Shown here in pieces: positions 1 to 64,000 of a stretch of DNA of 64,000 bases. The notes below the pieces were generated by a model that was not told the DNA's origin, ran no database searches, and was given only the letters and a program-made list of their open reading frames with translations. A program made the position numbers and the translations under genes. The stretch comes from Nitratiruptor sp. SB155-2 (GTDB lineage: Bacteria; Campylobacterota; Campylobacteria; Campylobacterales; Nitratiruptoraceae): positions 1,260,501-1,324,500 of the forward strand of contig NC_009662.1 in assembly GCF_000010325.1 (NCBI RefSeq), in the 5' to 3' direction. Positions within the stretch are counted from its first letter, which is position 1. Every line of letters starts with the position of its first letter.

Positions 1-1245
1 CTCTTCAAACCTTAAATTTTTGATAAGCGAATCGATCTTTCGATCCAGTTTTATCCATTTGGCCATAGACTGCATCGTCGCTACACTGACACCTCGCATA
101 CTCTTACCTCTTGCGGCCAATGTCATGATGCGATCATGACTCATTCCTCTCGCTCTTGCCTGGGTTGGCTTGGAGTGCTGTTCTCGCTCTTTCACCAACA
201 CTCCTATCTCTTCCCACCCCTTTTTTATCGCCTCGGCTTCCAGACTCTTCTCATACTTTGCATGGATGCTGAACTCTTCCAGTTCATACAGGATTCTAGC
301 AGGATGGCCGATACGAACAAGGCTGATGTCATGACTGGCAAGACGTTGCAGCATATTGTCAACGGCAGTGTTTGAGTCCGCCGTGGCTAAAACTTTGTTG
401 CCCCGCTTTACTTCTTGTAAGATAAGTTCGATCAAAGTTGACGTTTTTCCGGTTCCCGGAGGTCCGTGGATCAAAAAAACTTCACTCCCTAAAGCCTTCT
501 GTACAGCTTCATTTTGCGATTCATTGAGTTTCGTAACAACTTCAAAACTCTGTTTTTTAGGCTCTTTTGGCTCCCATATGCCAAGAGCGAAGTTTCGCAT
601 ACGCCTTTGCACGCCGGTAGCATGCTGCAAGAGATGAAGATTTTCTTCCATCCTTTTAAATGTTACATCATTGATATATAGATCGATTCGAATGCCATCT
701 CCGTAAACCCACTTTGGAGGTTTCTCTTCAAAAGCTACTGTGATAAAGTTTTTTCTCACTTCACTCACTGTACCAGTAACATCACTTTTAAGAGGCTCTC
801 CACGTGAAATAAGCACGATGTCTCCAGAACCGATCTCCGTATCGATGATACGGCTTCTTCCAAATTTGACAAAATAGAGATTGAGCCGACTGGGCTCCTT
901 GGAGCCTCTAAGCCCCAAAATCGCTCTACCGTAGATTTCACGCTCAGCTCCGCTTAATGCCTTTATCTCCCCTATAGTCGCTTCGATCTCCGCTCTTCTT
1001 TCGGTATTGATCAAATATCGGTACCGCTCACAAAACTCATGGATCTCTTTGATCTCGGCTTCCTCTTCTCGTGAGGGGAAAAGGGATTTATCCAGCCTCT
1101 TTTTGACCCGTTTTTTCAGGCACAGCAGCGTTTTACCATTTGCATAGTAGCTCTTTTTGATATCGGAGAGCTTGATGCCAATCTTTTTTAAAGCTTTTTG
1201 CAGGTCACTTCCACTCAAAACTTTTGGTACAATGAAACAGCTCAA
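1..1245 (-). CDS. SF1 DNA/RNA helicase (IGHMBP2/Upf1-like), 5' part only
   Basis: The frame is open for 415 codons and runs off the left edge, so only the N-terminal part is visible. The chosen start is TTG at 1245, with an AAGGAGG site four bases upstream (1250-1256); no better-placed ATG exists. A Walker A motif, GPPGTGKT, follows about 230 residues of N-terminal domain, and 'ATADSNTAVDNMLQRL' matches motif Ia of Upf1/IGHMBP2-type superfamily 1 helicases. Members unwind DNA or RNA with ATP. The remaining motifs (DEAD-like box, C-terminal RecA domain) would lie beyond base 1. Helicase identity is secure; the cellular role is not. Confidence 0.85.
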   Translation of the reverse strand, partial: MSCFIVPKVLSGSDLQKALKKIGIKLSDIKKSYYANGKTLLCLKKRVKKRLDKSLFPSREEEAEIKEIHEFCERYRYLINTERRAEIEATIGEIKALSGAEREIYGRAILGLRGSKEPSRLNLYFVKFGRSRIIDTEIGSGDIVLISRGEPLKSDVTGTVSEVRKNFITVAFEEKPPKWVYGDGIRIDLYINDVTFKRMEENLHLLQHATGVQRRMRNFALGIWEPKEPKKQSFEVVTKLNESQNEAVQKALGSEVFLIHGPPGTGKTSTLIELILQEVKRGNKVLATADSNTAVDNMLQRLASHDISLVRIGHPARILYELEEFSIHAKYEKSLEAEAIKKGWEEIGVLVKEREQHSKPTQARARGMSHDRIMTLAARGKSMRGVSVATMQSMAKWIKLDRKIDSLIKNLRFEE

Positions 1246-1292
1246 TGAGCCTCCTTGATTTTTAAACGCATTTTAGTACAAAGGGAAAGAAT

Positions 1293-2030
1293 ATGCAAAA
1301 ATCTGTCTTTGTAGCCGGATGGGAAGATTTTATGACAAAAAAGTTTTTGGCTATCACTTTTGTTCCATTTTTTTTGACACTTTTGCTTTTTACAGCCATT
1401 TTCTATGGCGGTGGACAGGAAATCCTTCACATGCTTGAGCAACTTGCACAAAGTCCTAACGCTATTAACGATCCCTCACTTGCCCTTTTTGCAAAAGAGC
1501 ATCCTATCCTTGCATGGCTTGCAAGCAATTCCGTTACCCATTTCATTATCGCTACGTTGTTAACCGTTCTTGGAGTGCTGTTTGCTATTTTGCTCTCCAC
1601 TGCCACCGCTACGATCATCATGGGATTTTTCACTCCCTATATCATCAAAGAGATCCATAAACGTCACTACAGCCACTTAGATATTGGCAAAGGACTTGGG
1701 ATCATCGAGTACATGGTACTGATGGCAAAGATCATCGTAAAAAGTATAGGACTCTTTTTGCTCTCTTTTATACTCTACTTCATCCCTCTGCTCAATGCCA
1801 TTGCACTCAATATCCCTTTTTACTATCTTTTCCACTCCTTTTTGAGTCTCGATGTGGGAGGAGAGATCATGAGCAAAGAGGAGTTAGAAAATATTGTAAA
1901 GAAGTATCGTTTCAAGATTATGGGAACGACGGGAGTACTCTATCTCATCACTCTCATACCGATGGCCGGTATGATACTGCAGGTCTATTTTGTAAGCGTT
2001 ATGGCACACCTTTTCTTTCGGCTCAAGTGA
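1293..2030 (+). CDS. EI24-domain integral membrane protein
   Basis: This 245-residue protein has four or five hydrophobic segments (around residues 20-40, 70-105, 140-175 and 215-240). The layout and sequence style match the EI24/CysZ-like family of bacterial inner-membrane proteins, where CysZ is a sulfate permease. A weak AAAGGGA site precedes ATG 1293. It is divergent from the helicase and its last 8 bases overlap the 3' end of the broken galE on the other strand. The substrate is unknown. CysZ identity cannot be claimed from sequence alone. Confidence 0.7.
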   Translation: MQKSVFVAGWEDFMTKKFLAITFVPFFLTLLLFTAIFYGGGQEILHMLEQLAQSPNAINDPSLALFAKEHPILAWLASNSVTHFIIATLLTVLGVLFAILLSTATATIIMGFFTPYIIKEIHKRHYSHLDIGKGLGIIEYMVLMAKIIVKSIGLFLLSFILYFIPLLNAIALNIPFYYLFHSFLSLDVGGEIMSKEELENIVKKYRFKIMGTTGVLYLITLIPMAGMILQVYFVSVMAHLFFRLK

Positions 2031-2185
2031 GCTTCTTCTCCCACTCAAGCGCCGTTTTGCAGATAAGCTCCAGATCGTTGTATTTTGGTTTCCATCCCAT
2101 TTTTTGTTGAATTTTTTGGGAATTTGCTATGAGAATGGCCGGATCACCGGCTCTTCTGCCAGTAATTTCCACCAAAAAATTGTAA
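2023..2185 (-). pseudogene. galE: galE/gne-type UDP-sugar 4-epimerase, C-terminal remnant
   Basis: About 53 codons encode the typical end of a UDP-glucose/GlcNAc 4-epimerase, with the conserved RRAGDPA stretch and a GWKPKY motif before the stop. The piece has no start of its own and begins directly at the IS end (2186). Together with the N-terminal remnant at 3406-3921 it accounts for about 225 of the usual 330 residues, so roughly 100 middle codons (the RYFN and substrate-binding region) are absent. This is a deletion-plus-insertion allele, not a simple interruption. Confidence 0.9.
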
Positions 2186-2207
2186 TGACCCCTTACTTTC
2201 TGCACAC

Positions 2208-3026
2208 CTAAGCCACTAAACGAAACACTTCCGCAGGTGTTTTGTACTGCAGCGCTGAATGTTTTCGTTTTTGGTTGTAAAAATTGATCCATTCTCCAAT
2301 GATTTTGTTTGCCTCCTTGAGTGATTTGAAATTGTAGTGCCAGATACACTCTTCCTTTATGGTTCGGAAAAATCTCTCAATCATGCCATTCTGTTCAGGA
2401 GTATAGGGAGTGATAAATTCCTGAGTAAAATTGTAATCTTGAGCTGTTTTGGTGAACGATTTACTGCTAAATACTAGGCCGTTATCGCTTCGAAGGATAA
2501 TTGGCTCTTGTAGTCGTTTGAGTTTTCCAAAGCGATAGATTAGACCTTCTTGCAAAACTGCCTCTGCTGTTGTTGCTTTACCGCTTTTAGAAAGTCTCCA
2601 TCCAACGATTTCTCTTGTATAAGTATCAATCACACAAGCCAAAGTACTCCAGCCATCACCGCTACTGTATACACGGGTCATATCAATGGCCCATCTTTGA
2701 TTGGGATAGTGTGAACGCGAAGGCATCATTTTGGCTCTTGGCCTATGGCCTTTGGAACGCTTTCTTACCTGCCAACTTTTTAGTTGCAGAATGCGCTGCA
2801 CCGCTTTTTTGTTCATCCCAAGCAGCAAAGCTAAACGACGATAGCCATACGTTGGAAACTTTTCAATCATCTCTTTGACTTTTTTAACACGCCCCTCATC
2901 TAGTTTTTGCATTCTTTTAATTGGTTTATAATAAAAGCTCCTGCGTGGAAGATCAAAAAGAGAACAAAGCTTTGTGATGCTGATTGAGTAACCTTCATTT
3001 CTCATCTCGCTCTGAACTTGCATCAC
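2208..3026 (-). CDS. IS3-family transposase OrfB (DDE integrase core)
   Basis: This 272-residue protein has the rve integrase core. The three acidic residues are visible in WAIDMTR, RSDNGLVF and QNGMIERFFRTIKEE, the spacing expected of the IS3 DDE triad. An HTH_21-like stretch (YGYRRLALLLG) lies before it. A GTG start at 3026 overlaps the OrfA stop as GTGA. The frame is also open upstream to an A AAA AAG slip site at 3056-3062, so the active form is probably an OrfAB fusion made by -1 frameshifting. The frame looks intact, so the element may still be active. Confidence 0.93.
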   Translation of the reverse strand: MMQVQSEMRNEGYSISITKLCSLFDLPRRSFYYKPIKRMQKLDEGRVKKVKEMIEKFPTYGYRRLALLLGMNKKAVQRILQLKSWQVRKRSKGHRPRAKMMPSRSHYPNQRWAIDMTRVYSSGDGWSTLACVIDTYTREIVGWRLSKSGKATTAEAVLQEGLIYRFGKLKRLQEPIILRSDNGLVFSSKSFTKTAQDYNFTQEFITPYTPEQNGMIERFFRTIKEECIWHYNFKSLKEANKIIGEWINFYNQKRKHSALQYKTPAEVFRLVA

Positions 3027-3343
3027 TTCTTCTCTTTTCCGAACAGAGCGTCGTACTTTTTTAATGCGATATTCTCCAATGTCAATTCACCTATAACTGC
3101 CTTCATATCTTTTATCTTCTCTTCATACATGGCAGCTATATCTTTAGGTCTGGCTCGAAGCTGATTCTCCATCCCTCTGCAAGCCTCTTCCATCCACTCC
3201 TCTATTGCTCCAGGTGCCAAATCATACTTTCTCGCAACTTCAGATACTGTAGTTTTTCCTTGAAAAATATCCATGACTATGGAAGCTTTCTTCTTTGCTG
3301 TAAAACGCTTTATCTCTTCTTCATTTATATTTAATTTCTCCAT
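3023..3343 (-). CDS. IS3-family transposase OrfA (helix-turn-helix)
   Basis: This 106-residue basic protein has an N-terminal helix-turn-helix region (KTTVSEVARKYDLAPGAIEEWMEEA) and a heptad-like C-terminal part, as in OrfA of IS3 elements. OrfA binds the IS ends and oligomerises. The stop overlaps the OrfB GTG. Twelve codons before the stop the sequence A AAA AAG (3056-3062, zero frame TTA AAA AAG) is the slippery heptamer typical of the family. Confidence 0.9.
   Translation of the reverse strand: MEKLNINEEEIKRFTAKKKASIVMDIFQGKTTVSEVARKYDLAPGAIEEWMEEACRGMENQLRARPKDIAAMYEEKIKDMKAVIGELTLENIALKKYDALFGKEKK
3056..3062 (-). promoter_or_regulatory. Programmed -1 frameshift heptamer A AAA AAG
   Basis: The OrfA codons TTA AAA AAG contain the heptamer A AAA AAG. 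After slipping back one base, the reading continues VRRSVRKREEVMQVQ into OrfB with no stop codon. The same heptamer drives OrfAB synthesis in IS911 and related elements. This is direct from the sequence; the efficiency is unknown. Confidence 0.8.
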
Positions 3344-3405
3344 CTTTGACCCTTTTATCTTTCACTCTTTATGTATTATATCCTGTGCAGTTGGGCTGGG
3401 GGTCA

Positions 3406-3921
3406 GTATATGTAAGCATTCGCAGTATCTTTTAAAATCTGCTCGCTCATCAGTTTGCTTTGGCCGTAAGGATTGATAGGATATGTGGGAGCCTCTTCTG
3501 TGATTCCACCCATTGGTACACATGCTGGCTCTCCATAGACTGCTGCTGTAGAAGAGAAGATAAACTTTTTCACTCCGTTTTTTTCAGCCTCTTGTATCAA
3601 ATTGGCGGTATTTGCAGTATTGTTTAGATAATATTTCAATGGATTTTCTACAGATTCTGGAACAATCAAGGCAGCCGCAAAATGGATGATGGCATCAAAT
3701 CTGTTTTTTTGCATAAAATCATACAAAGCATCCCAATCAGACAGATCAAGCCTCTCAAAAACAAAATCTCCATAATGCTGTTTCAAGCGATTAATCGTCT
3801 CTTGAAAGCCTGTCGAGAGATTATCGATAACCGTGATCTCGTATCCACCCTTTTTGAGTAGCTCTTTGACTACATGTGAGCCTATATACCCTGCACCACC
3901 AGTTACGAGTATCTTTTGTAC
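3406..3921 (-). pseudogene. galE: galE/gne-type UDP-sugar 4-epimerase, N-terminal remnant
   Basis: The frame encodes a Rossmann glycine motif (VTGGAGYIGSHV), the S-T-A region (FSSTAAVYGE) and the catalytic YGQSK (YxxxK), then ends at residue ~170 where the IS begins. This is the N-terminal half of a GalE/Gne epimerase that makes UDP-Gal or UDP-GalNAc. There is no ATG, GTG or TTG in frame between the upstream in-frame stop (3948) and the glycine motif. GTA at 3921 sits 6 bases after AGGA, so the start may have been GTG and decayed. It lies directly downstream of pglF, where Campylobacter carries gne. Confidence 0.88.
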
Positions 3922-3932
3922 TAATAATCCTA

Positions 3933-5678
3933 TTATCGCTTCGGATTATATTCTGGAACAATCTCTCTTAGAGTTTTGATAATATCCTCTTTTTTTTCAC
4001 ATTTCAATAAATATTCTATTTGATATTGTAGTTTGTCAATGCTATAGTTTGTAGATTCTGCAACAAAAATATCTTTATATTTTGTTTTTTTGCTTGCTTC
4101 ATTAAACAAAAGTTCTTCATAGAGTTTTTCTCCTGGTCTTAAACCAGTAAACACAATTGCATTATCGTCTTTTCCAGAAAGTTTTAACATCTTTTTAGCT
4201 AGGTCAACTATCTTTACAGGTTCACCCATATCTAATATAAAAGTTTCTCCAGTTTTAGCTAAGCTTCCAGCTTGTAATACTAATTGACATGCTTCAGGGA
4301 TAAGCATAAAATATCGAGTTACTTCAGGATGGGTCACTGGTAAAGGTTTATTTTGTGAGATTAATTTTTTAAATTTTGGTACCACGCTCCCACTGCTTCC
4401 TAATACATTACCAAAACGTACAGTACACATTTTTGTATTTTTTGAATCTACGTTTTGGACATAGAGTTCACATACTCTCTTTGTTGCACCCATTATATTG
4501 GTTGGACGTACTGCTTTATCTGTGGAAATAAATATAAAATCTTGAACCCTTCGTTTTATTGATAGATCGATGACATTTTTTGATCCAAGAATATTATTTA
4601 TCACTGCACTTCTTGGATTATATTCACATATGGGAACATGTTTATAAGCAGCTGCATGAATAACAATCTGGGGCTCTTCCTTTTCAAAAACCTCCTCTAG
4701 AGCATCTTTATCTACAATATTAATAAGATAAGGTTTTCTAGGCAAATGCAATTCTTCGTTTATTACATATAAATTATATTCACAATTATCCACTAAAACT
4801 AATTTTTTTGCTCCATATTTCTCACATTGCCTTGCTATTTCACTTCCTATACTTCCACCAGCGCCTGTTATAAGAATTTTTTTATTTTTCACAAAAGCTC
4901 TAATGGCATTTTTATCTAAATCCTTTGGTTTTCTTGCTAAAATATCTTCTATAGATATATCTTTTATTCTTTCTTCGAAAGGATTATAAATTTTAACATT
5001 TACTATCCCCTGACCATGTAAAAAATCTACTAACTTATCAAGATCTTTCTGAGACAACTCTTTCGTAATTATCGCAGTTTTTATTTTATTATCTACATTT
5101 TTGATATCATAAACTTTGTATCCATACATATATGTACCAACTATATTTTTTTCATTATCATATATTTTTATAATTGAGTAAGGAATATCTTGTTTCAAAA
5201 GTGAAATAGCTTTATCATTCGCACCAAATATAAAAGCCGGGGTCCTATTCATTGATATTTTTTCATACATTAATCTTTTTGAGATTCTAAAAAAACCAAT
5301 GAAAAGTATAGATAAGAAATAATCTATAAAAATTACACTTCTAGGAAATGGTGAAAAGATATCTCGAAGTAGTAAAAGAGTAGCACCTCCCAAAAAATAA
5401 GCCAGTGTTGTGGCCATAAGTAAAGATTTTAGCTCCTGGAGTGAAAAAAAACGCCAGCTAACAAAATAGAGTTTAAAAAGATAATAAAAAAATATTTTAA
5501 ATAGAATCAATACTAATGCTATATTAAAAAAATTGTAAAGATACTCTTTTGGAATGGAAAAATTGAAACGAAGAAGGTAAGCAAGATAGAGGGTCAAAAA
5601 GGAGATGACAATATCACCTAGCAGAAAAAAAAATGCTCTTTTCATATTCGTAGGTTTAAGAAAATTTGATAATTTCAC
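3933..5678 (-). CDS. pglF: UDP-GlcNAc 4,6-dehydratase, membrane-bound (PglF/FlaA1 type)
   Basis: This is a 581-residue protein with about four N-terminal membrane helices (residues 12-125), a middle Rossmann-like domain, then an SDR dehydratase domain from about residue 265. That domain has TGAGGSIGSE and the STDKAVRPTNIMGATK active-site stretch, with Met in place of the usual SDR tyrosine as in PglF. The family converts UDP-GlcNAc to the 4-keto-6-deoxy sugar, the first step to UDP-bacillosamine. It overlaps pglE by 23 bases. Alternative: another CapD/WbpM-type dehydratase. The pglE and pglC neighbours favour PglF. Confidence 0.9.
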   Translation of the reverse strand: MKLSNFLKPTNMKRAFFFLLGDIVISFLTLYLAYLLRFNFSIPKEYLYNFFNIALVLILFKIFFYYLFKLYFVSWRFFSLQELKSLLMATTLAYFLGGATLLLLRDIFSPFPRSVIFIDYFLSILFIGFFRISKRLMYEKISMNRTPAFIFGANDKAISLLKQDIPYSIIKIYDNEKNIVGTYMYGYKVYDIKNVDNKIKTAIITKELSQKDLDKLVDFLHGQGIVNVKIYNPFEERIKDISIEDILARKPKDLDKNAIRAFVKNKKILITGAGGSIGSEIARQCEKYGAKKLVLVDNCEYNLYVINEELHLPRKPYLINIVDKDALEEVFEKEEPQIVIHAAAYKHVPICEYNPRSAVINNILGSKNVIDLSIKRRVQDFIFISTDKAVRPTNIMGATKRVCELYVQNVDSKNTKMCTVRFGNVLGSSGSVVPKFKKLISQNKPLPVTHPEVTRYFMLIPEACQLVLQAGSLAKTGETFILDMGEPVKIVDLAKKMLKLSGKDDNAIVFTGLRPGEKLYEELLFNEASKKTKYKDIFVAESTNYSIDKLQYQIEYLLKCEKKEDIIKTLREIVPEYNPKR

Positions 5679-6726
5679 AAATCTCCTTTACCAGGTTTTT
5701 GGTAAGCGTGGTACCGCTTGGAAGGCATAAACCCTTTTTAAATAATCTCTCACTTCTACCATTGATATAGCTTTTTGCCCCATTAAATAAAGGCTGAAGA
5801 TGCATTGGGTTCCAAAGAGATCTGCTCTCAATCTGCTTGTCTTTTAATTTGTTTATCACTTCCCACGGGTCTTTTTCTTTGAAAACAATAGTTGTAAGCC
5901 ATCTTGTCCCTCTAGTCCCAGGAAGTTCTGGCATAAACTTTTCATCCAAAAACTCTTGATACCAGTGAAAAATCTCTCTTTTTTTCGCAATTCTTTCTTC
6001 TATGACTTCCATCTGCCCTACACCAATGGCTGCTAAAATATTACTCATACGGTAATTGAAACCAACTTCTTCGTGGACATATTCTATAAATCCAGGTTCT
6101 TTAGCTTGGGTCGAAAGAAATTTTGCTTTTTGTATAAGCTTTTCATCATCACTCACCAATACTCCGCCACTACTTGTTGTTAAAAGCTTATTTCCATTGA
6201 AACTAAACGCACCAAAAATCCCAAAGGTCCCAGAATGCTTTCCTTTGTAAAAAGCTCCTAGACTTTCAGCCGCATCTTCTATAAGGTAGATATCATTTTC
6301 CTCACAAAGTTTTTTAATTGGATCAATATTAGCTACCTGTCCATAAATGTGTGGGAGAATAACAGCTTTTATATCATTTTCTTTGATAGCTTTTTCCAAA
6401 AGCTCTACATCCATGTGCCAATACTCATCTACATCTATAAAAATTGGTTCATTTCTTTCATAAAGAATCGGATATACTGAACCAATAAAAGTAAAAGTAG
6501 ATACTGCGACTTGTGAGTCTTTCACTCCCAAAACCTTCAATGCCAAATGCAAAGCACTCGTAGCATTGCATAACGCAACGGCACTTTTTACATTTGTATA
6601 CTTTTTAATAGATTCCTCAAATCTATCAATAAACTCTCCATTTGGTGCGATATAGTTACTTTCAAAAGCTTGTTGGATATATTTTAGCTCTTTTCCACTC
6701 ATATGAGGAGGTGAGAGAAAAATCAC
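5656..6726 (-). CDS. pglE: UDP-4-keto sugar aminotransferase (PglE-like, DegT/DnrJ family)
   Basis: This 356-residue PLP enzyme has the internal-aldimine lysine in SFNGNKLLTTSSGG (about residue 183) and the DAAESLG motif, both standard for DegT/DnrJ/EryC1/StrS sugar aminotransferases. Placed between pglF and pglC, it probably transfers an amino group from glutamate to UDP-4-keto-6-deoxy-GlcNAc. A following acetyltransferase (PglD) is not present in the window, so either it lies elsewhere or the sugar stays un-acetylated at N4. Confidence 0.9.
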   Translation of the reverse strand: MIFLSPPHMSGKELKYIQQAFESNYIAPNGEFIDRFEESIKKYTNVKSAVALCNATSALHLALKVLGVKDSQVAVSTFTFIGSVYPILYERNEPIFIDVDEYWHMDVELLEKAIKENDIKAVILPHIYGQVANIDPIKKLCEENDIYLIEDAAESLGAFYKGKHSGTFGIFGAFSFNGNKLLTTSSGGVLVSDDEKLIQKAKFLSTQAKEPGFIEYVHEEVGFNYRMSNILAAIGVGQMEVIEERIAKKREIFHWYQEFLDEKFMPELPGTRGTRWLTTIVFKEKDPWEVINKLKDKQIESRSLWNPMHLQPLFNGAKSYINGRSERLFKKGLCLPSGTTLTKNLVKEICEIIKFS

Positions 6727-6728
6727 AT

Positions 6729-7322
6729 TTAGCCTTTAATTGTTTTTATAATATATTTAATATCTTGCGCAAGGGACCAATGTTCAATATACTCTTTATT
6801 TATTTTCACCTTATCAGGCCAAATTATTTCATCATTGTACTTTTTAGGATCATCTACCTCAGCTAATATCTTTTCTTCATCTTTATACTTTATCGTAGCA
6901 GGACCAGTAATGCCAGGTTTGATAGATAAAAGAATTTGGTCTTCATCTTGGAGTTTGTCCATATATCCAGGAACATCTGGTCTAGGACCTACAAAACTCA
7001 TATCTCCTTTAAGAATATTAAAAAGTTGTGGCAATTCATCTATTTTATAACGACGTAAAAAACGCCCACTTTTCGTAATACGGGCATCATTGGCTGTTGT
7101 AATGGATGTTCCGTTTAGATGCGGATACATTGTTTTTATTTTAATTATTGTAAAAAGCCTACCACCTTCTCCCACCCGCTTTTGAAAAAAAAATCCATTG
7201 CTCTTCGTTTCAATTGAAGCCACAAACCAAGCAACAAGAATTACAGGCCAAACGACAACAAGTCCAATTAATGCCAATATGACATCAAAAGTTCGTTTAA
7301 TAATTTTTTGTTTTGGGCTCAT
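6729..7322 (-). CDS. pglC: Polyprenyl-phosphate sugar-1-phosphate transferase (PglC-like)
   Basis: This 197-residue bacterial sugar transferase has one N-terminal membrane segment with an internal proline (VILALIGLVVVWPVILV), forming the re-entrant helix of monotopic PglC-type enzymes. The catalytic Asp-Glu pair is in YKIDELPQLFNILKGDMSFVGPRP. It attaches the first sugar phosphate, probably bacillosamine-type, to undecaprenyl phosphate at the inner membrane. The start overlaps the pglB stop by 4 bases. The short length matches PglC and not the larger WbaP class. Confidence 0.92.
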   Translation of the reverse strand: MSPKQKIIKRTFDVILALIGLVVVWPVILVAWFVASIETKSNGFFFQKRVGEGGRLFTIIKIKTMYPHLNGTSITTANDARITKSGRFLRRYKIDELPQLFNILKGDMSFVGPRPDVPGYMDKLQDEDQILLSIKPGITGPATIKYKDEEKILAEVDDPKKYNDEIIWPDKVKINKEYIEHWSLAQDIKYIIKTIKG

Positions 7323-9448
7323 TTGATTCTATAAATTTTCATCCAAGGACTTAATATCACAGGCTCAAAGAGCATAGGATCATAATTATCAAATAGATAC
7401 ATTTGGAAAAAAATGGAATTAATATACTTATTATCTGCTATAATAGCTTCGCCAAAGCTTTTATTGATAATAAGGCTTAATCCTTTGTCACGAATTTTTT
7501 GTTCTTTATAATGACTTTTCCCATTTTGATCAATACCTATAATATAGACGTTTTTAATTGGAGCCTGCTGGTTCCCGATAAGAATAACAGCCCTTCTTAG
7601 ATCAACTATAAGTTGTCCGATATAAAGTTTCCCTCCTTTTTGAACTACTCTATTTTTGTAATAAAATTTCCTAGAATAAACCTTCCCAGTATTAAGATTA
7701 CGTTCAGAAAAATAAGCAACTGTTGGGAATATATCAAACATTCTGTGAGGTAAAATTAAATAAATATCTCTGTTTAATTTTGGTGGTTTATATTCTTTTG
7801 TTGAAAGATTGGCAAAAAATTCATCAACATTAATCACTTTTTTGTTTTTTATAAACAATTGTGGTGCAACAGTTTTGTTCGTATCTACATATACTTTGAT
7901 GGAAAGTTTCGCTAGATTTGCAGCCAGGCGTTGATCTGAGGTAGTAAGAATCTTTGAAACCAAAAAGTTATCTTCATTGTGTTTCCCCCCATCTATAAGA
8001 GTATTAACGTCTGCATAATACCAAATAGGATATCCATAATCCCACCACGTAATTGCGTAATCTTTAGGAAAACTTTTTTTGTTAAACTCATTAAGTAAAG
8101 CTACTTCACTTTTTAAAAGAGTTGTTGGCGTCAAATAGGGATAACTTTTTAGAGGATAAAATTCCTTGATACTATCAAGCCAACTTACCTTTTCGCAACA
8201 TCCGGTAATATGCGTAATATTTGGAGCCAGGAGAAAAAGAGTACCTAGACTCACTGCTGCTATACGGACCTTTTTGGCTTCAAAACGCTCAGAAAGCCAA
8301 AAAAAGAAGTAAACTGCACTCATTGCGGCAATCGGGACTGCATAAACAGTAAATCGGAGGCCTCCAAAATAGGCAAAAAAACCTATCCCCCACAACGGAA
8401 GCGCAATAATAAACTCTTTATTGCGAATGAGTAATAAAATATATCCTGCAACAGCAATAACAAGCCCCAATAGAGAACCTACAATCCTATCCGCTACGAC
8501 TTCGAAAGGAATTTTACCAGCCTCTCTGACCGTTTCGTTGACGTTAAGAAAATGGAGACCAGCAATTTGATCGGTATGAGAAGTATAAGAGAAAACTTTA
8601 TGCAAAATAATCCCAAAAACATTCCCTATCAAAATAAATGCCAAAAAGCTCACACCTGCAGCAATTTGAAATTTTTTGAGCTCAGTATCATAAGTCTTGA
8701 GTAGAAACCAAAGAACTATCACAAGCAAGAGTTTAAACATCCATAAAATAGGCATTAGTGCAAAAGAAAAAATGATAATCGCTTTATAAGTAAACTTTTC
8801 ATAGCGATAAAACAAAACCAGATACAAAAACATCATAATTCCCATCGCGTAAACAATGGAAAGCCCTTGGTCATAAAGCCAAGGATAAAGAATAACAGTC
8901 AAAGAGGCTGCTAAAATATAGTTTAAAGAGCGAGATTTTATAGCTGAGATCAAAAAAAAGAAAACAAACATAGGTAGCATTGCACTGAACATATCGGTAT
9001 CGTAGTAACCAGCCAATGTCCGGTTGTAGTAGCTCCAGCCAATAGACGCAATAAGCGCACTCAAAAAACCCCATATAACATTGCCATAGAGTCTACCAAC
9101 CAAAATGATTGGTATAACAACAAGGGAACTAAGAACAGGAGGTAAGTAAAGCATCGCCGTATCAAGAGAAATTGGCAGAAGTTTAACGATATAGGCGGTA
9201 ATTACTGCCGTGCCGTACCGCCATACATCCAAGAGCCTTGGATTATCTAGATGCTCATGATACAAAATTTTTTGCGCCCCACTTCCAAAAAAATATCCAT
9301 CTACATTATTAATCATTAACTGGCCATTCCAAAAAAATTCAGGGTTATGACTTGCCCACCCAATCCAGTAAAGATGGAATAGATAAGAAAATATATAGGC
9401 TGTAACAATGGCCAGTATCATCACCATGCTCTTTTTTTGCACATACAT
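7319..9448 (-). CDS. pglB: PglB-type N-oligosaccharyltransferase (STT3 family)
   Basis: This 709-residue protein has about 11-13 membrane helices over the first ~430 residues and a soluble periplasmic C-terminal domain. The acidic motifs NVDGY and YYDTDMF fit the divalent-metal sites, WWDYG is the sequon-binding signature (about residue 465), and RMFDIFPTV gives the MxxI motif of bacterial PglB. The enzyme transfers a lipid-linked glycan to Asn in D/E-x-N-x-S/T sequons. Its place with pglC, pglE and pglF argues that protein N-glycosylation is the output of the operon. Confidence 0.95.
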   Translation of the reverse strand: MYVQKKSMVMILAIVTAYIFSYLFHLYWIGWASHNPEFFWNGQLMINNVDGYFFGSGAQKILYHEHLDNPRLLDVWRYGTAVITAYIVKLLPISLDTAMLYLPPVLSSLVVIPIILVGRLYGNVIWGFLSALIASIGWSYYNRTLAGYYDTDMFSAMLPMFVFFFLISAIKSRSLNYILAASLTVILYPWLYDQGLSIVYAMGIMMFLYLVLFYRYEKFTYKAIIIFSFALMPILWMFKLLLVIVLWFLLKTYDTELKKFQIAAGVSFLAFILIGNVFGIILHKVFSYTSHTDQIAGLHFLNVNETVREAGKIPFEVVADRIVGSLLGLVIAVAGYILLLIRNKEFIIALPLWGIGFFAYFGGLRFTVYAVPIAAMSAVYFFFWLSERFEAKKVRIAAVSLGTLFLLAPNITHITGCCEKVSWLDSIKEFYPLKSYPYLTPTTLLKSEVALLNEFNKKSFPKDYAITWWDYGYPIWYYADVNTLIDGGKHNEDNFLVSKILTTSDQRLAANLAKLSIKVYVDTNKTVAPQLFIKNKKVINVDEFFANLSTKEYKPPKLNRDIYLILPHRMFDIFPTVAYFSERNLNTGKVYSRKFYYKNRVVQKGGKLYIGQLIVDLRRAVILIGNQQAPIKNVYIIGIDQNGKSHYKEQKIRDKGLSLIINKSFGEAIIADNKYINSIFFQMYLFDNYDPMLFEPVILSPWMKIYRIK

Positions 9449-10444
9449 CTACATTCCTTTTATTTTCATTTTCAAAACATCGTATAATCCCGCTAAACTA
9501 CCAACTCCATAACTAAAATGCAGTACCAAAAAAGCGAGTATTTGATGCAATAGAGAGGTATCTTTTTTTATTTGTAAACTTCTCAGTATTATTATAATCA
9601 AATAAAGAGTAAGCAAGAATAAAAACAGATAGAGCATCCATGAAGAAAAAAAGCTCAAAATCAAGCTAATGAGCAATGTCAAAACAAATAAAAGAGGGAT
9701 GAAGTGGCGCAAAGACAAAGAGGAGAGCGTTTTTGTGTAGTATGCTGTCAAGATATTCCATTTTCCATTTTCAAAGCTGTTTTTGGCCAAATCTTTGAAA
9801 TTTTCTCTTGCATAATAGGTACATGTTATATCTGGAACCAAATAGATCTTACCACCTGATTTTTTTAGCCGTTTATTGAACTCGATATCTTGATTACGAA
9901 TAAGCCGTTCATCATAGAGACCAATTTTATTAAAGATCTCTTTCTTATAGCATCCAAAAGGGACAGTATCTACCTCTTGGATCTTTTTTACTCCGCTTCT
10001 GAAGGCGCTCCCTACTCCCAATCTGTCGCTTAAAACATTTTTGATGGCATTGGAGGTTTTTGTTTTATTTTTGACTTCGGTAATAACTACTCCGCCTACA
10101 TTATCCGCATTCAACTTTTTGTGCCAATGAATAAGCTTACTAAAGTAGTCTCTTGGATAGAAGGAGTGAGCATCTAGACGAATAACATACTCCCCTTTTG
10201 CATTTTTGATACCTATATTCATCGCAATTGAAACAACTTTTTTAGGATTGTGGAGAAGTTTAAAAAACTGATACTTCTTTTGATACTCTTTTATAATATC
10301 TATCGTCTTATCACTACTTCCACCATCAATGAGTAAAACTTCCATTTTATCTTTAGGATACTCTTGCTCAATAATGGAATCCAAACATTTAGCAATATAT
10401 TTTTCTTCGTTATAAATAGGAATAATAACAGAAATTTTGCTCAC
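9449..10444 (-). CDS. Family 2 glycosyltransferase with C-terminal membrane helices
   Basis: This 331-residue protein begins with a GT-A fold (SVIIPIYNEEKYI, then LLIDGGSSDKT and RLDAHSFYP as the DxD-like region) and ends with two or three hydrophobic helices from about residue 235. It resembles ExoA-type enzymes. It is expected to add a sugar to the undecaprenyl-linked glycan on the cytoplasmic side. Donor and linkage cannot be read from the sequence. It abuts pglB by one base and overlaps the next gene by four. Confidence 0.85.
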   Translation of the reverse strand: MSKISVIIPIYNEEKYIAKCLDSIIEQEYPKDKMEVLLIDGGSSDKTIDIIKEYQKKYQFFKLLHNPKKVVSIAMNIGIKNAKGEYVIRLDAHSFYPRDYFSKLIHWHKKLNADNVGGVVITEVKNKTKTSNAIKNVLSDRLGVGSAFRSGVKKIQEVDTVPFGCYKKEIFNKIGLYDERLIRNQDIEFNKRLKKSGGKIYLVPDITCTYYARENFKDLAKNSFENGKWNILTAYYTKTLSSLSLRHFIPLLFVLTLLISLILSFFSSWMLYLFLFLLTLYLIIIILRSLQIKKDTSLLHQILAFLVLHFSYGVGSLAGLYDVLKMKIKGM

Positions 10445-11394
10445 CTATTTTCCTTGAAAATAGCATCTATCTTATCTGAAACCATTTTTGGAGTAATCTT
10501 ATCAAGACACTCAAAAGAGTCTTTGATACACCGAATCCCCCAAATCTTTGAATCAAAACATTCACTCTGACGACAGGAAAGCTCTAAATCGATATAGTGG
10601 TTTATCTTCTCATTATAACCACCAATTTCCAATCTATTGGTCATCCCATGAAGAGTCAATGTCTTTTTTTTCAATGCATATCCGATATGCATCAATCCAT
10701 TGTCATTTCCCACAAGAAGATCCAAATGGTTGATTATCGCTATGGTATCTTTTAAAGATTCATTAACAACTGTAATATTTTTACACTCTCTTAACTGCTT
10801 TTTTAAATCCATCTCATCCGGACCAATAAAAACTAAAATATTTTCATCTTGATACTTTTTAAACAACTCCTTATAATTTTCAATACCCCATCTTTTAAAT
10901 TTCTGATTTTTTCCACTTCCTATTGCAAAACCTAAATTTTTTCTATTTTTATCAATATATTTTTCAATTATTTTCTCATTTTTTCGCAAATAGATATAAG
11001 GAGATCGCTTAACCTGGCTTCTATGCAGCAACCTCTTGATGACATCTATATTTTCATCAATTCTATGCCTGTCTTTTCCATTAGATTTGCCAAACCACTC
11101 TTTTACACCTAACAAAAGCGCTAGTTTTTGAAGTTTGTTGACATCTGCTCCTACAGTTCCAACAAGATAGTCATATTTTTTAAAATTTTTTAATGCAAAA
11201 AAAAGTAAATGAATCTTCTTATCAATAACATAAATATTTTCAAATTTATCCAAACCAGTAAGTATTGTCTTGTTGAGAACAGAATGTAATATTAAATCAA
11301 TCTCATAGCCATTATCATAAAGCATCTGCATTATAGGCGTAGCCATAATGGTATCACCAATACCGCCATTATGAAAGATTAAAATTTTTTTCAC
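10441..11394 (-). CDS. Family 9 glycosyltransferase (heptosyltransferase-like)
   Basis: This 317-residue protein has the GT9 N-terminal pattern GGIGDTIMATPIMQML and the C-terminal nucleotide-site segment VVNESLKDTIAIINHLDLLVGNDNGLMHIG. GT9 members usually transfer heptose in LPS core, but many in glycan islands use other sugars. There are two cysteines late in the protein (SCRQSEC, IRCIKDSFEC), so the C-terminus may bind a metal or hold disulfides. The four-base overlaps on both sides imply translational coupling. Confidence 0.82.
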   Translation of the reverse strand: MKKILIFHNGGIGDTIMATPIMQMLYDNGYEIDLILHSVLNKTILTGLDKFENIYVIDKKIHLLFFALKNFKKYDYLVGTVGADVNKLQKLALLLGVKEWFGKSNGKDRHRIDENIDVIKRLLHRSQVKRSPYIYLRKNEKIIEKYIDKNRKNLGFAIGSGKNQKFKRWGIENYKELFKKYQDENILVFIGPDEMDLKKQLRECKNITVVNESLKDTIAIINHLDLLVGNDNGLMHIGYALKKKTLTLHGMTNRLEIGGYNEKINHYIDLELSCRQSECFDSKIWGIRCIKDSFECLDKITPKMVSDKIDAIFKENR

Positions 11395-12452
11395 AAAACA
11401 TCCTTAATAAACTGCAAAAGTTTTTGTGCCTGGTTTTGCCAACTATAGGAAGTAAAATCATAAGAAAACTCTTTTTTTTCAATTCTTTGCATCTTATTTG
11501 GAAAATCCTCTATTGGGCAAAAATGAATATAAGGAAGTCTCTTTTGCTCTAAAACTTTTAAAGGCGTAGCAATTACCTGTGCTCCACCCAAACCATATTC
11601 TAACGCTTTGATAGGAAAAGCGTTATTTGTAAAATCATTGAGATCAAATGGAATCAAACCAATATCCAAAGTTTTAAAGTAATTTACCACTTCATCTGGA
11701 GCAACAGTTCCGATAAAAAGGATATCGTTTTTAAATCTTTTTTTGACATTTCGAAAAAAACTGTTTTTGGAATCACCAACTACTATCATTGCTGTTTGAG
11801 AACTTTTTATTTGTATATACGCTTCACACGCTTTTTCTATCCCTGTCCACTCTTCCACACCTCCTATATAGCCAAAAACCTTTTTGTTTTCGAATCCAAA
11901 CTCTTTTTTTAAAGTTCGCGCTTTTTTAAACTTATCTATATAAACGCCATTTTCGATTGTTATCGTTTTTGGATGAATTTTTTTTACTTTCTCTTCAATC
12001 GCTTCAGTGACACACATGACACCTTTTGCATGTTTTATATCCTTTTCAACCTTTTTTACTCTTTTTTCCGTTAAACCAATAGAAATATTTTGGGTCAAAT
12101 GATCATCAACTAGATCATAAATTACTGGAACTTCAATATTATGCACATCAAATAAAAGAGCATTGGCATTGACTACCACATCTATCTTATATTTTTTAAT
12201 TGCTTGATTAAGTAAAAAAGTATTAATTTGAGGTGCCAAAGATTCTGGTTTAAAGAGAAGGGGCATAAGAAGAAAATTTTCGTTGAGCAAAAAAGTTTGC
12301 AATAGAGTTTTTGTTTGCGAAAATATTTTACTTTTCAATGAGCTATTATCTATATACCAATCTAAAACAATTCCACCGCTATTTTTTGCCAATTCATAAA
12401 CTCTATTGACAACGTTTTTATTTGGTACATGAGGAATAAAGAGTATTTTCAT
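11391..12452 (-). CDS. Family 4-like (group 1) glycosyltransferase
   Basis: This 353-residue GT-B protein has a C-terminal domain with the pattern FGYIGGVEEWTGIEKACEAY and a later E-rich region (FPIKALEYGLGG) that replaces the E-x7-E motif of GT4 enzymes. The N-terminal domain contains IYDLVDDH, typical of this group. It overlaps the flippase gene by 35 bases at its start. The donor sugar is unknown. Confidence 0.8.
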   Translation of the reverse strand: MKILFIPHVPNKNVVNRVYELAKNSGGIVLDWYIDNSSLKSKIFSQTKTLLQTFLLNENFLLMPLLFKPESLAPQINTFLLNQAIKKYKIDVVVNANALLFDVHNIEVPVIYDLVDDHLTQNISIGLTEKRVKKVEKDIKHAKGVMCVTEAIEEKVKKIHPKTITIENGVYIDKFKKARTLKKEFGFENKKVFGYIGGVEEWTGIEKACEAYIQIKSSQTAMIVVGDSKNSFFRNVKKRFKNDILFIGTVAPDEVVNYFKTLDIGLIPFDLNDFTNNAFPIKALEYGLGGAQVIATPLKVLEQKRLPYIHFCPIEDFPNKMQRIEKKEFSYDFTSYSWQNQAQKLLQFIKDVL

Positions 12453-13650
12453 TGAGTAATCTTTTTTTGTATTTAAGTGCTAATAAGAACATTCCCAAAA
12501 AACTTACAATAAAACTGTAAATTACACTTTTTGCATCAAAATGCATTATATAAAACAGTGCAACTACAGACAAAAAAAGTAAAAAGCCAAAAACTCTTAC
12601 TCTGAGTGCCAAGTCAAATCTATTAAATCCCTTAAGAATATTTAATGAAAAAGTAGTATATGCTAGAAATGGGAGCGTTGGCAAGAGAAGATTAAGCATC
12701 TTATAACTTTTTTCATACTCTCTTGGAAAAATAAACTTTACTATGAATGGCGTAAGAAAAAGACTTACAATAATTACTAGAAAAAAGATACTCAAATAAA
12801 AAATAAGTTTTCTATCAAACCTTTTGATCTCATCTATCATACCTCGAGCAATAAGTTTGGATATCTCAGGAAATGTAAAACTATTGAGAGGAAAAACAAA
12901 TATAGAAACCAGTGAAAAAAAGATACTTCTAATAACAACTTGATACTCCGACAAAAAATCTATATCTCGAAAAAGTTTTATAATAATTAATGATGCCAAA
13001 CTTATTCCTAGCCCACTAAAAAAGTACATTAAAGCCGTTAAGATATTGTTTTTGAAAAAATCTTTCACCTGATTAAAGGTAAATTTTTCATAAGTAAATT
13101 TCAATTCAGAGAACTTATAAATAAAAAAGACTTTTATGAGATACGAAAATACAAAAGCAAGAAAAAGGCTATTTAAATCATCCAAAAATGAGCTCAAAAT
13201 AAAAAAAGATCCAACTAATCCTATTGCCATAAATAGATTTTCAAATAGCATAACCCTATACTGCTTCCATGCGGCATTGAAATAGGAAAAAAATATCGCC
13301 AAAGCATTCACAAAAAGCATAATCACTAAATAATAGAGAGGAAAAATTTTATATTCAAAAAAATAGTTATAATAAATAATTTCAAAGCAACAAGTTATAA
13401 TAAAAAGTCCCCAAAAAGAAATTAAATACCAATAAACAACTCCCTTGAAATACTCTTCATCAAAAGCTTTAACTAGACTATCTTTAAATCCACTAAAAGC
13501 CATTACCCCAATAGCAATGAGATCCATAAAAGTATAAAATAAACCTAACTCATGTTTTGATATTTTATAAGAGAGATATATTTTAAATAAAAAATTTATA
13601 CCCATAACCAAAACAGTGATAAAAGATGAAGAGAGTAAAAGTTTTTTCAT
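12418..13650 (-). CDS. Wzx-type polysaccharide flippase (MOP/PST superfamily)
   Basis: This 410-residue protein is almost entirely hydrophobic, with about 12 predicted membrane helices and charged loops, typical of Wzx/RfbX O-antigen flippases. It should move the undecaprenyl-linked oligosaccharide to the periplasm. In Campylobacter the N-glycan is flipped by the ABC transporter PglK, which is not in this window, so this gene is the natural candidate to feed PglB. Very AT-rich with many poly-A/T runs. The family call is firm and the substrate is inferred. Confidence 0.82.
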   Translation of the reverse strand: MKKLLLSSSFITVLVMGINFLFKIYLSYKISKHELGLFYTFMDLIAIGVMAFSGFKDSLVKAFDEEYFKGVVYWYLISFWGLFIITCCFEIIYYNYFFEYKIFPLYYLVIMLFVNALAIFFSYFNAAWKQYRVMLFENLFMAIGLVGSFFILSSFLDDLNSLFLAFVFSYLIKVFFIYKFSELKFTYEKFTFNQVKDFFKNNILTALMYFFSGLGISLASLIIIKLFRDIDFLSEYQVVIRSIFFSLVSIFVFPLNSFTFPEISKLIARGMIDEIKRFDRKLIFYLSIFFLVIIVSLFLTPFIVKFIFPREYEKSYKMLNLLLPTLPFLAYTTFSLNILKGFNRFDLALRVRVFGFLLFLSVVALFYIMHFDAKSVIYSFIVSFLGMFLLALKYKKRLLNENTLYSSCTK

Positions 13651-14330
13651 TGTATTTTTTTGATTATCGCATAAAACTTAAGAACAAATTGGAAAATCAA
13701 AATTGCAAAAGCCATATAGACAAAAATTACATGTTGAAATATTGGATAGAAAAATAATAGCAGTGCTTCTACTTCAATTGTAGATGGAAATGGCTGTATG
13801 TGTTTTTCTTTCATAAAAAGAAGATATCTTTTTAGCAAATTTTTCTCATGAGAATTTTCTAAATCTTTTGTAATACTTTTACTTCCTTGATAATAGAGCA
13901 TATCGTTATATTTGTTTACCAAGCAATTAAAAAAAAGTAACAATAAGAGCACAATCAACAAGTAAACTTGATTAAATTTAAGAAACAAAATCACAAATAA
14001 AACAGGAGCTTTTATCCAATCTGTAAAAACATCTAAAAAAGCACCAAATTTTGATGTTTGGTGAGTAACTCTTGCCAATGCACCATCTACTATATCTAAA
14101 ATATAACTAAATTGATATAAAAAAGCACCTAAAATATAATATTCTTTCCAAAAAGCAATTCCTGCAAAAATAGCAACTATTAAACTTAATAAAGTTACTT
14201 GATTTGGAGTAATTTTTGTTTTATTGGCAAGGTATTTAGTGATAATTAACGATATTTTCAAATTTATAATCAAATCCCACCAGTTACGCTGTTTAAAGAC
14301 TTGTTCAATATGCTTTTTCTCGATTACCAT
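13647..14330 (-). CDS. CDP-alcohol phosphotransferase, copy 1
   Basis: This 227-residue membrane protein has the full family signature DIVDGALAR-x8-G-x3-D-x3-D (around residues 80-105). These enzymes move a phospho-alcohol between a CDP-linked donor and a hydroxyl acceptor. An N-terminal WWDLIINLKIS stretch resembles inositol/glycerol phosphate transferases. It overlaps the second family member by 7 bases. Because a TagD-like cytidylyltransferase sits two genes upstream, the donor may be a CDP-polyol rather than CDP-diacylglycerol. Acceptor unknown. Confidence 0.82.
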   Translation of the reverse strand: MVIEKKHIEQVFKQRNWWDLIINLKISLIITKYLANKTKITPNQVTLLSLIVAIFAGIAFWKEYYILGAFLYQFSYILDIVDGALARVTHQTSKFGAFLDVFTDWIKAPVLFVILFLKFNQVYLLIVLLLLLFFNCLVNKYNDMLYYQGSKSITKDLENSHEKNLLKRYLLFMKEKHIQPFPSTIEVEALLLFFYPIFQHVIFVYMAFAILIFQFVLKFYAIIKKIQ

Positions 14331-14911
14331 TTGAATATCCTATAAAAATAGAACACTATCCCTAAAGCATATAAAAACACTAGGAATAATAATATTTTTG
14401 GATAAAACAGACTTATACTCAAAAATAAAATAACAAAACTCCTATTTAAAAAATAGATAGGTGAAAATATAATTTTTTCTCTTTTATTCAATTTTTCAAA
14501 TTGCACATGAGAATAAATCAAAATATCTTGAATATACGAATACAACATATTTAAAAATATTAATAAATTACCTGAGGAAAAATTATATCTATAAACAAAT
14601 ACCAATAATATTGCATTTTCTACAATTCTATCTGAGATATTGTCTAAAAAAGTGCCTTTTTTAGACAATTGTTTAGTTGCACGTGCTAACTGTCCATCTA
14701 CACAATCAAATAAAAAAGATAGATGCAACAATAAAAATGACAGAACTCTATACTCATAAAAAAAAGATGCTGCAGCAAATATGCCTAATAATAAACTTAC
14801 TGTTGTTATTTGATTTGGAGTCATTTTAGTTTTTGACAAAAGCAATGTCAGTTGATAAGCTATTTTTTGATAAACATAATATGATAAAATATCGGTATAC
14901 TTAATTATCAT
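14324..14911 (-). CDS. CDP-alcohol phosphotransferase, copy 2
   Basis: This 195-residue paralogue of the neighbouring gene has the intact motif DCVDGQLAR-x8-G-x3-D-x3-D (residues ~69-94) and five or six membrane helices. The two copies differ strongly in sequence, so they probably use different acceptors or act in successive steps. The ATGA-type overlap with the cytidylyltransferase gene links their expression. Confidence 0.82.
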   Translation of the reverse strand: MIIKYTDILSYYVYQKIAYQLTLLLSKTKMTPNQITTVSLLLGIFAAASFFYEYRVLSFLLLHLSFLFDCVDGQLARATKQLSKKGTFLDNISDRIVENAILLVFVYRYNFSSGNLLIFLNMLYSYIQDILIYSHVQFEKLNKREKIIFSPIYFLNRSFVILFLSISLFYPKILLFLVFLYALGIVFYFYRIFKW

Positions 14912-15366
14912 TCAAAATGCTTTATAAGTTTATCAACTTCGTATTGGAGTTTTTTCAAATTTTCTATATTAATATCTAAATATTTTTTTAACCTATCTTT
15001 TAATAAAGTTGTTGAAATATTATCCGTTCTTTCTAAATATACTACTTGACAATATTGTTGTAAATAATCAAATTTCCCTTTCCAATCACTTCCCATAACA
15101 AAAATATTAATATTATATTTTTTAATATCTTCAATTTTTTGCTCCCAACTATTCTCAGGAAATACAAAATCAACATATCTAATACTTTTAACAATCTCTA
15201 CTCTATCCTCATATGGAATAAAAATATCTTTATTTTTTAGTTTATTAAACTCATCAGTTGATACTCCAACATATAACTCATCTCCCAAAGCTTTAGCTCT
15301 TTTTAATAGATTTAAATGACCTATATGAAACATATCAAACGTTCCATACGTTAACACTCGTTGCAT
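14908..15366 (-). CDS. TagD-like cytidylyltransferase (glycerol-3-phosphate type)
   Basis: This 152-residue protein has the nucleotidyltransferase HxGH motif (FDMFHIGHLNLLKRAK), the ISTT motif (RTDNISTTLLK) and the GSDWKGKFD segment of TagD/TarD enzymes, which make CDP-glycerol from CTP and glycerol-3-phosphate. An ADP-sugar or other CDP-alcohol synthase is possible. It starts inside the last codons of the toroid-methyltransferase gene and precedes two CDP-alcohol phosphotransferases, so a CDP-alcohol pathway is likely. Confidence 0.83.
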   Translation of the reverse strand: MQRVLTYGTFDMFHIGHLNLLKRAKALGDELYVGVSTDEFNKLKNKDIFIPYEDRVEIVKSIRYVDFVFPENSWEQKIEDIKKYNINIFVMGSDWKGKFDYLQQYCQVVYLERTDNISTTLLKDRLKKYLDINIENLKKLQYEVDKLIKHFE

Positions 15367-17111
15367 AAAACTTTTCCTTTTAGAAAATAGTATCTATTTA
15401 CAAATCTCTTTCCATTTCCTTCAATAACTTCAATATTTTCTAATTTGAATCCATTTTCTTTCAAAATTTTTTCCCACTCCTTTTCACTATACCATTTCTC
15501 TCTAAAAGGGGAATCAAAAGGATACATCCATTTACCTTTGAATTCCAAAATAGGTTTTAATATTCCTAAAATAGAATAAGGATTTCTGTCTCCTATAATT
15601 ATCTCACCATTATTTTTTAATACTCTTTTAATCTCCTTTAAGGCACTATCAATATAAGTATGTTGTAATACTTCAAAAGCCATTACTACATCAAAAAAAT
15701 TGTCTTTAAAAGGAATATTATAAACACTACTTTTTAAAATATTTTCTTCTTCAAAGCCAGGATCTAGTCCAAAAAACTCTATATTCTTAAACTCTTTTTG
15801 TAGTTCATTTATAATTGCCCCCTTCCCACATCCAACATCAAGCACTTTTATCTTTTTATTTTTTGACAAAATATTCTTTAATCTTCTAATATACTCTTTA
15901 TCCATATAAGATAAATTATTTGTTACTACATCAGAGAAAATATTGAAAGCATTTTTTACGAAATTTTCTTGTTCAATTTCTTTACTTAAATTTTCATATT
16001 CCAACAAAGCATCTATAAAAAACTTATTTGTCCAATTGACAAAATCAAAGCTTCCATATTTTCCCCAAAAAGGAATAGAAGCACTAAATCCGCCTTGCAT
16101 AATTGAGCTTTTAAGCTGTTTTGCTTTAAGATAAAAAATGGTATTTATCGCACATTTTTTATAATCTTCATCATTAGTTATTTTATAGAGCCTTAAAGCA
16201 ACTCCAGCCCATTGAGCAAGACCTGTCATACATCTTTCTTTGTTTACACAATTGAAACTACTATCATATTGAGAACATAATATCAAATCTCGATTTAAGT
16301 TTATCTCTTTGAAGCGATTTGCATTTTTCAAAATAGCTTCTAAAATCTTTTTATCTCTATTTAATTCAAAAACATCCAATAATCCTTCTAAAACATAAAT
16401 TAAAGTATGCAAAAATGGTGGTACACCTTCTAAAAAAGAAGAAAGTTGAAAAAAATCATTTCCATCCTGCTTACTTAAAACCCACGCAATACTTTTTAAA
16501 GCTGCCTCTTTAATTTTTTCATCATCTGCTAAATTTCCATATATATACATCGCAGCTGCCACGCGCGAATAATAGGTATGAGGCTGCTTATTGTAAGCTA
16601 CTCTTTTCCAACTACCATCCTTTTCTTGGTTATTTATAAGCCAGTATGCTGCTTTTTTTGCTACTTCTAAATACTTTAGATCTTTCATTTTTTTATACAA
16701 AAAATTAAGCCCAATCAAACATTGACCAGTATCAAAAGCAAAGGGCTCGTGATGATCTATTTCACTAAAACTTCCATCTTCATTTTGCACACTTAATAGC
16801 CACTCTCCTGCTCTTTTAGCAGATTTTATATAGCTATCTTCTTTTAAATATTCCCCAACTCTCCACATCGATGGTATGAGATACCCGGTCGTTTCAATAT
16901 AACTTTTATCTCTTCCATCGATGAAGGAGAATTTCCTGCTATATCCACCATCTTCATTTTGCATAAAAAGTAACCAATCAGCAGCCAATTTCAAATGTGT
17001 TGTATTGTCAAAAACAGTTTCATCATACAAAGACTCTATAGAAACCTGTAAAATATTTGGATATTTTAAGGTATGTAAAAATCCAAAAATTTTATAAAAT
17101 TGTTGTTTCAA
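15351..17111 (-). CDS. Alpha/alpha-toroid domain fused to a SAM methyltransferase
   Basis: This is a 586-residue two-domain protein. Residues 1-390 carry repeated helical-hairpin signatures (QNEDGGY, QNEDGSF, QEKDGSW) like the QW repeats of terpene cyclases and the toroids of glycosidases, lyases and uronate epimerases. Residues ~410-580 are a type-11 methyltransferase with VLDVGCGKG (motif I) and [10 protein letters not shown]. The TTG start at 17111 has an AAGGAG site 8 bases upstream. No signal peptide is seen. The N-terminal domain could act on a glycan or a polyprenol; sequence alone does not decide. Confidence 0.75.
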
Positions 17112-18228
17112 TCAAAAACTCCTTGATCCTCTCACTTGCTTTTCCATCTCCATAGGGATTGCGAGCCATTGCCATCTTCTCATACGCTTGTTTATCATCT
17201 ATAAGCTGTTGTGCCTCTTTGACTATCTTTTCTTTATCTGTTCCTACTAATTTAACAGTACCAGCTTCCACTGCTTCTGGCCTCTCTGTCGTGTCACGCA
17301 TAACTAGCACTGGCTTTCCAAGAGATGGTGCCTCTTCTTGTATACCTCCACTATCTGTAATGATAAAATATGATCTGTCCATAAGATAAACAAACTCTTC
17401 GTATGATAATGGCTCAATGAGATGGATATTTATGATATTAGAAAGTATCTCTTTTACTGGTTTTTGTACATTTGGATTGAGGTGGACGGGATAGACTATA
17501 TCGATATCAGGATTTTTCAAAGCGATAGTTTTTAAAGCTTCACATATTTTTTTAAAACCCTCTCCAAAATTTTCTCTCCTATGACTGGTTACAAGAATTA
17601 TTTTTCTATCATCTTGCAATTTATATTGAGTATTTATAGTATCAAAGATTTTGTATTCGAAATCTTGATTGTTTTTAATTTTATTGAGTGCTAAAAAGAG
17701 TGCATCGATAACGGTATTTCCTGTTACTACAATACTTTTTGGATCTTTATTCTCTTTTATAAGATTTTCTCTTGCACTCTTTGTTGGTGCAAAGTGATAG
17801 TTAGCTAATACTCCTGTAAGCTCTCTATTTGCCTCTTCTGGCCAAGGTGAATATAGATTGTAAGTTCTAAGACCTGCTTCCACATGTCCTACTTTTATCT
17901 TTTGATAAAAGGATGCTAGAGATGCTGCGAATGTTGTAGCAGTATCTCCATGCACTAATACAATATCTGGTTTAAAATCATCTAATACATCTTTCATACG
18001 CAAGAGAACACGTGATGTTATATCATAGAGATCTTGACCTGGTTGCATCAGATTTAAATCGTAATTCGGTTCTATCTCAAACAGTGCTAATACTTGATCA
18101 AGCATTAGGCGATGTTGTGCTGTCACACAAACCCTTGTTTCAAAGCTTTTTTCTTTTTCTAATACTTTTATTACTGGGGCCATTTTTATAGCCTCTGGAC
18201 GGGTACCAAATGTTATCAAAATTTTCAA
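17092..18228 (-). CDS. wecB: UDP-GlcNAc 2-epimerase, non-hydrolysing
   Basis: This 378-residue enzyme has the family hallmarks [33 protein letters not shown] and [30 protein letters not shown]. It interconverts UDP-GlcNAc and UDP-ManNAc. Translation starts at TTG 18228 with AGGAG inside the end of the truncated wecC. UDP-ManNAc would normally be oxidised by WecC, but the neighbour is truncated, so ManNAc itself may be the product used, unless another dehydrogenase exists. Confidence 0.93.
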
Positions 18229-18231
18229 TTA

Positions 18232-19059
18232 TTATAGTCTCCTATCAATCACCTCTTTTGCTTTATAGGCCAAATAGTATGGATCTACTCCAATACAGTG
18301 TCCTCCCACAAGACCTGGCCGAAATGGCAAGAAATTCCATTTGGTTCCTGCGGCCTCTAAGACATCGAGTGTATCGATATTTAGTTTATCGAAGATGAGT
18401 GCCAGTTCATTGACAAAACCTATATTGATATCTCTTTGGGCATTTTCTATCACTTTTGCAGCCTCTGCTACTTTGATGCTTGGTGCTAGATGAGTGCCAG
18501 CTGTGATAATACTTTTATAGAGTGCATCCACTTTTTGTGCAATCTCTGGAGTACTGCCGCTTGTTACTTTTTTGATATTTGGTAGACGATGCTCTTTATC
18601 TCCTGGATTGATGCGTTCGGGAGAGTAGCCACAGAAAAAGTCTTTATTAAATGTAAGTCCACTTTCACGTTCCAGTTCAGGAACGCATACCTCTTCGGTA
18701 CATCCTGGAAAGACGGTGCTTTCATAGATAACGATATCCCCTTTTTTAAGGACTCTTCCAACAGTTCTTGAAGCCATGACAAGAGGAGTGAGGTCTGGAT
18801 TTTTGTGTGTATCGATGGGTGTTGGGACGGTAACGATATAGATATTTGCTTTTTTGATATCTTCTATAGATGTGGTAAAAGATAATTTTTTTGCTTCTTT
18901 GAGTTCATCTTCACTCACTTCCAGTGTTCTATCGATTCCCTTTTTTAATTCTTCGATTCTATTTGCGTTGATATCAAATCCAATCGTTTCATACTTTTTG
19001 CCAAACTCCACAGCTAGTGGTAAGCCTACGTAGCCAAGGCCGATGATGGATAGGGTCAT
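18232..19059 (-). pseudogene. wecC: UDP-ManNAc dehydrogenase, truncated (WecC-like)
   Basis: The protein begins with the normal NAD-binding motif ([16 protein letters not shown]) and contains the central catalytic helix ([18 protein letters not shown]), but stops at 275 residues. Family members are about 420 residues, so the whole C-terminal UDP-binding domain is missing. The catalytic-cysteine region is retained, but substrate binding should fail. The stop lies 3 bases before wecB, so a deletion probably joined the two genes. A short functional variant is unlikely but not excluded. Confidence 0.8.
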
Positions 19060-19082
19060 TCAATGCCTTTTATATATATTAT

Positions 19083-19088
19083 ATTATA
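19083..19088 (-). promoter_or_regulatory. -10 box of the glycan operon promoter
   Basis: TATAAT reads on the minus strand at 19088-19083, overlapping the mutS2 stop codon. It ends 23 bases before the wecC ATG, the same distance seen at other starts in this window. No clear -35 box is visible. It suggests the long operon from wecC to pglF has its own promoter. Confidence 0.55.
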
Positions 19089-21270
19089 ACTTCACAACAG
19101 TTGCTCCAAACCCTCCCATTTGAGGTGGAGCGTCTTCATAGCTTACGACTCTTGGATGGTTTTTCAAAAACTCTCGTACCGCACGTGCCAGTTTCCCGCT
19201 TCCTACACCATGATAGATCAACACCTCATCAAACCCTGCCACTAACGCATCGCTGAGAAACTTGTCTGTTTTTTCCAAAGCCTCTTCAACCCTTAAACCA
19301 TGCAGATCCAGTTTCACAGAAAGTGCTTTCGGTTTGCTTACGTGCACTTTTGAAGCGCTCTTTTTCTTTTGTGGCATAGATGATCGTTTCAGTTCGCTGA
19401 GAGGGACTCTGAGTTTCATGCCATCAGCCTCGATCATCGCCTCTTTTCCTCGGATGGAGAGGATCACACCTCTTGTTTTTCGATATTTTACACTGTCACC
19501 TACTTTCAACTCTTCTGGCTCTTTTTCTTTGAGTTTAGCCGATTTAGCAATTTGGGAAGCTTTCGTAAGGTGCCTGTGCAGCTCTTTTTCCTCCTTTGCT
19601 CTGAGAGCTTTTTTCGCCTCACTTACCGCCTCTTGATAGATCTGTTCAAGTTTTCTTTTCTCGCTTTTTAGCATCTCATGAAACTTCTCCCGCTCTTCTT
19701 GCAAAAGCATTCTTTCTCGTGTAACACGTGAAAGTTCAAGGTTTAATTTTTGATTTTTCTCTTTCAAAGCGCGTTCAAGTTCACTGCCCCGCTCGATCAG
19801 TTCGCTCAGTTTTTCCTGATCTTCTCCATACTCTTTTTTCGCTCTTTGGACGATACCAAGAGGGATGCCATAACGTCTTGCGGTCTCGAAAGCATAGCTT
19901 TTACCGATGATTCCTTGCAAGAACTCATACGTAGGCACCCCTTTTTCCTCATCATACATCGCAGCCACCAGTTCCACATCTTCATGAGCAGCCATCAAGG
20001 AGGCAAGTCGTTTGTGGTGGGTGGTAATGGCTATTTTGATATCTTTTTTCATCAGCTCTTCGATAATCACTTTAAACAGTGTCGCTGCTTCGTCACTGTC
20101 CGTTCCGAGCTCTATCTCATCCACACCTACCAAAAGATGGTTTTTTGAAAAAAGTCTTGAAAATTCTAGCATCCTTCCAGCAAACGTGGAGATATCGTTT
20201 TTGACATTTTGGGGATCTTCGATGATTGGTAAGATCTCTTTGAATCTGCCGATATGGCTTTTTGGATCACACTGCATCGGTATAAGATATTTGGCCATAT
20301 AGGCTGAAGCGAGGATCGATTTCAAAAGCATCGTTTTCCCGCCCGCATTGACACCCGTGATGATAAGCACTTTTTTATCAAACACTAGATCAACGGGCTT
20401 TGGATACACTATGGCAGGATGGGCAAAGCTTTTTAGGATGATCTTGTTATCGTTTTTTGGAAGGATGATATGGAGATTTTTGGCTTTTGCGAAACGAACT
20501 CTGGCTTGATAGTGATCGAACCTGTCAAATGCCCGGTTGATAAAGTGTAAAAATTTGAGATATTTATGAAACTTGGTACTGATACTTTTTTGAATTTCAT
20601 AATGGATCTCTTCTACTTGGCTCAGAAGATCGGCTTCTTTGGATTTGAGCTCTTTGATATCTTGCGGCAGCACATAGAAAAATCCGCCGCTGCTTCTTCC
20701 AATGACAGTCGCTTTGAGAACATGGTTAAACCCTCCCCGAACAAGCAGAGCCTCTTCACCACCCACAAAATGGATCTGTCTGTCCACCAAATAGCTTTGC
20801 AGTTTTTTGGCGTTTATCAAAGCCTGGAGTTTTTGTCTGATTTGGGTTTTTGTATGGGATAGAGCATTTTCCAAAACCACAAGTCGCTCATCGATTTCGC
20901 TTTTTATGTTCCCTTTTTCATCAAAATATCCATCGATTTGCGTTATCTCTTCAGGAATTTCAATGCTTTGGAGCCACTCTCCCATATTTCCTTCAAACGC
21001 CAAAGATTTGAGATACGTAAAATAGCGTACGATTTTGACAAACTCGAAAATCTCAGAAAGTGTCAGTACTCCCTGCTTTTTCAATCTCATCAGTGCTTCA
21101 TCGAGACACTGCACTTTTGGAGGCTCTTTAAACGTACAGGACCAAAGCTGCATCAAAAATTCGTAATGAATATGGACATCACCCTCCATCGCCAAAGGTT
21201 TTGGCCTTGCAAAAAAGTCTCGCAATTGATCCAAAAAATCTGTAAGATCCAGCTTCTTTTCTAAATCCAC
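19084..21270 (-). CDS. mutS2: Endonuclease MutS2
   Basis: This 728-residue protein has the MutS core with Walker A (TGVNAGGKTMLLKS), Walker B/LVGVDEIELGTD and a coiled coil around residues 490-600. A C-terminal Smr domain follows (LDLHGLRVEEAL and HGVGSGKL). It lacks the mismatch-recognition domain I of MutS, as MutS2 proteins do. MutS2 resolves recombination intermediates or rescues collided ribosomes, depending on species. It is 10 bases into the dam-like gene upstream. Confidence 0.94.
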   Translation of the reverse strand: MDLEKKLDLTDFLDQLRDFFARPKPLAMEGDVHIHYEFLMQLWSCTFKEPPKVQCLDEALMRLKKQGVLTLSEIFEFVKIVRYFTYLKSLAFEGNMGEWLQSIEIPEEITQIDGYFDEKGNIKSEIDERLVVLENALSHTKTQIRQKLQALINAKKLQSYLVDRQIHFVGGEEALLVRGGFNHVLKATVIGRSSGGFFYVLPQDIKELKSKEADLLSQVEEIHYEIQKSISTKFHKYLKFLHFINRAFDRFDHYQARVRFAKAKNLHIILPKNDNKIILKSFAHPAIVYPKPVDLVFDKKVLIITGVNAGGKTMLLKSILASAYMAKYLIPMQCDPKSHIGRFKEILPIIEDPQNVKNDISTFAGRMLEFSRLFSKNHLLVGVDEIELGTDSDEAATLFKVIIEELMKKDIKIAITTHHKRLASLMAAHEDVELVAAMYDEEKGVPTYEFLQGIIGKSYAFETARRYGIPLGIVQRAKKEYGEDQEKLSELIERGSELERALKEKNQKLNLELSRVTRERMLLQEEREKFHEMLKSEKRKLEQIYQEAVSEAKKALRAKEEKELHRHLTKASQIAKSAKLKEKEPEELKVGDSVKYRKTRGVILSIRGKEAMIEADGMKLRVPLSELKRSSMPQKKKSASKVHVSKPKALSVKLDLHGLRVEEALEKTDKFLSDALVAGFDEVLIYHGVGSGKLARAVREFLKNHPRVVSYEDAPPQMGGFGATVVKL

Positions 21271-22121
21271 GCTTTTTCCTTGTAGTTTGTTATCACTATT
21301 TCTTGAACTTTCTCTCTTTTTTTTGCATTGGCATTGATGATATGTGATTTTTTAATCATCGTTATACCATATTTTTCATAGAGATCTATAATTTTTGGAT
21401 GAGCTATGTTGCTTTGCATCCAGTAGACCTTTTTGGAATCCAGTGCGTGACAGATATGTGCCAGTTTTTGATGACTTTCATACAAAAAAAGCTGCTTGGT
21501 ATAGGAGGCAAATCCGGCATTGTGCCCTTGCGAAAGATAGGGAGGATCGAGATAGACAAAGCTTTTGGGCCCAACTTTTTCTAAAGCCTTTGTAAAATCA
21601 CAACACTCTATCACGACACCCTGTAAAGCTTCATGTGCTTTGTAAAGTGTCTCTTTATCACAGATATTTGGCTTTTTATGTTTCCCCATAGGGACGTTGA
21701 AATGGCCTTTGCTATTGACACGATAAAGGCCATTGTAGCAGGTTTTATTGAGATAGATAAAGCGTGCGGCTCGCGTTACCGGATCGATAGAAAAAAAATC
21801 TTCAGATCGATCCCATGAGCGGATCTCATAGTACAAAGCTTCATTGTGCATTTTCGAAAAATCTTTCAACGTTTCGATAAGCGGTTCGATTCTTTTTTGA
21901 ACGACTTGAAATGCATTGACCAGTTCACTGTTTCGATCGCTTAAAAAGACTTTTTTCCCTTCAAGGATACCTTGGTTGTATAGTTCAAAAAAAAATGCCC
22001 CTCCTCCTAAAAAGGGCTCATGGTATTCACAAAAATCGAGAGGAACCATTTGTGCAAGTTTTTTGGCAATCGTTTTTTTGCCACCAGCCCATTTTACAAA
22101 CGGCTTCGCTCTACTTCCCAT
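21261..22121 (-). CDS. dam: DNA adenine methylase (Dam-like, D12 class)
   Basis: This 286-residue N6-adenine methyltransferase has the SAM-binding FVKWAGGKK (motif I: PFLGGGAFFFEL) and the catalytic DPPY (FVYLDPPYLSQG). The arrangement is alpha-class, as in E. coli Dam and DpnM, so GATC is the likely target, though the specificity cannot be seen. No cognate endonuclease lies nearby, so it may be an orphan methylase. The 10-base overlap with mutS2 couples the two genes. Confidence 0.88.
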   Translation of the reverse strand: MGSRAKPFVKWAGGKKTIAKKLAQMVPLDFCEYHEPFLGGGAFFFELYNQGILEGKKVFLSDRNSELVNAFQVVQKRIEPLIETLKDFSKMHNEALYYEIRSWDRSEDFFSIDPVTRAARFIYLNKTCYNGLYRVNSKGHFNVPMGKHKKPNICDKETLYKAHEALQGVVIECCDFTKALEKVGPKSFVYLDPPYLSQGHNAGFASYTKQLFLYESHQKLAHICHALDSKKVYWMQSNIAHPKIIDLYEKYGITMIKKSHIINANAKKREKVQEIVITNYKEKAWI

Positions 22122-22479
22122 CTACCTTGCAGCTATCTATCGGGACAACAAGCCCTTCATATTTTGTCCCCTCTTTTCCCATGAAAACAAGCGTCCCACT
22201 GATAAAATTAAAGCTCTTTTTATTTACTTTTCGCTGTATTCCGAATGTATCTCGGCACTGTAACGTTTTGCTATGAAGATATTCATAATATATCTTGTCG
22301 AGATACACTGTTTTTTTATGTTGATAGTAGCTATATCCTGCAATTGCAATCCATCCAACAAGCAAAGCAAAAAGCAAAACATATTTTATACGAGAGGCAA
22401 ATGTTCCAAAAAAATAGATCACCGCTGCGATAATGGCAAAAATGAGCAGTAAAAAGAGTAAAAAATAGAGTAACGCCAT
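22111..22479 (-). CDS. Small membrane protein of unknown function
   Basis: This 122-residue protein has two strong hydrophobic helices (about residues 2-25 and 33-50) followed by a soluble C-terminal part with two cysteines. I do not recognise a family. ATG 22479 is chosen over the GTG one codon earlier. It overlaps the dam-like gene by 11 bases and directly follows the HepT stop, so it belongs to the same transcript. Confidence 0.6.
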   Translation of the reverse strand: MALLYFLLFLLLIFAIIAAVIYFFGTFASRIKYVLLFALLVGWIAIAGYSYYQHKKTVYLDKIYYEYLHSKTLQCRDTFGIQRKVNKKSFNFISGTLVFMGKEGTKYEGLVVPIDSCKVDGK

Positions 22480-22481
22480 CA

Positions 22482-22913
22482 CTACTCACAAAAGTTTGAA
22501 TTTTTCATATACCAATCGATTCTTTGTACGATTTGAAAAAGCTTTTTTGAGTACTCTTCCACAAGTGCAATCTTTTGCAAAAAAAGCTCTTCCAAATATT
22601 CATGAGCAAGTTCGTTTCTCAAGTTTTTCAATTCAATAAGCTCTTCATAATTTTCTACAAATCCACGTTTTTCTGCTCGTATAACAGAATCGAGCCTTCT
22701 TTCAACTGATTCCAATTCGGCAAGATCGAGGCTTCGTAAAAATTTGTTGATCAAAATATCAACGCTTCTTGAAAATCTTGCAGCAAATGTCTCTAATTTT
22801 TCGATATTCTCTTCGCTATCGGGAGCAATTCCTTGACAGCGTTGAAAAGATTTTTCCAGCCACTGTATACTTTGTACAAGATTTTTGTAGTATTCACAAA
22901 GAAGGTCTTTCAT
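22482..22913 (-). CDS. hepT: HepT-type HEPN toxin, copy 1
   Basis: This 143-residue all-helical protein has the HEPN RNase signature R-x4-H-x-Y in the stretch RNELAHEYLEE, near residue 100. In characterised HepT, Arg and His are catalytic and the Tyr is AMPylated by the MntA partner. The gene follows MntA with a 4-base overlap (ATGA type), the antitoxin-first order. Family known, activity inferred. Confidence 0.87.
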   Translation of the reverse strand: MKDLLCEYYKNLVQSIQWLEKSFQRCQGIAPDSEENIEKLETFAARFSRSVDILINKFLRSLDLAELESVERRLDSVIRAEKRGFVENYEELIELKNLRNELAHEYLEELFLQKIALVEEYSKKLFQIVQRIDWYMKNSNFCE

Positions 22914-23185
22914 AATTTTATAGCCTCTTTTTGAATGTGGTGTACAAAAGGAGTATCTTTTTTCAACACGATATCAACAGTTCGATCACCCAAACTCAAA
23001 AAAAGTTTTGTTTTTATTTTGATAATGTGAGAAAAATCGATTACAGAGCTCTCTATCAAAAGATCAATGTCTCCCCCTTTTTTGGTATCGTCTGTTCTGC
23101 TGCCAAAAAGATAGATCTTTGCATCCGGATCAAAAGCATAAACAGCCTCTTTGATCGCTACAATCTCTTCAGGTTTGAGCCTCAT
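22910..23185 (-). CDS. mntA: MntA-type nucleotidyltransferase antitoxin, copy 1
   Basis: This 91-residue minimal nucleotidyltransferase has the metal-binding GSx9DxD motif (GSRTDDTKKGGDIDLL) and a conserved DIV segment later. MntA transfers AMP to HepT tyrosine, neutralising it. It overlaps the murC stop by 4 bases, so it is co-translated with a peptidoglycan gene. Reading direction and order are antitoxin then toxin. Confidence 0.87.
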   Translation of the reverse strand: MRLKPEEIVAIKEAVYAFDPDAKIYLFGSRTDDTKKGGDIDLLIESSVIDFSHIIKIKTKLFLSLGDRTVDIVLKKDTPFVHHIQKEAIKL

Positions 23186-24492
23186 CCCAATCCTCTTAGC
23201 TGATAGGTGATATCGCCTGCTCCAAATCCGATAACCAATCCCTTTTCAATTGACTCTAATGCCTTTTTATCTTTGATAAGCCAAACGCTTTTTTCATCTT
23301 TTTTGATTCTATCGGCAAACAGCGGCGTATACTCCTTGAAAAGATTTTCAAAATCGATCTCCACCGGCTCCTCTCCTGCACTCCATACAGGTAAAATCAC
23401 AAGTTTCGCCCCTTTATAAAAACAGCGCACAAACTCTTCTAGGTTATCCAAAACCCGTGAATATTTATGGGGCTGCCAAATAATCGTAATATCTTTGATA
23501 TTTTTGAGTTTTGCATACTCCAACAAAGAAATTAGTGTCGCTTTGATCTCTGTCGGATGATGCGCGTAATCATCAATAACGATAAGATCCTCTCTTTTTT
23601 CAACGATATCAAACCGTTTTTTGATACCTTTGTAGTTTTGAAGATTTTTTTTGATCTCATCGAGTCCCAATTCTCGCATGGCAGCCAAGATGGCCAAACT
23701 TGCATCGATCGCTATATGCTTTCCAAATCCCCACACCTCAAATGCACCAAAATCTCGTAGTTCAAACCGGATATGAGGCTCATCGTCTTTTAAAAAGTGG
23801 GTTATATTTTTGATATCCTGGCTTGGATAGAGTCTGATCGCTTCTATATCCAGTGAAGCCAAAAAGGGATCTTCAGCATTGATCACACGCACCTTTGCCT
23901 GCTTTAAAAATGATCGGTACGCATCATAAAACAGCTCCAAATCGTGATTGTAATACTCCATATGTTCTGGTTCCGCATTCGTTACAATGGCACAATATGG
24001 GTTGGAGTTCAAAAAGCTGGCATCACTCTCATCAGCTTCAAATACCACCGTCTCGCTTCCGGTGTATCGGACGTTGGAGCCAAACTCTTTGCTCTCAGCC
24101 CCGATAATGGCACTTGCTTCATTCAAGATAGAAGCCAAAATGGCGCTAGTGGTACTTTTGCCGTGCGCGCCTGCAACGGCATATACTTTTTTGCCTCCAA
24201 GAACAATTGGCAAAGCTTCACGTCTTGGAATTGTTTTGATGCCCAAAGATTTGGCGGCTTGAAGTTCGGGATTTGTGCTTTTCACCGCCGCACTGTAGAT
24301 CACGACATCGATATCGGAAGTGATATTTTCCCTTTTTTGCGGAACATCAACTGTGATCCCTTCTTCTCGAAGCTTTTGCACCAAGGGTGTCTCACTCATA
24401 TCTGAACCGCTCACACGATATCCTTCGTGTTGCAAAAACCTGGCAAGGCCACTGAGACCTATCCCTCCGATTCCTATGAAATGGATCTTCAT
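23182..24492 (-). CDS. murC: UDP-N-acetylmuramate--L-alanine ligase
   Basis: This 436-residue Mur ligase has the N-terminal motif HFIGIGGIGLSGLA, the ATP-binding AGAHGKSTTSAI and the EADESDASF and DDYAHHPTE boxes of MurC. It adds L-Ala to UDP-MurNAc in peptidoglycan synthesis, in the cytoplasm. ATG 24492 overlaps the stop of the upstream helical gene by 4 bases. Length matches the family. Confidence 0.95.
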   Translation of the reverse strand: MKIHFIGIGGIGLSGLARFLQHEGYRVSGSDMSETPLVQKLREEGITVDVPQKRENITSDIDVVIYSAAVKSTNPELQAAKSLGIKTIPRREALPIVLGGKKVYAVAGAHGKSTTSAILASILNEASAIIGAESKEFGSNVRYTGSETVVFEADESDASFLNSNPYCAIVTNAEPEHMEYYNHDLELFYDAYRSFLKQAKVRVINAEDPFLASLDIEAIRLYPSQDIKNITHFLKDDEPHIRFELRDFGAFEVWGFGKHIAIDASLAILAAMRELGLDEIKKNLQNYKGIKKRFDIVEKREDLIVIDDYAHHPTEIKATLISLLEYAKLKNIKDITIIWQPHKYSRVLDNLEEFVRCFYKGAKLVILPVWSAGEEPVEIDFENLFKEYTPLFADRIKKDEKSVWLIKDKKALESIEKGLVIGFGAGDITYQLRGLG

Positions 24493-25058
24493 CTTTGCGC
24501 CAACTTTTCAATTTTTTTAAGCTCTTCTTCGATCAAGTCACTGTGACAAACCAAAAACTCTTCTGCTTTTTTCGTAAAGGCATCGAAAAAGAAACTCTCT
24601 TCATCGACTTTTTTCTGATCTACAAACTCTGCGATAAATCTATCCAAAGACTCCTTTTGAGCAGTCAAGCCAAGGGGCAAAAGCATCGCTTTTTGATATC
24701 TGTCCGGCATGATATAGCTTAACACCAAAAAGAGCTCATTCGCTCCTTTATAATCCTTACTGTTCCAACGTTCCAGTGCATGTTCATAGATGGCTCTTGC
24801 ATTGTAAAAATCATGCTCTTTTGTAAAATCAAATCTCTCTCCAACACTGAGCATCTGTGCAAGATCGTCAAATGCCGTTCGTAAAATCTCCTGATACAGC
24901 TCATCGATCTTTTCATCCTCCATATCAAGAGCCAGCATCGTATCAAGAACATCATACAGTTTTACAATGTCATGCTCTTTAAAGGCTTTTTGTCTCTCTT
25001 TTTCAAGATTTTCCAAAAACTCTTTATCTGTTTTTAGTCGTGTGAGGTTCGCGTCCAT
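24489..25058 (-). CDS. Helical protein of unknown function between MntA2 and murC
   Basis: This 189-residue protein is acidic, without hydrophobic segments, and mostly helical in composition, with a repeated-helix look around residues 80-130 (ALERWNSKDYKGANELFLVLSY resembles a TPR unit). It overlaps the MntA-like gene at its start by 25 bases and murC by 4 at its end. I do not recognise a family. The tight overlaps suggest co-expression with murC. Confidence 0.65.
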   Translation of the reverse strand: MDANLTRLKTDKEFLENLEKERQKAFKEHDIVKLYDVLDTMLALDMEDEKIDELYQEILRTAFDDLAQMLSVGERFDFTKEHDFYNARAIYEHALERWNSKDYKGANELFLVLSYIMPDRYQKAMLLPLGLTAQKESLDRFIAEFVDQKKVDEESFFFDAFTKKAEEFLVCHSDLIEEELKKIEKLAQR

Positions 25059-25351
25059 TCACTTCCTTTGTTCAGTTCTATTCCCTTTAAGGCTTCCTGT
25101 TCAATAGGCCTTTGAAAATCTGTATGGATAACGATATCAACAGGTTTCATCAGTTTTTCTTCCAAAATGAACTCCGCTTTTACCTTTTTTGATAAAAGCT
25201 TGTCTCTCTTTTTGGGAATAACAAAAATATCGATATCTCCTCCCCTTTTCATATCGTTTAGTCTACTTCCAAAGAGATATATTTGCGTTTCTCCAAAAAT
25301 CTGGTTGACAACTTTTTGAATTGTGTTAATTTCCTGAGCTTTCAATCTCAT
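25034..25351 (-). CDS. MntA-like nucleotidyltransferase antitoxin, copy 2
   Basis: This 105-residue protein has GSx9DxD (GSRLNDMKRGGDID) and a later PVDIVIH strand, the minimal nucleotidyltransferase fold of MntA. It follows its HepT-like partner with a 26-base overlap, the reverse of copy 1. The last residues (about 10) extend past the family core and overlap the next gene, so the natural stop may be a late change. Confidence 0.83.
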   Translation of the reverse strand: MRLKAQEINTIQKVVNQIFGETQIYLFGSRLNDMKRGGDIDIFVIPKKRDKLLSKKVKAEFILEEKLMKPVDIVIHTDFQRPIEQEALKGIELNKGSEWTRTSHD

Positions 25352-25787
25352 GATAGTATTTTTCCAACTTTTTCGTTATTTCTGTCAAATAGTCACTGTT
25401 TTCGAAAATAAAATTAATAGCTTCTATACGCAGCTCCTCTTCATGAGGATACTCATGAGCCAAAAAATTTCGATATTTTCTTAATTCTATCCAACTATCA
25501 ACATCTAAAAATTTCTCTTTTTCCAATTCGGCTAAAATCTCAACAAACCTTTTTCCATCAACAGGATATCCACTATATTCCAGGATGTTTCGAAAAATCT
25601 TTTCTCCCAAAAGATCTTGCAATTTGGCAAAACGAAAAGCTAAAATATCCAATTTGTCAAGATATTTTTCTTCAAGTTTCAAACTCTTTAAAGGCATCAC
25701 CTCTTTTAAAACTTTTTTTGCCCTCTGAATTTTTCCTATATGGATATCGGCTTCATAAAAGTAGTGCTTCAATCGTTTTGCAAGCAT
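25326..25787 (-). CDS. HepT-type HEPN toxin, copy 2
   Basis: This 153-residue helical protein carries RNFLAHEY, the R-x4-H-x-Y motif, near residue 122. It shares little else with copy 1, so the two pairs did not arise by a recent duplication. Its start overlaps the dapC stop by 19 bases. The toxin-first order is unusual for MntA-HepT, where the antitoxin usually comes first. Confidence 0.82.
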   Translation of the reverse strand: MLAKRLKHYFYEADIHIGKIQRAKKVLKEVMPLKSLKLEEKYLDKLDILAFRFAKLQDLLGEKIFRNILEYSGYPVDGKRFVEILAELEKEKFLDVDSWIELRKYRNFLAHEYPHEEELRIEAINFIFENSDYLTEITKKLEKYYHEIESSGN

Positions 25788-26893
25788 GCTTTCAACCTAT
25801 CCAAAGCCTCTTTTGTTTTTGCTTCATCATACACAAGAGCTATGCGAACAAATCCTTTGCCGATACCATTTCTTCCCAAAAATGATCCTGGAAGGACTTT
25901 GATATTGTACTCTTTGTACGCTTTTTTTGTAAATTCCAGATCATCTTCGACTTTCAACCAAAGATAAAAAGTCGCTTCTGGAGCATCTATGCCTAATATC
26001 TCTTTGGCTATTTTAAAATTTTTCCTATATGCATCCCGAAAATGCACCACATGTGCCTCATCGCTCCAGGCCTTCATAGCTGCCTTTTGCAGCGGCAAAG
26101 GCGAAGCACACCCCACATAGGCCCTGTATCTTTTGTAGCCTTGTAAAATTTTCTCATCTCCGGCTATAAATCCGCTTCGAAGTCCCGGAGCACTGCTTCG
26201 TTTGGAGATGGAGTTTACAACCAGAATGTTTTCAAAACTCTCATTGCCTACCGCCTGACTTGCCTCAAGCAAAGATGGTGGCGGCACATCGGTGTAGATT
26301 TCGCTATAGCACTCATCATTGATCAAGACAAAGTCATACTCCAAAGCAGCTTCCACCCAACGCTTCAACTCCTCCATATCCATCACGGCAGCTGTAGGAT
26401 TGTTTGGCGAGTTGATGATCACTAGATCAGCCAGTCTCAAACGATCATCAATTTGAGGTTTAAAGCCGTTTTGTTCGGTGAGATCAAGATAGAACACTTT
26501 CGCGCCACTGGCAATCGCCGCCCCTTCATAGATCTGATAGAAAGGATTGGTAAAAGCCATGACAGGAGCCTCTTTTGTGGCAAGCAGAAACTGAGGAAAA
26601 TTAAACAGAACCTCTCGTGTCCCAAAAGTGAGTATCAGCTGCTCTGGCTTTAAAGAGACATTGAATCTCTTTTGCACAAATCCTCGCACCGCTTCGTGAA
26701 GCTCCTCTTCTCCCGCTGTTTTTGGATATTTGTTGAGTAAATGGACATTGTTGCAAAGTTCATCTTGGATACATTTTGGCGTTTCGAACTGAGGCTCGCC
26801 AATGGTTAGTGTCAAAGGTGCAAACTCCTCATTTGGCTGGATACCCTTTAAGAGCTCATTCAGCTTTTCAAAAGGATATTTTTCAAACTGCAT
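25769..26893 (-). CDS. dapC: Class I/II aminotransferase, probable succinyl-DAP aminotransferase
   Basis: This 374-residue fold-type I PLP enzyme has a PLP lysine in NSISKRSSAPGLRSG and the NSPNNPTAA motif. In this phylum the homologue is annotated as N-succinyldiaminopimelate aminotransferase in lysine/peptidoglycan precursor synthesis, which fits the murC neighbourhood. A different aspartate-family aminotransferase remains possible. It overlaps vapC-like by 11 bases. Confidence 0.75.
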   Translation of the reverse strand: MQFEKYPFEKLNELLKGIQPNEEFAPLTLTIGEPQFETPKCIQDELCNNVHLLNKYPKTAGEEELHEAVRGFVQKRFNVSLKPEQLILTFGTREVLFNFPQFLLATKEAPVMAFTNPFYQIYEGAAIASGAKVFYLDLTEQNGFKPQIDDRLRLADLVIINSPNNPTAAVMDMEELKRWVEAALEYDFVLINDECYSEIYTDVPPPSLLEASQAVGNESFENILVVNSISKRSSAPGLRSGFIAGDEKILQGYKRYRAYVGCASPLPLQKAAMKAWSDEAHVVHFRDAYRKNFKIAKEILGIDAPEATFYLWLKVEDDLEFTKKAYKEYNIKVLPGSFLGRNGIGKGFVRIALVYDEAKTKEALDRLKACLQND

Positions 26894-27281
26894 TACGCGC
26901 CTTTAGACATCTTTGTATATCGTTATCAAAACTAAACACTTTATACCCTTTTATATTTGATTTGACACATAGCATAGCATCGATAAAATCGATATTCCTC
27001 TCTTTTAAGATATGCAGTGCCTCAATGAAAGCCAATTTATCTTCCAAAATAACATTACGTAACGTTACAATAGTTAAAAGTCTTTTGATTATCTCATCTT
27101 TTTTCATTTCATAGACCTTTTGCAAAACAAACCAGCTTTCCAGTAAAACACCTTCGGAGATAACAGCTTGTATTTCAAAGTTTGCCACTTTCTCGAAAAA
27201 TGAGAAAGCTTCACGAAACATTTCTTCGTTATCTTGGGTAAAAAGTCTTACGAGTACGTTCGTATCAACCAGATATACCAT
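26883..27281 (-). CDS. VapC-like PIN-domain toxin
   Basis: This 132-residue PIN-domain protein begins MVYLVDTNVLVRLF, where the first Asp (D6) is a metal ligand. A middle Glu (EGVLLES) and a late D-x3-A pair (FIDAMLC) complete the acidic set. The start is placed at 27281, not further upstream, because it matches the family length. It overlaps the antitoxin stop. PIN toxins cleave RNA. Confidence 0.84.
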   Translation of the reverse strand: MVYLVDTNVLVRLFTQDNEEMFREAFSFFEKVANFEIQAVISEGVLLESWFVLQKVYEMKKDEIIKRLLTIVTLRNVILEDKLAFIEALHILKERNIDFIDAMLCVKSNIKGYKVFSFDNDIQRCLKARNAV

Positions 27282-27522
27282 ATTTTTCCCGCAAAAATTC
27301 GGTATACGCCTCTTCAAATGCTTTATCGACATCTTTTATATGAATATTTTTTATATCAGGTTTTTCTTTGAAAATCTCAAGTTTTTCGACTTCGCTCTCT
27401 TCTTTAATCGGCTCGATAATCGCCACTTTTTTGTTTGTCCGTTTATCGATGACAATAAGTGGCTCCTTGAGTGTTTTCAATAGCGAAATGTTTCGTTGCA
27501 ATTCACCTATTGAGATCACCAT
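27265..27522 (-). CDS. Phd/YefM-like antitoxin paired with the PIN toxin
   Basis: This 85-residue protein has an N-terminal region (MVISIGELQRNISLLK, then PLIVIDKRTNKKVAIIEP) of the Phd/YefM fold, which binds the operator. The acidic C-terminal tail should bind the toxin. AAGGA lies seven bases before ATG 27522. Directly upstream is a palindrome (27536-27562), suggesting autorepression. Confidence 0.8.
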   Translation of the reverse strand: MVISIGELQRNISLLKTLKEPLIVIDKRTNKKVAIIEPIKEESEVEKLEIFKEKPDIKNIHIKDVDKAFEEAYTEFLREKYGISG

Positions 27523-27535
27523 GCCATATCCTTTT

Positions 27536-27562
27536 TATATATATTGTAACATAATATATATA
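27536..27562. promoter_or_regulatory. Palindromic operator candidate over the TA promoter
   Basis: Ten-base perfect arms, TATATATATT and AATATATATA, flank a 7-base centre. A minus-strand TACAAT (27543-27548) overlaps the left arm and centre and lies 20 bases before the antitoxin start. Arms this AT-rich can pair by chance, but the place matches an autoregulatory operator for a toxin-antitoxin pair. Confidence 0.5.
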
Positions 27563-27564
27563 GA

Positions 27565-28230
27565 TCAAACCGGCATGGCAAATTTACTGATCTGATACTC
27601 ACCCTCTTCATCAAAGAAAAGATAGTATAAAAGATCCTTTTTCACCGGCAACTCAGCTAAGTATCGCAAAGCGAGATTTGCTTCAAGACTTGCCACATGC
27701 ATCACGATAGGCGCTGCGATCCCGCCTGGCTTTCTATCTGTGATGGTAAAGGTTTTAAAACTTGTTTTGTCCATGAAACAGACTTGCCCGTGAAACTCTT
27801 CCACACTGGCATAGATCCAGGGAGTCTGTTTTTCTTTTGCGTACTCGTCGATTTTTGCACGTACCGGAAGATTGTCCGTAGCATCGAGAATCAAATCGAC
27901 TTGAATATCACGTTTTGCAAATTCGTCAAAACTCTCCACAAAGCTTTCCACCTCAACATAGGGACATCGATCTTCGATGACGCAGGCATTCACTTCTGCT
28001 TTGTTTTTTCCCTCATCTTGCACTTTGAAGGTAATCTGCCTGTGGATATTGTGTACGCTGACGTGATCAAAATCCACAAGATAGATTTTCCCTATACCCG
28101 TTGCCCCAAGTGCCAGTGCGAGGCTGCTTCCAAGACCACCACATCCGATAATCGCCACACTCTTTTTTTGCAGCAGTTTTTGTCTCTCTTCTCCCCAAAG
28201 CTTTACCTGTCTTGCAAAATAGTCCATCAT
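27565..28230 (-). CDS. ThiF/MoeB/HesA-family adenylyltransferase
   Basis: This 221-residue E1-like protein has the ATP site GCGGLGSSLALALGATGIGKI and the VHNIHRQITF motif. ATG 28230 is chosen because it overlaps the previous stop as ATGA; further-upstream starts are unsupported. Members activate the C-terminus of ubiquitin-like sulfur carriers (ThiS/MoaD). No partner ThiS or MoaD is seen nearby. Confidence 0.8.
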   Translation of the reverse strand: MMDYFARQVKLWGEERQKLLQKKSVAIIGCGGLGSSLALALGATGIGKIYLVDFDHVSVHNIHRQITFKVQDEGKNKAEVNACVIEDRCPYVEVESFVESFDEFAKRDIQVDLILDATDNLPVRAKIDEYAKEKQTPWIYASVEEFHGQVCFMDKTSFKTFTITDRKPGGIAAPIVMHVASLEANLALRYLAELPVKKDLLYYLFFDEEGEYQISKFAMPV

Positions 28231-29027
28231 AACGCGCTCCTCTTTTGTAGTGCAGATCGAAACCCCCACATTTTTCTCGCCTCTTTGATTTTTGGCTTTT
28301 GGATATGTTCTATGAGAAGTTCCTCATTCTCACCAAGTTCAACCGAAAGATTTCCTTCAGGATCGAAGCTGACGCTTCCCCCGTAAAATCGCCAACGATT
28401 ACTCTTTTCATCTTTGTATTCACCGATTCTGTTGACACGTATCACATAGCAGTGATTGGTAAAAGCCCGCATTTTCAGAAGATTGTTCCAGCGCTCTTTT
28501 GATTCGAATGTAGAGATAGAAGGAACTATCACCGCATCCACACCTCTTTTCATAAACTCTTGCCAAAATCTATCAAAATGAACTTCGAACCCAGGCAATA
28601 CAGCTATCTTTATCTCATCAATTCGTACAACCGGAGCATTTTGTAATATCTCTTTCTCATTTGCAAAAAACACCTCTTCGTTCCAGTGAGGATAATTGAT
28701 CAATATTTGCTGGTTATAGTATTGCATTCGTTCTGGACGTACGATGGCAACACTCTTTTTTATACCTTCTTTGTCCACACGTACGATTGGAGCTACGATC
28801 GTCATATCATACGTTTTGGCAAACTGTTTGAGATGCTCCAGCTGGGTCTTTGACTGCTGCTGGATCATCGATTTGGGAATAGAGCGCAACTCATGGAAAA
28901 AGGGATTGAGGACATATTCTGGCAACGCAAGAAGACGAACCCCATTCTCTTTGGCGATACGCATATAGAAATCGAGCCTGTTTGGACTCATCCCTACAGA
29001 GGCTATCTGCAAAGCCGCAATATTCAT
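28227..29027 (-). CDS. Nitrilase-superfamily protein lacking catalytic Lys and Cys
   Basis: This 266-residue carbon-nitrogen hydrolase fold has the first catalytic Glu (LALPEYVLNPF), but the other two catalytic positions appear replaced. YNQQILINY stands where the family has a K-x-L, and VLPGFEVHFD where the family has a CYD motif, leaving Gly for Cys. It should be inactive as an amidase, or have a new role. It overlaps xseB and the ThiF-like gene by four bases. This alignment was done by eye. Confidence 0.72.
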   Translation of the reverse strand: MNIAALQIASVGMSPNRLDFYMRIAKENGVRLLALPEYVLNPFFHELRSIPKSMIQQQSKTQLEHLKQFAKTYDMTIVAPIVRVDKEGIKKSVAIVRPERMQYYNQQILINYPHWNEEVFFANEKEILQNAPVVRIDEIKIAVLPGFEVHFDRFWQEFMKRGVDAVIVPSISTFESKERWNNLLKMRAFTNHCYVIRVNRIGEYKDEKSNRWRFYGGSVSFDPEGNLSVELGENEELLIEHIQKPKIKEARKMWGFRSALQKRSAL

Positions 29028-29215
29028 TGACGCTCTTCTTGCTGAATGATTTCGATCTGCACTTTTGCTTCTTCCAAAAGTTTCTGGGCATCTTGAAGCA
29101 GTTTCATCCCCTCTTTATACAGCTCTACACTTTTAGCCAAAGGTATATCTTGCTTCATCAACTCATCTAAAATTGTTTTCGCTTTTTTAAGTTTCTCTTC
29201 AAAACTTTCATTCAT
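29024..29215 (-). CDS. xseB: Exodeoxyribonuclease VII small subunit
   Basis: This 63-residue protein has the XseB pattern: SFEEKLKKAKTILDELMKQDIPLAKSVELYKEGMKLL and a terminal helical stretch. XseB binds the large subunit XseA in single-strand DNA degradation. XseA is not nearby. The 4-base overlap with metX couples the two. Confidence 0.9.
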   Translation of the reverse strand: MNESFEEKLKKAKTILDELMKQDIPLAKSVELYKEGMKLLQDAQKLLEEAKVQIEIIQQEERQ

Positions 29216-30330
29216 CTTTTATCCTCTATCACATCATTGATATATTCGTTAAACTTATCTAATTCTACCAAAAAAGCGTCATGTCCGTAATCACTTTTGA
29301 CTTCGTAATATTCGCTGAGATCTTCTTTTCCGATTTGTCGCATTTTTTGATCGATATACTCCATCTCTTCGGGTAAAAAGAGCATATCCTTTTCGAAGCC
29401 GATCAGATAGAGCTTTGACTTGACTCGCATCAAAGCCTCTTCCAGACTCTCATAGCCTGTTGAGAGATCAAAGAGATTGATCGCTTTTGTGATATACAGA
29501 TAACTCAACGGATCAAACCACTTACTGAAATTGTATCCGTTGTATTCAAGGTAGCGCTCCACTTGAAAATGTCCAAACAGCTCATAAAGTCCTTCATTTG
29601 GCACGTAATCTCGTCCAAATTTTCTATCCATCGAGTAATGACTCAAAAAACTGATATGCCCGGCCATTCGACCAACAGCGAGTCCGGTAAGTCCCTTTTC
29701 TTTCAAATCTTTCGGATCATAATTGCCCTTTTTGAAATCGGGATCTTTGATGATCGCCTCTTTTGCAATCTCGTTAAAGGCAATCACCCAGGGTCTTGTG
29801 GCATATGTGGCGGCAAGAGCAACGATCTTTTTGGCAAATCCCGGAAAATCCACAGCAAAACGTAGAGCCTGCATCCCACCCATACTGCCGCCTACGACGG
29901 CATGGACTCTGTCGATTCCAAGTTTTGCAAAAAGGATCTTCTGGGCTTTGACCATATCCTTGATGGTGATGACCGGAAATTTGAACCGGTAGGGTTCATC
30001 GCTTGGATACATCGGGCTCATGGGACCGGTGGAACCAAAGCAGCTGCCTATGGTATTGGTACAGATGACAAACCATTTTTTGGTATCGATCGCTTTTCCA
30101 TCCCCTATGAGTCCGTCCCACCAGCCGGGCTTTCTGTCTCCCTCGTATCGACCCGCTGCATGGTGCGAACCACTGAGCGCATGGCAGATGACGATAACAT
30201 TGGATCTGTCTTCGTTGAGTTCTCCGTATGTTTCATAGATGATCTCGTAAGGCTCTAATATACGTCCGCTTTCAAGATATAAAGGATTTGTGAATTTAGC
30301 GGTTTTGGTAACTATTTCCAATTGCTGCAC
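29212..30330 (-). CDS. metX: Homoserine O-acetyltransferase
   Basis: This 372-residue alpha/beta-hydrolase enzyme has the nucleophile elbow GGSMGGMQAL, the Asp in FEKDMLF and the His in YGHDAFL. It makes O-acetylhomoserine for methionine synthesis, supplying the MetY-like genes at 31.9-34.3 kb. Translation starts with GTG 30330 preceded by an AGGACAGG site. A minus-strand TATAAT lies 21 bases upstream. Confidence 0.93.
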   Translation of the reverse strand: MQQLEIVTKTAKFTNPLYLESGRILEPYEIIYETYGELNEDRSNVIVICHALSGSHHAAGRYEGDRKPGWWDGLIGDGKAIDTKKWFVICTNTIGSCFGSTGPMSPMYPSDEPYRFKFPVITIKDMVKAQKILFAKLGIDRVHAVVGGSMGGMQALRFAVDFPGFAKKIVALAATYATRPWVIAFNEIAKEAIIKDPDFKKGNYDPKDLKEKGLTGLAVGRMAGHISFLSHYSMDRKFGRDYVPNEGLYELFGHFQVERYLEYNGYNFSKWFDPLSYLYITKAINLFDLSTGYESLEEALMRVKSKLYLIGFEKDMLFLPEEMEYIDQKMRQIGKEDLSEYYEVKSDYGHDAFLVELDKFNEYINDVIEDKR

Positions 30331-30351
30331 CCTGTCCTAAAAATTGGAATC

Positions 30352-30357
30352 ATTATA
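30352..30357 (-). promoter_or_regulatory. -10 box of metX promoter
   Basis: TATAAT on the minus strand lies 21 bases before the GTG start of metX and is back-to-back with the kef promoter. No clear -35 box. Confidence 0.55.
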
Positions 30358-30389
30358 CTTAAAGTTGCGTTGAAAAGAGCTAAAATGGA

Positions 30390-30395
30390 TATAAT
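30390..30395 (+). promoter_or_regulatory. -10 box of kef-type antiporter promoter
   Basis: TATAAT lies 26 bases before ATG 30422, in the 90-bp divergent intergenic region shared with metX. A weak TTGCGT (30365-30370) with a 19-base spacer might be the -35. Confidence 0.5.
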
Positions 30396-30421
30396 AGAGC
30401 AAATTTTTGTAAGGAATTTTT

Positions 30422-31774
30422 ATGATCCAAGAGATGATACAGCATAATATCTGGTTCATCAGCACTATTATTTTGGGTATTGTCATTTTGTCAAAAACCA
30501 TCGCTAAAAAAACCTCGACAGTTGATGTACTTTGGCTGATTATTTTTGGTGCTCTGTTTGCAAATTTAGGAATCATTCCACAGCAGCACGGAGTTTTGGA
30601 GTATATCGGTGAATGGGGCATCGTATTTATCATGTTCGCTCTCGGATTTGATGAGGATCTGGACCATTTCAAAGAGGGACTCAAAAGAAGTTTGGGCATT
30701 GCGATTATAGGGGCGATTTTTCCATTTTTAGCCGGGTTTTTGAGTGCAAAGATGTTTGGCTACAACGACTCCGTCGCACTGTTGTGGGGTCTAACCATGA
30801 CCGCAACGGCAGTGAGTCTAACAATGGTGAGCCTGAAAGAAAAGAATATGCACAAATCAACTGCCGCTACCGGTATTATGACAGCTGCCGTGGTTGATGA
30901 TGTGCTTTCACTCATCGGTGTTGCCATCATCATCCCTTTGGCACTTGCTGCCACGAAGTCCGGAGGAAGTCTGGAGATCGACTTTGAAAATATCGGTTGG
31001 ATCACCATCAAAGTCATCCTCTTTTTTGCCATAGCTCTTATTATAGGACTTTTTGCATTTCCTGAAAAAGTCCCCAAAAAACTTCCAAAAAACGCCACAC
31101 TTTTACAAAGATTGGACTACCATATGACAAAGCTGTTTGTACCTGTCAGCATCAAAAAGCTTTTAATCATGTATGGGGGCGAGTTTACGCCGCTCATCAT
31201 GGTCTTTGTGGCGATGGGAATGGGTGCGATAGCCGATCTTTTTGGTTTTCATCCAGCAATCGGCGCATATATCGCGGGACTTTTTATGAAAAAAGAGTAC
31301 TTTTTGTTTGAGCGGGCGCCAAGACCGGATAAGATTTTTAAAGAGTCAAAATTTGTAATGGATCATATCGCGTTTACCATTTTTGGACCGATCTTTTTTG
31401 TCAATCTTGGAAGCAAAATCATATTTGACTTTGATATTTTGGACTCGATCTGGTGGCAGGTTCTGGTCCTTTTTGGTCTTGTATTTGTTTTTCAGATCCT
31501 CTCAGCTGCATTTGCTGCAAAATTTACCGGTGGATACAGATGGCACGAATCGGTTATGATAGGGTTGGGAATGCTTGGACGAGCAGAACTTGCCTTTATC
31601 GTTATCAATATCGCCTATACAGAAAACAAAATTTTCGATGATGCACAGTTTCAAACGCTTATCTTTGCTACTTTTTTGCTCAATATCTCGGTACCCCTCG
31701 TGATCAACTGGTGGAAACCCTACTATGAAGGGGAGAAGGAGTTGAGACTTTTTGGTGTTAAACTTTCCAGGTGA
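30422..31774 (+). CDS. Kef-type CPA2 cation:proton antiporter
   Basis: This 450-residue protein has about 12 membrane helices and no TrkA C-domain, as in short CPA2 antiporters. The helix-break motif and the DLFGFHPAIGAYIAGLF segment fit the transport core. It probably exchanges K+ or Na+ with H+. An AAGGA site precedes the ATG. Na+/H+ exchange would complement the oadGAB sodium pump at 55-58 kb, which is an inference. Confidence 0.85.
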   Translation: MIQEMIQHNIWFISTIILGIVILSKTIAKKTSTVDVLWLIIFGALFANLGIIPQQHGVLEYIGEWGIVFIMFALGFDEDLDHFKEGLKRSLGIAIIGAIFPFLAGFLSAKMFGYNDSVALLWGLTMTATAVSLTMVSLKEKNMHKSTAATGIMTAAVVDDVLSLIGVAIIIPLALAATKSGGSLEIDFENIGWITIKVILFFAIALIIGLFAFPEKVPKKLPKNATLLQRLDYHMTKLFVPVSIKKLLIMYGGEFTPLIMVFVAMGMGAIADLFGFHPAIGAYIAGLFMKKEYFLFERAPRPDKIFKESKFVMDHIAFTIFGPIFFVNLGSKIIFDFDILDSIWWQVLVLFGLVFVFQILSAAFAAKFTGGYRWHESVMIGLGMLGRAELAFIVINIAYTENKIFDDAQFQTLIFATFLLNISVPLVINWWKPYYEGEKELRLFGVKLSR

Positions 31775-31844
31775 AATTGGTTATTGGTATATTAGTAATT
31801 GGTAATTAGGAAATAGGAATTTGTAAAGAGTGTTTGAGCTTTTC

Positions 31845-31863
31845 AAAGGGCGCACAGCCCTTT
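31845..31863. terminator. Hairpin between convergent kef and metY-like genes
   Basis: AAAGGGC and GCCCTTT arms enclose GCACA, directly over the metY-like stop codon. The stem is seven pairs, without a clear T-run on either strand, so it is a weak terminator candidate. Confidence 0.4.
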
Positions 31864-33121
31864 ATGATAACGCCTGATTCAGATCCTCGATCAAATCTTG
31901 GGTCGCTTCTAAGCCTATACTTAATCGAATGAGCCCTTCACTTACTCCCGCAGCCGCAAGCTCTTCTGCACTCAACTGCTGATGGGTCGTGGATGCCGGA
32001 TGGGTAATGATCGATTTGCTATCGCCGATATTGACGACCCTGCTAAAGATCTTCACGCTGTCAGCTATCTTTTTTGCCTCGTCAAAACTTCCCACTTCAA
32101 AACTCAAAAGTCCGCTGGCACCACCTCTGAGATACTTTTTGGCATTTTCATAGTTTTTATCTCCTTCCAGGAGTGGATAGTTGACCTTTTTCACTTTTGG
32201 ATGTTTTTGAAGCCATTTGGCTATTTCCACAGCGCTTTGGCTGTGCTGTTTGACTCTTAGACTCAGATGCTCAAGTCCCTGGATAAAGAGCCAACTGTTA
32301 AAAGGACTTGGCGCTGAACCCATATCCCGAAGCAGACTGAGTCTGGCTCTCAATATAAACGGAGGAAAAGGGGTATCGGTATAGATAAGACCGTGATAGC
32401 TCGTATCCGGTTCGTTGAAATGGGTATATCTTGGATTGTTTTTGATTTTTTCTTTTGCACTCTCTCCTTCCACGATGATACCGCCAAGAGCCAGTCCCTG
32501 GCCTGTTGTATATTTGCTGGTACTGTGCACCACTACGTCCACGCCATACGCTATAGGGTTACATAGTATCGGCGTAGCAACAGTATTGTCCACTATGGTG
32601 ATGATATCGTGTTTATTGGCGATCTGTACAATCTTTTCAAAATCCGGTACATCGATACTTGGATTTGTAATGCTTTCAAAAAAGATCGCTTTCGTTTTTT
32701 CGTCGATCAGTTTTTCTATCTGCTGTGGCTCATGAACATCAAACATTCTCGCTTCAATTCCTAGACGCTTGAGCGTATGGGTAAAAAGCGTTACCGTTCC
32801 GCCATAGAGCTGATGGGCTGCAATAATATTGTCTCCCGCTTCGCAAAGATTGAGTACACTGTAGTTGATGGCTGCCATTCCACTGGAAGTCGCCAATGCC
32901 GCTACGCCCCCCTCCAGTTCGGCGAAACGCTTTTCAAAGACATCGGTGGTCGGATTGCCGATACGTGTATAGATATTTCCAAGCTCTTTGAGTGCAAAAA
33001 GATTGGCCGCATGTTCTGCACTGTCAAAGGCATAGGCAGTGGTCATATAGATAGGAACGGCCATCGTCTGTTGTTCATCCTTTTCATATCCTGCGTGCAG
33101 CGCTATCGTCTCTTTTTTCAT
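31862..33121 (-). CDS. metY: O-acetylhomoserine sulfhydrylase (MetY-like)
   Basis: This 419-residue Cys/Met-metabolism PLP enzyme has the lysine in VVHSTSKYTTGQG and the preceding VDNTVATP. MetY converts O-acetylhomoserine and sulfide into homocysteine. It overlaps the next family member by 4 bases. MetX and MetY occur within 2 kb, giving a direct sulfhydrylation route. Confidence 0.88.
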   Translation of the reverse strand: MKKETIALHAGYEKDEQQTMAVPIYMTTAYAFDSAEHAANLFALKELGNIYTRIGNPTTDVFEKRFAELEGGVAALATSSGMAAINYSVLNLCEAGDNIIAAHQLYGGTVTLFTHTLKRLGIEARMFDVHEPQQIEKLIDEKTKAIFFESITNPSIDVPDFEKIVQIANKHDIITIVDNTVATPILCNPIAYGVDVVVHSTSKYTTGQGLALGGIIVEGESAKEKIKNNPRYTHFNEPDTSYHGLIYTDTPFPPFILRARLSLLRDMGSAPSPFNSWLFIQGLEHLSLRVKQHSQSAVEIAKWLQKHPKVKKVNYPLLEGDKNYENAKKYLRGGASGLLSFEVGSFDEAKKIADSVKIFSRVVNIGDSKSIITHPASTTHQQLSAEELAAAGVSEGLIRLSIGLEATQDLIEDLNQALS

Positions 33122-34326
33122 CCTGTTTCCTTTATGGCATTTGTAAAATCATCTATAACTGCTTCGGGGTGCTCCAGTCCTATGGAAACTCTCACAAATC
33201 CATCGCTTACACCCAAAAATTTTCTCTCTTCTTCACTAAAATCTCGATAGATCGTACTTGCCATGTGAAGGGCCAGTGTCCGGCTATCGCCAAGATTTGC
33301 CGTGATAAAGGGAAGTTTTGCTTTTTGTAAAAAGGCAAAGGCTCTCTCTTTGCTTCCAAAATCAAGCCCCAACATCTGTCCACAAGAGTATGGAAAATAG
33401 CGCTCATATTTTGGATCGTTGCTTACTGCTGGATGGATTACTTTTACATAACTTTGAAGTGCCAACGCTACTTCCTTCGCACTTTGACTCACTCTTTGAA
33501 CACGCCATGCAAGGGTTTCGAGTCCAAGCATAGTCAGGTAGCTTTCATAAGCATCTTGACTCATACCGAAATCTCTCAAGGCTCTTTTTTTCATCATCCC
33601 CATATAGGCTTTGTCACCAAGTTTTTCAACAAACTTTTCCATAAAAGGATAGTTCTTTACCAACTCCTCTCGAACACTTCGAAACACCACGGCTCCCCCA
33701 AGTGCCTGGGAAAATCCTGCGATGATTTTTGTGGTGGAGTAAAGAACCAGATCGGCTCCGTACTCAAAAGGATTGAAGAGTAAAGGTGTTAAAGTATTGT
33801 CTACCACATACAAAATATTATGCTCTTTTGCCAACATTCCAAGCGCTTCAAAATCGACGATCTGCATATTGGGATTGCCGATACTTTCGCAATAGATCAT
33901 CTTCGTCTTTGAAGAAATCTTTGGCAGTTCATCGGCCCTGTAGAACCTTGCCTTGATACCAAGTCTTGCAGCGGTCTCTTTAAAAAAGGCGTAACTTCCT
34001 CCAAAAAGCCCCCCAATGCAAGCAACTTCATCGCCGGACTCCAGCATCGAGGTCACAGTCATCGCGATAGCCCCCATACCACTTGCCGTGACCACCGCTC
34101 CCTCGGCTTCATCCATCATTGCTAAAATGCTTTCGAGTTTTGCATTGGTCGGATTTCCCATCCTAGCATACAGCGGTTTTGGAAGATCTCCGCTAAAGAT
34201 AGCTTCCCCGTTTTGAGGCGAACCGTAGGCAAAAGAGGCTGATCCTACAATCGGAGGCGATATCGCTCCCTCTTTTGAACCGATCATCTGCACGACAGCG
34301 GTCTGGAAACGTTCAAACTTATCCAT
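33118..34326 (-). CDS. Second Cys/Met-metabolism PLP enzyme (MetY/MetZ-like)
   Basis: This 402-residue paralogue has the PLP lysine in LYSTTKIIAGFSQALGG and the VDNTLTP strand. It diverges strongly from the first copy. It could be a second sulfhydrylase, methionine gamma-lyase or cystathionine lyase. Two such enzymes back to back suggest separate steps of methionine/cysteine supply. It starts 56 bases downstream of the guaB stop. Confidence 0.75.
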   Translation of the reverse strand: MDKFERFQTAVVQMIGSKEGAISPPIVGSASFAYGSPQNGEAIFSGDLPKPLYARMGNPTNAKLESILAMMDEAEGAVVTASGMGAIAMTVTSMLESGDEVACIGGLFGGSYAFFKETAARLGIKARFYRADELPKISSKTKMIYCESIGNPNMQIVDFEALGMLAKEHNILYVVDNTLTPLLFNPFEYGADLVLYSTTKIIAGFSQALGGAVVFRSVREELVKNYPFMEKFVEKLGDKAYMGMMKKRALRDFGMSQDAYESYLTMLGLETLAWRVQRVSQSAKEVALALQSYVKVIHPAVSNDPKYERYFPYSCGQMLGLDFGSKERAFAFLQKAKLPFITANLGDSRTLALHMASTIYRDFSEEERKFLGVSDGFVRVSIGLEHPEAVIDDFTNAIKETG

Positions 34327-34386
34327 AACAATTTCCTATATTGAATTGGAGCAATTATAGCAAGAAAAAGATTGGCAAAGCCAATC

Positions 34387-37168
<2,782 letters not shown>

Positions 37169-37172
<4 letters not shown>

Positions 37173-37282
37173 TCTTTTCTCCTTGCTTTTTGTATCATTA
37201 TTATACCCGTTGCGGTCAATAGAATGAAAAAGAGTATCGCTATAACGATAGCGCTATCAGGAACCGGCTTGCTCAAGTCCAT
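37169..37282 (-). CDS. 37-residue single-span membrane protein (small ORF)
   Basis: This small frame begins with ATG 37282 inside the 3' end of ileS and ends with a TGA overlapping the gatA TTG start. It encodes [18 protein letters not shown], then a long hydrophobic stretch and the basic tail QKARRKD, consistent with one transmembrane helix and positive-inside topology. It is too short for routine gene finders. Support comes from composition and the ileS-orf-gatA coupling, and conservation is untested. Confidence 0.6.
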
Positions 37283-40013
37283 CGACTACCTTTTGACATC
37301 TCTCGCAAAGCGCACCCTCTTCTTTGGCTTTATACTTCCAGCATCTTGGGCATTTATGCAAAATAGCTTCTTTGATGATGAATTGATCCCCTTCTACTTT
37401 GAAATCGCCAAGCTCTTTGGAACCAATCTCTTCTTCAACGCCACTCACAATAAACCAATCTTCTCGCTCCGTTGCATCCAACGCAAGTACTTTTGACGAA
37501 GTGGTTTCAATGACAAGCTCCAAAGAGGATTTGATGATTTTCTTTTTTTTGAGTTGATCTACGATTTCGTTGAACTTGCTTCTCGCTTCGATCATATAAA
37601 CTTCATCAAAATCACTTTGGATCTCAGGCAGCGGCTCTATGGCAAAATCAAAAATATCTTCTGCATCGTTTCGAAGGACACTCGGTGCATGTTCCACAAT
37701 CTCATCGGCTGTATAGGTCAGAACCGGCGCAATGAGTCCGAGCATGCTTTTTGCGATGAGTGCCATGGCGCTCTGGCTCGCTCTTCGATGCGAATCGTTC
37801 AGGGCATCACAATAGAGTCTGTCTTTGCACACATCAAGATAGATTCCGCTAAATTCGTTGACGATAAAGTTATTGAGAGCGGAGAATCCTTTGGCAAATT
37901 GATAGTTTTTGAACTGCTTCTCCACCTCTTCAAAAACCGATTTCGCTTTTGCCAATATCCAGCGATCCAGTACTCCAAAATCGCTTTGGATGGTTTCTAG
38001 GTCATTGATGTTTGCCAGCATGAAACGGAAAGTGTTTCTCAGTTTTCTATACTGCTCGGCAATCTGTTTCAAGATATTGTCACTGATTTTCAGATCGCTT
38101 TGATAGTCGCTCATGGCAACCCAAAGGCGTAAAATCTCTACACCATACTTTTTGGCGACATCCATAGGCGCTACCACATTGCCTTTGGATTTGCTCATCT
38201 TCTCACCCTTCTCATCCACCGTAAAGCCGTGGGTGAGAATCGCTTTGAATGGTGCTCGTTTTTCGATGGCGCCACTGACCAGCAAAGAGCTTTGGAACCA
38301 TCCTCTATGCTGATCGCTTCCTTCCAGGTATAGATCTGCTGGATAATTACCCGCATCATAGCGTCTGCTTTTAAGCACCGCATACCAGGTTGAACCACTG
38401 TCAAACCAGACATCGAGGATATCCATCACTTTTTCAAGATCATTTGGATCGTACCCGCTTCCTGGATACAAAAGCTCTTCAACACTCAGACTGTACCAGG
38501 CGTCTGTCCCCATTCGCTCAAAAATCATGGCAATATAGTTCAAAACCTTCTCGTCATAAATCACTTCGCCCGTTTTTTTGTTTCTAAAAAAGGCGATCGG
38601 TACACCCCAGTCTCTTTGTCTTGAGATACACCAGTCGGGTCTGTTTTCGATCATGCTTTTTAGACGGTTTCTCCCCCATTCCGGATAAAAAGTGGTCTTT
38701 TCCACCTCTTCCAAAGCGATCTGGCGCAGCGTCTTTTGCAGATCTTTTGGCGCTTTGTCCACAGCGATAAACCACTGTTTTGTTGCACGGAAAATGATCG
38801 GTTTGTGGGTTCGCCAACAGTGTGGATAGGAGTGTTTGATATCCTCTTTTTTCAAAAGCGCATCGCCCAACAGTTCGCAAATTTTGTCATTTGCTTCAAA
38901 AACGTTCATACCGACAAACTCTTCAGGCAACAGCTTCTCTCGAACAATCGTCTCGTCATAGCGCCCCGCATCATCCACCGGCATCAGTACCTCAAGATCG
39001 TACTTCAGCCCTACTCTATAATCGTCTTCTCCATGTCCGGGAGCCGTATGGACCGCGCCTGTACCACTCTCGGTCGTGACATGCTCACCAAGTACGATGC
39101 GGCTTCTTCTGCCATTTAAAGGATTGATTGCGTGAAGATTTTCTAGATCTTTTGGCGAGATACTCTTTTCAACATCGCCTTTGACGATACCTTTTTCTTT
39201 GAGTTCATCAAGTAAGTCTGCCGCTACGACATAGCCGTCACTTGTCAAAACATACTCGATATCAGGATTGAGAGCGATTCCCGTATTGGCAGGAAGCGTC
39301 CATGGAGTGGTGGTCCAGATGATAATACTTGCCTCTTTGCCTATCTTTTGAACAGCTTCTTTATCCAGTTTGAAAGCCACATAAATGGAAGGTGAAACTT
39401 TGTCTTCATACTCCACTTCCGCTTCAGCGAGTGCCGTTTTTGCAGCCCAACTCCAATATACCGGTTTGCTTCGTTCAACCAAAAGCCCCTCTTTTGCGAT
39501 TTCACAAAGGGCTCGGTAGATATCGGCTTCAAAGGCGTAGTCCATCGTCAGATAGGGCTTTTCCCAATCAGCTATGACACCAAGGTTCTTGAACTCCTCT
39601 TTTTGAATACCCACAAACTTTGCAGCGTGTTCCCGGCAAAGTTCTCGAATCTTTGTTTTTGGAAGCTGCTCTTTTTTTGCAGTTCCAAGCTTCTTTTCCA
39701 CCTGCTGCTCAATCGGCAGACCATGACAGTCCCATCCGGGAGTAAAGCGGACCGCTTTGCCTTCAAAATAGTTAAATTTTACGATGATATCTTTTAAGAT
39801 TTTGTTGAGGGCGTGACCGATGTGGATGTGTCCGTTGGCATAAGGTGGACCATCATGAAGCGTGAAAAGCTCTTTGCCTTCACGGCTCTTTTTCATCTTT
39901 TCATACACATCTTTTTCAAACCATTTCGCAAACCGTTTTGGCTCGTTTTGAGGGAGATTGCCCCGCATCGGGAATGTGGTTTTGGGTAAAAGCAGCGTCT
40001 CTTTATAATCCAT
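37257..40013 (-). CDS. ileS: Isoleucine--tRNA ligase
   Basis: This 918-residue class I synthetase has [15 protein letters not shown] (HIGH) and EKMSKSKGN (KMSKS), the editing CP1 domain, and a C-terminal zinc-ribbon pair (CPRCWKYKA and CERCQKV). ATG 40013 is preferred over the TTG six codons upstream because an AGAGGG site precedes it. It charges tRNA(Ile). The gene sits on its own ahead of a small ORF and gatA. Confidence 0.96.
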
Positions 40014-40083
40014 GAACCCTCTTTTATTCAATTTTTGGTTAATATTGTATAAAAAATGTGGTTAAAAGCTTCTGAATATTTGC

Positions 40084-40089
40084 TATAAT
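40084..40089 (+). promoter_or_regulatory. -10 box of cinA-like promoter
   Basis: TATAAT preceded by TTTGC lies 23 bases before the chosen ATG (40113). No strong -35 is seen. Confidence 0.5.
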
Positions 40090-40112
40090 CATTGAAACAG
40101 CAAGGAACGCCC

Positions 40113-41201
40113 ATGAAAAACGCGATTCTTTTTATCGGTCAAGACTTTTTGATCAACGATGCCTTCGTTGCCTCTATCGAAAGAACGATGCACAAACGAT
40201 TTGTCAATATCCATGCCAAGGAATTCTTTCACGACAAAGACAAAGATCTTATATTACATGTTACGAAAACGATCGAAGATTTTGACAACATTCTAATAGC
40301 TACAACTCATGAAAGTTTCTCAATAGTGAGCAAGATCTTATCAACGCTTTATGAAGACAATCTTGTTGCCAAAGAAGGAATGCTCGTCCCATCAAGAGTT
40401 TCTGAGATTGAAAAAGATAGCTACATTCTCCATACTCAAGAAAAGCAGATCAATGTCATAAAAGTAGAGGTGTGCGAAAAAGTACCAAACATTCTACTGG
40501 AAAGCAAGATCGAATCGGCTATTTTGCATATTTTCGATCTTGAATTTGAAGAGTTTATTGAAAAGCTCTCGCCGCTTGCAAGAACATTCGAAATAGAGAT
40601 ACAAACAACCAAACTGACACACAATCTATACAAAATTCTTGCTATCAACAAAAAATTTGGCGATCTGGCAATGTTTGTACAAAACGCAAAGCTCCTTTTC
40701 CCAAACAATATGATCATTGCACAAAATCTGTTTGAGTATCTTATAGACCGATTCACTATCGCCCATAAAAAGATCACATTTGCCGAAAGTTGCACAGGAG
40801 GACTTCTCGCTTCGATGCTTACGAAAATTCCGGGTGCTTCCAATATATTTGATGGATCGCTGGTGACTTATGCAAATGAGATAAAGCATGCTTGGCTTGG
40901 CGTACGAAACGAAACGCTGATGAAATATGGAGCAGTCAGCCATGAAACGGTAGAAGAGATGATTGAAGGTGCTCTGAAAAGTAGTGGAAGCGACTATGCT
41001 ATCGCCATCAGTGGGATCGCAGGCCCGGGTGGCGGCACTAACGAGAAACCTGTAGGAACGGTTTTTGTAGGTTGTGGAGATTCCAACCAATCCATTATCC
41101 ACAAAATGCACTTTCAAGGGGATCGTAACTATATCCAGTACCAAGCGGCAATGTATGGTGTGAAACTGCTTTTTGAAATAGCTTCTGACGAACTTTTTTG
41201 A
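40113..41201 (+). CDS. CinA-like protein: degenerate N-terminus, PncC amidase C-terminus
   Basis: This 362-residue protein has a C-terminal PncC domain (FAESCTGGLLASMLT, GSLVTYANEIK and SGIAGPGGGTNEKPVG) that deamidates nicotinamide mononucleotide. The N-terminal half corresponds to the CinA MoCF-like domain, but its GG-containing motif is replaced (FDNILIATTHESF), so it is probably inactive there. ATG 40113 has AAGGAA 7 bases upstream. It is followed by the tRNA promoter. Confidence 0.82.
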   Translation: MKNAILFIGQDFLINDAFVASIERTMHKRFVNIHAKEFFHDKDKDLILHVTKTIEDFDNILIATTHESFSIVSKILSTLYEDNLVAKEGMLVPSRVSEIEKDSYILHTQEKQINVIKVEVCEKVPNILLESKIESAILHIFDLEFEEFIEKLSPLARTFEIEIQTTKLTHNLYKILAINKKFGDLAMFVQNAKLLFPNNMIIAQNLFEYLIDRFTIAHKKITFAESCTGGLLASMLTKIPGASNIFDGSLVTYANEIKHAWLGVRNETLMKYGAVSHETVEEMIEGALKSSGSDYAIAISGIAGPGGGTNEKPVGTVFVGCGDSNQSIIHKMHFQGDRNYIQYQAAMYGVKLLFEIASDELF

Positions 41202-41207
41202 AAACTC

Positions 41208-41236
41208 TTGACAAGCAAAAAAATTTTGCTTATAAT
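41208..41236 (+). promoter_or_regulatory. Consensus sigma70 promoter of the tRNA array
   Basis: TTGACA (41208-41213) and TATAAT (41231-41236) are separated by exactly 17 bases, the strongest promoter in the window. The spacer contains a perfect inverted repeat, AAGCAAAA-AAA-TTTTGCTT (41213-41231), which just touches both hexamers. A leader of about 50 bases precedes tRNA-Lys. The repeat could be an operator, the terminator of the upstream gene or chance. Confidence 0.85.
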
Positions 41237-41292
41237 TTCACCCACATTCGTTGAGGGAAACAACCGAGAAAGCCCGAAGCGAAGGAAGTTTT

Positions 41293-41368
41293 GACCCGTT
41301 AGCTCAGCTGGTAGAGCAACTCCCTTTTAAGGAGTGGGCCGTTGGTTCGAATCCAACACGGGTCACCA
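41293..41368 (+). tRNA. tRNA-Lys (anticodon TTT)
   Basis: A 76-base cloverleaf: acceptor stem GACCCGT with ACGGGTC, D-loop AGCTCAGCTGGTAGAGC, anticodon stem ACTCC/GGAGT with loop CTTTTAA (anticodon TTT), T-arm GTTCGAATC and an encoded CCA. Confidence 0.97.
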
Positions 41369-41373
41369 CTTCA

Positions 41374-41449
41374 GACCCCTTCATCTAGTGGCCAAGGATG
41401 CCACCCTTTCACGGTGGTCACAGGGGTTCAAATCCCCTAGGGGTCGCCA
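41374..41449 (+). tRNA. tRNA-Glu (anticodon TTC)
   Basis: A 76-base tRNA: acceptor GACCCCT/AGGGGTC, anticodon stem CCACC/GGTGG with loop CTTTCAC (TTC), T-loop GTTCAAATC and an encoded CCA. It begins 5 bases after tRNA-Lys. Confidence 0.97.
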
Positions 41450-41455
41450 TTTGAT

Positions 41456-41531
41456 GGTCGCTTAGCTCAGTTGGTAGAGCGCTTGCCTTACAAGCAAGTG
41501 GTCAGTGGTTCGAGTCCACTAGCGACCACCA
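41456..41531 (+). tRNA. tRNA-Val (anticodon TAC)
   Basis: A 76-base tRNA: acceptor GGTCGCT/AGCGACC, anticodon stem CTTGC/GCAAG with loop CTTACAA (TAC), T-loop GTTCGAGTC and an encoded CCA. Confidence 0.97.
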
Positions 41532-41534
41532 TTT

Positions 41535-41611
<77 letters not shown>

Positions 41612-41724
41612 TCATCTACTGGTCAATCTCCCACAAAAACCACAATCGAAAAATATAGCCCTTCTTAGAACTTTTTTAGAACGTTTTTGTATTACAATTT
41701 TTCCAATTCCATCTAAGGATTGTA

Positions 41725-42426
41725 ATGCAAGAAGATATGCCTATATATATGATTGAATCGACACAGGAACTACAAAGAGAACAAATAGGGAAATTTTTCT
41801 TTACGCATAACGATTTTGCACCCATTCAACTCCATGAACAACACAATAGATACGCCATATGGAAAGTACTTCCACACTTCAATGCAAAATTTTTAAACCA
41901 AAATGTATCCGGAACAGTCGTTATAGAGGTAAAACCAACGATTGCGTTCTCTTTTACTGCCAATATCGAAATGGTTTGGGAATTTAGCGATATACGCTAT
42001 ATCCGTCTGCCGCACACAAATGCTATCGAATATATGTATCATAGAAAAACTCCTAGAGTATTTCTTGGCTCGAAAGGACTTTTGAAAATTTTGTCTCAAG
42101 ATGGTGTTCATCCCATGTACATTGTAGATATCATCGATATTTCACAAGGGGGTGCGAAAATAAAGATTGATGAATACATTGACAAAAAAAGTGTCTCTCT
42201 TTCGTTTCGGATATCAGAGAAAAAAGTTTTGTTTACAGGTGCTATTGTAGGTAGTGAGATAATAAACGATCATAGGTACTACAATATCAAATTTGAAGAT
42301 ATGGAACAAGAGGACAAACTACTTTTAGGAAAATATATTGATACCCAACTGAAACTCAATTCACAAAGTAGTTTATCCTATTGGGGCTTTTTTTATGAAA
42401 CACCGAATAGTCATGGTATACTCTGA
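41725..42426 (+). CDS. PilZ-domain protein, copy 1
   Basis: This 233-residue protein has an N-terminal YcgR-N-like beta domain (about 20-120) and a C-terminal PilZ domain with the c-di-GMP motifs (HRKTPR = RxxxR) and DISQGG (D/N-x-S-x-x-G). It should bind c-di-GMP and affect motility or adhesion. AAGGA lies 7 bases before ATG 41725. A TACAAT (41693-41698) 26 bases upstream may be its -10. It is homologous to the frameshifted copy that follows. Confidence 0.86.
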   Translation: MQEDMPIYMIESTQELQREQIGKFFFTHNDFAPIQLHEQHNRYAIWKVLPHFNAKFLNQNVSGTVVIEVKPTIAFSFTANIEMVWEFSDIRYIRLPHTNAIEYMYHRKTPRVFLGSKGLLKILSQDGVHPMYIVDIIDISQGGAKIKIDEYIDKKSVSLSFRISEKKVLFTGAIVGSEIINDHRYYNIKFEDMEQEDKLLLGKYIDTQLKLNSQSSLSYWGFFYETPNSHGIL

Positions 42427-42588
42427 AATAAATCAATATAATTTTATATAATGAATTTCAACAAATTTAACAAAAAAGGATGACGCAATGCCTTCGTATC
42501 AATCACTTCTTTCTTTGCAAAATTCACAAAAATTGCCAATAGGAACAAAAGCAAATTATACATTGACTCAGGCCATAAGATTCCAATC

Positions 42589-43101
42589 GTGTTTCATGCG
42601 ATAGAAGAAACATATGAATTGTGGAAAGTTCCGCCACATAAATACATTAAAAAAATTCACAAAGATGGTATGGCTAAAATTCTCATTCCTCTTTCACCTC
42701 TATCCTGCATTACAATTTCCGTGTCGATTGAACAGATTTTTACTTTCGGGAAAGAAACAGTTTTAAAAATCCCACACTCCACACAAATCGAATTTTTATC
42801 AAAAAGAAAATATCCCAGAATCGAAGTAGCCATCAAGGCTCTTTTAAGAACAATGGAAACAAAACCATCGGTGGTCCATTCCGTTAGAATATTGGACCTA
42901 TCTGAACATGGTATGAAAATAGCTCTTAACGACTGTGTCTTAGATAGCGCCCATCCTATCTATATGCGTTTTCAGATCGATCATTCCACAATAGAACTGG
43001 AAGGAGAAATAGTAGGTGTCCATAAAGAAGAGGATGGATGCTATTACAATATCAAAATATCTAAAATCGATGAAAAAGCCCAATTTTTAATCAATAAATA
43101 A
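42589..43101 (+). CDS. PilZ-domain protein, copy 2 (frameshifted 5' end)
   Basis: The intact frame, starting at GTG 42589, gives 170 residues with a PilZ domain (KRKYPR and DLSEHG). Just upstream, ATG 42488 with a good AAAAGGA site opens a 38-codon frame that stops at 42602. The sequence in the downstream frame also continues upstream to 42484 without stop and still aligns with copy 1 (DSGHKIPIVFHA... to the WKV). So one base seems lost near 42560-42565. It is either a pseudogene, a phase-variable event or a sequencing error. The GTG has no clear ribosome site. Confidence 0.65.
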   Translation: MFHAIEETYELWKVPPHKYIKKIHKDGMAKILIPLSPLSCITISVSIEQIFTFGKETVLKIPHSTQIEFLSKRKYPRIEVAIKALLRTMETKPSVVHSVRILDLSEHGMKIALNDCVLDSAHPIYMRFQIDHSTIELEGEIVGVHKEEDGCYYNIKISKIDEKAQFLINK

Positions 43102-43159
43102 TAAATATATCCAAACGCATATCAATAAAGAGATCGATTCTATAGCGAAGTAGATCTTT

Positions 43160-43612
43160 TCATCCTCTTTTTAAAAATTTTTGCAATATGAATGCATGGT
43201 CAAAAACGAGTCTATCCCAAGGAATATCCTCGACTTTGATAATATGGGCTTCTTTTGCGTCATCCCCACCTTTTGGGCTTCCTTGTGCGATACAATCAAA
43301 GGTAATAGATACGGTGTGAAACCTCGGATCTCTCAATGGATCGCTAAAAACGTGAAAGAGCCTGGGACTTTCCACATCCAATCCGGTTTCCTCTTTCATT
43401 TCGCGGCGTAATGCATCCTCTACCTTCTCTCCAATTTCGACAAAACCGCCAGGCAATGCAAATCCTTTCGGATCATTTTTTCTCTCAATAAGCACGATGC
43501 CTTTAAATTCATTTCCTTCAAATATCTTTATGATTCCATCCACCGCCACATAGGGCGTTTTGGGTTGAAACGGGTAGCTATACTTAACGTTTGAGGAGTT
43601 TTCTAAGCTCAT
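43160..43612 (-). CDS. Nudix hydrolase
   Basis: This 150-residue protein has the complete Nudix box, GGFVEIGEKVEDALRREMKEETGLD, near residue 60. ATG 43612 is chosen because AAGGAG lies 5 bases before it; the longer frame reads inside polX and has no site. Nudix enzymes cleave nucleoside diphosphates linked to another group; the substrate is unknown. Its start overlaps the polX stop by 29 bases. Confidence 0.87.
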   Translation of the reverse strand: MSLENSSNVKYSYPFQPKTPYVAVDGIIKIFEGNEFKGIVLIERKNDPKGFALPGGFVEIGEKVEDALRREMKEETGLDVESPRLFHVFSDPLRDPRFHTVSITFDCIAQGSPKGGDDAKEAHIIKVEDIPWDRLVFDHAFILQKFLKRG

Positions 43613-45299
43613 CCAGGCTCCTTGTGTTGATAATATCCTCTTTTTCACACCAACCTCTTCTTGCCTGATTGACACCATATTGCATGTAAAAGAGGGAGTA
43701 GATATTGTGAGAATCTGTATTGATTGACATTTTCACGCCCAGCTCTTTTGCCATTTTGGCATGAATGTCATTGAGATCCAAGCGATCGGGCTGCGCATTG
43801 ATCTCCATGTGGATACCATTTTGTTTGGCCCGCTCCAGAATCTTGGTCATATCAACTGCTATAGGCTCTCGCATATTGATCATTCTTCCTGTTGGATGGG
43901 CGATGATATTAACGTAAGGGTTGTCCATCGCTTTTAAAATTCTATCCGTCTGTTTTTTTTGTTCAAGATTGAATTTATAATGCACAGCAGCCAACACCAC
44001 ATCCATCTGTGCCAAAACCTCGTCACTCATATCAAGCGAGCCATCTTCCAAAATATCGACTTCCATTCCTTTTAAAATGGTAATTCCATCGATCTTTTCA
44101 TTAACTCTATCGATCTCTTCAAACTCTTTGAGCGCCCTCTTCTCATCCAGCCCTTTCGCTACAGTAAGCCGTTTGGAATGATCTGTAATAGCGATATACT
44201 CATATCCCATCTCTTTCGCCGCTTTTGCCATATCCTCGATGGTATGTTTTCCGTCACTATAGACGGTATGCATGTGAAGATCCCCTTTGATATCGCTAAG
44301 CTCCACAAGCTTTGGGAGCCTCCCAGCTTTACAAGCCTCGATCTCCCCTCTGTTTTCCCTCAATTCCGGTTCGATATAGCAAAGTCCTACCGCTTGATAG
44401 ACCTCCTCTTCCGTTTTTCCGGCAATGCGTTCGTTTCCTTTGAAAACACCGTACTCATTTACCTTCAGACCGAGTTCTATCGCAATTTTTCGCACTTCGA
44501 TGTTATGCGCTTTCGAACCTGTAAAATAGTGCAAAGCCGAACCATAACTCTCATCTTCTACGCTTCTTAGATCCACTTGAAGATCGTTATTGAGAATCAC
44601 GGTGGACCTGGTAGAACCGGCAGAAACCACCTCTTTGATTTTTGGATATTTGATGAAGTGACGAATCACTTCACTAAAATCTTTTGCGGTAGCCAAAATA
44701 TCAAGATCTCCTACAGTCTCTTTTTTTCTTCGAAAACTGCCGGCCACCTCCAAATGGGTAAGCTCTATTTGATGCAGATACTCCAACAGATCATCCACGT
44801 ACTCTTTCGCTTCACTCCATTTAAAGCGTTGGCCCGCTTTTTTGGCCAGTTTCACTCCTTTCAAAATCTTTTGCACCAATGTCGGGCCAAATCCAGGAAG
44901 TTTTTCTATTTCACCACTCTCGGCTGCTCTGCGCAAATCCTCCATAGACTGGATATGGAGTTTTTCATACAATGTTTTGATCCTTTTGGGACCAAGCCCT
45001 TCGATGGAGAGCATCTCCACAAGAGTCGGAGGGATCTCCTCTTTGATCTGCTCCAGTTTGGAAAACTTCCCCGTTTTGACGATCTCTTTGATATAGAGCG
45101 ACAAATCGGTTCCGATTCCCGGGAGTTTTGTCAGATCATACCCTTCGTTGACGAGTTCTTCCAAGCTTTTCCCGATATTTTCTACCGTTCTTGCCGCATT
45201 TCTGTATGCCCTAACCTTAAAAGGATTTTCTCCCTTTATCTCCAAAAGATCTGCATATTCGTTAAAAATTTTTGCGATTTCACTGTTGGTTATAGCCAT
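43584..45299 (-). CDS. polX: DNA polymerase X family protein with PHP domain
   Basis: This 571-residue protein has N-terminal helix-hairpin-helix repeats (LPGIGTDLSLYI, SIEGLGPKRI and LPGFGPTLVQK), the pol X palm (GSFRRKKETVGDLDIL) and a C-terminal PHP domain (DLHMHTVYSDGKHTIEDM and later HP/H motifs). It is a gap-filling repair polymerase with a metal-dependent nuclease. Confidence 0.93.
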   Translation of the reverse strand: MAITNSEIAKIFNEYADLLEIKGENPFKVRAYRNAARTVENIGKSLEELVNEGYDLTKLPGIGTDLSLYIKEIVKTGKFSKLEQIKEEIPPTLVEMLSIEGLGPKRIKTLYEKLHIQSMEDLRRAAESGEIEKLPGFGPTLVQKILKGVKLAKKAGQRFKWSEAKEYVDDLLEYLHQIELTHLEVAGSFRRKKETVGDLDILATAKDFSEVIRHFIKYPKIKEVVSAGSTRSTVILNNDLQVDLRSVEDESYGSALHYFTGSKAHNIEVRKIAIELGLKVNEYGVFKGNERIAGKTEEEVYQAVGLCYIEPELRENRGEIEACKAGRLPKLVELSDIKGDLHMHTVYSDGKHTIEDMAKAAKEMGYEYIAITDHSKRLTVAKGLDEKRALKEFEEIDRVNEKIDGITILKGMEVDILEDGSLDMSDEVLAQMDVVLAAVHYKFNLEQKKQTDRILKAMDNPYVNIIAHPTGRMINMREPIAVDMTKILERAKQNGIHMEINAQPDRLDLNDIHAKMAKELGVKMSINTDSHNIYSLFYMQYGVNQARRGWCEKEDIINTRSLDELRKLLKR

Positions 45300-45302
45300 G
45301 AT

Positions 45303-45482
45303 CTACCTCGATTTCAAATATGCGCCAAAAATCATTATAGCAATACCCGCTATCATCATACCGTATGCCCCGCCGCTCGTCAGCTGTACGCATCCAACAG
45401 TAAAAGCGTTGAAAGCTGTTACCATCAGTCCCCATCCAAACAGATAGAACAGCTCACCTTTTCGACACACTCTGCATTTCAT
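45303..45482 (-). CDS. Small membrane protein with a CxxC motif
   Basis: This 59-residue protein begins with MKCRVCRKGE, a lone CxxC knuckle, and has two hydrophobic helices (residues ~12-32 and 38-57). ATG 45482 has GGGTG upstream. It lies three bases before polX on the minus strand. I do not recognise a family. Confidence 0.6.
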   Translation of the reverse strand: MKCRVCRKGELFYLFGWGLMVTAFNAFTVGCVQLTSGGAYGMMIAGIAIMIFGAYLKSR

Positions 45483-45499
45483 TTTCACCCGCTTTTTTG

Positions 45500-45505
45500 T
45501 ATTAT
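45500..45505 (+). promoter_or_regulatory. -10-like box before the response regulator
   Basis: TATTAT lies 21 bases before TTG 45527, at the spacing of other promoters here. The -35 is unclear. Confidence 0.35.
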
Positions 45506-45526
45506 TATATTGTTAAAGGAGAGGAT

Positions 45527-46192
45527 TTGCAAAAAGCGTCTGTTTTACTGCTCGAAGATGATATCAACCTTGCCGAAACCGTCAAAGAGTATCTTGAAGA
45601 TGAGGGATATAACGTGGATGTGGTTCATACATCGAGTGATGCAATGGATAGTGTTTACGAAAAACATTATGATATTTTGCTTTTCGACGTCATGGTTCCT
45701 GGGATTGACGGCTTTGAGCTTCTAAAAAAAATCAGAGAAAAAGAAGAGACTCCAGCAATCTTCATCACTTCACTTGACAGTGTGGAAAACCTCGAAAAAG
45801 GATTCGAAAGCGGTGCAGATGACTATATCAGGAAACCTTTTGCATTGAAAGAACTCAAAATCAGAATGGAAACGCTCTTGAAAAGAAGCTTCGAAACGAA
45901 AAAGGATCGTATACAAATAGCCAGCAACATTTTCTTTGATATCAAATCGAACCAGCTCATCCTCAACAATGAACCAATCAATCTCAATCAAAAAGAGCTT
46001 CGTTTACTAAAGCTTTTTTTGCAACATCCCAATGAAGTACTCAGTCATGAAACGATCTATGAACATCTTTGGGATTATGAAGAGACACCAAGTGATATGG
46101 CGCTACGAACCTATATAAAAAATCTTCGAAAATATATTGGAAAAGAGAGGATAGAGAGTATCAAACGCCATGGTTACAAATTTATCAAGTGA
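45527..46192 (+). CDS. OmpR/PhoB-family response regulator
   Basis: This 221-residue protein has the receiver domain (LLLEDDINLAE, phospho-Asp in LLFDVMVPGIDG, and the RKPF Lys) and a C-terminal winged helix (QKELRLLKLFLQHPNEVLS). TTG 45527 is chosen for the AAAGGAG 5 bases upstream. Its 3' end overlaps the histidine-kinase start by 23 bases. Tandem repeats at 47661-47680, just downstream of the kinase gene, are a plausible binding site. Confidence 0.88.
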   Translation: MQKASVLLLEDDINLAETVKEYLEDEGYNVDVVHTSSDAMDSVYEKHYDILLFDVMVPGIDGFELLKKIREKEETPAIFITSLDSVENLEKGFESGADDYIRKPFALKELKIRMETLLKRSFETKKDRIQIASNIFFDIKSNQLILNNEPINLNQKELRLLKLFLQHPNEVLSHETIYEHLWDYEETPSDMALRTYIKNLRKYIGKERIESIKRHGYKFIK

Positions 46193-47342
46193 AAAAAAGA
46201 GTCTTTGGAACTTTCTACTGCTTTATATATTTTTAACCATTATCATTTTGACGTTGGCATCCTTTAGCTATTACCGTTTTGAAAAAGAGCTGATGCTCAA
46301 CTCCCATCTTCCTAAACTGCATACCTATGCCAAATATGTCATCACCCGTATCAGACAGATGCATAAAAGTCTGCTGGAGGACAACTACTATCCAAGATAC
46401 TCCAACTTCAATTCCGCAATCTACGATGCGGATTACGAAAAAATCTTTTCTTTGCTGAAAAATGAATCGATCGATTTTAAACATATGCTCTACAAAAAAG
46501 GAAAATATATCTATTTCATAAAAGAGCCGGAACTCTACTATCTGGGGGCAAAATATGTGATTATCGAGATGAAAGATGATGAAGAGTGGCTCTTTTCTGT
46601 GTATAGAAATATAACGTTGTTTGGTTTACTCTTTCTTCTTTTTATGGCCGGACTTGGGTATTATCTCGTAAAACTCTTTTTAAAACCGATGAAAGACTCT
46701 ATCATGCTTTTAAACAATTTCATCAAAGATACGACACATGAACTCAACACTCCTGTAAGCACAATTTTAACCAATGTAGAGACGCTCAAAGATAGCTCAA
46801 TTGATCAAAAAAGTAAACGGAAAATCGAACGTATCGATATAGCAGCGCGGACGATATCAACCATCTATGAAGATCTCTCCTATCTCTTGCTGCGAGATAA
46901 AATTCCATCAACAATAGAAAAAATCGATATGAATGAACTATTACAACAACGCATCGACTACTTTAAAACACTTGCAGACTCGAAAAAAATCAAAATTATC
47001 TTTCAGCCTGCTCAACAAAGTTACATACACGCTGATAGGAAAAAAATGGCTCGACTCATAGACAATCTTCTTTCCAATGCCATCAAATACAATAAAATCG
47101 GCGGTACAATCTTCATCACCACAACTCCTAACAGTTTTACGATCGAGGATACTGGAATCGGTATACCTCCAGACAAACTCCATCACATTTTCGAACGCTA
47201 CAGCAGACTCCAAAGCAGTGAAGGAGGATTTGGTCTCGGCCTCAATATCGTCGATATGATCGCTAAAGAGTTTCATCTTGCACTCGATATCCAATCAAAA
47301 CCGGATCAATTTACAAGGATAACCGTACGATGGCAAAAATAG
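46170..47342 (+). CDS. Sensor histidine kinase
   Basis: This 390-residue kinase has an N-terminal membrane helix (18-38), an extracytoplasmic part to about residue 147, a second membrane helix (148-170) and no HAMP. The H-box (DTTHELNTPVSTI), N-box (LLSNAIKYN), G1 (EDTGIGIPPDK) and G2 (GGFGLGLNIV) are all present. It should phosphorylate the overlapping response regulator. The signal sensed is unknown. The cytochrome genes downstream hint at respiratory control. Confidence 0.9.
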   Translation: MVTNLSSEKKSLWNFLLLYIFLTIIILTLASFSYYRFEKELMLNSHLPKLHTYAKYVITRIRQMHKSLLEDNYYPRYSNFNSAIYDADYEKIFSLLKNESIDFKHMLYKKGKYIYFIKEPELYYLGAKYVIIEMKDDEEWLFSVYRNITLFGLLFLLFMAGLGYYLVKLFLKPMKDSIMLLNNFIKDTTHELNTPVSTILTNVETLKDSSIDQKSKRKIERIDIAARTISTIYEDLSYLLLRDKIPSTIEKIDMNELLQQRIDYFKTLADSKKIKIIFQPAQQSYIHADRKKMARLIDNLLSNAIKYNKIGGTIFITTTPNSFTIEDTGIGIPPDKLHHIFERYSRLQSSEGGFGLGLNIVDMIAKEFHLALDIQSKPDQFTRITVRWQK

Positions 47343-47659
47343 TTTTCATTTTTTTGATACAAATCGCACTTTTTTCACAAACTCTCTTCGATAAACGCTG
47401 TATGCCCTGTCACAAAAAGAAACATCTTGATTTAAAAGCTATTTATTTTAATTATATTTTATATCATTCGAGCAAATCGAGAACGCTAAAGGCCATGCGA
47501 GACTTTCTTCTTCATCCAGACCCCAAAAAATCGTTACTTCCGTATGATTATAAAAAAAGAGTAAACGGGGTTTACAGACATAAAATCAAGAAAAAAGAGT
47601 TGGAAAAGGCATTGGAAATCTATTGGACTCGATATACCGTTATTGGTAAAATCAGATAG
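47330..47659 (+). CDS. Small mono-haem cytochrome c-like protein
   Basis: This 109-residue exported protein has a signal peptide (about 1-17) and the haem motif CMPCH at residue 24-28. The rest is lysine-rich with no clear Met ligand, unlike class I cytochromes. Its start lies inside the end of the kinase gene. It is expected to be periplasmic and its electron partner is unknown. Confidence 0.75.
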   Translation: MAKIVFIFLIQIALFSQTLFDKRCMPCHKKKHLDLKAIYFNYILYHSSKSRTLKAMRDFLLHPDPKKSLLPYDYKKRVNGVYRHKIKKKELEKALEIYWTRYTVIGKIR

Positions 47660-47660
47660 T

Positions 47661-47680
47661 TCACAATTGACTCACAATTG
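47661..47680 (+). promoter_or_regulatory. Tandem 11-bp repeat, possible response-regulator site
   Basis: TCACAATTG occurs twice, at 47661-47669 and 47672-47680, exactly 11 bases apart, one helical turn. It spans the -35 region of the TACAAT box at 47686-47691. OmpR/PhoB proteins bind such direct repeats, and the regulator gene is just upstream. Confidence 0.55.
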
Positions 47681-47685
47681 TGTTT

Positions 47686-47691
47686 TACAAT
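47686..47691 (+). promoter_or_regulatory. -10 box before the cytochrome-like genes
   Basis: TACAAT lies 27 bases before ATG 47719, with the tandem repeat occupying the -35 area and no TTGACA-like hexamer, as in activator-dependent promoters. Confidence 0.5.
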
Positions 47692-47718
47692 ACCAATACA
47701 TTCATTAAGGAGGCGAGA

Positions 47719-48042
47719 ATGAAAAAAATCGCAAGCATTATCTTCGCAGCAATGCTCGGAGCTAGCTTTGTAAGCACTGCAGCATTTGCTAGTCCAGAAA
47801 AAGGACAAAGAATCTACCAGAAAAAACTTAAAAAAGTGTGTGGATTCAATGGAGCTAAATTTGCTGCAAAACATACACAAGATGAGTGGGAAGAGATCCA
47901 CGATGCAGGAAAATTTGAAGATGAGATACAAAAACTCTGCCCTAAGTATAAAAAAGGGTATCTCAAAAAATCTCAACTTGAGCATGTATACGACTTTGCA
48001 TATGAGTATGCAAGCGACAGCGGTAACGTACCAAGTTGTTAA
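47719..48042 (+). CDS. Periplasmic cytochrome-like protein lacking CxxCH
   Basis: This 107-residue exported protein has a signal peptide (about 1-24) and the sequence KGQRIYQKKLKKVCGFNGAK, where a class I cytochrome would have CxxCH. It has only C-x10-H with a conserved-looking Cys later. It may be a cytochrome-fold protein that lost haem, or a metal-binding protein. AAGGAGG precedes ATG 47719. It probably shares a transcript with the next gene. Confidence 0.7.
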   Translation: MKKIASIIFAAMLGASFVSTAAFASPEKGQRIYQKKLKKVCGFNGAKFAAKHTQDEWEEIHDAGKFEDEIQKLCPKYKKGYLKKSQLEHVYDFAYEYASDSGNVPSC

Positions 48043-48073
48043 TAAACCCCAATCTTAACCAAAGGAGGAAAAC

Positions 48074-48373
48074 ATGAAAAAATTGGCAGTACTAGGACTT
48101 GCGGCAGCAACGGCAGTGACACTTATGGCAGCGGACGGAGCGGCACTTTATAAAAAATGTGCAGGATGCCACGGTGCTCATGGTGAGCGAAAAGCGCTTG
48201 GTAAATCTGAAGTGATCAAAGGCTGGCCAAAAGCGAAAGTTGTTGAAGCGCTCAAAGGCTATAAAGCTGGAACACGAAACGTTCACGGTATGGGCGGACT
48301 TATGAAAGCTCAAGTTGCTGCTCTTAGTGATGCAGATATCGAAGCAATCGCTGATTATCTTTCTAAACAATAA
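48074..48373 (+). CDS. Class I cytochrome c (c553-like)
   Basis: This 99-residue protein has a signal peptide, the haem site CAGCH at residue 32-36 and an axial Met near residue 76 (GMGGLMKAQVAAL). It is a periplasmic electron carrier, common in this phylum. A strong AGGAGG precedes the ATG. It ends at a good terminator hairpin. Confidence 0.92.
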   Translation: MKKLAVLGLAAATAVTLMAADGAALYKKCAGCHGAHGERKALGKSEVIKGWPKAKVVEALKGYKAGTRNVHGMGGLMKAQVAALSDADIEAIADYLSKQ

Positions 48374-48375
48374 TT

Positions 48376-48397
48376 AAAACCGGCTCTTGCCGGTTTT
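48376..48397. terminator. Terminator between cytochrome and thioredoxin genes
   Basis: AAAACCGGC and GCCGGTTTT arms (9 pairs, loop TCTT) end with T residues on both strands, and overlap the thioredoxin stop. It serves both convergent genes. Confidence 0.75.
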
Positions 48398-48827
48398 AAA
48401 TAAATCTTTGTACCCACTGTACGATCTGCGGTGCTGAGAGAGCACCGGAAACTCTATCTAACTCTTTCCCATGTAAAAAAGCAATCATCGTAGGAATTCC
48501 CCTGATGCCAAACGGAGCGGCAAGTTGCGGATACTCTTCTGTATTGAGTTTTGCGAATCTCGCTTTCAAAGGAAAATTTGCAGCCGCCGCTTCAAAATTT
48601 GGAGCCATCATCCGACAAGGACCGCACCACGGTGCCCAGAAATCCACAATAACAGGAATATCGTTTTTTGTGATCATAATCTCAAAATTTGATGGATCCA
48701 GTTCAACTGGATGGGTATCTAACAGATCAAAACCACACTTCCCACATTTAGCTTTATTGTAGTGCTCTTTTTTAGGGAGTCTATTCACACTCAGACAGTT
48801 TGGACAAACAACATTGATCGTCTCCAT
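48396..48827 (-). CDS. trxC: Thioredoxin 2 (zinc-ribbon type)
   Basis: This 143-residue protein has an N-terminal zinc ribbon (CPNC and CGKC) and a thioredoxin domain with the active site WCGPC. ATG 48827 has GGAGG just upstream. TrxC reduces disulfides in the cytoplasm under oxidative stress. A palindrome (48871-48885) lies in the divergent promoter region. Confidence 0.93.
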   Translation of the reverse strand: METINVVCPNCLSVNRLPKKEHYNKAKCGKCGFDLLDTHPVELDPSNFEIMITKNDIPVIVDFWAPWCGPCRMMAPNFEAAAANFPLKARFAKLNTEEYPQLAAPFGIRGIPTMIAFLHGKELDRVSGALSAPQIVQWVQRFI

Positions 48828-48870
48828 ATCTCCTCCTTTTTTTCTTGCATTGTAACTTAAGAAAAAAGAT

Positions 48871-48885
48871 TTATGTGCGACATAA
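48871..48885. promoter_or_regulatory. Palindrome TTATGT-GCG-ACATAA between trxC and cytochrome genes
   Basis: A perfect 6+3+6 inverted repeat sits 12 bases before a TATGAT box (48897-48902) of the plus-strand cytochrome gene and 44 bases before trxC. It looks like a dimer operator controlling one or both. Confidence 0.45.
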
Positions 48886-48908
48886 GTCACTTTTGATATG
48901 ATCTTGAC

Positions 48909-49379
48909 ATGAAAAAGATGGTTCTCTTATTGCTTCCGGTTCTTTTTTTCCTCGTAGCATATAGTTTACGAACTTATAAAAGCAGTGAAAAAGTCACTAT
49001 CGAAAATCATCAAAAAGATACCCATGTACGGATCGATCCAAACTGTGCAAGCTGCTTTGAGAAATATATAGAAAAAGTGATTAACGAGGGATCAAACATC
49101 TTTCACTACCCTTCAGGTCCTATGCCTGGAGGTACTGTATCTTCTGAAGATGCGAATAAAATAGCAGCATTTCTAGCAACACTGCAAGGCTTTAAACCAA
49201 GCCATCCCGAATGGGTCCAAGAGGGAAAATATCTTTTCTACGGAAACTGCATTGGGTGCCACAGCAATGGCGGCAAAGGCCAAAAAGGATACTTTCCCGA
49301 TTTAACCCGAAAACCCCTCAAAGGAATCGAGATGCTCAGTCAAAAAGGATATGGTACAATAGAAAAAAGGCAAAGGTAG
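48909..49379 (+). CDS. Cytochrome c-like protein with degenerate first haem site
   Basis: This 156-residue exported protein has one N-terminal hydrophobic segment. The first cysteine pair reads CASCF, where His is Phe, but a following segment (GPMPGGTVSSEDANKIAAFLATL) matches the haem-domain end. A second site, CIGCH, begins a second domain that stops after about 40 residues, too short to hold a Met ligand. It could be a truncated di-haem protein. The ATG lies six bases from a TATGAT, so the mRNA may be leaderless. Confidence 0.68.
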   Translation: MKKMVLLLLPVLFFLVAYSLRTYKSSEKVTIENHQKDTHVRIDPNCASCFEKYIEKVINEGSNIFHYPSGPMPGGTVSSEDANKIAAFLATLQGFKPSHPEWVQEGKYLFYGNCIGCHSNGGKGQKGYFPDLTRKPLKGIEMLSQKGYGTIEKRQR

Positions 49380-49382
49380 AGT

Positions 49383-49562
49383 ATGCCTGAAGACTTCAGC
49401 GTAGAAGAAGCTTTCCCCGTTACACCTCTGCGTCCTCACCCAGTCATTCGTATCTGGAAAAAGAGCCAAAAAAATGCAAAAAGAAAGTATGAAACGTATA
49501 AAAAAAACAGGAAGAACTACAAGAAAAAAAGCAAAAACGGCCATATAGATATCTACGTATAG
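49383..49562 (+). CDS. 59-residue lysine-rich protein
   Basis: An intact frame with ATG 49383 gives MPEDFSVEEAFPVT, then a lysine-rich stretch, and ends GHIDIYV. It starts four bases after the cytochrome stop. A TACAAT box (49355-49360) lies 22 bases before ATG, at the spacing of other promoters here, so it may have its own promoter. Function unknown. Confidence 0.6.
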   Translation: MPEDFSVEEAFPVTPLRPHPVIRIWKKSQKNAKRKYETYKKNRKNYKKKSKNGHIDIYV

Positions 49563-49568
49563 CTTTGC

Positions 49569-49574
49569 TATAAT
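49569..49574 (+). promoter_or_regulatory. -10 box of polyamine gene cluster
   Basis: TATAAT preceded by TGC (extended -10, TGCTATAAT) lies 21 bases before ATG 49596. No -35 is clear. Confidence 0.6.
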
Positions 49575-49595
49575 TTTTGCAAAAAAGGAATATCC

Positions 49596-50810
49596 ATGGG
49601 TAAAGTTCTCATAATAGGCGCTGGTGGCGTAGGACGAGTCGTTGCACATAAATGCGCTCTCAATCCTAACACCTTTGAGCATATCACACTGGCAAGCAGA
49701 ACACTAGCAAAATGTGAAGAGATCCAGCAAGAGATCAAAGATAAATGGAACCAAGATATCGATGTCGCAAAAGTAGATGCAGACAATGTCAATGAGCTTA
49801 TCGATCTCATTCACCTGGTAAAACCGGATCTAGTCATCAATGTGGCTTTGCCCTACCAGGATCTCTCCATCATGGAAGCATGCATGGAGACAAAAGTGGA
49901 CTATCTCGATACGGCAAACTACGAGCATCCGGATACGGCAAAATTTGAGTATGGGCCGCAATGGGCTCTACATGAGCCATTCAAGGAGCGAGGTATCATG
50001 GGGCTTCTTGGAAGCGGATTCGATCCAGGGGTGACCAACGTCTTTTGCGCCTACGCCCAGAAACACTATTTTGACGAGATCCACTATATCGATATACTTG
50101 ATTGTAACGCTGGTGATCACGGCTATCCTTTCGCTACAAATTTCAATCCCGAAATCAATATCCGTGAAGTAAATTCCAAAGGAAGATATTGGGAAAATGG
50201 CAAGTGGATAGAGACTGAACCTATGGAATACAAAATGGTTTGGGACTATCCGGAAATTGGCCCAAAGGATAGCTACCTGCTCTATCATGAAGAAGAGGAG
50301 TCTCTGGTTAAGCATATAAAAGGACTGAAGCGTATCCGATTTTGGATGACATTTAGCCAAAGCTACCTTACACATCTGAAAGTTTTAGACAATATCGGGC
50401 TTACAAGAATCGACCCGATTGAAGTGGATGGATGCAAAGTTGTACCCCTGCATGTGGTAAAAGCTTTGCTTCCAGATCCGGCATCTCTTGGTCCTCGCAC
50501 TAAAGGAAAAACAAACATCGGTGTTGTTTGTGAAGGGATCAAAGACGGCAAACGAAGAAAAGTGTATATCTACAACATCTGTGACCACCAAGAAGCCTAC
50601 AAAGAGGTTTACAGCCAGTGCGTGAGCTATACCACCGGGGTCCCGGCGATGATCGGGGCAAAAATGATGTTAGAGAAAAAGTGGTATCGACCGGGAGTAT
50701 GGAACATGGAACAGTTTGACCCGGATCCATTTATGGAAGAGCTCAACAGACAAGGACTGCCTTGGCATGTAATGGAGATGGATCCAGATGAGACAAGAGA
50801 AATAGAATGA
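49596..50810 (+). CDS. Carboxynorspermidine/carboxyspermidine dehydrogenase
   Basis: This 404-residue saccharopine-dehydrogenase-like enzyme has an N-terminal Rossmann motif (IIGAGGVGRVVAHKCA) and the VDYLDTANYE segment. It condenses a diamine with aspartate semialdehyde using NADPH, giving the carboxy-polyamine that NspC decarboxylates. The nspC gene lies two genes downstream, which fixes the assignment. A good AAAGGAA site precedes the ATG. Confidence 0.9.
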   Translation: MGKVLIIGAGGVGRVVAHKCALNPNTFEHITLASRTLAKCEEIQQEIKDKWNQDIDVAKVDADNVNELIDLIHLVKPDLVINVALPYQDLSIMEACMETKVDYLDTANYEHPDTAKFEYGPQWALHEPFKERGIMGLLGSGFDPGVTNVFCAYAQKHYFDEIHYIDILDCNAGDHGYPFATNFNPEINIREVNSKGRYWENGKWIETEPMEYKMVWDYPEIGPKDSYLLYHEEEESLVKHIKGLKRIRFWMTFSQSYLTHLKVLDNIGLTRIDPIEVDGCKVVPLHVVKALLPDPASLGPRTKGKTNIGVVCEGIKDGKRRKVYIYNICDHQEAYKEVYSQCVSYTTGVPAMIGAKMMLEKKWYRPGVWNMEQFDPDPFMEELNRQGLPWHVMEMDPDETREIE

Positions 50811-51583
50811 GAAAACATATTTTCAGTGCACTTTGCTGTGCACTCCTGGCACATGCCGGATGGATGGAAACATTACACTCTTTTACAGCTCAAAAAAGAG
50901 AACAAAATACCAAGATCAACAAAAGTATTGACGATACAAAAGCACAAAGGGCGATGAAGAATGCTTTGAGAGTTGGTATGCAGGAAGCTATAAAGCAGCT
51001 TGGAAAAGTGGATGGCTTTTATAAAAATCCTCTCGTCAAAATTCCCATTCCATCAAATATGCAATATATAGCCGATACACTGAAAAGAGTTGGCATGGGC
51101 AAATATGTAGAAAAGTTCGATCTCTCTATGAACCGTGCCGCAGAAGAAGCGATACCCGAGACCGCCTCTATACTTTACGATACACTCAAAAGTATAGATA
51201 CAAAAAAAGCTAAAAAGTTGATCTTTTCACAAAAAGAGAATGCTATCACAAACTATTTTAAAACGCATGCAGGAAAAGAGTTGGCTCAAAGAATCGCTCC
51301 AATTATCAAAAAACATATGGAAAAAGAGCAAGTGACGAAATATTATCAAACTATTGTTACGTACTATAATCAATATGGACAGAACAGCTATATCGATGCA
51401 GCCATGAGTTTTATGGGCAAATCCAATGAGCCAATAAAAGAAAAAGATCTTACAAGCTATGTCACCAACAGAGCATTGGAGGGGCTTTTTACTATGCTAG
51501 CACAAAAAGAAAAATCGATACGTACCTCTCCAATAGCAAGAACGACTAGAACGTTACAAGAGGTTTTCGGTGCAATTCGCTAG
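50807..51583 (+). CDS. DUF4197-family exported protein
   Basis: This 258-residue protein has a signal peptide (about 1-18) and the DUF4197 pattern ALRVGMQEAIKQLGKVDGFY, with AIKIPIP-like and SYVTNRALEGLF later. The family is periplasmic and without a known function. It overlaps the dehydrogenase by 4 bases and nspC by 14, so it is in the polyamine operon. Confidence 0.83.
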   Translation: MRKHIFSALCCALLAHAGWMETLHSFTAQKREQNTKINKSIDDTKAQRAMKNALRVGMQEAIKQLGKVDGFYKNPLVKIPIPSNMQYIADTLKRVGMGKYVEKFDLSMNRAAEEAIPETASILYDTLKSIDTKKAKKLIFSQKENAITNYFKTHAGKELAQRIAPIIKKHMEKEQVTKYYQTIVTYYNQYGQNSYIDAAMSFMGKSNEPIKEKDLTSYVTNRALEGLFTMLAQKEKSIRTSPIARTTRTLQEVFGAIR

Positions 51584-52718
51584 TCAAATCCAAAAGGTTC
51601 TTGACCAAATTCCGACACCCTGTTATGTGTGTGAAGAAGGGCTTCTGAGAAGAAATCTCGAGATTTTAGATGAGGTACAGCAAAAAAGTGGTGCTAAAAT
51701 CATCTTGGCCCTCAAAGGCTTCGCCATGTGGAGTACCTTTGATATTTTAAAACAATATCTGCACGGTGCCACTGCAAGTGGACTTTGGGAAGCGAAGCTC
51801 GCCTTTGAAGAGTTAGGCAAAGAGGTACACACCTATTCTCCTGCATTCAAAGAAGATGAGATTGAGCTCATTGCAAAAATGAGCGATCATATCGTTTTTA
51901 ACTCTATGCATCAATTCAATGCTTTCAAGGATATAGTCAAAAAAACAGATCCAGATATCTCCATAGGAGTTCGCGTCAATCCAGAATATTCTGCAGCTCC
52001 AGTGGATCTGTATAACCCCTGTGGAGCTTTTAGCCGATTGGGGGTGGTGAGGAGCGAGTTTAGCTGGGATGATGCAATAAAGGGGCTTCATTTTCATGCA
52101 TTGTGTGAAGAGAGTGCCGAGAGTCTGGAGGGTGTGCTTAAAGCATTCGAAGAGCGTTTTGGAGAGTTTGTACCCAAATGCAAATGGATCAATTTCGGTG
52201 GAGGCCACCATATCACAAAAGAGGGCTACAACAGAGAACTCTTGATCAAACTTATCCGCGATTTCAAAAAGCGTTATGATGTTGAAGTCTATCTGGAACC
52301 GGGAGAAGCTGTCGGCTGGCAAACGGGCGTCTTGGTGGCAACCGTTGTGGATATCGTTCATAACGGTATGGATATAGCCATTTTGGATACCTCGGCTGAA
52401 ACACACATGCCAGATGTTTTGGCTATGCCTTATCGACCCGATGTAAGAGGAGCCGCAAAACCCGGAGAAAAACCCTACACCTATCGACTCGGTGGCAACA
52501 GCTGTCTTGCAGGCGATATCATAGGCGATTACAGTTTCGATGAACCGTTGCAAAGAGGCCAAAAACTTGTATTCGAAGATATGATTCACTACACTTTCGT
52601 CAAAAACACGACTTTCAATGGTATCAGACTACCCTCATTAGCCCTGCTAAAAGAGGATGGAAAGTTTGAAATCGTTAAAAAGTTTGACTATTGCGACTAC
52701 AAACACAGACTCTCATGA
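51570..52718 (+). CDS. nspC: Carboxynorspermidine decarboxylase
   Basis: This 382-residue alanine-racemase-fold PLP enzyme has the PLP lysine in ILALKGFAMW and a C-terminal GNSCLAGDIIGDY active-site Cys region. It makes norspermidine or spermidine from the carboxy form. Two polyamine genes with no SpeE suggest the carboxyspermidine route. Confidence 0.92.
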   Translation: MQFASQIQKVLDQIPTPCYVCEEGLLRRNLEILDEVQQKSGAKIILALKGFAMWSTFDILKQYLHGATASGLWEAKLAFEELGKEVHTYSPAFKEDEIELIAKMSDHIVFNSMHQFNAFKDIVKKTDPDISIGVRVNPEYSAAPVDLYNPCGAFSRLGVVRSEFSWDDAIKGLHFHALCEESAESLEGVLKAFEERFGEFVPKCKWINFGGGHHITKEGYNRELLIKLIRDFKKRYDVEVYLEPGEAVGWQTGVLVATVVDIVHNGMDIAILDTSAETHMPDVLAMPYRPDVRGAAKPGEKPYTYRLGGNSCLAGDIIGDYSFDEPLQRGQKLVFEDMIHYTFVKNTTFNGIRLPSLALLKEDGKFEIVKKFDYCDYKHRLS

Positions 52719-53476
52719 AACTCCTTCTTCTCGTTCTTTTCGTCTATAGTGCCTTTGCTCTGTATCTCTATCTTTTCCAAGAAAAAATCATCTTCCGCCC
52801 CTATCTTGCTCCTAAAAAGGTAGATATTCCAAAAGAAGCCAAAATTGTTATGGTCGATGGTCAGGAAGTGGGGATTTTGGATCGAAAAAGTGACGTGACG
52901 GTGTTTTATTTCGGTGGCAATGCGGATAATGCACTGCAAGCTCTTACTCTTTTTCAAGATCTTCCTTTCAATATTGTTACCTACAACTATCCAGGATACG
53001 GAAATTCCAAAGGAAGACCTACCCAGCAAAGTCTCTATCAATCGGCCTTGAGGATTTTTCAAAAGTTTCATACAAAACACAACATCATTGTCGGAAGAAG
53101 TCTTGGAACAAGCGTTGCAACCTATGTAGCGTCACTTACAAAACCTACAAGCCTCATCCTCATTACCCCATTCCACTCTATTGCCTACTTAGCCAAGATG
53201 CGTTATCCGATTTTTCCTGTTTCACTGATATTGAAGCATCCTTTCCCTACGTACCGATATGTTCAAAAAGTACAGGCTCCTATCTATGTTCTGTTGGCTC
53301 AAAAAGACACCCTCACACCACCAAAAAGCTATGAGGCTTTAAAACCATTCATGTCAAACCTCAAAGAGGAACGTATCATACCAAACTCGACGCATGCGGA
53401 TATTTTAGAGCACCAGCAAACCAAAGAGGTTGTACAACAGTTTATCCTCCAATCTGTTCAAGAGCTCTCTTCATAA
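52715..53476 (+). CDS. Alpha/beta hydrolase with N-terminal membrane anchor
   Basis: This 253-residue protein has an N-terminal helix (about 1-20), an oxyanion YNYPGYGNSKG segment and the nucleophile elbow VGRSLGTSVA. The Asp (LAQKDTLTP) and His (NSTHADILEH) follow. ATG 52715 overlaps the nspC stop as ATGA. Its 3' end overlaps the ferritin-like gene on the other strand by 35 bases. Substrate unknown. Confidence 0.8.
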   Translation: MKLLLLVLFVYSAFALYLYLFQEKIIFRPYLAPKKVDIPKEAKIVMVDGQEVGILDRKSDVTVFYFGGNADNALQALTLFQDLPFNIVTYNYPGYGNSKGRPTQQSLYQSALRIFQKFHTKHNIIVGRSLGTSVATYVASLTKPTSLILITPFHSIAYLAKMRYPIFPVSLILKHPFPTYRYVQKVQAPIYVLLAQKDTLTPPKSYEALKPFMSNLKEERIIPNSTHADILEHQQTKEVVQQFILQSVQELSS

Positions 53477-54254
53477 GCTCGATGTGATAATTTTCTTGAT
53501 TATTGATACAATCAAAGAACCGGCTTAGCTCTTCATCCCTTATAGCAGCACTCAATGTCTTGCACTGCTCTTTTGCAGCCAATTCCTCCTCTATACCATC
53601 TTTCAAAAACTGCTTCATATCATCAAACCTATACACCTCTTTCATTACAACTCGCGGAACCGCCAAGATACCAAGTCTTGCAGCAATAACACAAAAAGAT
53701 TTTAGATGATAGAGAGATTCATAGATAAGATCTTCAAAAATAAGGGAGAGTTCACTTTGTCTGGTATGAATCTGGGAGTAGGTATAGGTTACAATCAACT
53801 CATACTCTTTATAGATCTCCTCAAAAAGAAATTGCACGAGATTCGACAGACTCTCTTGATCAAGGTTCTTGTAGCTAAGATGGCGATCGAAACTGTGGAT
53901 ATCCACAGGCTCTTGCTCGGAAAACTTTTCCAACATATACACCATATAGGACTCATCACTTCGTATCCTGTCAAAAAGGATATTTTCCGGATACTCCTTT
54001 TGTATGGCCTTGATGGAATTGATGAGATCTTTAAACAAGAGAGTGGAATTGTCAAATCCAAGCTGAATATGATCCCTGTCCCAATCAAAATCTTCACCAT
54101 CTTCTACAATGGCCCCAGCAAGCCATTTGAGATGGCGAAACTGAATATTTGCAAAATCGAGCATCGTATCAAACCAATCACCTTTTGGAAGGCTGAAACC
54201 TCCAAATAAAAGTTTCAACCACAACTCATGCTTTTTTCGAAACAGATTGTTCAA
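53442..54254 (-). CDS. Ferritin-like helical protein, function unknown
   Basis: This 270-residue all-helical protein ends with NNQENYHIELM, an E-x-x-H pair like ferritin/rubrerythrin diiron sites, and has other Glu/His-rich helices. It overlaps the NifU-like gene by 29 bases. An iron-binding role is inferred. I do not recognise a named family. Confidence 0.6.
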   Translation of the reverse strand: MNNLFRKKHELWLKLLFGGFSLPKGDWFDTMLDFANIQFRHLKWLAGAIVEDGEDFDWDRDHIQLGFDNSTLLFKDLINSIKAIQKEYPENILFDRIRSDESYMVYMLEKFSEQEPVDIHSFDRHLSYKNLDQESLSNLVQFLFEEIYKEYELIVTYTYSQIHTRQSELSLIFEDLIYESLYHLKSFCVIAARLGILAVPRVVMKEVYRFDDMKQFLKDGIEEELAAKEQCKTLSAAIRDEELSRFFDCINNQENYHIELMKRALEQIGG

Positions 54255-54705
54255 TTTCTCCTCCTTGGGGTACCGGACAACTAAGGGTCACATATTCGAT
54301 GTACTCTTTGTTTTCTCCTCTTTTTCTGGCTTCATAGTCTTGCACTGCAGCCATAAACGCTCTGGCAACCACTTCTCCACAGGCAGCATCTTCTGGGGGA
54401 TTGTCTTTGATCTTTTCAAACACATCTTGTGTAAATTCGACACCGCTTTGAAGCGTTTTGCCTTTATACTCTTCACTAAACAGAGCTCCACTCACAAGCG
54501 TGGTACCACATCCATTGGTTTGCCATTTGATCTCTTTGATAATCGTGCTAATAGGATCTATTTTGAGATAAATCACTACCATCTCACCTGTCTGAGCATT
54601 TTTCCCGAACCCTTTTGCGTCATACTCTTTCATCTCACCATAATTTGTCGGATTGAGCATGAGTTCCAAGTATTTTGGATCTATAGGGATATTTGTTTGC
54701 TCCAT
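54226..54705 (-). CDS. NifU/IscU-like iron-sulfur scaffold protein
   Basis: This 159-residue protein has three cysteines in the IscU-style places: NGCGTT, DAACGE and LSCPVP. ATG 54705 has AAAAGGAG upstream; the longer frame starts further upstream without a site. It probably assembles or transfers an FeS cluster. The cysteine pattern is not the classical NifU set and is a divergent branch. Confidence 0.78.
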   Translation of the reverse strand: MEQTNIPIDPKYLELMLNPTNYGEMKEYDAKGFGKNAQTGEMVVIYLKIDPISTIIKEIKWQTNGCGTTLVSGALFSEEYKGKTLQSGVEFTQDVFEKIKDNPPEDAACGEVVARAFMAAVQDYEARKRGENKEYIEYVTLSCPVPQGGEIEQSVSKKA

Positions 54706-54722
54706 AATGCTCCTTTTGCTAA

Positions 54723-54736
54723 AATCTAAATAGATT
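54723..54736. promoter_or_regulatory. Palindrome AATCTA-AA-TAGATT in a divergent promoter region
   Basis: A 14-base inverted repeat lies in the 48-bp gap between the NifU-like gene and the 54754 gene, so it could control both. Chance is possible in so AT-rich a sequence. Confidence 0.35.
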
Positions 54737-54753
54737 ATATCCAAAGGGAGTAT

Positions 54754-55101
54754 GTGAAAAAAGAGAAATTGGCAAGGAGCAGATATATACGTGAACTAGA
54801 GCGTTTCGTCAATAGAATCGTCGATTTTTTCAATAGAAAAGAACCAACAAAACAGGAAATTGCTTCTTATATAGATACGATCTTCAAACCTCTTGAGACG
54901 ATAGAAAAAACCTATCTGTCAAGCGAATATCTGAAAGCTTTGGAAAAGTTTGTCGAAAAAAATGCCAATATAGGAAGAAGTGACAAAAGCGCACAAGAAC
55001 TTAAAGAGGATGTTCTAAAAGAGGCGAATCTCTTACGAAAACTCAAAAGAACCAAGTGTTTCAGCAAAGCAAAACATAAAAAAGGGTGGGAAGAGGCATA
55101 G
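54754..55101 (+). CDS. Small helical protein of unknown function
   Basis: This 115-residue, lysine-rich helical protein starts with GTG 54754 behind AAAGGGAG. No membrane segment or cysteine motif (one Cys only) is seen. The stop overlaps a hairpin shared with oadB. I do not recognise a family. Confidence 0.6.
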   Translation: MKKEKLARSRYIRELERFVNRIVDFFNRKEPTKQEIASYIDTIFKPLETIEKTYLSSEYLKALEKFVEKNANIGRSDKSAQELKEDVLKEANLLRKLKRTKCFSKAKHKKGWEEA

Positions 55102-55108
55102 GCCTCTT
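55091..55108. terminator. Hairpin between 54754 gene and oadB
   Basis: AAGAGGC and GCCTCTT arms flank ATAG, over both convergent stop codons. Seven pairs without a T-run: a moderate bidirectional terminator candidate. Confidence 0.5.
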
Positions 55109-56426
55109 AGAAGATTGATAGCAGTACCCCGGCTGCCACAGCCGATCCGATAACACCCGCGACATTTGGTCCCATCGCATGCATCAACAAAACATTTGTA
55201 GGATCGCTCTCCATTCCAACTCTGTTGGCTACACGTGCGGCCATAGGTACAGCACTCACACCCGCCGCACCGATAAGTGGATTAATTGGCTCTTTGGACA
55301 TTTTATTCATAATTTTACCCATGATAACTCCTGCAGCCGTACCGATAGAGAATGCCACAAGTCCAAGAAGCAATATGCCTAGAGTTTCTGGTACCAAGAA
55401 ATATTCAGCGGCAAGTTTACTTCCTACAGAAAGTCCCAAAAAGATCGTGACGATGTTGATAAGTTCGTTTTGTAATGTTTTTGAAAGTCGTTCGACCACA
55501 CCAGATTCTCGCACGAAGTTACCGAAAGTCAGCGCTCCGATAAGTGGTGAAGACTCCGGTAAGATCAGAAGCGTTAAAATCAACACAGTCAAAGGAAAGA
55601 GCATTTTTTCAAGTTTACTCACTTTTCGTCTCGTAGTCATCTTGATTTTTCGCTCTTCTTCACTTGTCAAGGCTTTCATGATTGGCGGCTGGATGACTGG
55701 AACGAGTGCCATATAGCTATAGGCAGCAACTGCCATAGCCCCCAACAGATCAGGAGCCAGTTTACTCGCTATAAAGATGGTAGTCGGACCATCGGCGCCA
55801 CCAATTATAGAGATTGCTGCAGAATCTTGCATACTAAAATCGAATATTCCGAATTGGCTTAATGCAACTGCACCGACAAGCGTTCCAAAAATACCAAACT
55901 GTGCAGCAGCACCTAAAAGTGCCGTTTTGGGGTTTGCCAGCAAAGGACCAAAATCGGTCATCGCACCGACACCCATGAAGATGAGAATAGGAAAGAGCTC
56001 ATTGGCGATACCTGCTTTAAAAAGTTCACCGATAAACCCACCATCGCCAATGATATTGGCAAGTGGAATGTTTGCCAAAAGCCCTCCAAAACCGATAGGT
56101 ATCAATAAAAGCGGCTCGAATCCCTTGGCGATCGCCAAATAAAAAAGTACAAAACATATAGCGATCATAATGAGGCGGCCGAAGCTTTGCTGAAATTTAC
56201 TAATTTCATCGCCTTTGGCATTCTTTACGCCATCTTTTGGATTCAAAAAGGCGTATATACCGGTCTGTTTGTAAAAGTTGAGGAGCAAAGAGCCAAAACT
56301 CTTGCTTTCTGTTTGCACCTCTTTATGTGCCTCACTGGATGCAACATGGTTCACAGTCGCCAAAGCACCCAACGGAATGAGGAAAAACGAGAGTGCCAGA
56401 AAAAAGGTAACTAATCTTTTTTTCAT
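55107..56426 (-). CDS. oadB: Oxaloacetate decarboxylase beta subunit (sodium pump)
   Basis: This 439-residue membrane protein has a signal-like N-terminal helix and about nine membrane helices. The Na+-binding [10 protein letters not shown] and a late [17 protein letters not shown] segment are family signatures. It couples carboxybiotin decarboxylation to Na+ export. ATG 56426 follows the oadA stop by 4 bases. Confidence 0.94.
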
Positions 56427-56430
56427 CGCC

Positions 56431-58230
56431 CTACTCCATCGTCGCCAGAACTTGGCCCTCTTCAACACTATCGTTCACTTTCACAGCAATATGTGCTATC
56501 ACACCATCTTGAGGAGCCGGGATATCGATCTCCATCTTCATGGATTCCAGTATCATAATCTTGTCACCTGCTTTGACTTTATCACCTGGGTTTACAAGAA
56601 TCTTCCAGACAGTACCGGGAACGGCTGACTTTATCTCGACCATGCCGCCTGCAGCTTCCCCTTTGCTTGCCTGTTCTTCAACGATCTCAATCTCTTTTTT
56701 CGCTTCCGCTTCCGGTTTAACCTCAACGTTTCCTTCAGCAACTTCAACGACAAACTTTTCACCATCAACGATCACTGTATAGATTCCGCTCGTTTTACCC
56801 ACTTTTTCTTCCTCCATTTCGCTTATTTTTCTCACCATTAATGGACTTTCGCCTTTTAAGAATGCAATGCCTTTATCGCCACAAGCGGCCGCTATAAAGA
56901 TATTCTCTTCTGTCGTTTCGATATTTTCATCTTCCAGTTTTTTCTTCCAGTATGCTATCGATTTTGTCTCGTCTCTATCCGCAATATCGAGTGGATTCTC
57001 TTTTGTTGGTTCGAGTCCCAGCTGTTCGCTTGCCAGTTTTACAACTTCCGGATCTGGTGCAACTGGAGTTTTTCCAAAGTAACCCAGTACCATGCGGCCA
57101 TATCCCGGAGCTATTTTTTTCCAAGGACCGAACATCACGTTATTGAATGCTTGCTGCCAGTAAAACTGGCTCACGGGCGTCACACTGGTACCAAAACCAC
57201 CCTTTTCAACCACTTCTCGCATCGCTTTGATCACTTCTGGGTATTTATGCAAGATTTTGTTGTCTCGCATCATCTGGGTATTGGCTGTCAGTGCACCGCC
57301 AGGCATAGGAGAAAATGGAATGAGTGGACTCACTTGCGTTGCTTCAGGCGGAATGAAATAGTCTGCCAGGCACTCTTTGAGCGTCTCTTCATAATCTAGT
57401 ACTTTTTCCATATCAAGCCCGCCAAGATCATACGGCTTGCCCTTAACCGCATGGAGCATCGTGATGATATCTGGCTGACTTGTTCCACCACTTACAGGAG
57501 ATGCTGCCAGGTCGATACCGTCGACTCCCGCTTCAAGAGCCGCTAGATAACATGCCACGCTTACTCCAGCGGTTTCATGGGTATGAAGACGGATATGTAC
57601 GTCTTTTCCCAAAAGCTTCCGGGCCATTTTGATAGTCTGATACACTTTTTCAGGGCTGCTGGTACCGCTTGCGTCTTTGAAAGCGAGACTGTCAAACTCG
57701 ATACCTCTATCCAAAATTTCTCGTAGTTTTTTCTCATAAAATTCTGGAGTGTGTGCACCGGTGCATCCTGGAGGAAGATCCATGATGGTAATGACCGCTT
57801 CATGCTTCATTCCATACTTTTTGATGCATTTTGCGGAGTATTCCAGGTTGTCCACATCATTGAGTGCATCGAAATTTCGTACAGTAGTCGTTCCATGCTT
57901 CGCAAACATCTTTGCAAACAGATCGATCAGTTCTCTACTACCCGTATCAAGCATCACCGTATTGATGCCTCGAGCCAATATCTGAAGATTTGCTTCTGGT
58001 CCAACTTTTTCTCTGAATGCATCCATCATATCGAATGCATTCTCTCGTAGATAGAAAAAGAGACTTTGAAAACGTGCTCCTCCACCAAACTCGAAATGGG
58101 TAATTCCAACCTCTTTTGCCGCATCAAGTGCCGGCAAAAAATCTTTCATCAAAACTCGTCCACCAAAAACGGATTGAAATCCATCTCTGAAGGTGGTATC
58201 CATCACATCAATGTATTTCTTTTTTGCCAT
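56431..58230 (-). CDS. oadA: Oxaloacetate decarboxylase alpha subunit (biotin-dependent)
   Basis: This 599-residue protein has an N-terminal HMGL-like carboxyltransferase domain ([18 protein letters not shown]), a PYC/OADA middle domain and a C-terminal biotinyl domain with ESMKM, the biotinylated Lys near residue 565. It transfers the carboxyl from oxaloacetate to biotin, from which OadB releases CO2. A pyruvate-carboxylase subunit B function is possible, but oadB and oadG next to it favour the pump. Confidence 0.94.
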
Positions 58231-58242
58231 GTTCCCCTCTTT

Positions 58243-58467
58243 TTATGAGTTTTTCATATGATGCAAAGCAGCGGTTATGGCAGCTACTTTTTTCAATTTT
58301 TCTCGTTTTGAAGTTACACCTTTTTCGGCTTTTGGTTCTTCAAAACTTTCAGGAAAGTATTTCAACAAGAGCTTGTGCTGCCAATCCAACACCCATACCA
58401 TCAACATTAAAAATAGATACACGACCCCCATCCCAAGGATCATATACTTTACGGCTTCCAATATCAT
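58243..58467 (-). CDS. oadG: Oxaloacetate decarboxylase gamma subunit
   Basis: This 74-residue protein has one membrane helix (about 6-28) and a charged tail. It is in the first position of the operon. OadG holds the complex together and carries a Zn-binding tail in characterised enzymes. ATG 58467 follows a TACAAT (58495-58500, minus strand). Confidence 0.82.
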   Translation of the reverse strand: MILEAVKYMILGMGVVYLFLMLMVWVLDWQHKLLLKYFPESFEEPKAEKGVTSKREKLKKVAAITAALHHMKNS

Positions 58468-58494
58468 GATCGCTCCAATATTAGGATTTGATTT

Positions 58495-58500
58495 ATTGTA
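58495..58500 (-). promoter_or_regulatory. -10 box of the oadGAB promoter
   Basis: TACAAT on the minus strand lies 27 bases before oadG. No clear -35. The 135-bp region is shared with the divergent 58603 gene (TAGAAT at 58574-58579). Confidence 0.45.
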
Positions 58501-58602
58501 ATAAAATGTAGCTTACAAAAGCTTATAATTATATTTTGAATAAATTTTTCTTTCCATTTTGTTACAAATGTAATAGAATACCCAAAAAACAAGGAGGGAT
58601 TC

Positions 58603-58833
58603 ATGGACAAAGAGAAAGCGATGACAGAATTCAAGGCATACGAAAAGATGAGACTGGAGATGTATGATTTTTTGGAGCGCTATATTCCAAAAGATGAAAA
58701 TGGTCAGCTCGACTTTTCGAAAGCTGGATGCATTCCGGCCAATGAGGTCTTCGATAGATGGTTTGCCCTCGATTATCAAGCAAGAAAAATCCGCGGTATC
58801 GCAGTCAACTGTCTGGGGCTCAAAGGTGAGTAG
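58603..58833 (+). CDS. Small acidic protein of unknown function
   Basis: This 76-residue helical protein has AAGGAGGG seven bases before ATG 58603. It contains two cysteines (AGCIP, VNCLG). It overlaps the methyltransferase GTG by 8 bases, so it may help start that gene. I do not recognise a family. Confidence 0.65.
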   Translation: MDKEKAMTEFKAYEKMRLEMYDFLERYIPKDENGQLDFSKAGCIPANEVFDRWFALDYQARKIRGIAVNCLGLKGE

Positions 58834-59407
58834 TTTCGACAAGCGGGCAAAAGATTGGGATAAAAACAGCAAAAGAGTGCAAACTGCACGGAAGGTCGCG
58901 AAAGCTATCAAAGAGTGCGTGCAAAAAAAGGGATTGGATATTCTCGATTTTGGCTGTGGAACTGGGCTGGTCAGTTATGAACTCACTGATATTGCCAACT
59001 CTATCACAGGTATCGACACCGCACCCAAAATGGTGGAGATGTTCAATGCAAAATCCACTTCCAGCACTATTCAAGCGCATTGTAAAGATATCGATGCAAT
59101 TGAACCCACATTCGATCTTATTGTCAGTTCAATGACATTTCATCACATCGAGGATATCCATGAAATCATCGGTAAACTCTACGCAAAACTAAAACCTGGT
59201 GGAATTATATGCATCGCAGATTTAGTCACAGAGGATGGAACATTTCATAGCGACAACACAGGTGTTCATCACTTTGGCTTCGATCCAGAGCGGCTGGCAA
59301 AAAAGTTTGAAGAATTGGGGTTTCGAAAACTGTGTCTAAACGTGGTGCATACCATTGAAAAACATAAAAACTTCGATGTTTTTCTACTCTGTATGCAAAA
59401 AGGATAA
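58826..59407 (+). CDS. SAM-dependent methyltransferase
   Basis: This 193-residue type-11 methyltransferase has ILDFGCGTGLVSYEL (motif I) and SSMTFHHIEDI (motif IV-like). GTG 58826 is chosen because the longer frame lies inside the previous gene. It overlaps the DUF72 gene on the other strand by 24 bases, over a strong hairpin. Substrate unknown. Confidence 0.83.
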   Translation: MSSFDKRAKDWDKNSKRVQTARKVAKAIKECVQKKGLDILDFGCGTGLVSYELTDIANSITGIDTAPKMVEMFNAKSTSSTIQAHCKDIDAIEPTFDLIVSSMTFHHIEDIHEIIGKLYAKLKPGGIICIADLVTEDGTFHSDNTGVHHFGFDPERLAKKFEELGFRKLCLNVVHTIEKHKNFDVFLLCMQKG

Positions 59408-60115
59408 CAGCCTTTTTGCATCTTGCACGGCAGCTCCTCCAAAATCGTTATTGAAATAGACATACACATCACTGTGAGATTGCAAAAAACCTTCTATTCT
59501 CTTCGCCCACGACAAAAGCGTCGCATCATCGTATGAACCCACATACCTTCCGTTGCTCCCATGTAAGCGAATATAGACAAAACTGGCGGTTTGTACCACA
59601 GGTGTACTCTTTTTTCCAAAGTCATGCACGCAAAAAGCGACTCCGTATCTTCGTAACAGTTCAAACAACTCATCTTCATACCAACTGTTATGCCGAAATT
59701 CAAAAGCGTATCGGTATCCATGCGGCAAAATGTGTAAAAAGGAGGCTAAAAGCTCGATATCTTTATGCAGTGAAGGTGGCAGTTGAAAAAGGATGACACC
59801 AAGATGTGGCTTGAGGGGTTTGACAAGATGCAGAAAACGAAAGAGCTCATCTTTTGCATCTTTGAGCTTTTTATAATGTGTGATCCCTCTATAGGCTTTG
59901 ATGGTGTAGTAAAATCCTTCTTTTGCCACCTCCAGCCAGTGCTCTATTGTCTTTGCTTTTGGAAGATGATAAAAAGTGGCGTTCATCTCAACCGTGTTGA
60001 AATGTTCCATATAGTAAAGAAGATACTCTTTCTTTGGTAGATTATCGGGATAGAACACCCCTTTCCAGTGATCATAGTAAAATCCACTTGTACCTATAAA
60101 GGCTTTAGCACTCAT
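59384..60115 (-). CDS. DUF72 (YecE-type) protein
   Basis: This 243-residue TIM-barrel protein has the family pattern FIGTSGFYYDHWKGVFYPDNLPKKEYL and VYVYFNNDFGGAAV near the end. DUF72 proteins are widespread and their function is unknown. It is the last gene of the serB operon. Confidence 0.88.
   Translation of the reverse strand: MSAKAFIGTSGFYYDHWKGVFYPDNLPKKEYLLYYMEHFNTVEMNATFYHLPKAKTIEHWLEVAKEGFYYTIKAYRGITHYKKLKDAKDELFRFLHLVKPLKPHLGVILFQLPPSLHKDIELLASFLHILPHGYRYAFEFRHNSWYEDELFELLRRYGVAFCVHDFGKKSTPVVQTASFVYIRLHGSNGRYVGSYDDATLLSWAKRIEGFLQSHSDVYVYFNNDFGGAAVQDAKRLLSFLHTE
59393..59421. terminator. 11-bp perfect hairpin between convergent genes
   Basis: ATGCAAAAAGG and CCTTTTTGCAT arms with loop ATAACAG overlap the methyltransferase stop and the DUF72 3' end. 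It serves as terminator for both strands. The overlap of coding and terminator is notable. Confidence 0.6.
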
Positions 60116-60620
60116 AAAGTCCCATCAAGATTGCTTCATCGATCACAAAGGGTTTGATTATCTCCAAAAGATCCCGTTTTGAAACTCCTGGTTGTAGATT
60201 AAGAACCCGATCGAGTGCATAGAGTTTTATAAAGTATCTATGGACTCCATTTGGTGGACACGGTCCTCCATAACCTATTTTGCCAAAGTCGTTGATCCCC
60301 TGTTTGATCCCGTATTCAAGTTCGGGTACATTTGGGATTCCTTCTGGTAAACCCTCTAAAGAAGAAGGAATATCATAAATTACCCAGTGAACGAAAACAC
60401 CCATCGGAGCGTCTGGATCATCCATGATGATAGCTAAACTTTTTGCCTCTTGCGGAACGTTTTTAAAAATGAGAGGAATAGAAATATCGGCCCCGTCACA
60501 GGTATACTTTGCAGGAATCATCCCTCCATTCTCAAAAGCTGGTGATAACAGTTGCATCTTTTCTCCTTTTGCTGCAACAAGTGCAGCTACAATCATACAT
60601 AAAATAAAATATTTTTTCAT
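60105..60620 (-). CDS. PEBP/YbhB-family Raf-kinase-inhibitor-like protein, exported
   Basis: This 171-residue protein has a signal peptide (about 1-18) and the PEBP ligand-site pattern YTCDGADISIPL and AIIMDDPDAPMGVFVHWVIY. The role in bacteria is unknown. It overlaps the DUF72 gene by 11 bases. Confidence 0.9.
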   Translation of the reverse strand: MKKYFILCMIVAALVAAKGEKMQLLSPAFENGGMIPAKYTCDGADISIPLIFKNVPQEAKSLAIIMDDPDAPMGVFVHWVIYDIPSSLEGLPEGIPNVPELEYGIKQGINDFGKIGYGGPCPPNGVHRYFIKLYALDRVLNLQPGVSKRDLLEIIKPFVIDEAILMGLYEC

Positions 60621-60622
60621 AA

Positions 60623-61246
60623 CTACTCCACATGTTCCAGGACCAAGCGAAGATCTTTTTGGTCAATAATCACATTGGCTTCTTTTTTCAGCACCTCTTT
60701 GGCACAAAAGGCGATTTTCGTTTTTGCATGAGAAAACATGCTTCTGTCATTGGCCCCGTCACCAACCACGACCGTATTGTCAGGGGTAATGTTTAAAATT
60801 GTTTGCAAGCGCTGCAGCATATCCCCTTTACTGAAATCAAACATCATCTCTCCACCAACCAGTCCGGTCAAAAAGCCATTTTTGGCATGTAAGATATTGC
60901 TAAAATCTCCATCCAATCCCAATACCTCTTTTGCATAGCTTGTGGCATTGCGAAAACCGCCACTGAAAACAACGACTCGGTACCCCCTTTTTTTCAGCTC
61001 GGCAATCGTCTCTTTGGCCCCAAGCATATAGGGGAGATTATGACAAATCTCATTCACTTTTTTCTCTTCCAGACCTTCGAGCAATCGTACCCGTGTAATA
61101 AGACTTTCAAAGAAATCGAGTTCTCCCCGCATAGCCATCTCTGTAATTTCTGCCACTTTTTCCTTCAAACCCAAGGCCCCAGCCAGAAAATCGATCGTCT
61201 CTCCATCCATCAACGTCGAATCGAAATCAAAAACACAAAGCTTCAT
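60623..61246 (-). CDS. serB: Phosphoserine phosphatase
   Basis: This 207-residue HAD phosphatase has DFDSTLM, the second site FSGGFRNA and VVGDGANDRSMF. It makes serine from phosphoserine. It lies at the head of a three-gene minus-strand operon. Confidence 0.92.
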   Translation of the reverse strand: MKLCVFDFDSTLMDGETIDFLAGALGLKEKVAEITEMAMRGELDFFESLITRVRLLEGLEEKKVNEICHNLPYMLGAKETIAELKKRGYRVVVFSGGFRNATSYAKEVLGLDGDFSNILHAKNGFLTGLVGGEMMFDFSKGDMLQRLQTILNITPDNTVVVGDGANDRSMFSHAKTKIAFCAKEVLKKEANVIIDQKDLRLVLEHVE

Positions 61247-61307
61247 CCCACTCCTTTTTACATTAGTTTAACCAAGATTAGATTAAAATAGAACAAAAAG
61301 GGTATGG

Positions 61308-62219
61308 ATGTTCGAAGCGCTCGTTGAAAAGCTGCGAAGTGGCCGTTACGTCTCTCTTGAGACAACGCCTGGTCATCTGCCAACGGTTGAAAATATCATC
61401 CAAAAGATTGAGCAACATCGATTGCACGAAAAAGTAGATGCTTTCACTACAACGGACAATCCGCTTGCAAAACTCAAATACAATGCCATCTTAGCAGCAA
61501 TACGGCTCCAAACAAAATTCAAAAAACCAGTTATAGCCACTATGAGTATGCGCGATCGAAACAAGATCGCTTTGCAATCCGATCTCTTGGGAGCAAACGA
61601 CTTTGATATACGAGCCATTCTGGCACTCACGGGAGATCCGGCAAAAATCAGTGACCAACCAAATACGAAGGGCTGTTTTGAAGGAGACAGTACGCTGCTG
61701 CTGGATATCATCAAATGTTTCAATGCCGGAATCGATTATGCCGGTAAAGAGTTTTCCATAAAACCAAAAAAGATCTACCCGTTTGCGGTATCCAACTCTT
61801 ACGCCAAAAATCCGAAAACACTGCAAAGAAAATTTTTTAAAAAAATTGAGCATGGTGCTGTCGCTATCATAACGCAACCTGTTTATGACAGAAACAACAT
61901 TATGCTGCTTGTAGAACTTTTCGAAGAGATACGCTCCCAATTTCAAAACGATAAAGCCAAATCGCAACTTATCCTTGGTTTTTTTCCTATTACGAAACTC
62001 AAAACCGCCCAATTCCTCGCCTCCCATGTTCCAGGAATCAATGTCCCAAGATTTTGGATTGATGAACTCTACAAAGCCCACAAAGATGGAGAGAGAAAAG
62101 AGTATGAAGTGGGTATGGCATTGAGCCGAGATCTTTTTGAAACAATCATGAATATACATCCAAAGGTTCATATCATGACGGCCAACAGGTTTGAGGTAGC
62201 AAATGAGATACTTTCTTAG
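61308..62219 (+). CDS. Methylenetetrahydrofolate reductase-like protein
   Basis: This 303-residue TIM-barrel protein has SLETTPGHLPTVENII near the start (MTHFR begins similarly with SxEFFP) and the FAD-binding ILALTGDPAKI. It probably reduces 5,10-methylene-THF to supply methionine synthase, fitting the metX/metY genes. The N-terminal divergence leaves some doubt. Confidence 0.8.
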   Translation: MFEALVEKLRSGRYVSLETTPGHLPTVENIIQKIEQHRLHEKVDAFTTTDNPLAKLKYNAILAAIRLQTKFKKPVIATMSMRDRNKIALQSDLLGANDFDIRAILALTGDPAKISDQPNTKGCFEGDSTLLLDIIKCFNAGIDYAGKEFSIKPKKIYPFAVSNSYAKNPKTLQRKFFKKIEHGAVAIITQPVYDRNNIMLLVELFEEIRSQFQNDKAKSQLILGFFPITKLKTAQFLASHVPGINVPRFWIDELYKAHKDGERKEYEVGMALSRDLFETIMNIHPKVHIMTANRFEVANEILS

Positions 62220-63096
62220 CCTTTTCTTTACTGTATCTGTTTTATTTGCAGGCGTTTTGGACACGTGGCATCAAAAAATAGAGGATTTTTTTGGAAACAC
62301 AATAGAAAGATTGGATAAGTTTTTAAGCGAAAGCAACGAATCTGTATCTCAAAAGTACAGCCTGGAAACTTCGCTGAGAGTTTTTACAGAGTCGAAAAAA
62401 GCAGGAAGTGGATATAAATTCAATATCACATCCAAAATCCCACTTCCCAGAACAGAAAAAAAGCTCTATCTTTTCTTACAAGATTTCAAACGAACAACCT
62501 CCGTAGATGAGCAATCGGGAAACAATATCCGTGACTCCATAGACAACAACTCCTATTTATTGGGACTTTTTTTCAAGCCCAAATCAAAACTCAAATATCG
62601 TGCGGGGATACGTTTTCATACCATTACACCCGATCCTTTCGCTGGAGTTGTATTTCACGATATGGTTCAATTTGATCAAAAGAATCGTTTGGAATATGGT
62701 GATAGTCTGTACTACTACCTCGATAGAAAACTGGACAATACCCTCTATGCCAACTACATTTATCATATCAACAGTGCGCAATATTTTGCTTTTGAAAACA
62801 GCTACCGATATATACAAGAACCTAACAAAGAGCATCAAATCCTTGACAGTTTCAAACTCTACACCACATTGAATAAAAAAAGATTTGTCATCCCGAGTTT
62901 TCAGGTCTACTCAACAGCAAATCAAAAGAGATCCTATCATTTGGACTATATCTACCTTGGATGTACATATCACGATACCATCTTAAGACCATGGTTGTTC
63001 TATGAAGTGGCACCTGCAGTCCTTTTTCGAGAAATAAACAATTTTCAAGCAAGTTACAGAGTGGACTTTACGGTCGGTATCACATTCTCAAAGTGA
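62203..63096 (+). CDS. Exported protein, possible outer-membrane beta-barrel
   Basis: This 297-residue protein has a signal peptide (about 1-17), alternating Tyr/Phe-rich strands and a C-terminal FTVGITFSK, as in outer-membrane barrels. It overlaps the MTHFR-like gene by 17 bases. I do not recognise a family. Confidence 0.68.
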   Translation: MRYFLSLFFTVSVLFAGVLDTWHQKIEDFFGNTIERLDKFLSESNESVSQKYSLETSLRVFTESKKAGSGYKFNITSKIPLPRTEKKLYLFLQDFKRTTSVDEQSGNNIRDSIDNNSYLLGLFFKPKSKLKYRAGIRFHTITPDPFAGVVFHDMVQFDQKNRLEYGDSLYYYLDRKLDNTLYANYIYHINSAQYFAFENSYRYIQEPNKEHQILDSFKLYTTLNKKRFVIPSFQVYSTANQKRSYHLDYIYLGCTYHDTILRPWLFYEVAPAVLFREINNFQASYRVDFTVGITFSK

Positions 63097-63763
63097 CAAA
63101 TTCATCGTTTTTGTAACAGAGAAACTCTTGGGAACAGGCAAATGATGGTAGGTTGATATATCGTTTGCCGTAGCATGTTATCTCTATATTTTGATGGTAA
63201 TGCCCTTCAATGATAGTTTCACAATTTTTATAAAGAAGCGCTCTTTTACAGGCGATGGTATTAAAATTTTCTATTTTTTTGCACAACTTTTTTCTTCTGT
63301 TATTCGTTTGAATCTTGCTGGATAGCCAATGAGCAACATTGATAGCGTTTAAGATTTTGATCACCACCGGATTGCGAACTAATTTTGCATACAATGCATA
63401 CGTTCCACCAATGAAATTATCCCCATGAGACAGGGCGATGCAACCATTTGGGCTTTGTATATAGATAGGTTGATGCTCTAAGGGGATGACTTTTATAGAA
63501 GGAAAAATAGATTGCAAGTGAAAATCGTGATTTCCTTCCAGATAGATGCATTCAATTTCTTGGGAAACAGTATTCAACAAAGAGATGACATCTCGGTTTT
63601 CCTCCAATGTCGCTTCCACTCCACCTACCAAAAGATCGAAGATATCCCCCATCAAAAAGAGTTGAGGGGTATCGATATCTTTTAAAAAAGCGATAAACTC
63701 TTCACGAATCCCACGATGGTAGTGGACATCCGCTATGAACACTGCTCCATCTTTAAGGAACAT
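63080..63763 (-). CDS. LpxH-like metallophosphoesterase
   Basis: This 227-residue protein has FIADVHYHRG, LMGDIFDLL, LEGNHDFHL and SHGDNFIGG, the metal-binding set of UDP-2,3-diacylglucosamine hydrolase (lipid A). ATG 63763 lies two codons inside a TTG-started frame. The argC stop overlaps its start. Another calcineurin-type phosphoesterase is possible. Confidence 0.8.
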   Translation of the reverse strand: MFLKDGAVFIADVHYHRGIREEFIAFLKDIDTPQLFLMGDIFDLLVGGVEATLEENRDVISLLNTVSQEIECIYLEGNHDFHLQSIFPSIKVIPLEHQPIYIQSPNGCIALSHGDNFIGGTYALYAKLVRNPVVIKILNAINVAHWLSSKIQTNNRRKKLCKKIENFNTIACKRALLYKNCETIIEGHYHQNIEITCYGKRYINLPSFACSQEFLCYKNDEFVTLRM

Positions 63764-64000
63764 AGGCAATTGTCGGCAGTCCTGTAGATTCAGGAAGTCC
63801 CATCATGATATTCGCGTTGGCTACTGCTTGTGAAGAGGCACCCCGCAAAAGATTATCTATTGCGCTGCTCACAAAAAGGGCATTTTCATGACACTGGGCG
63901 TAGATATCACAAAAATGGGTTCCTGCGACACTTTTGACATCCACTGGCATCTCCTTGATTCGAACAAATGATTCATCCGCATAAAAATCTTGTAAAACTT
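63753..64000 (-). CDS. argC: N-acetyl-gamma-glutamyl-phosphate reductase, 3' part only
   Basis: The last 81 codons of a gene running off the right edge. LLRGASSQAVANANIMMGLPE is the ArgC C-terminal signature. It acts in arginine synthesis. It overlaps the LpxH-like gene by 11 bases. Confidence 0.9.
   Translation of the reverse strand, partial: VLQDFYADESFVRIKEMPVDVKSVAGTHFCDIYAQCHENALFVSSAIDNLLRGASSQAVANANIMMGLPESTGLPTIAYVP

Follow-up and report, generated by a model that had tools for sequence, protein, structure and literature searches.

A galE/gne gene at the end of the pgl N-glycosylation cluster of Nitratiruptor sp. SB155-2 is broken by an IS3-family element

Results

An IS3-family element and a deletion split galE/gne

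We analysed a window of 64,000 nucleotides from the complete genome (1,877,931 bases) of Nitratiruptor sp. SB155-2, hereafter G000, in which a galE/gne gene on the minus strand is split by an IS3-family element beside pgl genes. The locus was compared with that of its closest relative, the sister species G001, and with other relatives. The features are as follows.

2023..2180, minus strand: 3' galE/gne remnant, the last ~52 codons with RRAGDPA; TIGR01179 positions 278–328, at least 85% identity to G001
2181..3410, minus strand: IS3-family insertion sequence (NF033516 IS3 transposase), 1230 bp, with ends TGTAATGACCCC / TATACTGACCCC (outer to inner) common to copies and remnants in G000, G002 and G003
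2208..3026, minus strand: OrfB of the element (rve integrase core), 272 aa, open, overlapping OrfA
3023..3343, minus strand: OrfA of the element (HTH_Tnp_1), 106 aa, open
2180..2181 and 3410/3411, no strand: joints between element and host, where 339 bp of G001 (L044 9200-9538) are missing by DNA alignment
3411..3921, minus strand: 5' galE/gne remnant, the NAD-binding half with the GGAGYIG, SST and YxxxK motifs; TIGR01179 positions 1–162, 93% identity to the G001 GalE
3919..3921, minus strand: start position of galE, reading GTA, against ATG (10) or GTG (2) in the 12 galE genes from 11 relatives
3933..5678, minus strand: pglF-like UDP-GlcNAc 4,6-dehydratase (PF02719), directly upstream of galE, seen in this position only in G000 and G001 (synteny)
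5656..9448, minus strand: pglE-like aminotransferase, pglC-like phosphoglycosyltransferase and pglB oligosaccharyltransferase, all open

The original prediction, that an IS3 element had broken the gene with a loss of about 100 codons, was borne out by comparison with G001, which carries no element here and has a full-length frame at the same locus, not a short gene. Window positions 1-2180 aligned without gaps to L044 7020-9199 of G001 (90.6% DNA identity), and the window from 3411 on aligned to L044 from 9539 on, so that 113 codons of G001 have no counterpart in G000 and the element occupies their place. The missing region is thus real against an aligned GalE, and the predicted absence of the RYFN strand and the substrate loops holds, since both, together with DYIHVDD, are encoded in these 339 bp. 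The remnants retain the GGAGYIG motif, the catalytic YxxxK (NPYGQSK; YGQSK) and the C-terminal RRAGDPA, and lack everything from RYFN to DYIH. The 5' frame is open for ~170 codons, enters the element and stops immediately. Both remnants matched the NCBIfam galE model TIGR01179 (332 positions), scoring 205.7 and 58 bits, below its curated cut-off of 262.3 bits for a whole-length match, compared to 466.6 bits for the full-length G001 frame. The locus is a pseudogene of the TIGR01179 family rather than a member enzyme. Named relatives of this gene belong to Nitratiruptor and other vent Campylobacterales, from metagenomes.

The element lacks a target duplication

The element has the organisation of the IS3 family, with an HTH-containing OrfA, an overlapping OrfB with an rve core that exceeds the cut-off for the IS3 transposase model, and related terminal inverted repeats, TGTAATGACCCC and TATACTGACCCC. 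We presume that its ends (TGTA...) resemble those of IS150. The 3-4 bp target duplication of the family is absent at galE, as had been predicted from the flanks GTAA and GTAT. These bases are nevertheless not host flanks but part of the element, because other copies carry them at their ends as well: each of the five left ends found has TGTAATGACC, and each of the six right ends has GTATA, with GGTCAGTATA in four. The termini were confirmed by a related copy in G003, which is bordered immediately beyond these ends by a perfect 4-bp CAAT/CAAT duplication. That G003 copy (L052 and L054, 1425492-1428070) is itself interrupted by another insertion. The true host flanks at galE are AAAT/TGTA, without a duplication, as would be expected after an IS-adjacent deletion, and the site was altered during or after insertion.

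G000 holds only two full copies of the element. The second, at 750.9 kb, is 99% identical and inverted relative to the galE copy; no target duplication was present at it, and G001 has nothing corresponding to its flanks. An inversion between the two copies was considered as the cause of the missing duplication and rejected, since the swapped flanks mismatch as well and the two galE halves still lie together.

The 5' end of galE is damaged differently in the two sister species

The element is not the sole lesion in G000, as the GTA start shows. In the 12 genes of the 11 relatives, the galE start precedes the GG motif by 6 or 7 codons. No NTG triplet occurred in any frame of the G000 coding strand between the pglF stop (3933-3935) and GGAGYIG, and the next possible in-frame start lies 38 codons past the GG motif. 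Truncation of the 5' end by the pglF joint was ruled out for G000, where the normal-looking AGGA site ahead of galE and its spacing are retained and the start codon is the sole difference. The GTA change may postdate the insertion.

The G001 galE keeps GTG CAA AAA at its start and has a net loss of 4 bases just after, reading VQKY* from its GTG. One of the four lost bases falls in an A run, so a partial sequence error is possible there; the net 4-base difference is, however, spread over two places and extends beyond the run. The frame is otherwise full length and conserved: 7 of 177 outgroup-invariant positions are changed in the protein, 3 of the 7 at the damaged 5' end. With different 5' defects in G000 and G001, neither gene is an intact reference.

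Over 166 codons, the galE remnant and G001 differ by ~37 synonymous and 16 nonsynonymous changes, where ~125 nonsynonymous changes would be expected without selection. The resulting dN/dS of 0.10 (rough 95% range 0.05–0.18) can be set beside the 0.05–0.12 of most intact neighbour genes. This low ratio indicates that selection acted on galE through most of the period after the two species diverged and that the loss of the gene is recent.

The pgl cluster was probably remodelled around galE

Matches to PF21436, PF02516, PF02397, PF01041 and PF02719 identified the neighbouring genes as a pgl N-glycosylation cluster, although the G000 PglB scored below the narrow NF050801 cut-off. The gene had been predicted to be galE/gne, with Gne supplying UDP-GalNAc for Campylobacter N-glycans; a GalE/Gne-type gene does lie in a pglB cluster here, in a host genus that is Nitratiruptor and not Campylobacter. 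The gene order in G003, G009 and G015 is pglB-pglC-galE-GT4-WbaP-like transferase, and G004 has pglB-pglC-galE up to the contig end. In G000 and G001, pglE and pglF lie between pglC and galE, and the GT4/WbaP pair after galE is absent. A distant GT4/WbaP-like pair (52% and 39-45% identical) is located elsewhere in G000 (~1.425 Mb) and in G001. Counterparts of the remaining glycosyltransferases of the cluster were absent from the loci read in G003, G004, G009 and G015.

DNA identity between G000 and G001 drops from ~90% to ~75% at the galE/pglF joint. Synonymous divergence is 1.05–1.33 from pglF to the GT2 gene, compared to 0.27–0.48 for galE and the genes either side. This roughly threefold difference covers window positions 3933-10444, with a sharp boundary where galE starts, and such a jump suggests that the pglF-GT2 stretch is probably a cassette exchanged in either the G000 or the G001 lineage.

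Two further observations concern the glycan genes of the window. A UDP-ManNAc-dehydrogenase-like gene of the wecC type (18232-19059, minus strand) also looks decayed, with 275 aa compared to 417 aa in G003; in G001, a similarity of only 33 residues is left of it between wecB and mutS2 (L093 11425-11523; L094 807-2060). Positions 13647-17111 encode two CDP-alcohol phosphatidyltransferases, a cytidylyltransferase and a prenyltransferase-like/methyltransferase protein, which suggests a phospho-linked decoration.

No second GalE among the Epimerase-family matches scanned in G000

The search for a second epimerase, proposed with the original prediction, returned eight Epimerase-family matches in the G000 genome, including the galE remnant and pglF. 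None of the matches scanned passed the galE cut-off. The other six were a GDP-mannose dehydratase, an ADP-heptose epimerase, a LegB-like reductase, a UDP-glucuronate-epimerase-like protein and two short-chain dehydrogenases; G001 has the first four as well. A back-up epimerase was rejected for G000 among these matches, which are other enzymes. UDP-Gal and UDP-GalNAc would then no longer be made in G000.

Among other genomes with PglB-like genes, galE was not found in G016, G018 or G013, the last a fragmented assembly. In the related genus represented by G020, a second galE (contig 35, 14105-15090; L072 and L073) is decaying, with several in-frame stops, and an intact copy lies elsewhere.

Discussion

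The reading we favour, and consider likely, is that a recent galE/gne pseudogene ends the pgl cluster, the locus having been remodelled first and the gene then lost separately in G000 and G001. In the common ancestor of the two species, pglE and pglF would have come to lie between pglC and galE and the GT4/WbaP-like pair would have gone, which would leave the epimerase without a local user and galE dispensable. The gene would have stayed in frame until recently and then been lost in both sisters: in G000 through insertion of the IS3-family element, an IS-adjacent deletion of 339 bp, by which one copy of the target site was lost, and the GTA start, in any order; in G001 through the net loss of 4 bases after the start codon. 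The changed neighbourhood suggests that the need for the epimerase fell before or during the loss, and we infer that it preceded it. The purifying selection that lasted until recently implies that galE was used after the two species split, so the need would have been lost late or in part; the distant GT4/WbaP-like pair kept by both species also counts against the favoured reading.

The full length and conservation of the G001 frame outside its 5' end, as well as the low dN/dS, would also suit a simpler course, in which insertion and deletion were a single inactivating event without prior relaxation of need, the GTA start arose by later neutral decay, and the G001 galE is functional, its 5' end being explained by a sequence error in the A run or by a tolerated start. 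We regard this as improbable, because the G001 difference lies in two places and reaches beyond the A run, and the absence of the GT4/WbaP neighbours is common to both species. It is also very hard to credit that the 5' remnant, open for ~170 codons as it is, still yields a useful product or that frameshifting from pglF rescues its translation: the start codon and the substrate-binding part are gone, and G000 and G001 have galE in different frames relative to pglF, which leaves no common rescue.

The 339 bp might instead have been removed by homologous recombination between two copies of the element within galE, a route compatible with the rest of the favoured course. One intact element without a duplication would fit this equally well; it would need, though, two insertions in the same orientation within 340 bp, where G000 as a whole has only two full copies, and we consider the route unlikely. 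The deletion was more probably IS-adjacent.

As to the glycan, the earlier expectation that it may be altered unless another epimerase exists is weakened because the GT4/WbaP-like genes are absent and G001 has a galE defect of its own. Only tentatively, and with more doubt than confidence, do we suggest that two sister vent species with a complete-looking pglB cluster separately discarded GalE/Gne after a glycosyltransferase exchange, and that their N-glycans, unlike those of their congeners, are without Gal and GalNAc. As a natural strain lacking galE/gne in an otherwise open pgl cluster, G000 would be useful for learning which sugars the N-glycan of a vent bacterium needs. Otherwise this is an ordinary case of gene decay with an IS-associated deletion, apparently repeated in the sister species, and both its mechanism and its kind are already known.

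Among solved structures, the nearest to the full-length G001 protein is 7k3p (418 bits, compared to 288 for the next), titled UDP-glucose 4-epimerase, which we take to be the Campylobacter jejuni Gne (UDP-GlcNAc/Glc 4-epimerase). As read from the alignment, the two have in common the Leu of RRAGDPxxL near the substrate gate, and in our host genus too galE is encoded beside pgl genes. The resemblance to 7k3p and the gate Leu are the two features that point to a putative Gne type, accepting UDP-GlcNAc. Unlike the C. jejuni gene, that of G000 is broken in three ways, and the neighbour genes differ.

The element shares with the IS3 family its OrfA/OrfB organisation, rve core, match to the IS3 transposase model and length of ~1.2 kb, whereas at the galE site it lacks a target duplication and the neighbouring DNA is deleted. 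A study of evolved E. coli populations (PMC11708052) recorded 83 IS movements, 14 of which were accompanied by deletions, 14-48,894 bp in size; every one of these 14 involved an IS150-type (IS3-family) element and was explained as an adjacent deletion. The galE site likewise has an IS3-family element at a deletion joint and no target duplication, and differs from the E. coli cases (PMC11708052) in coming from a natural genome.
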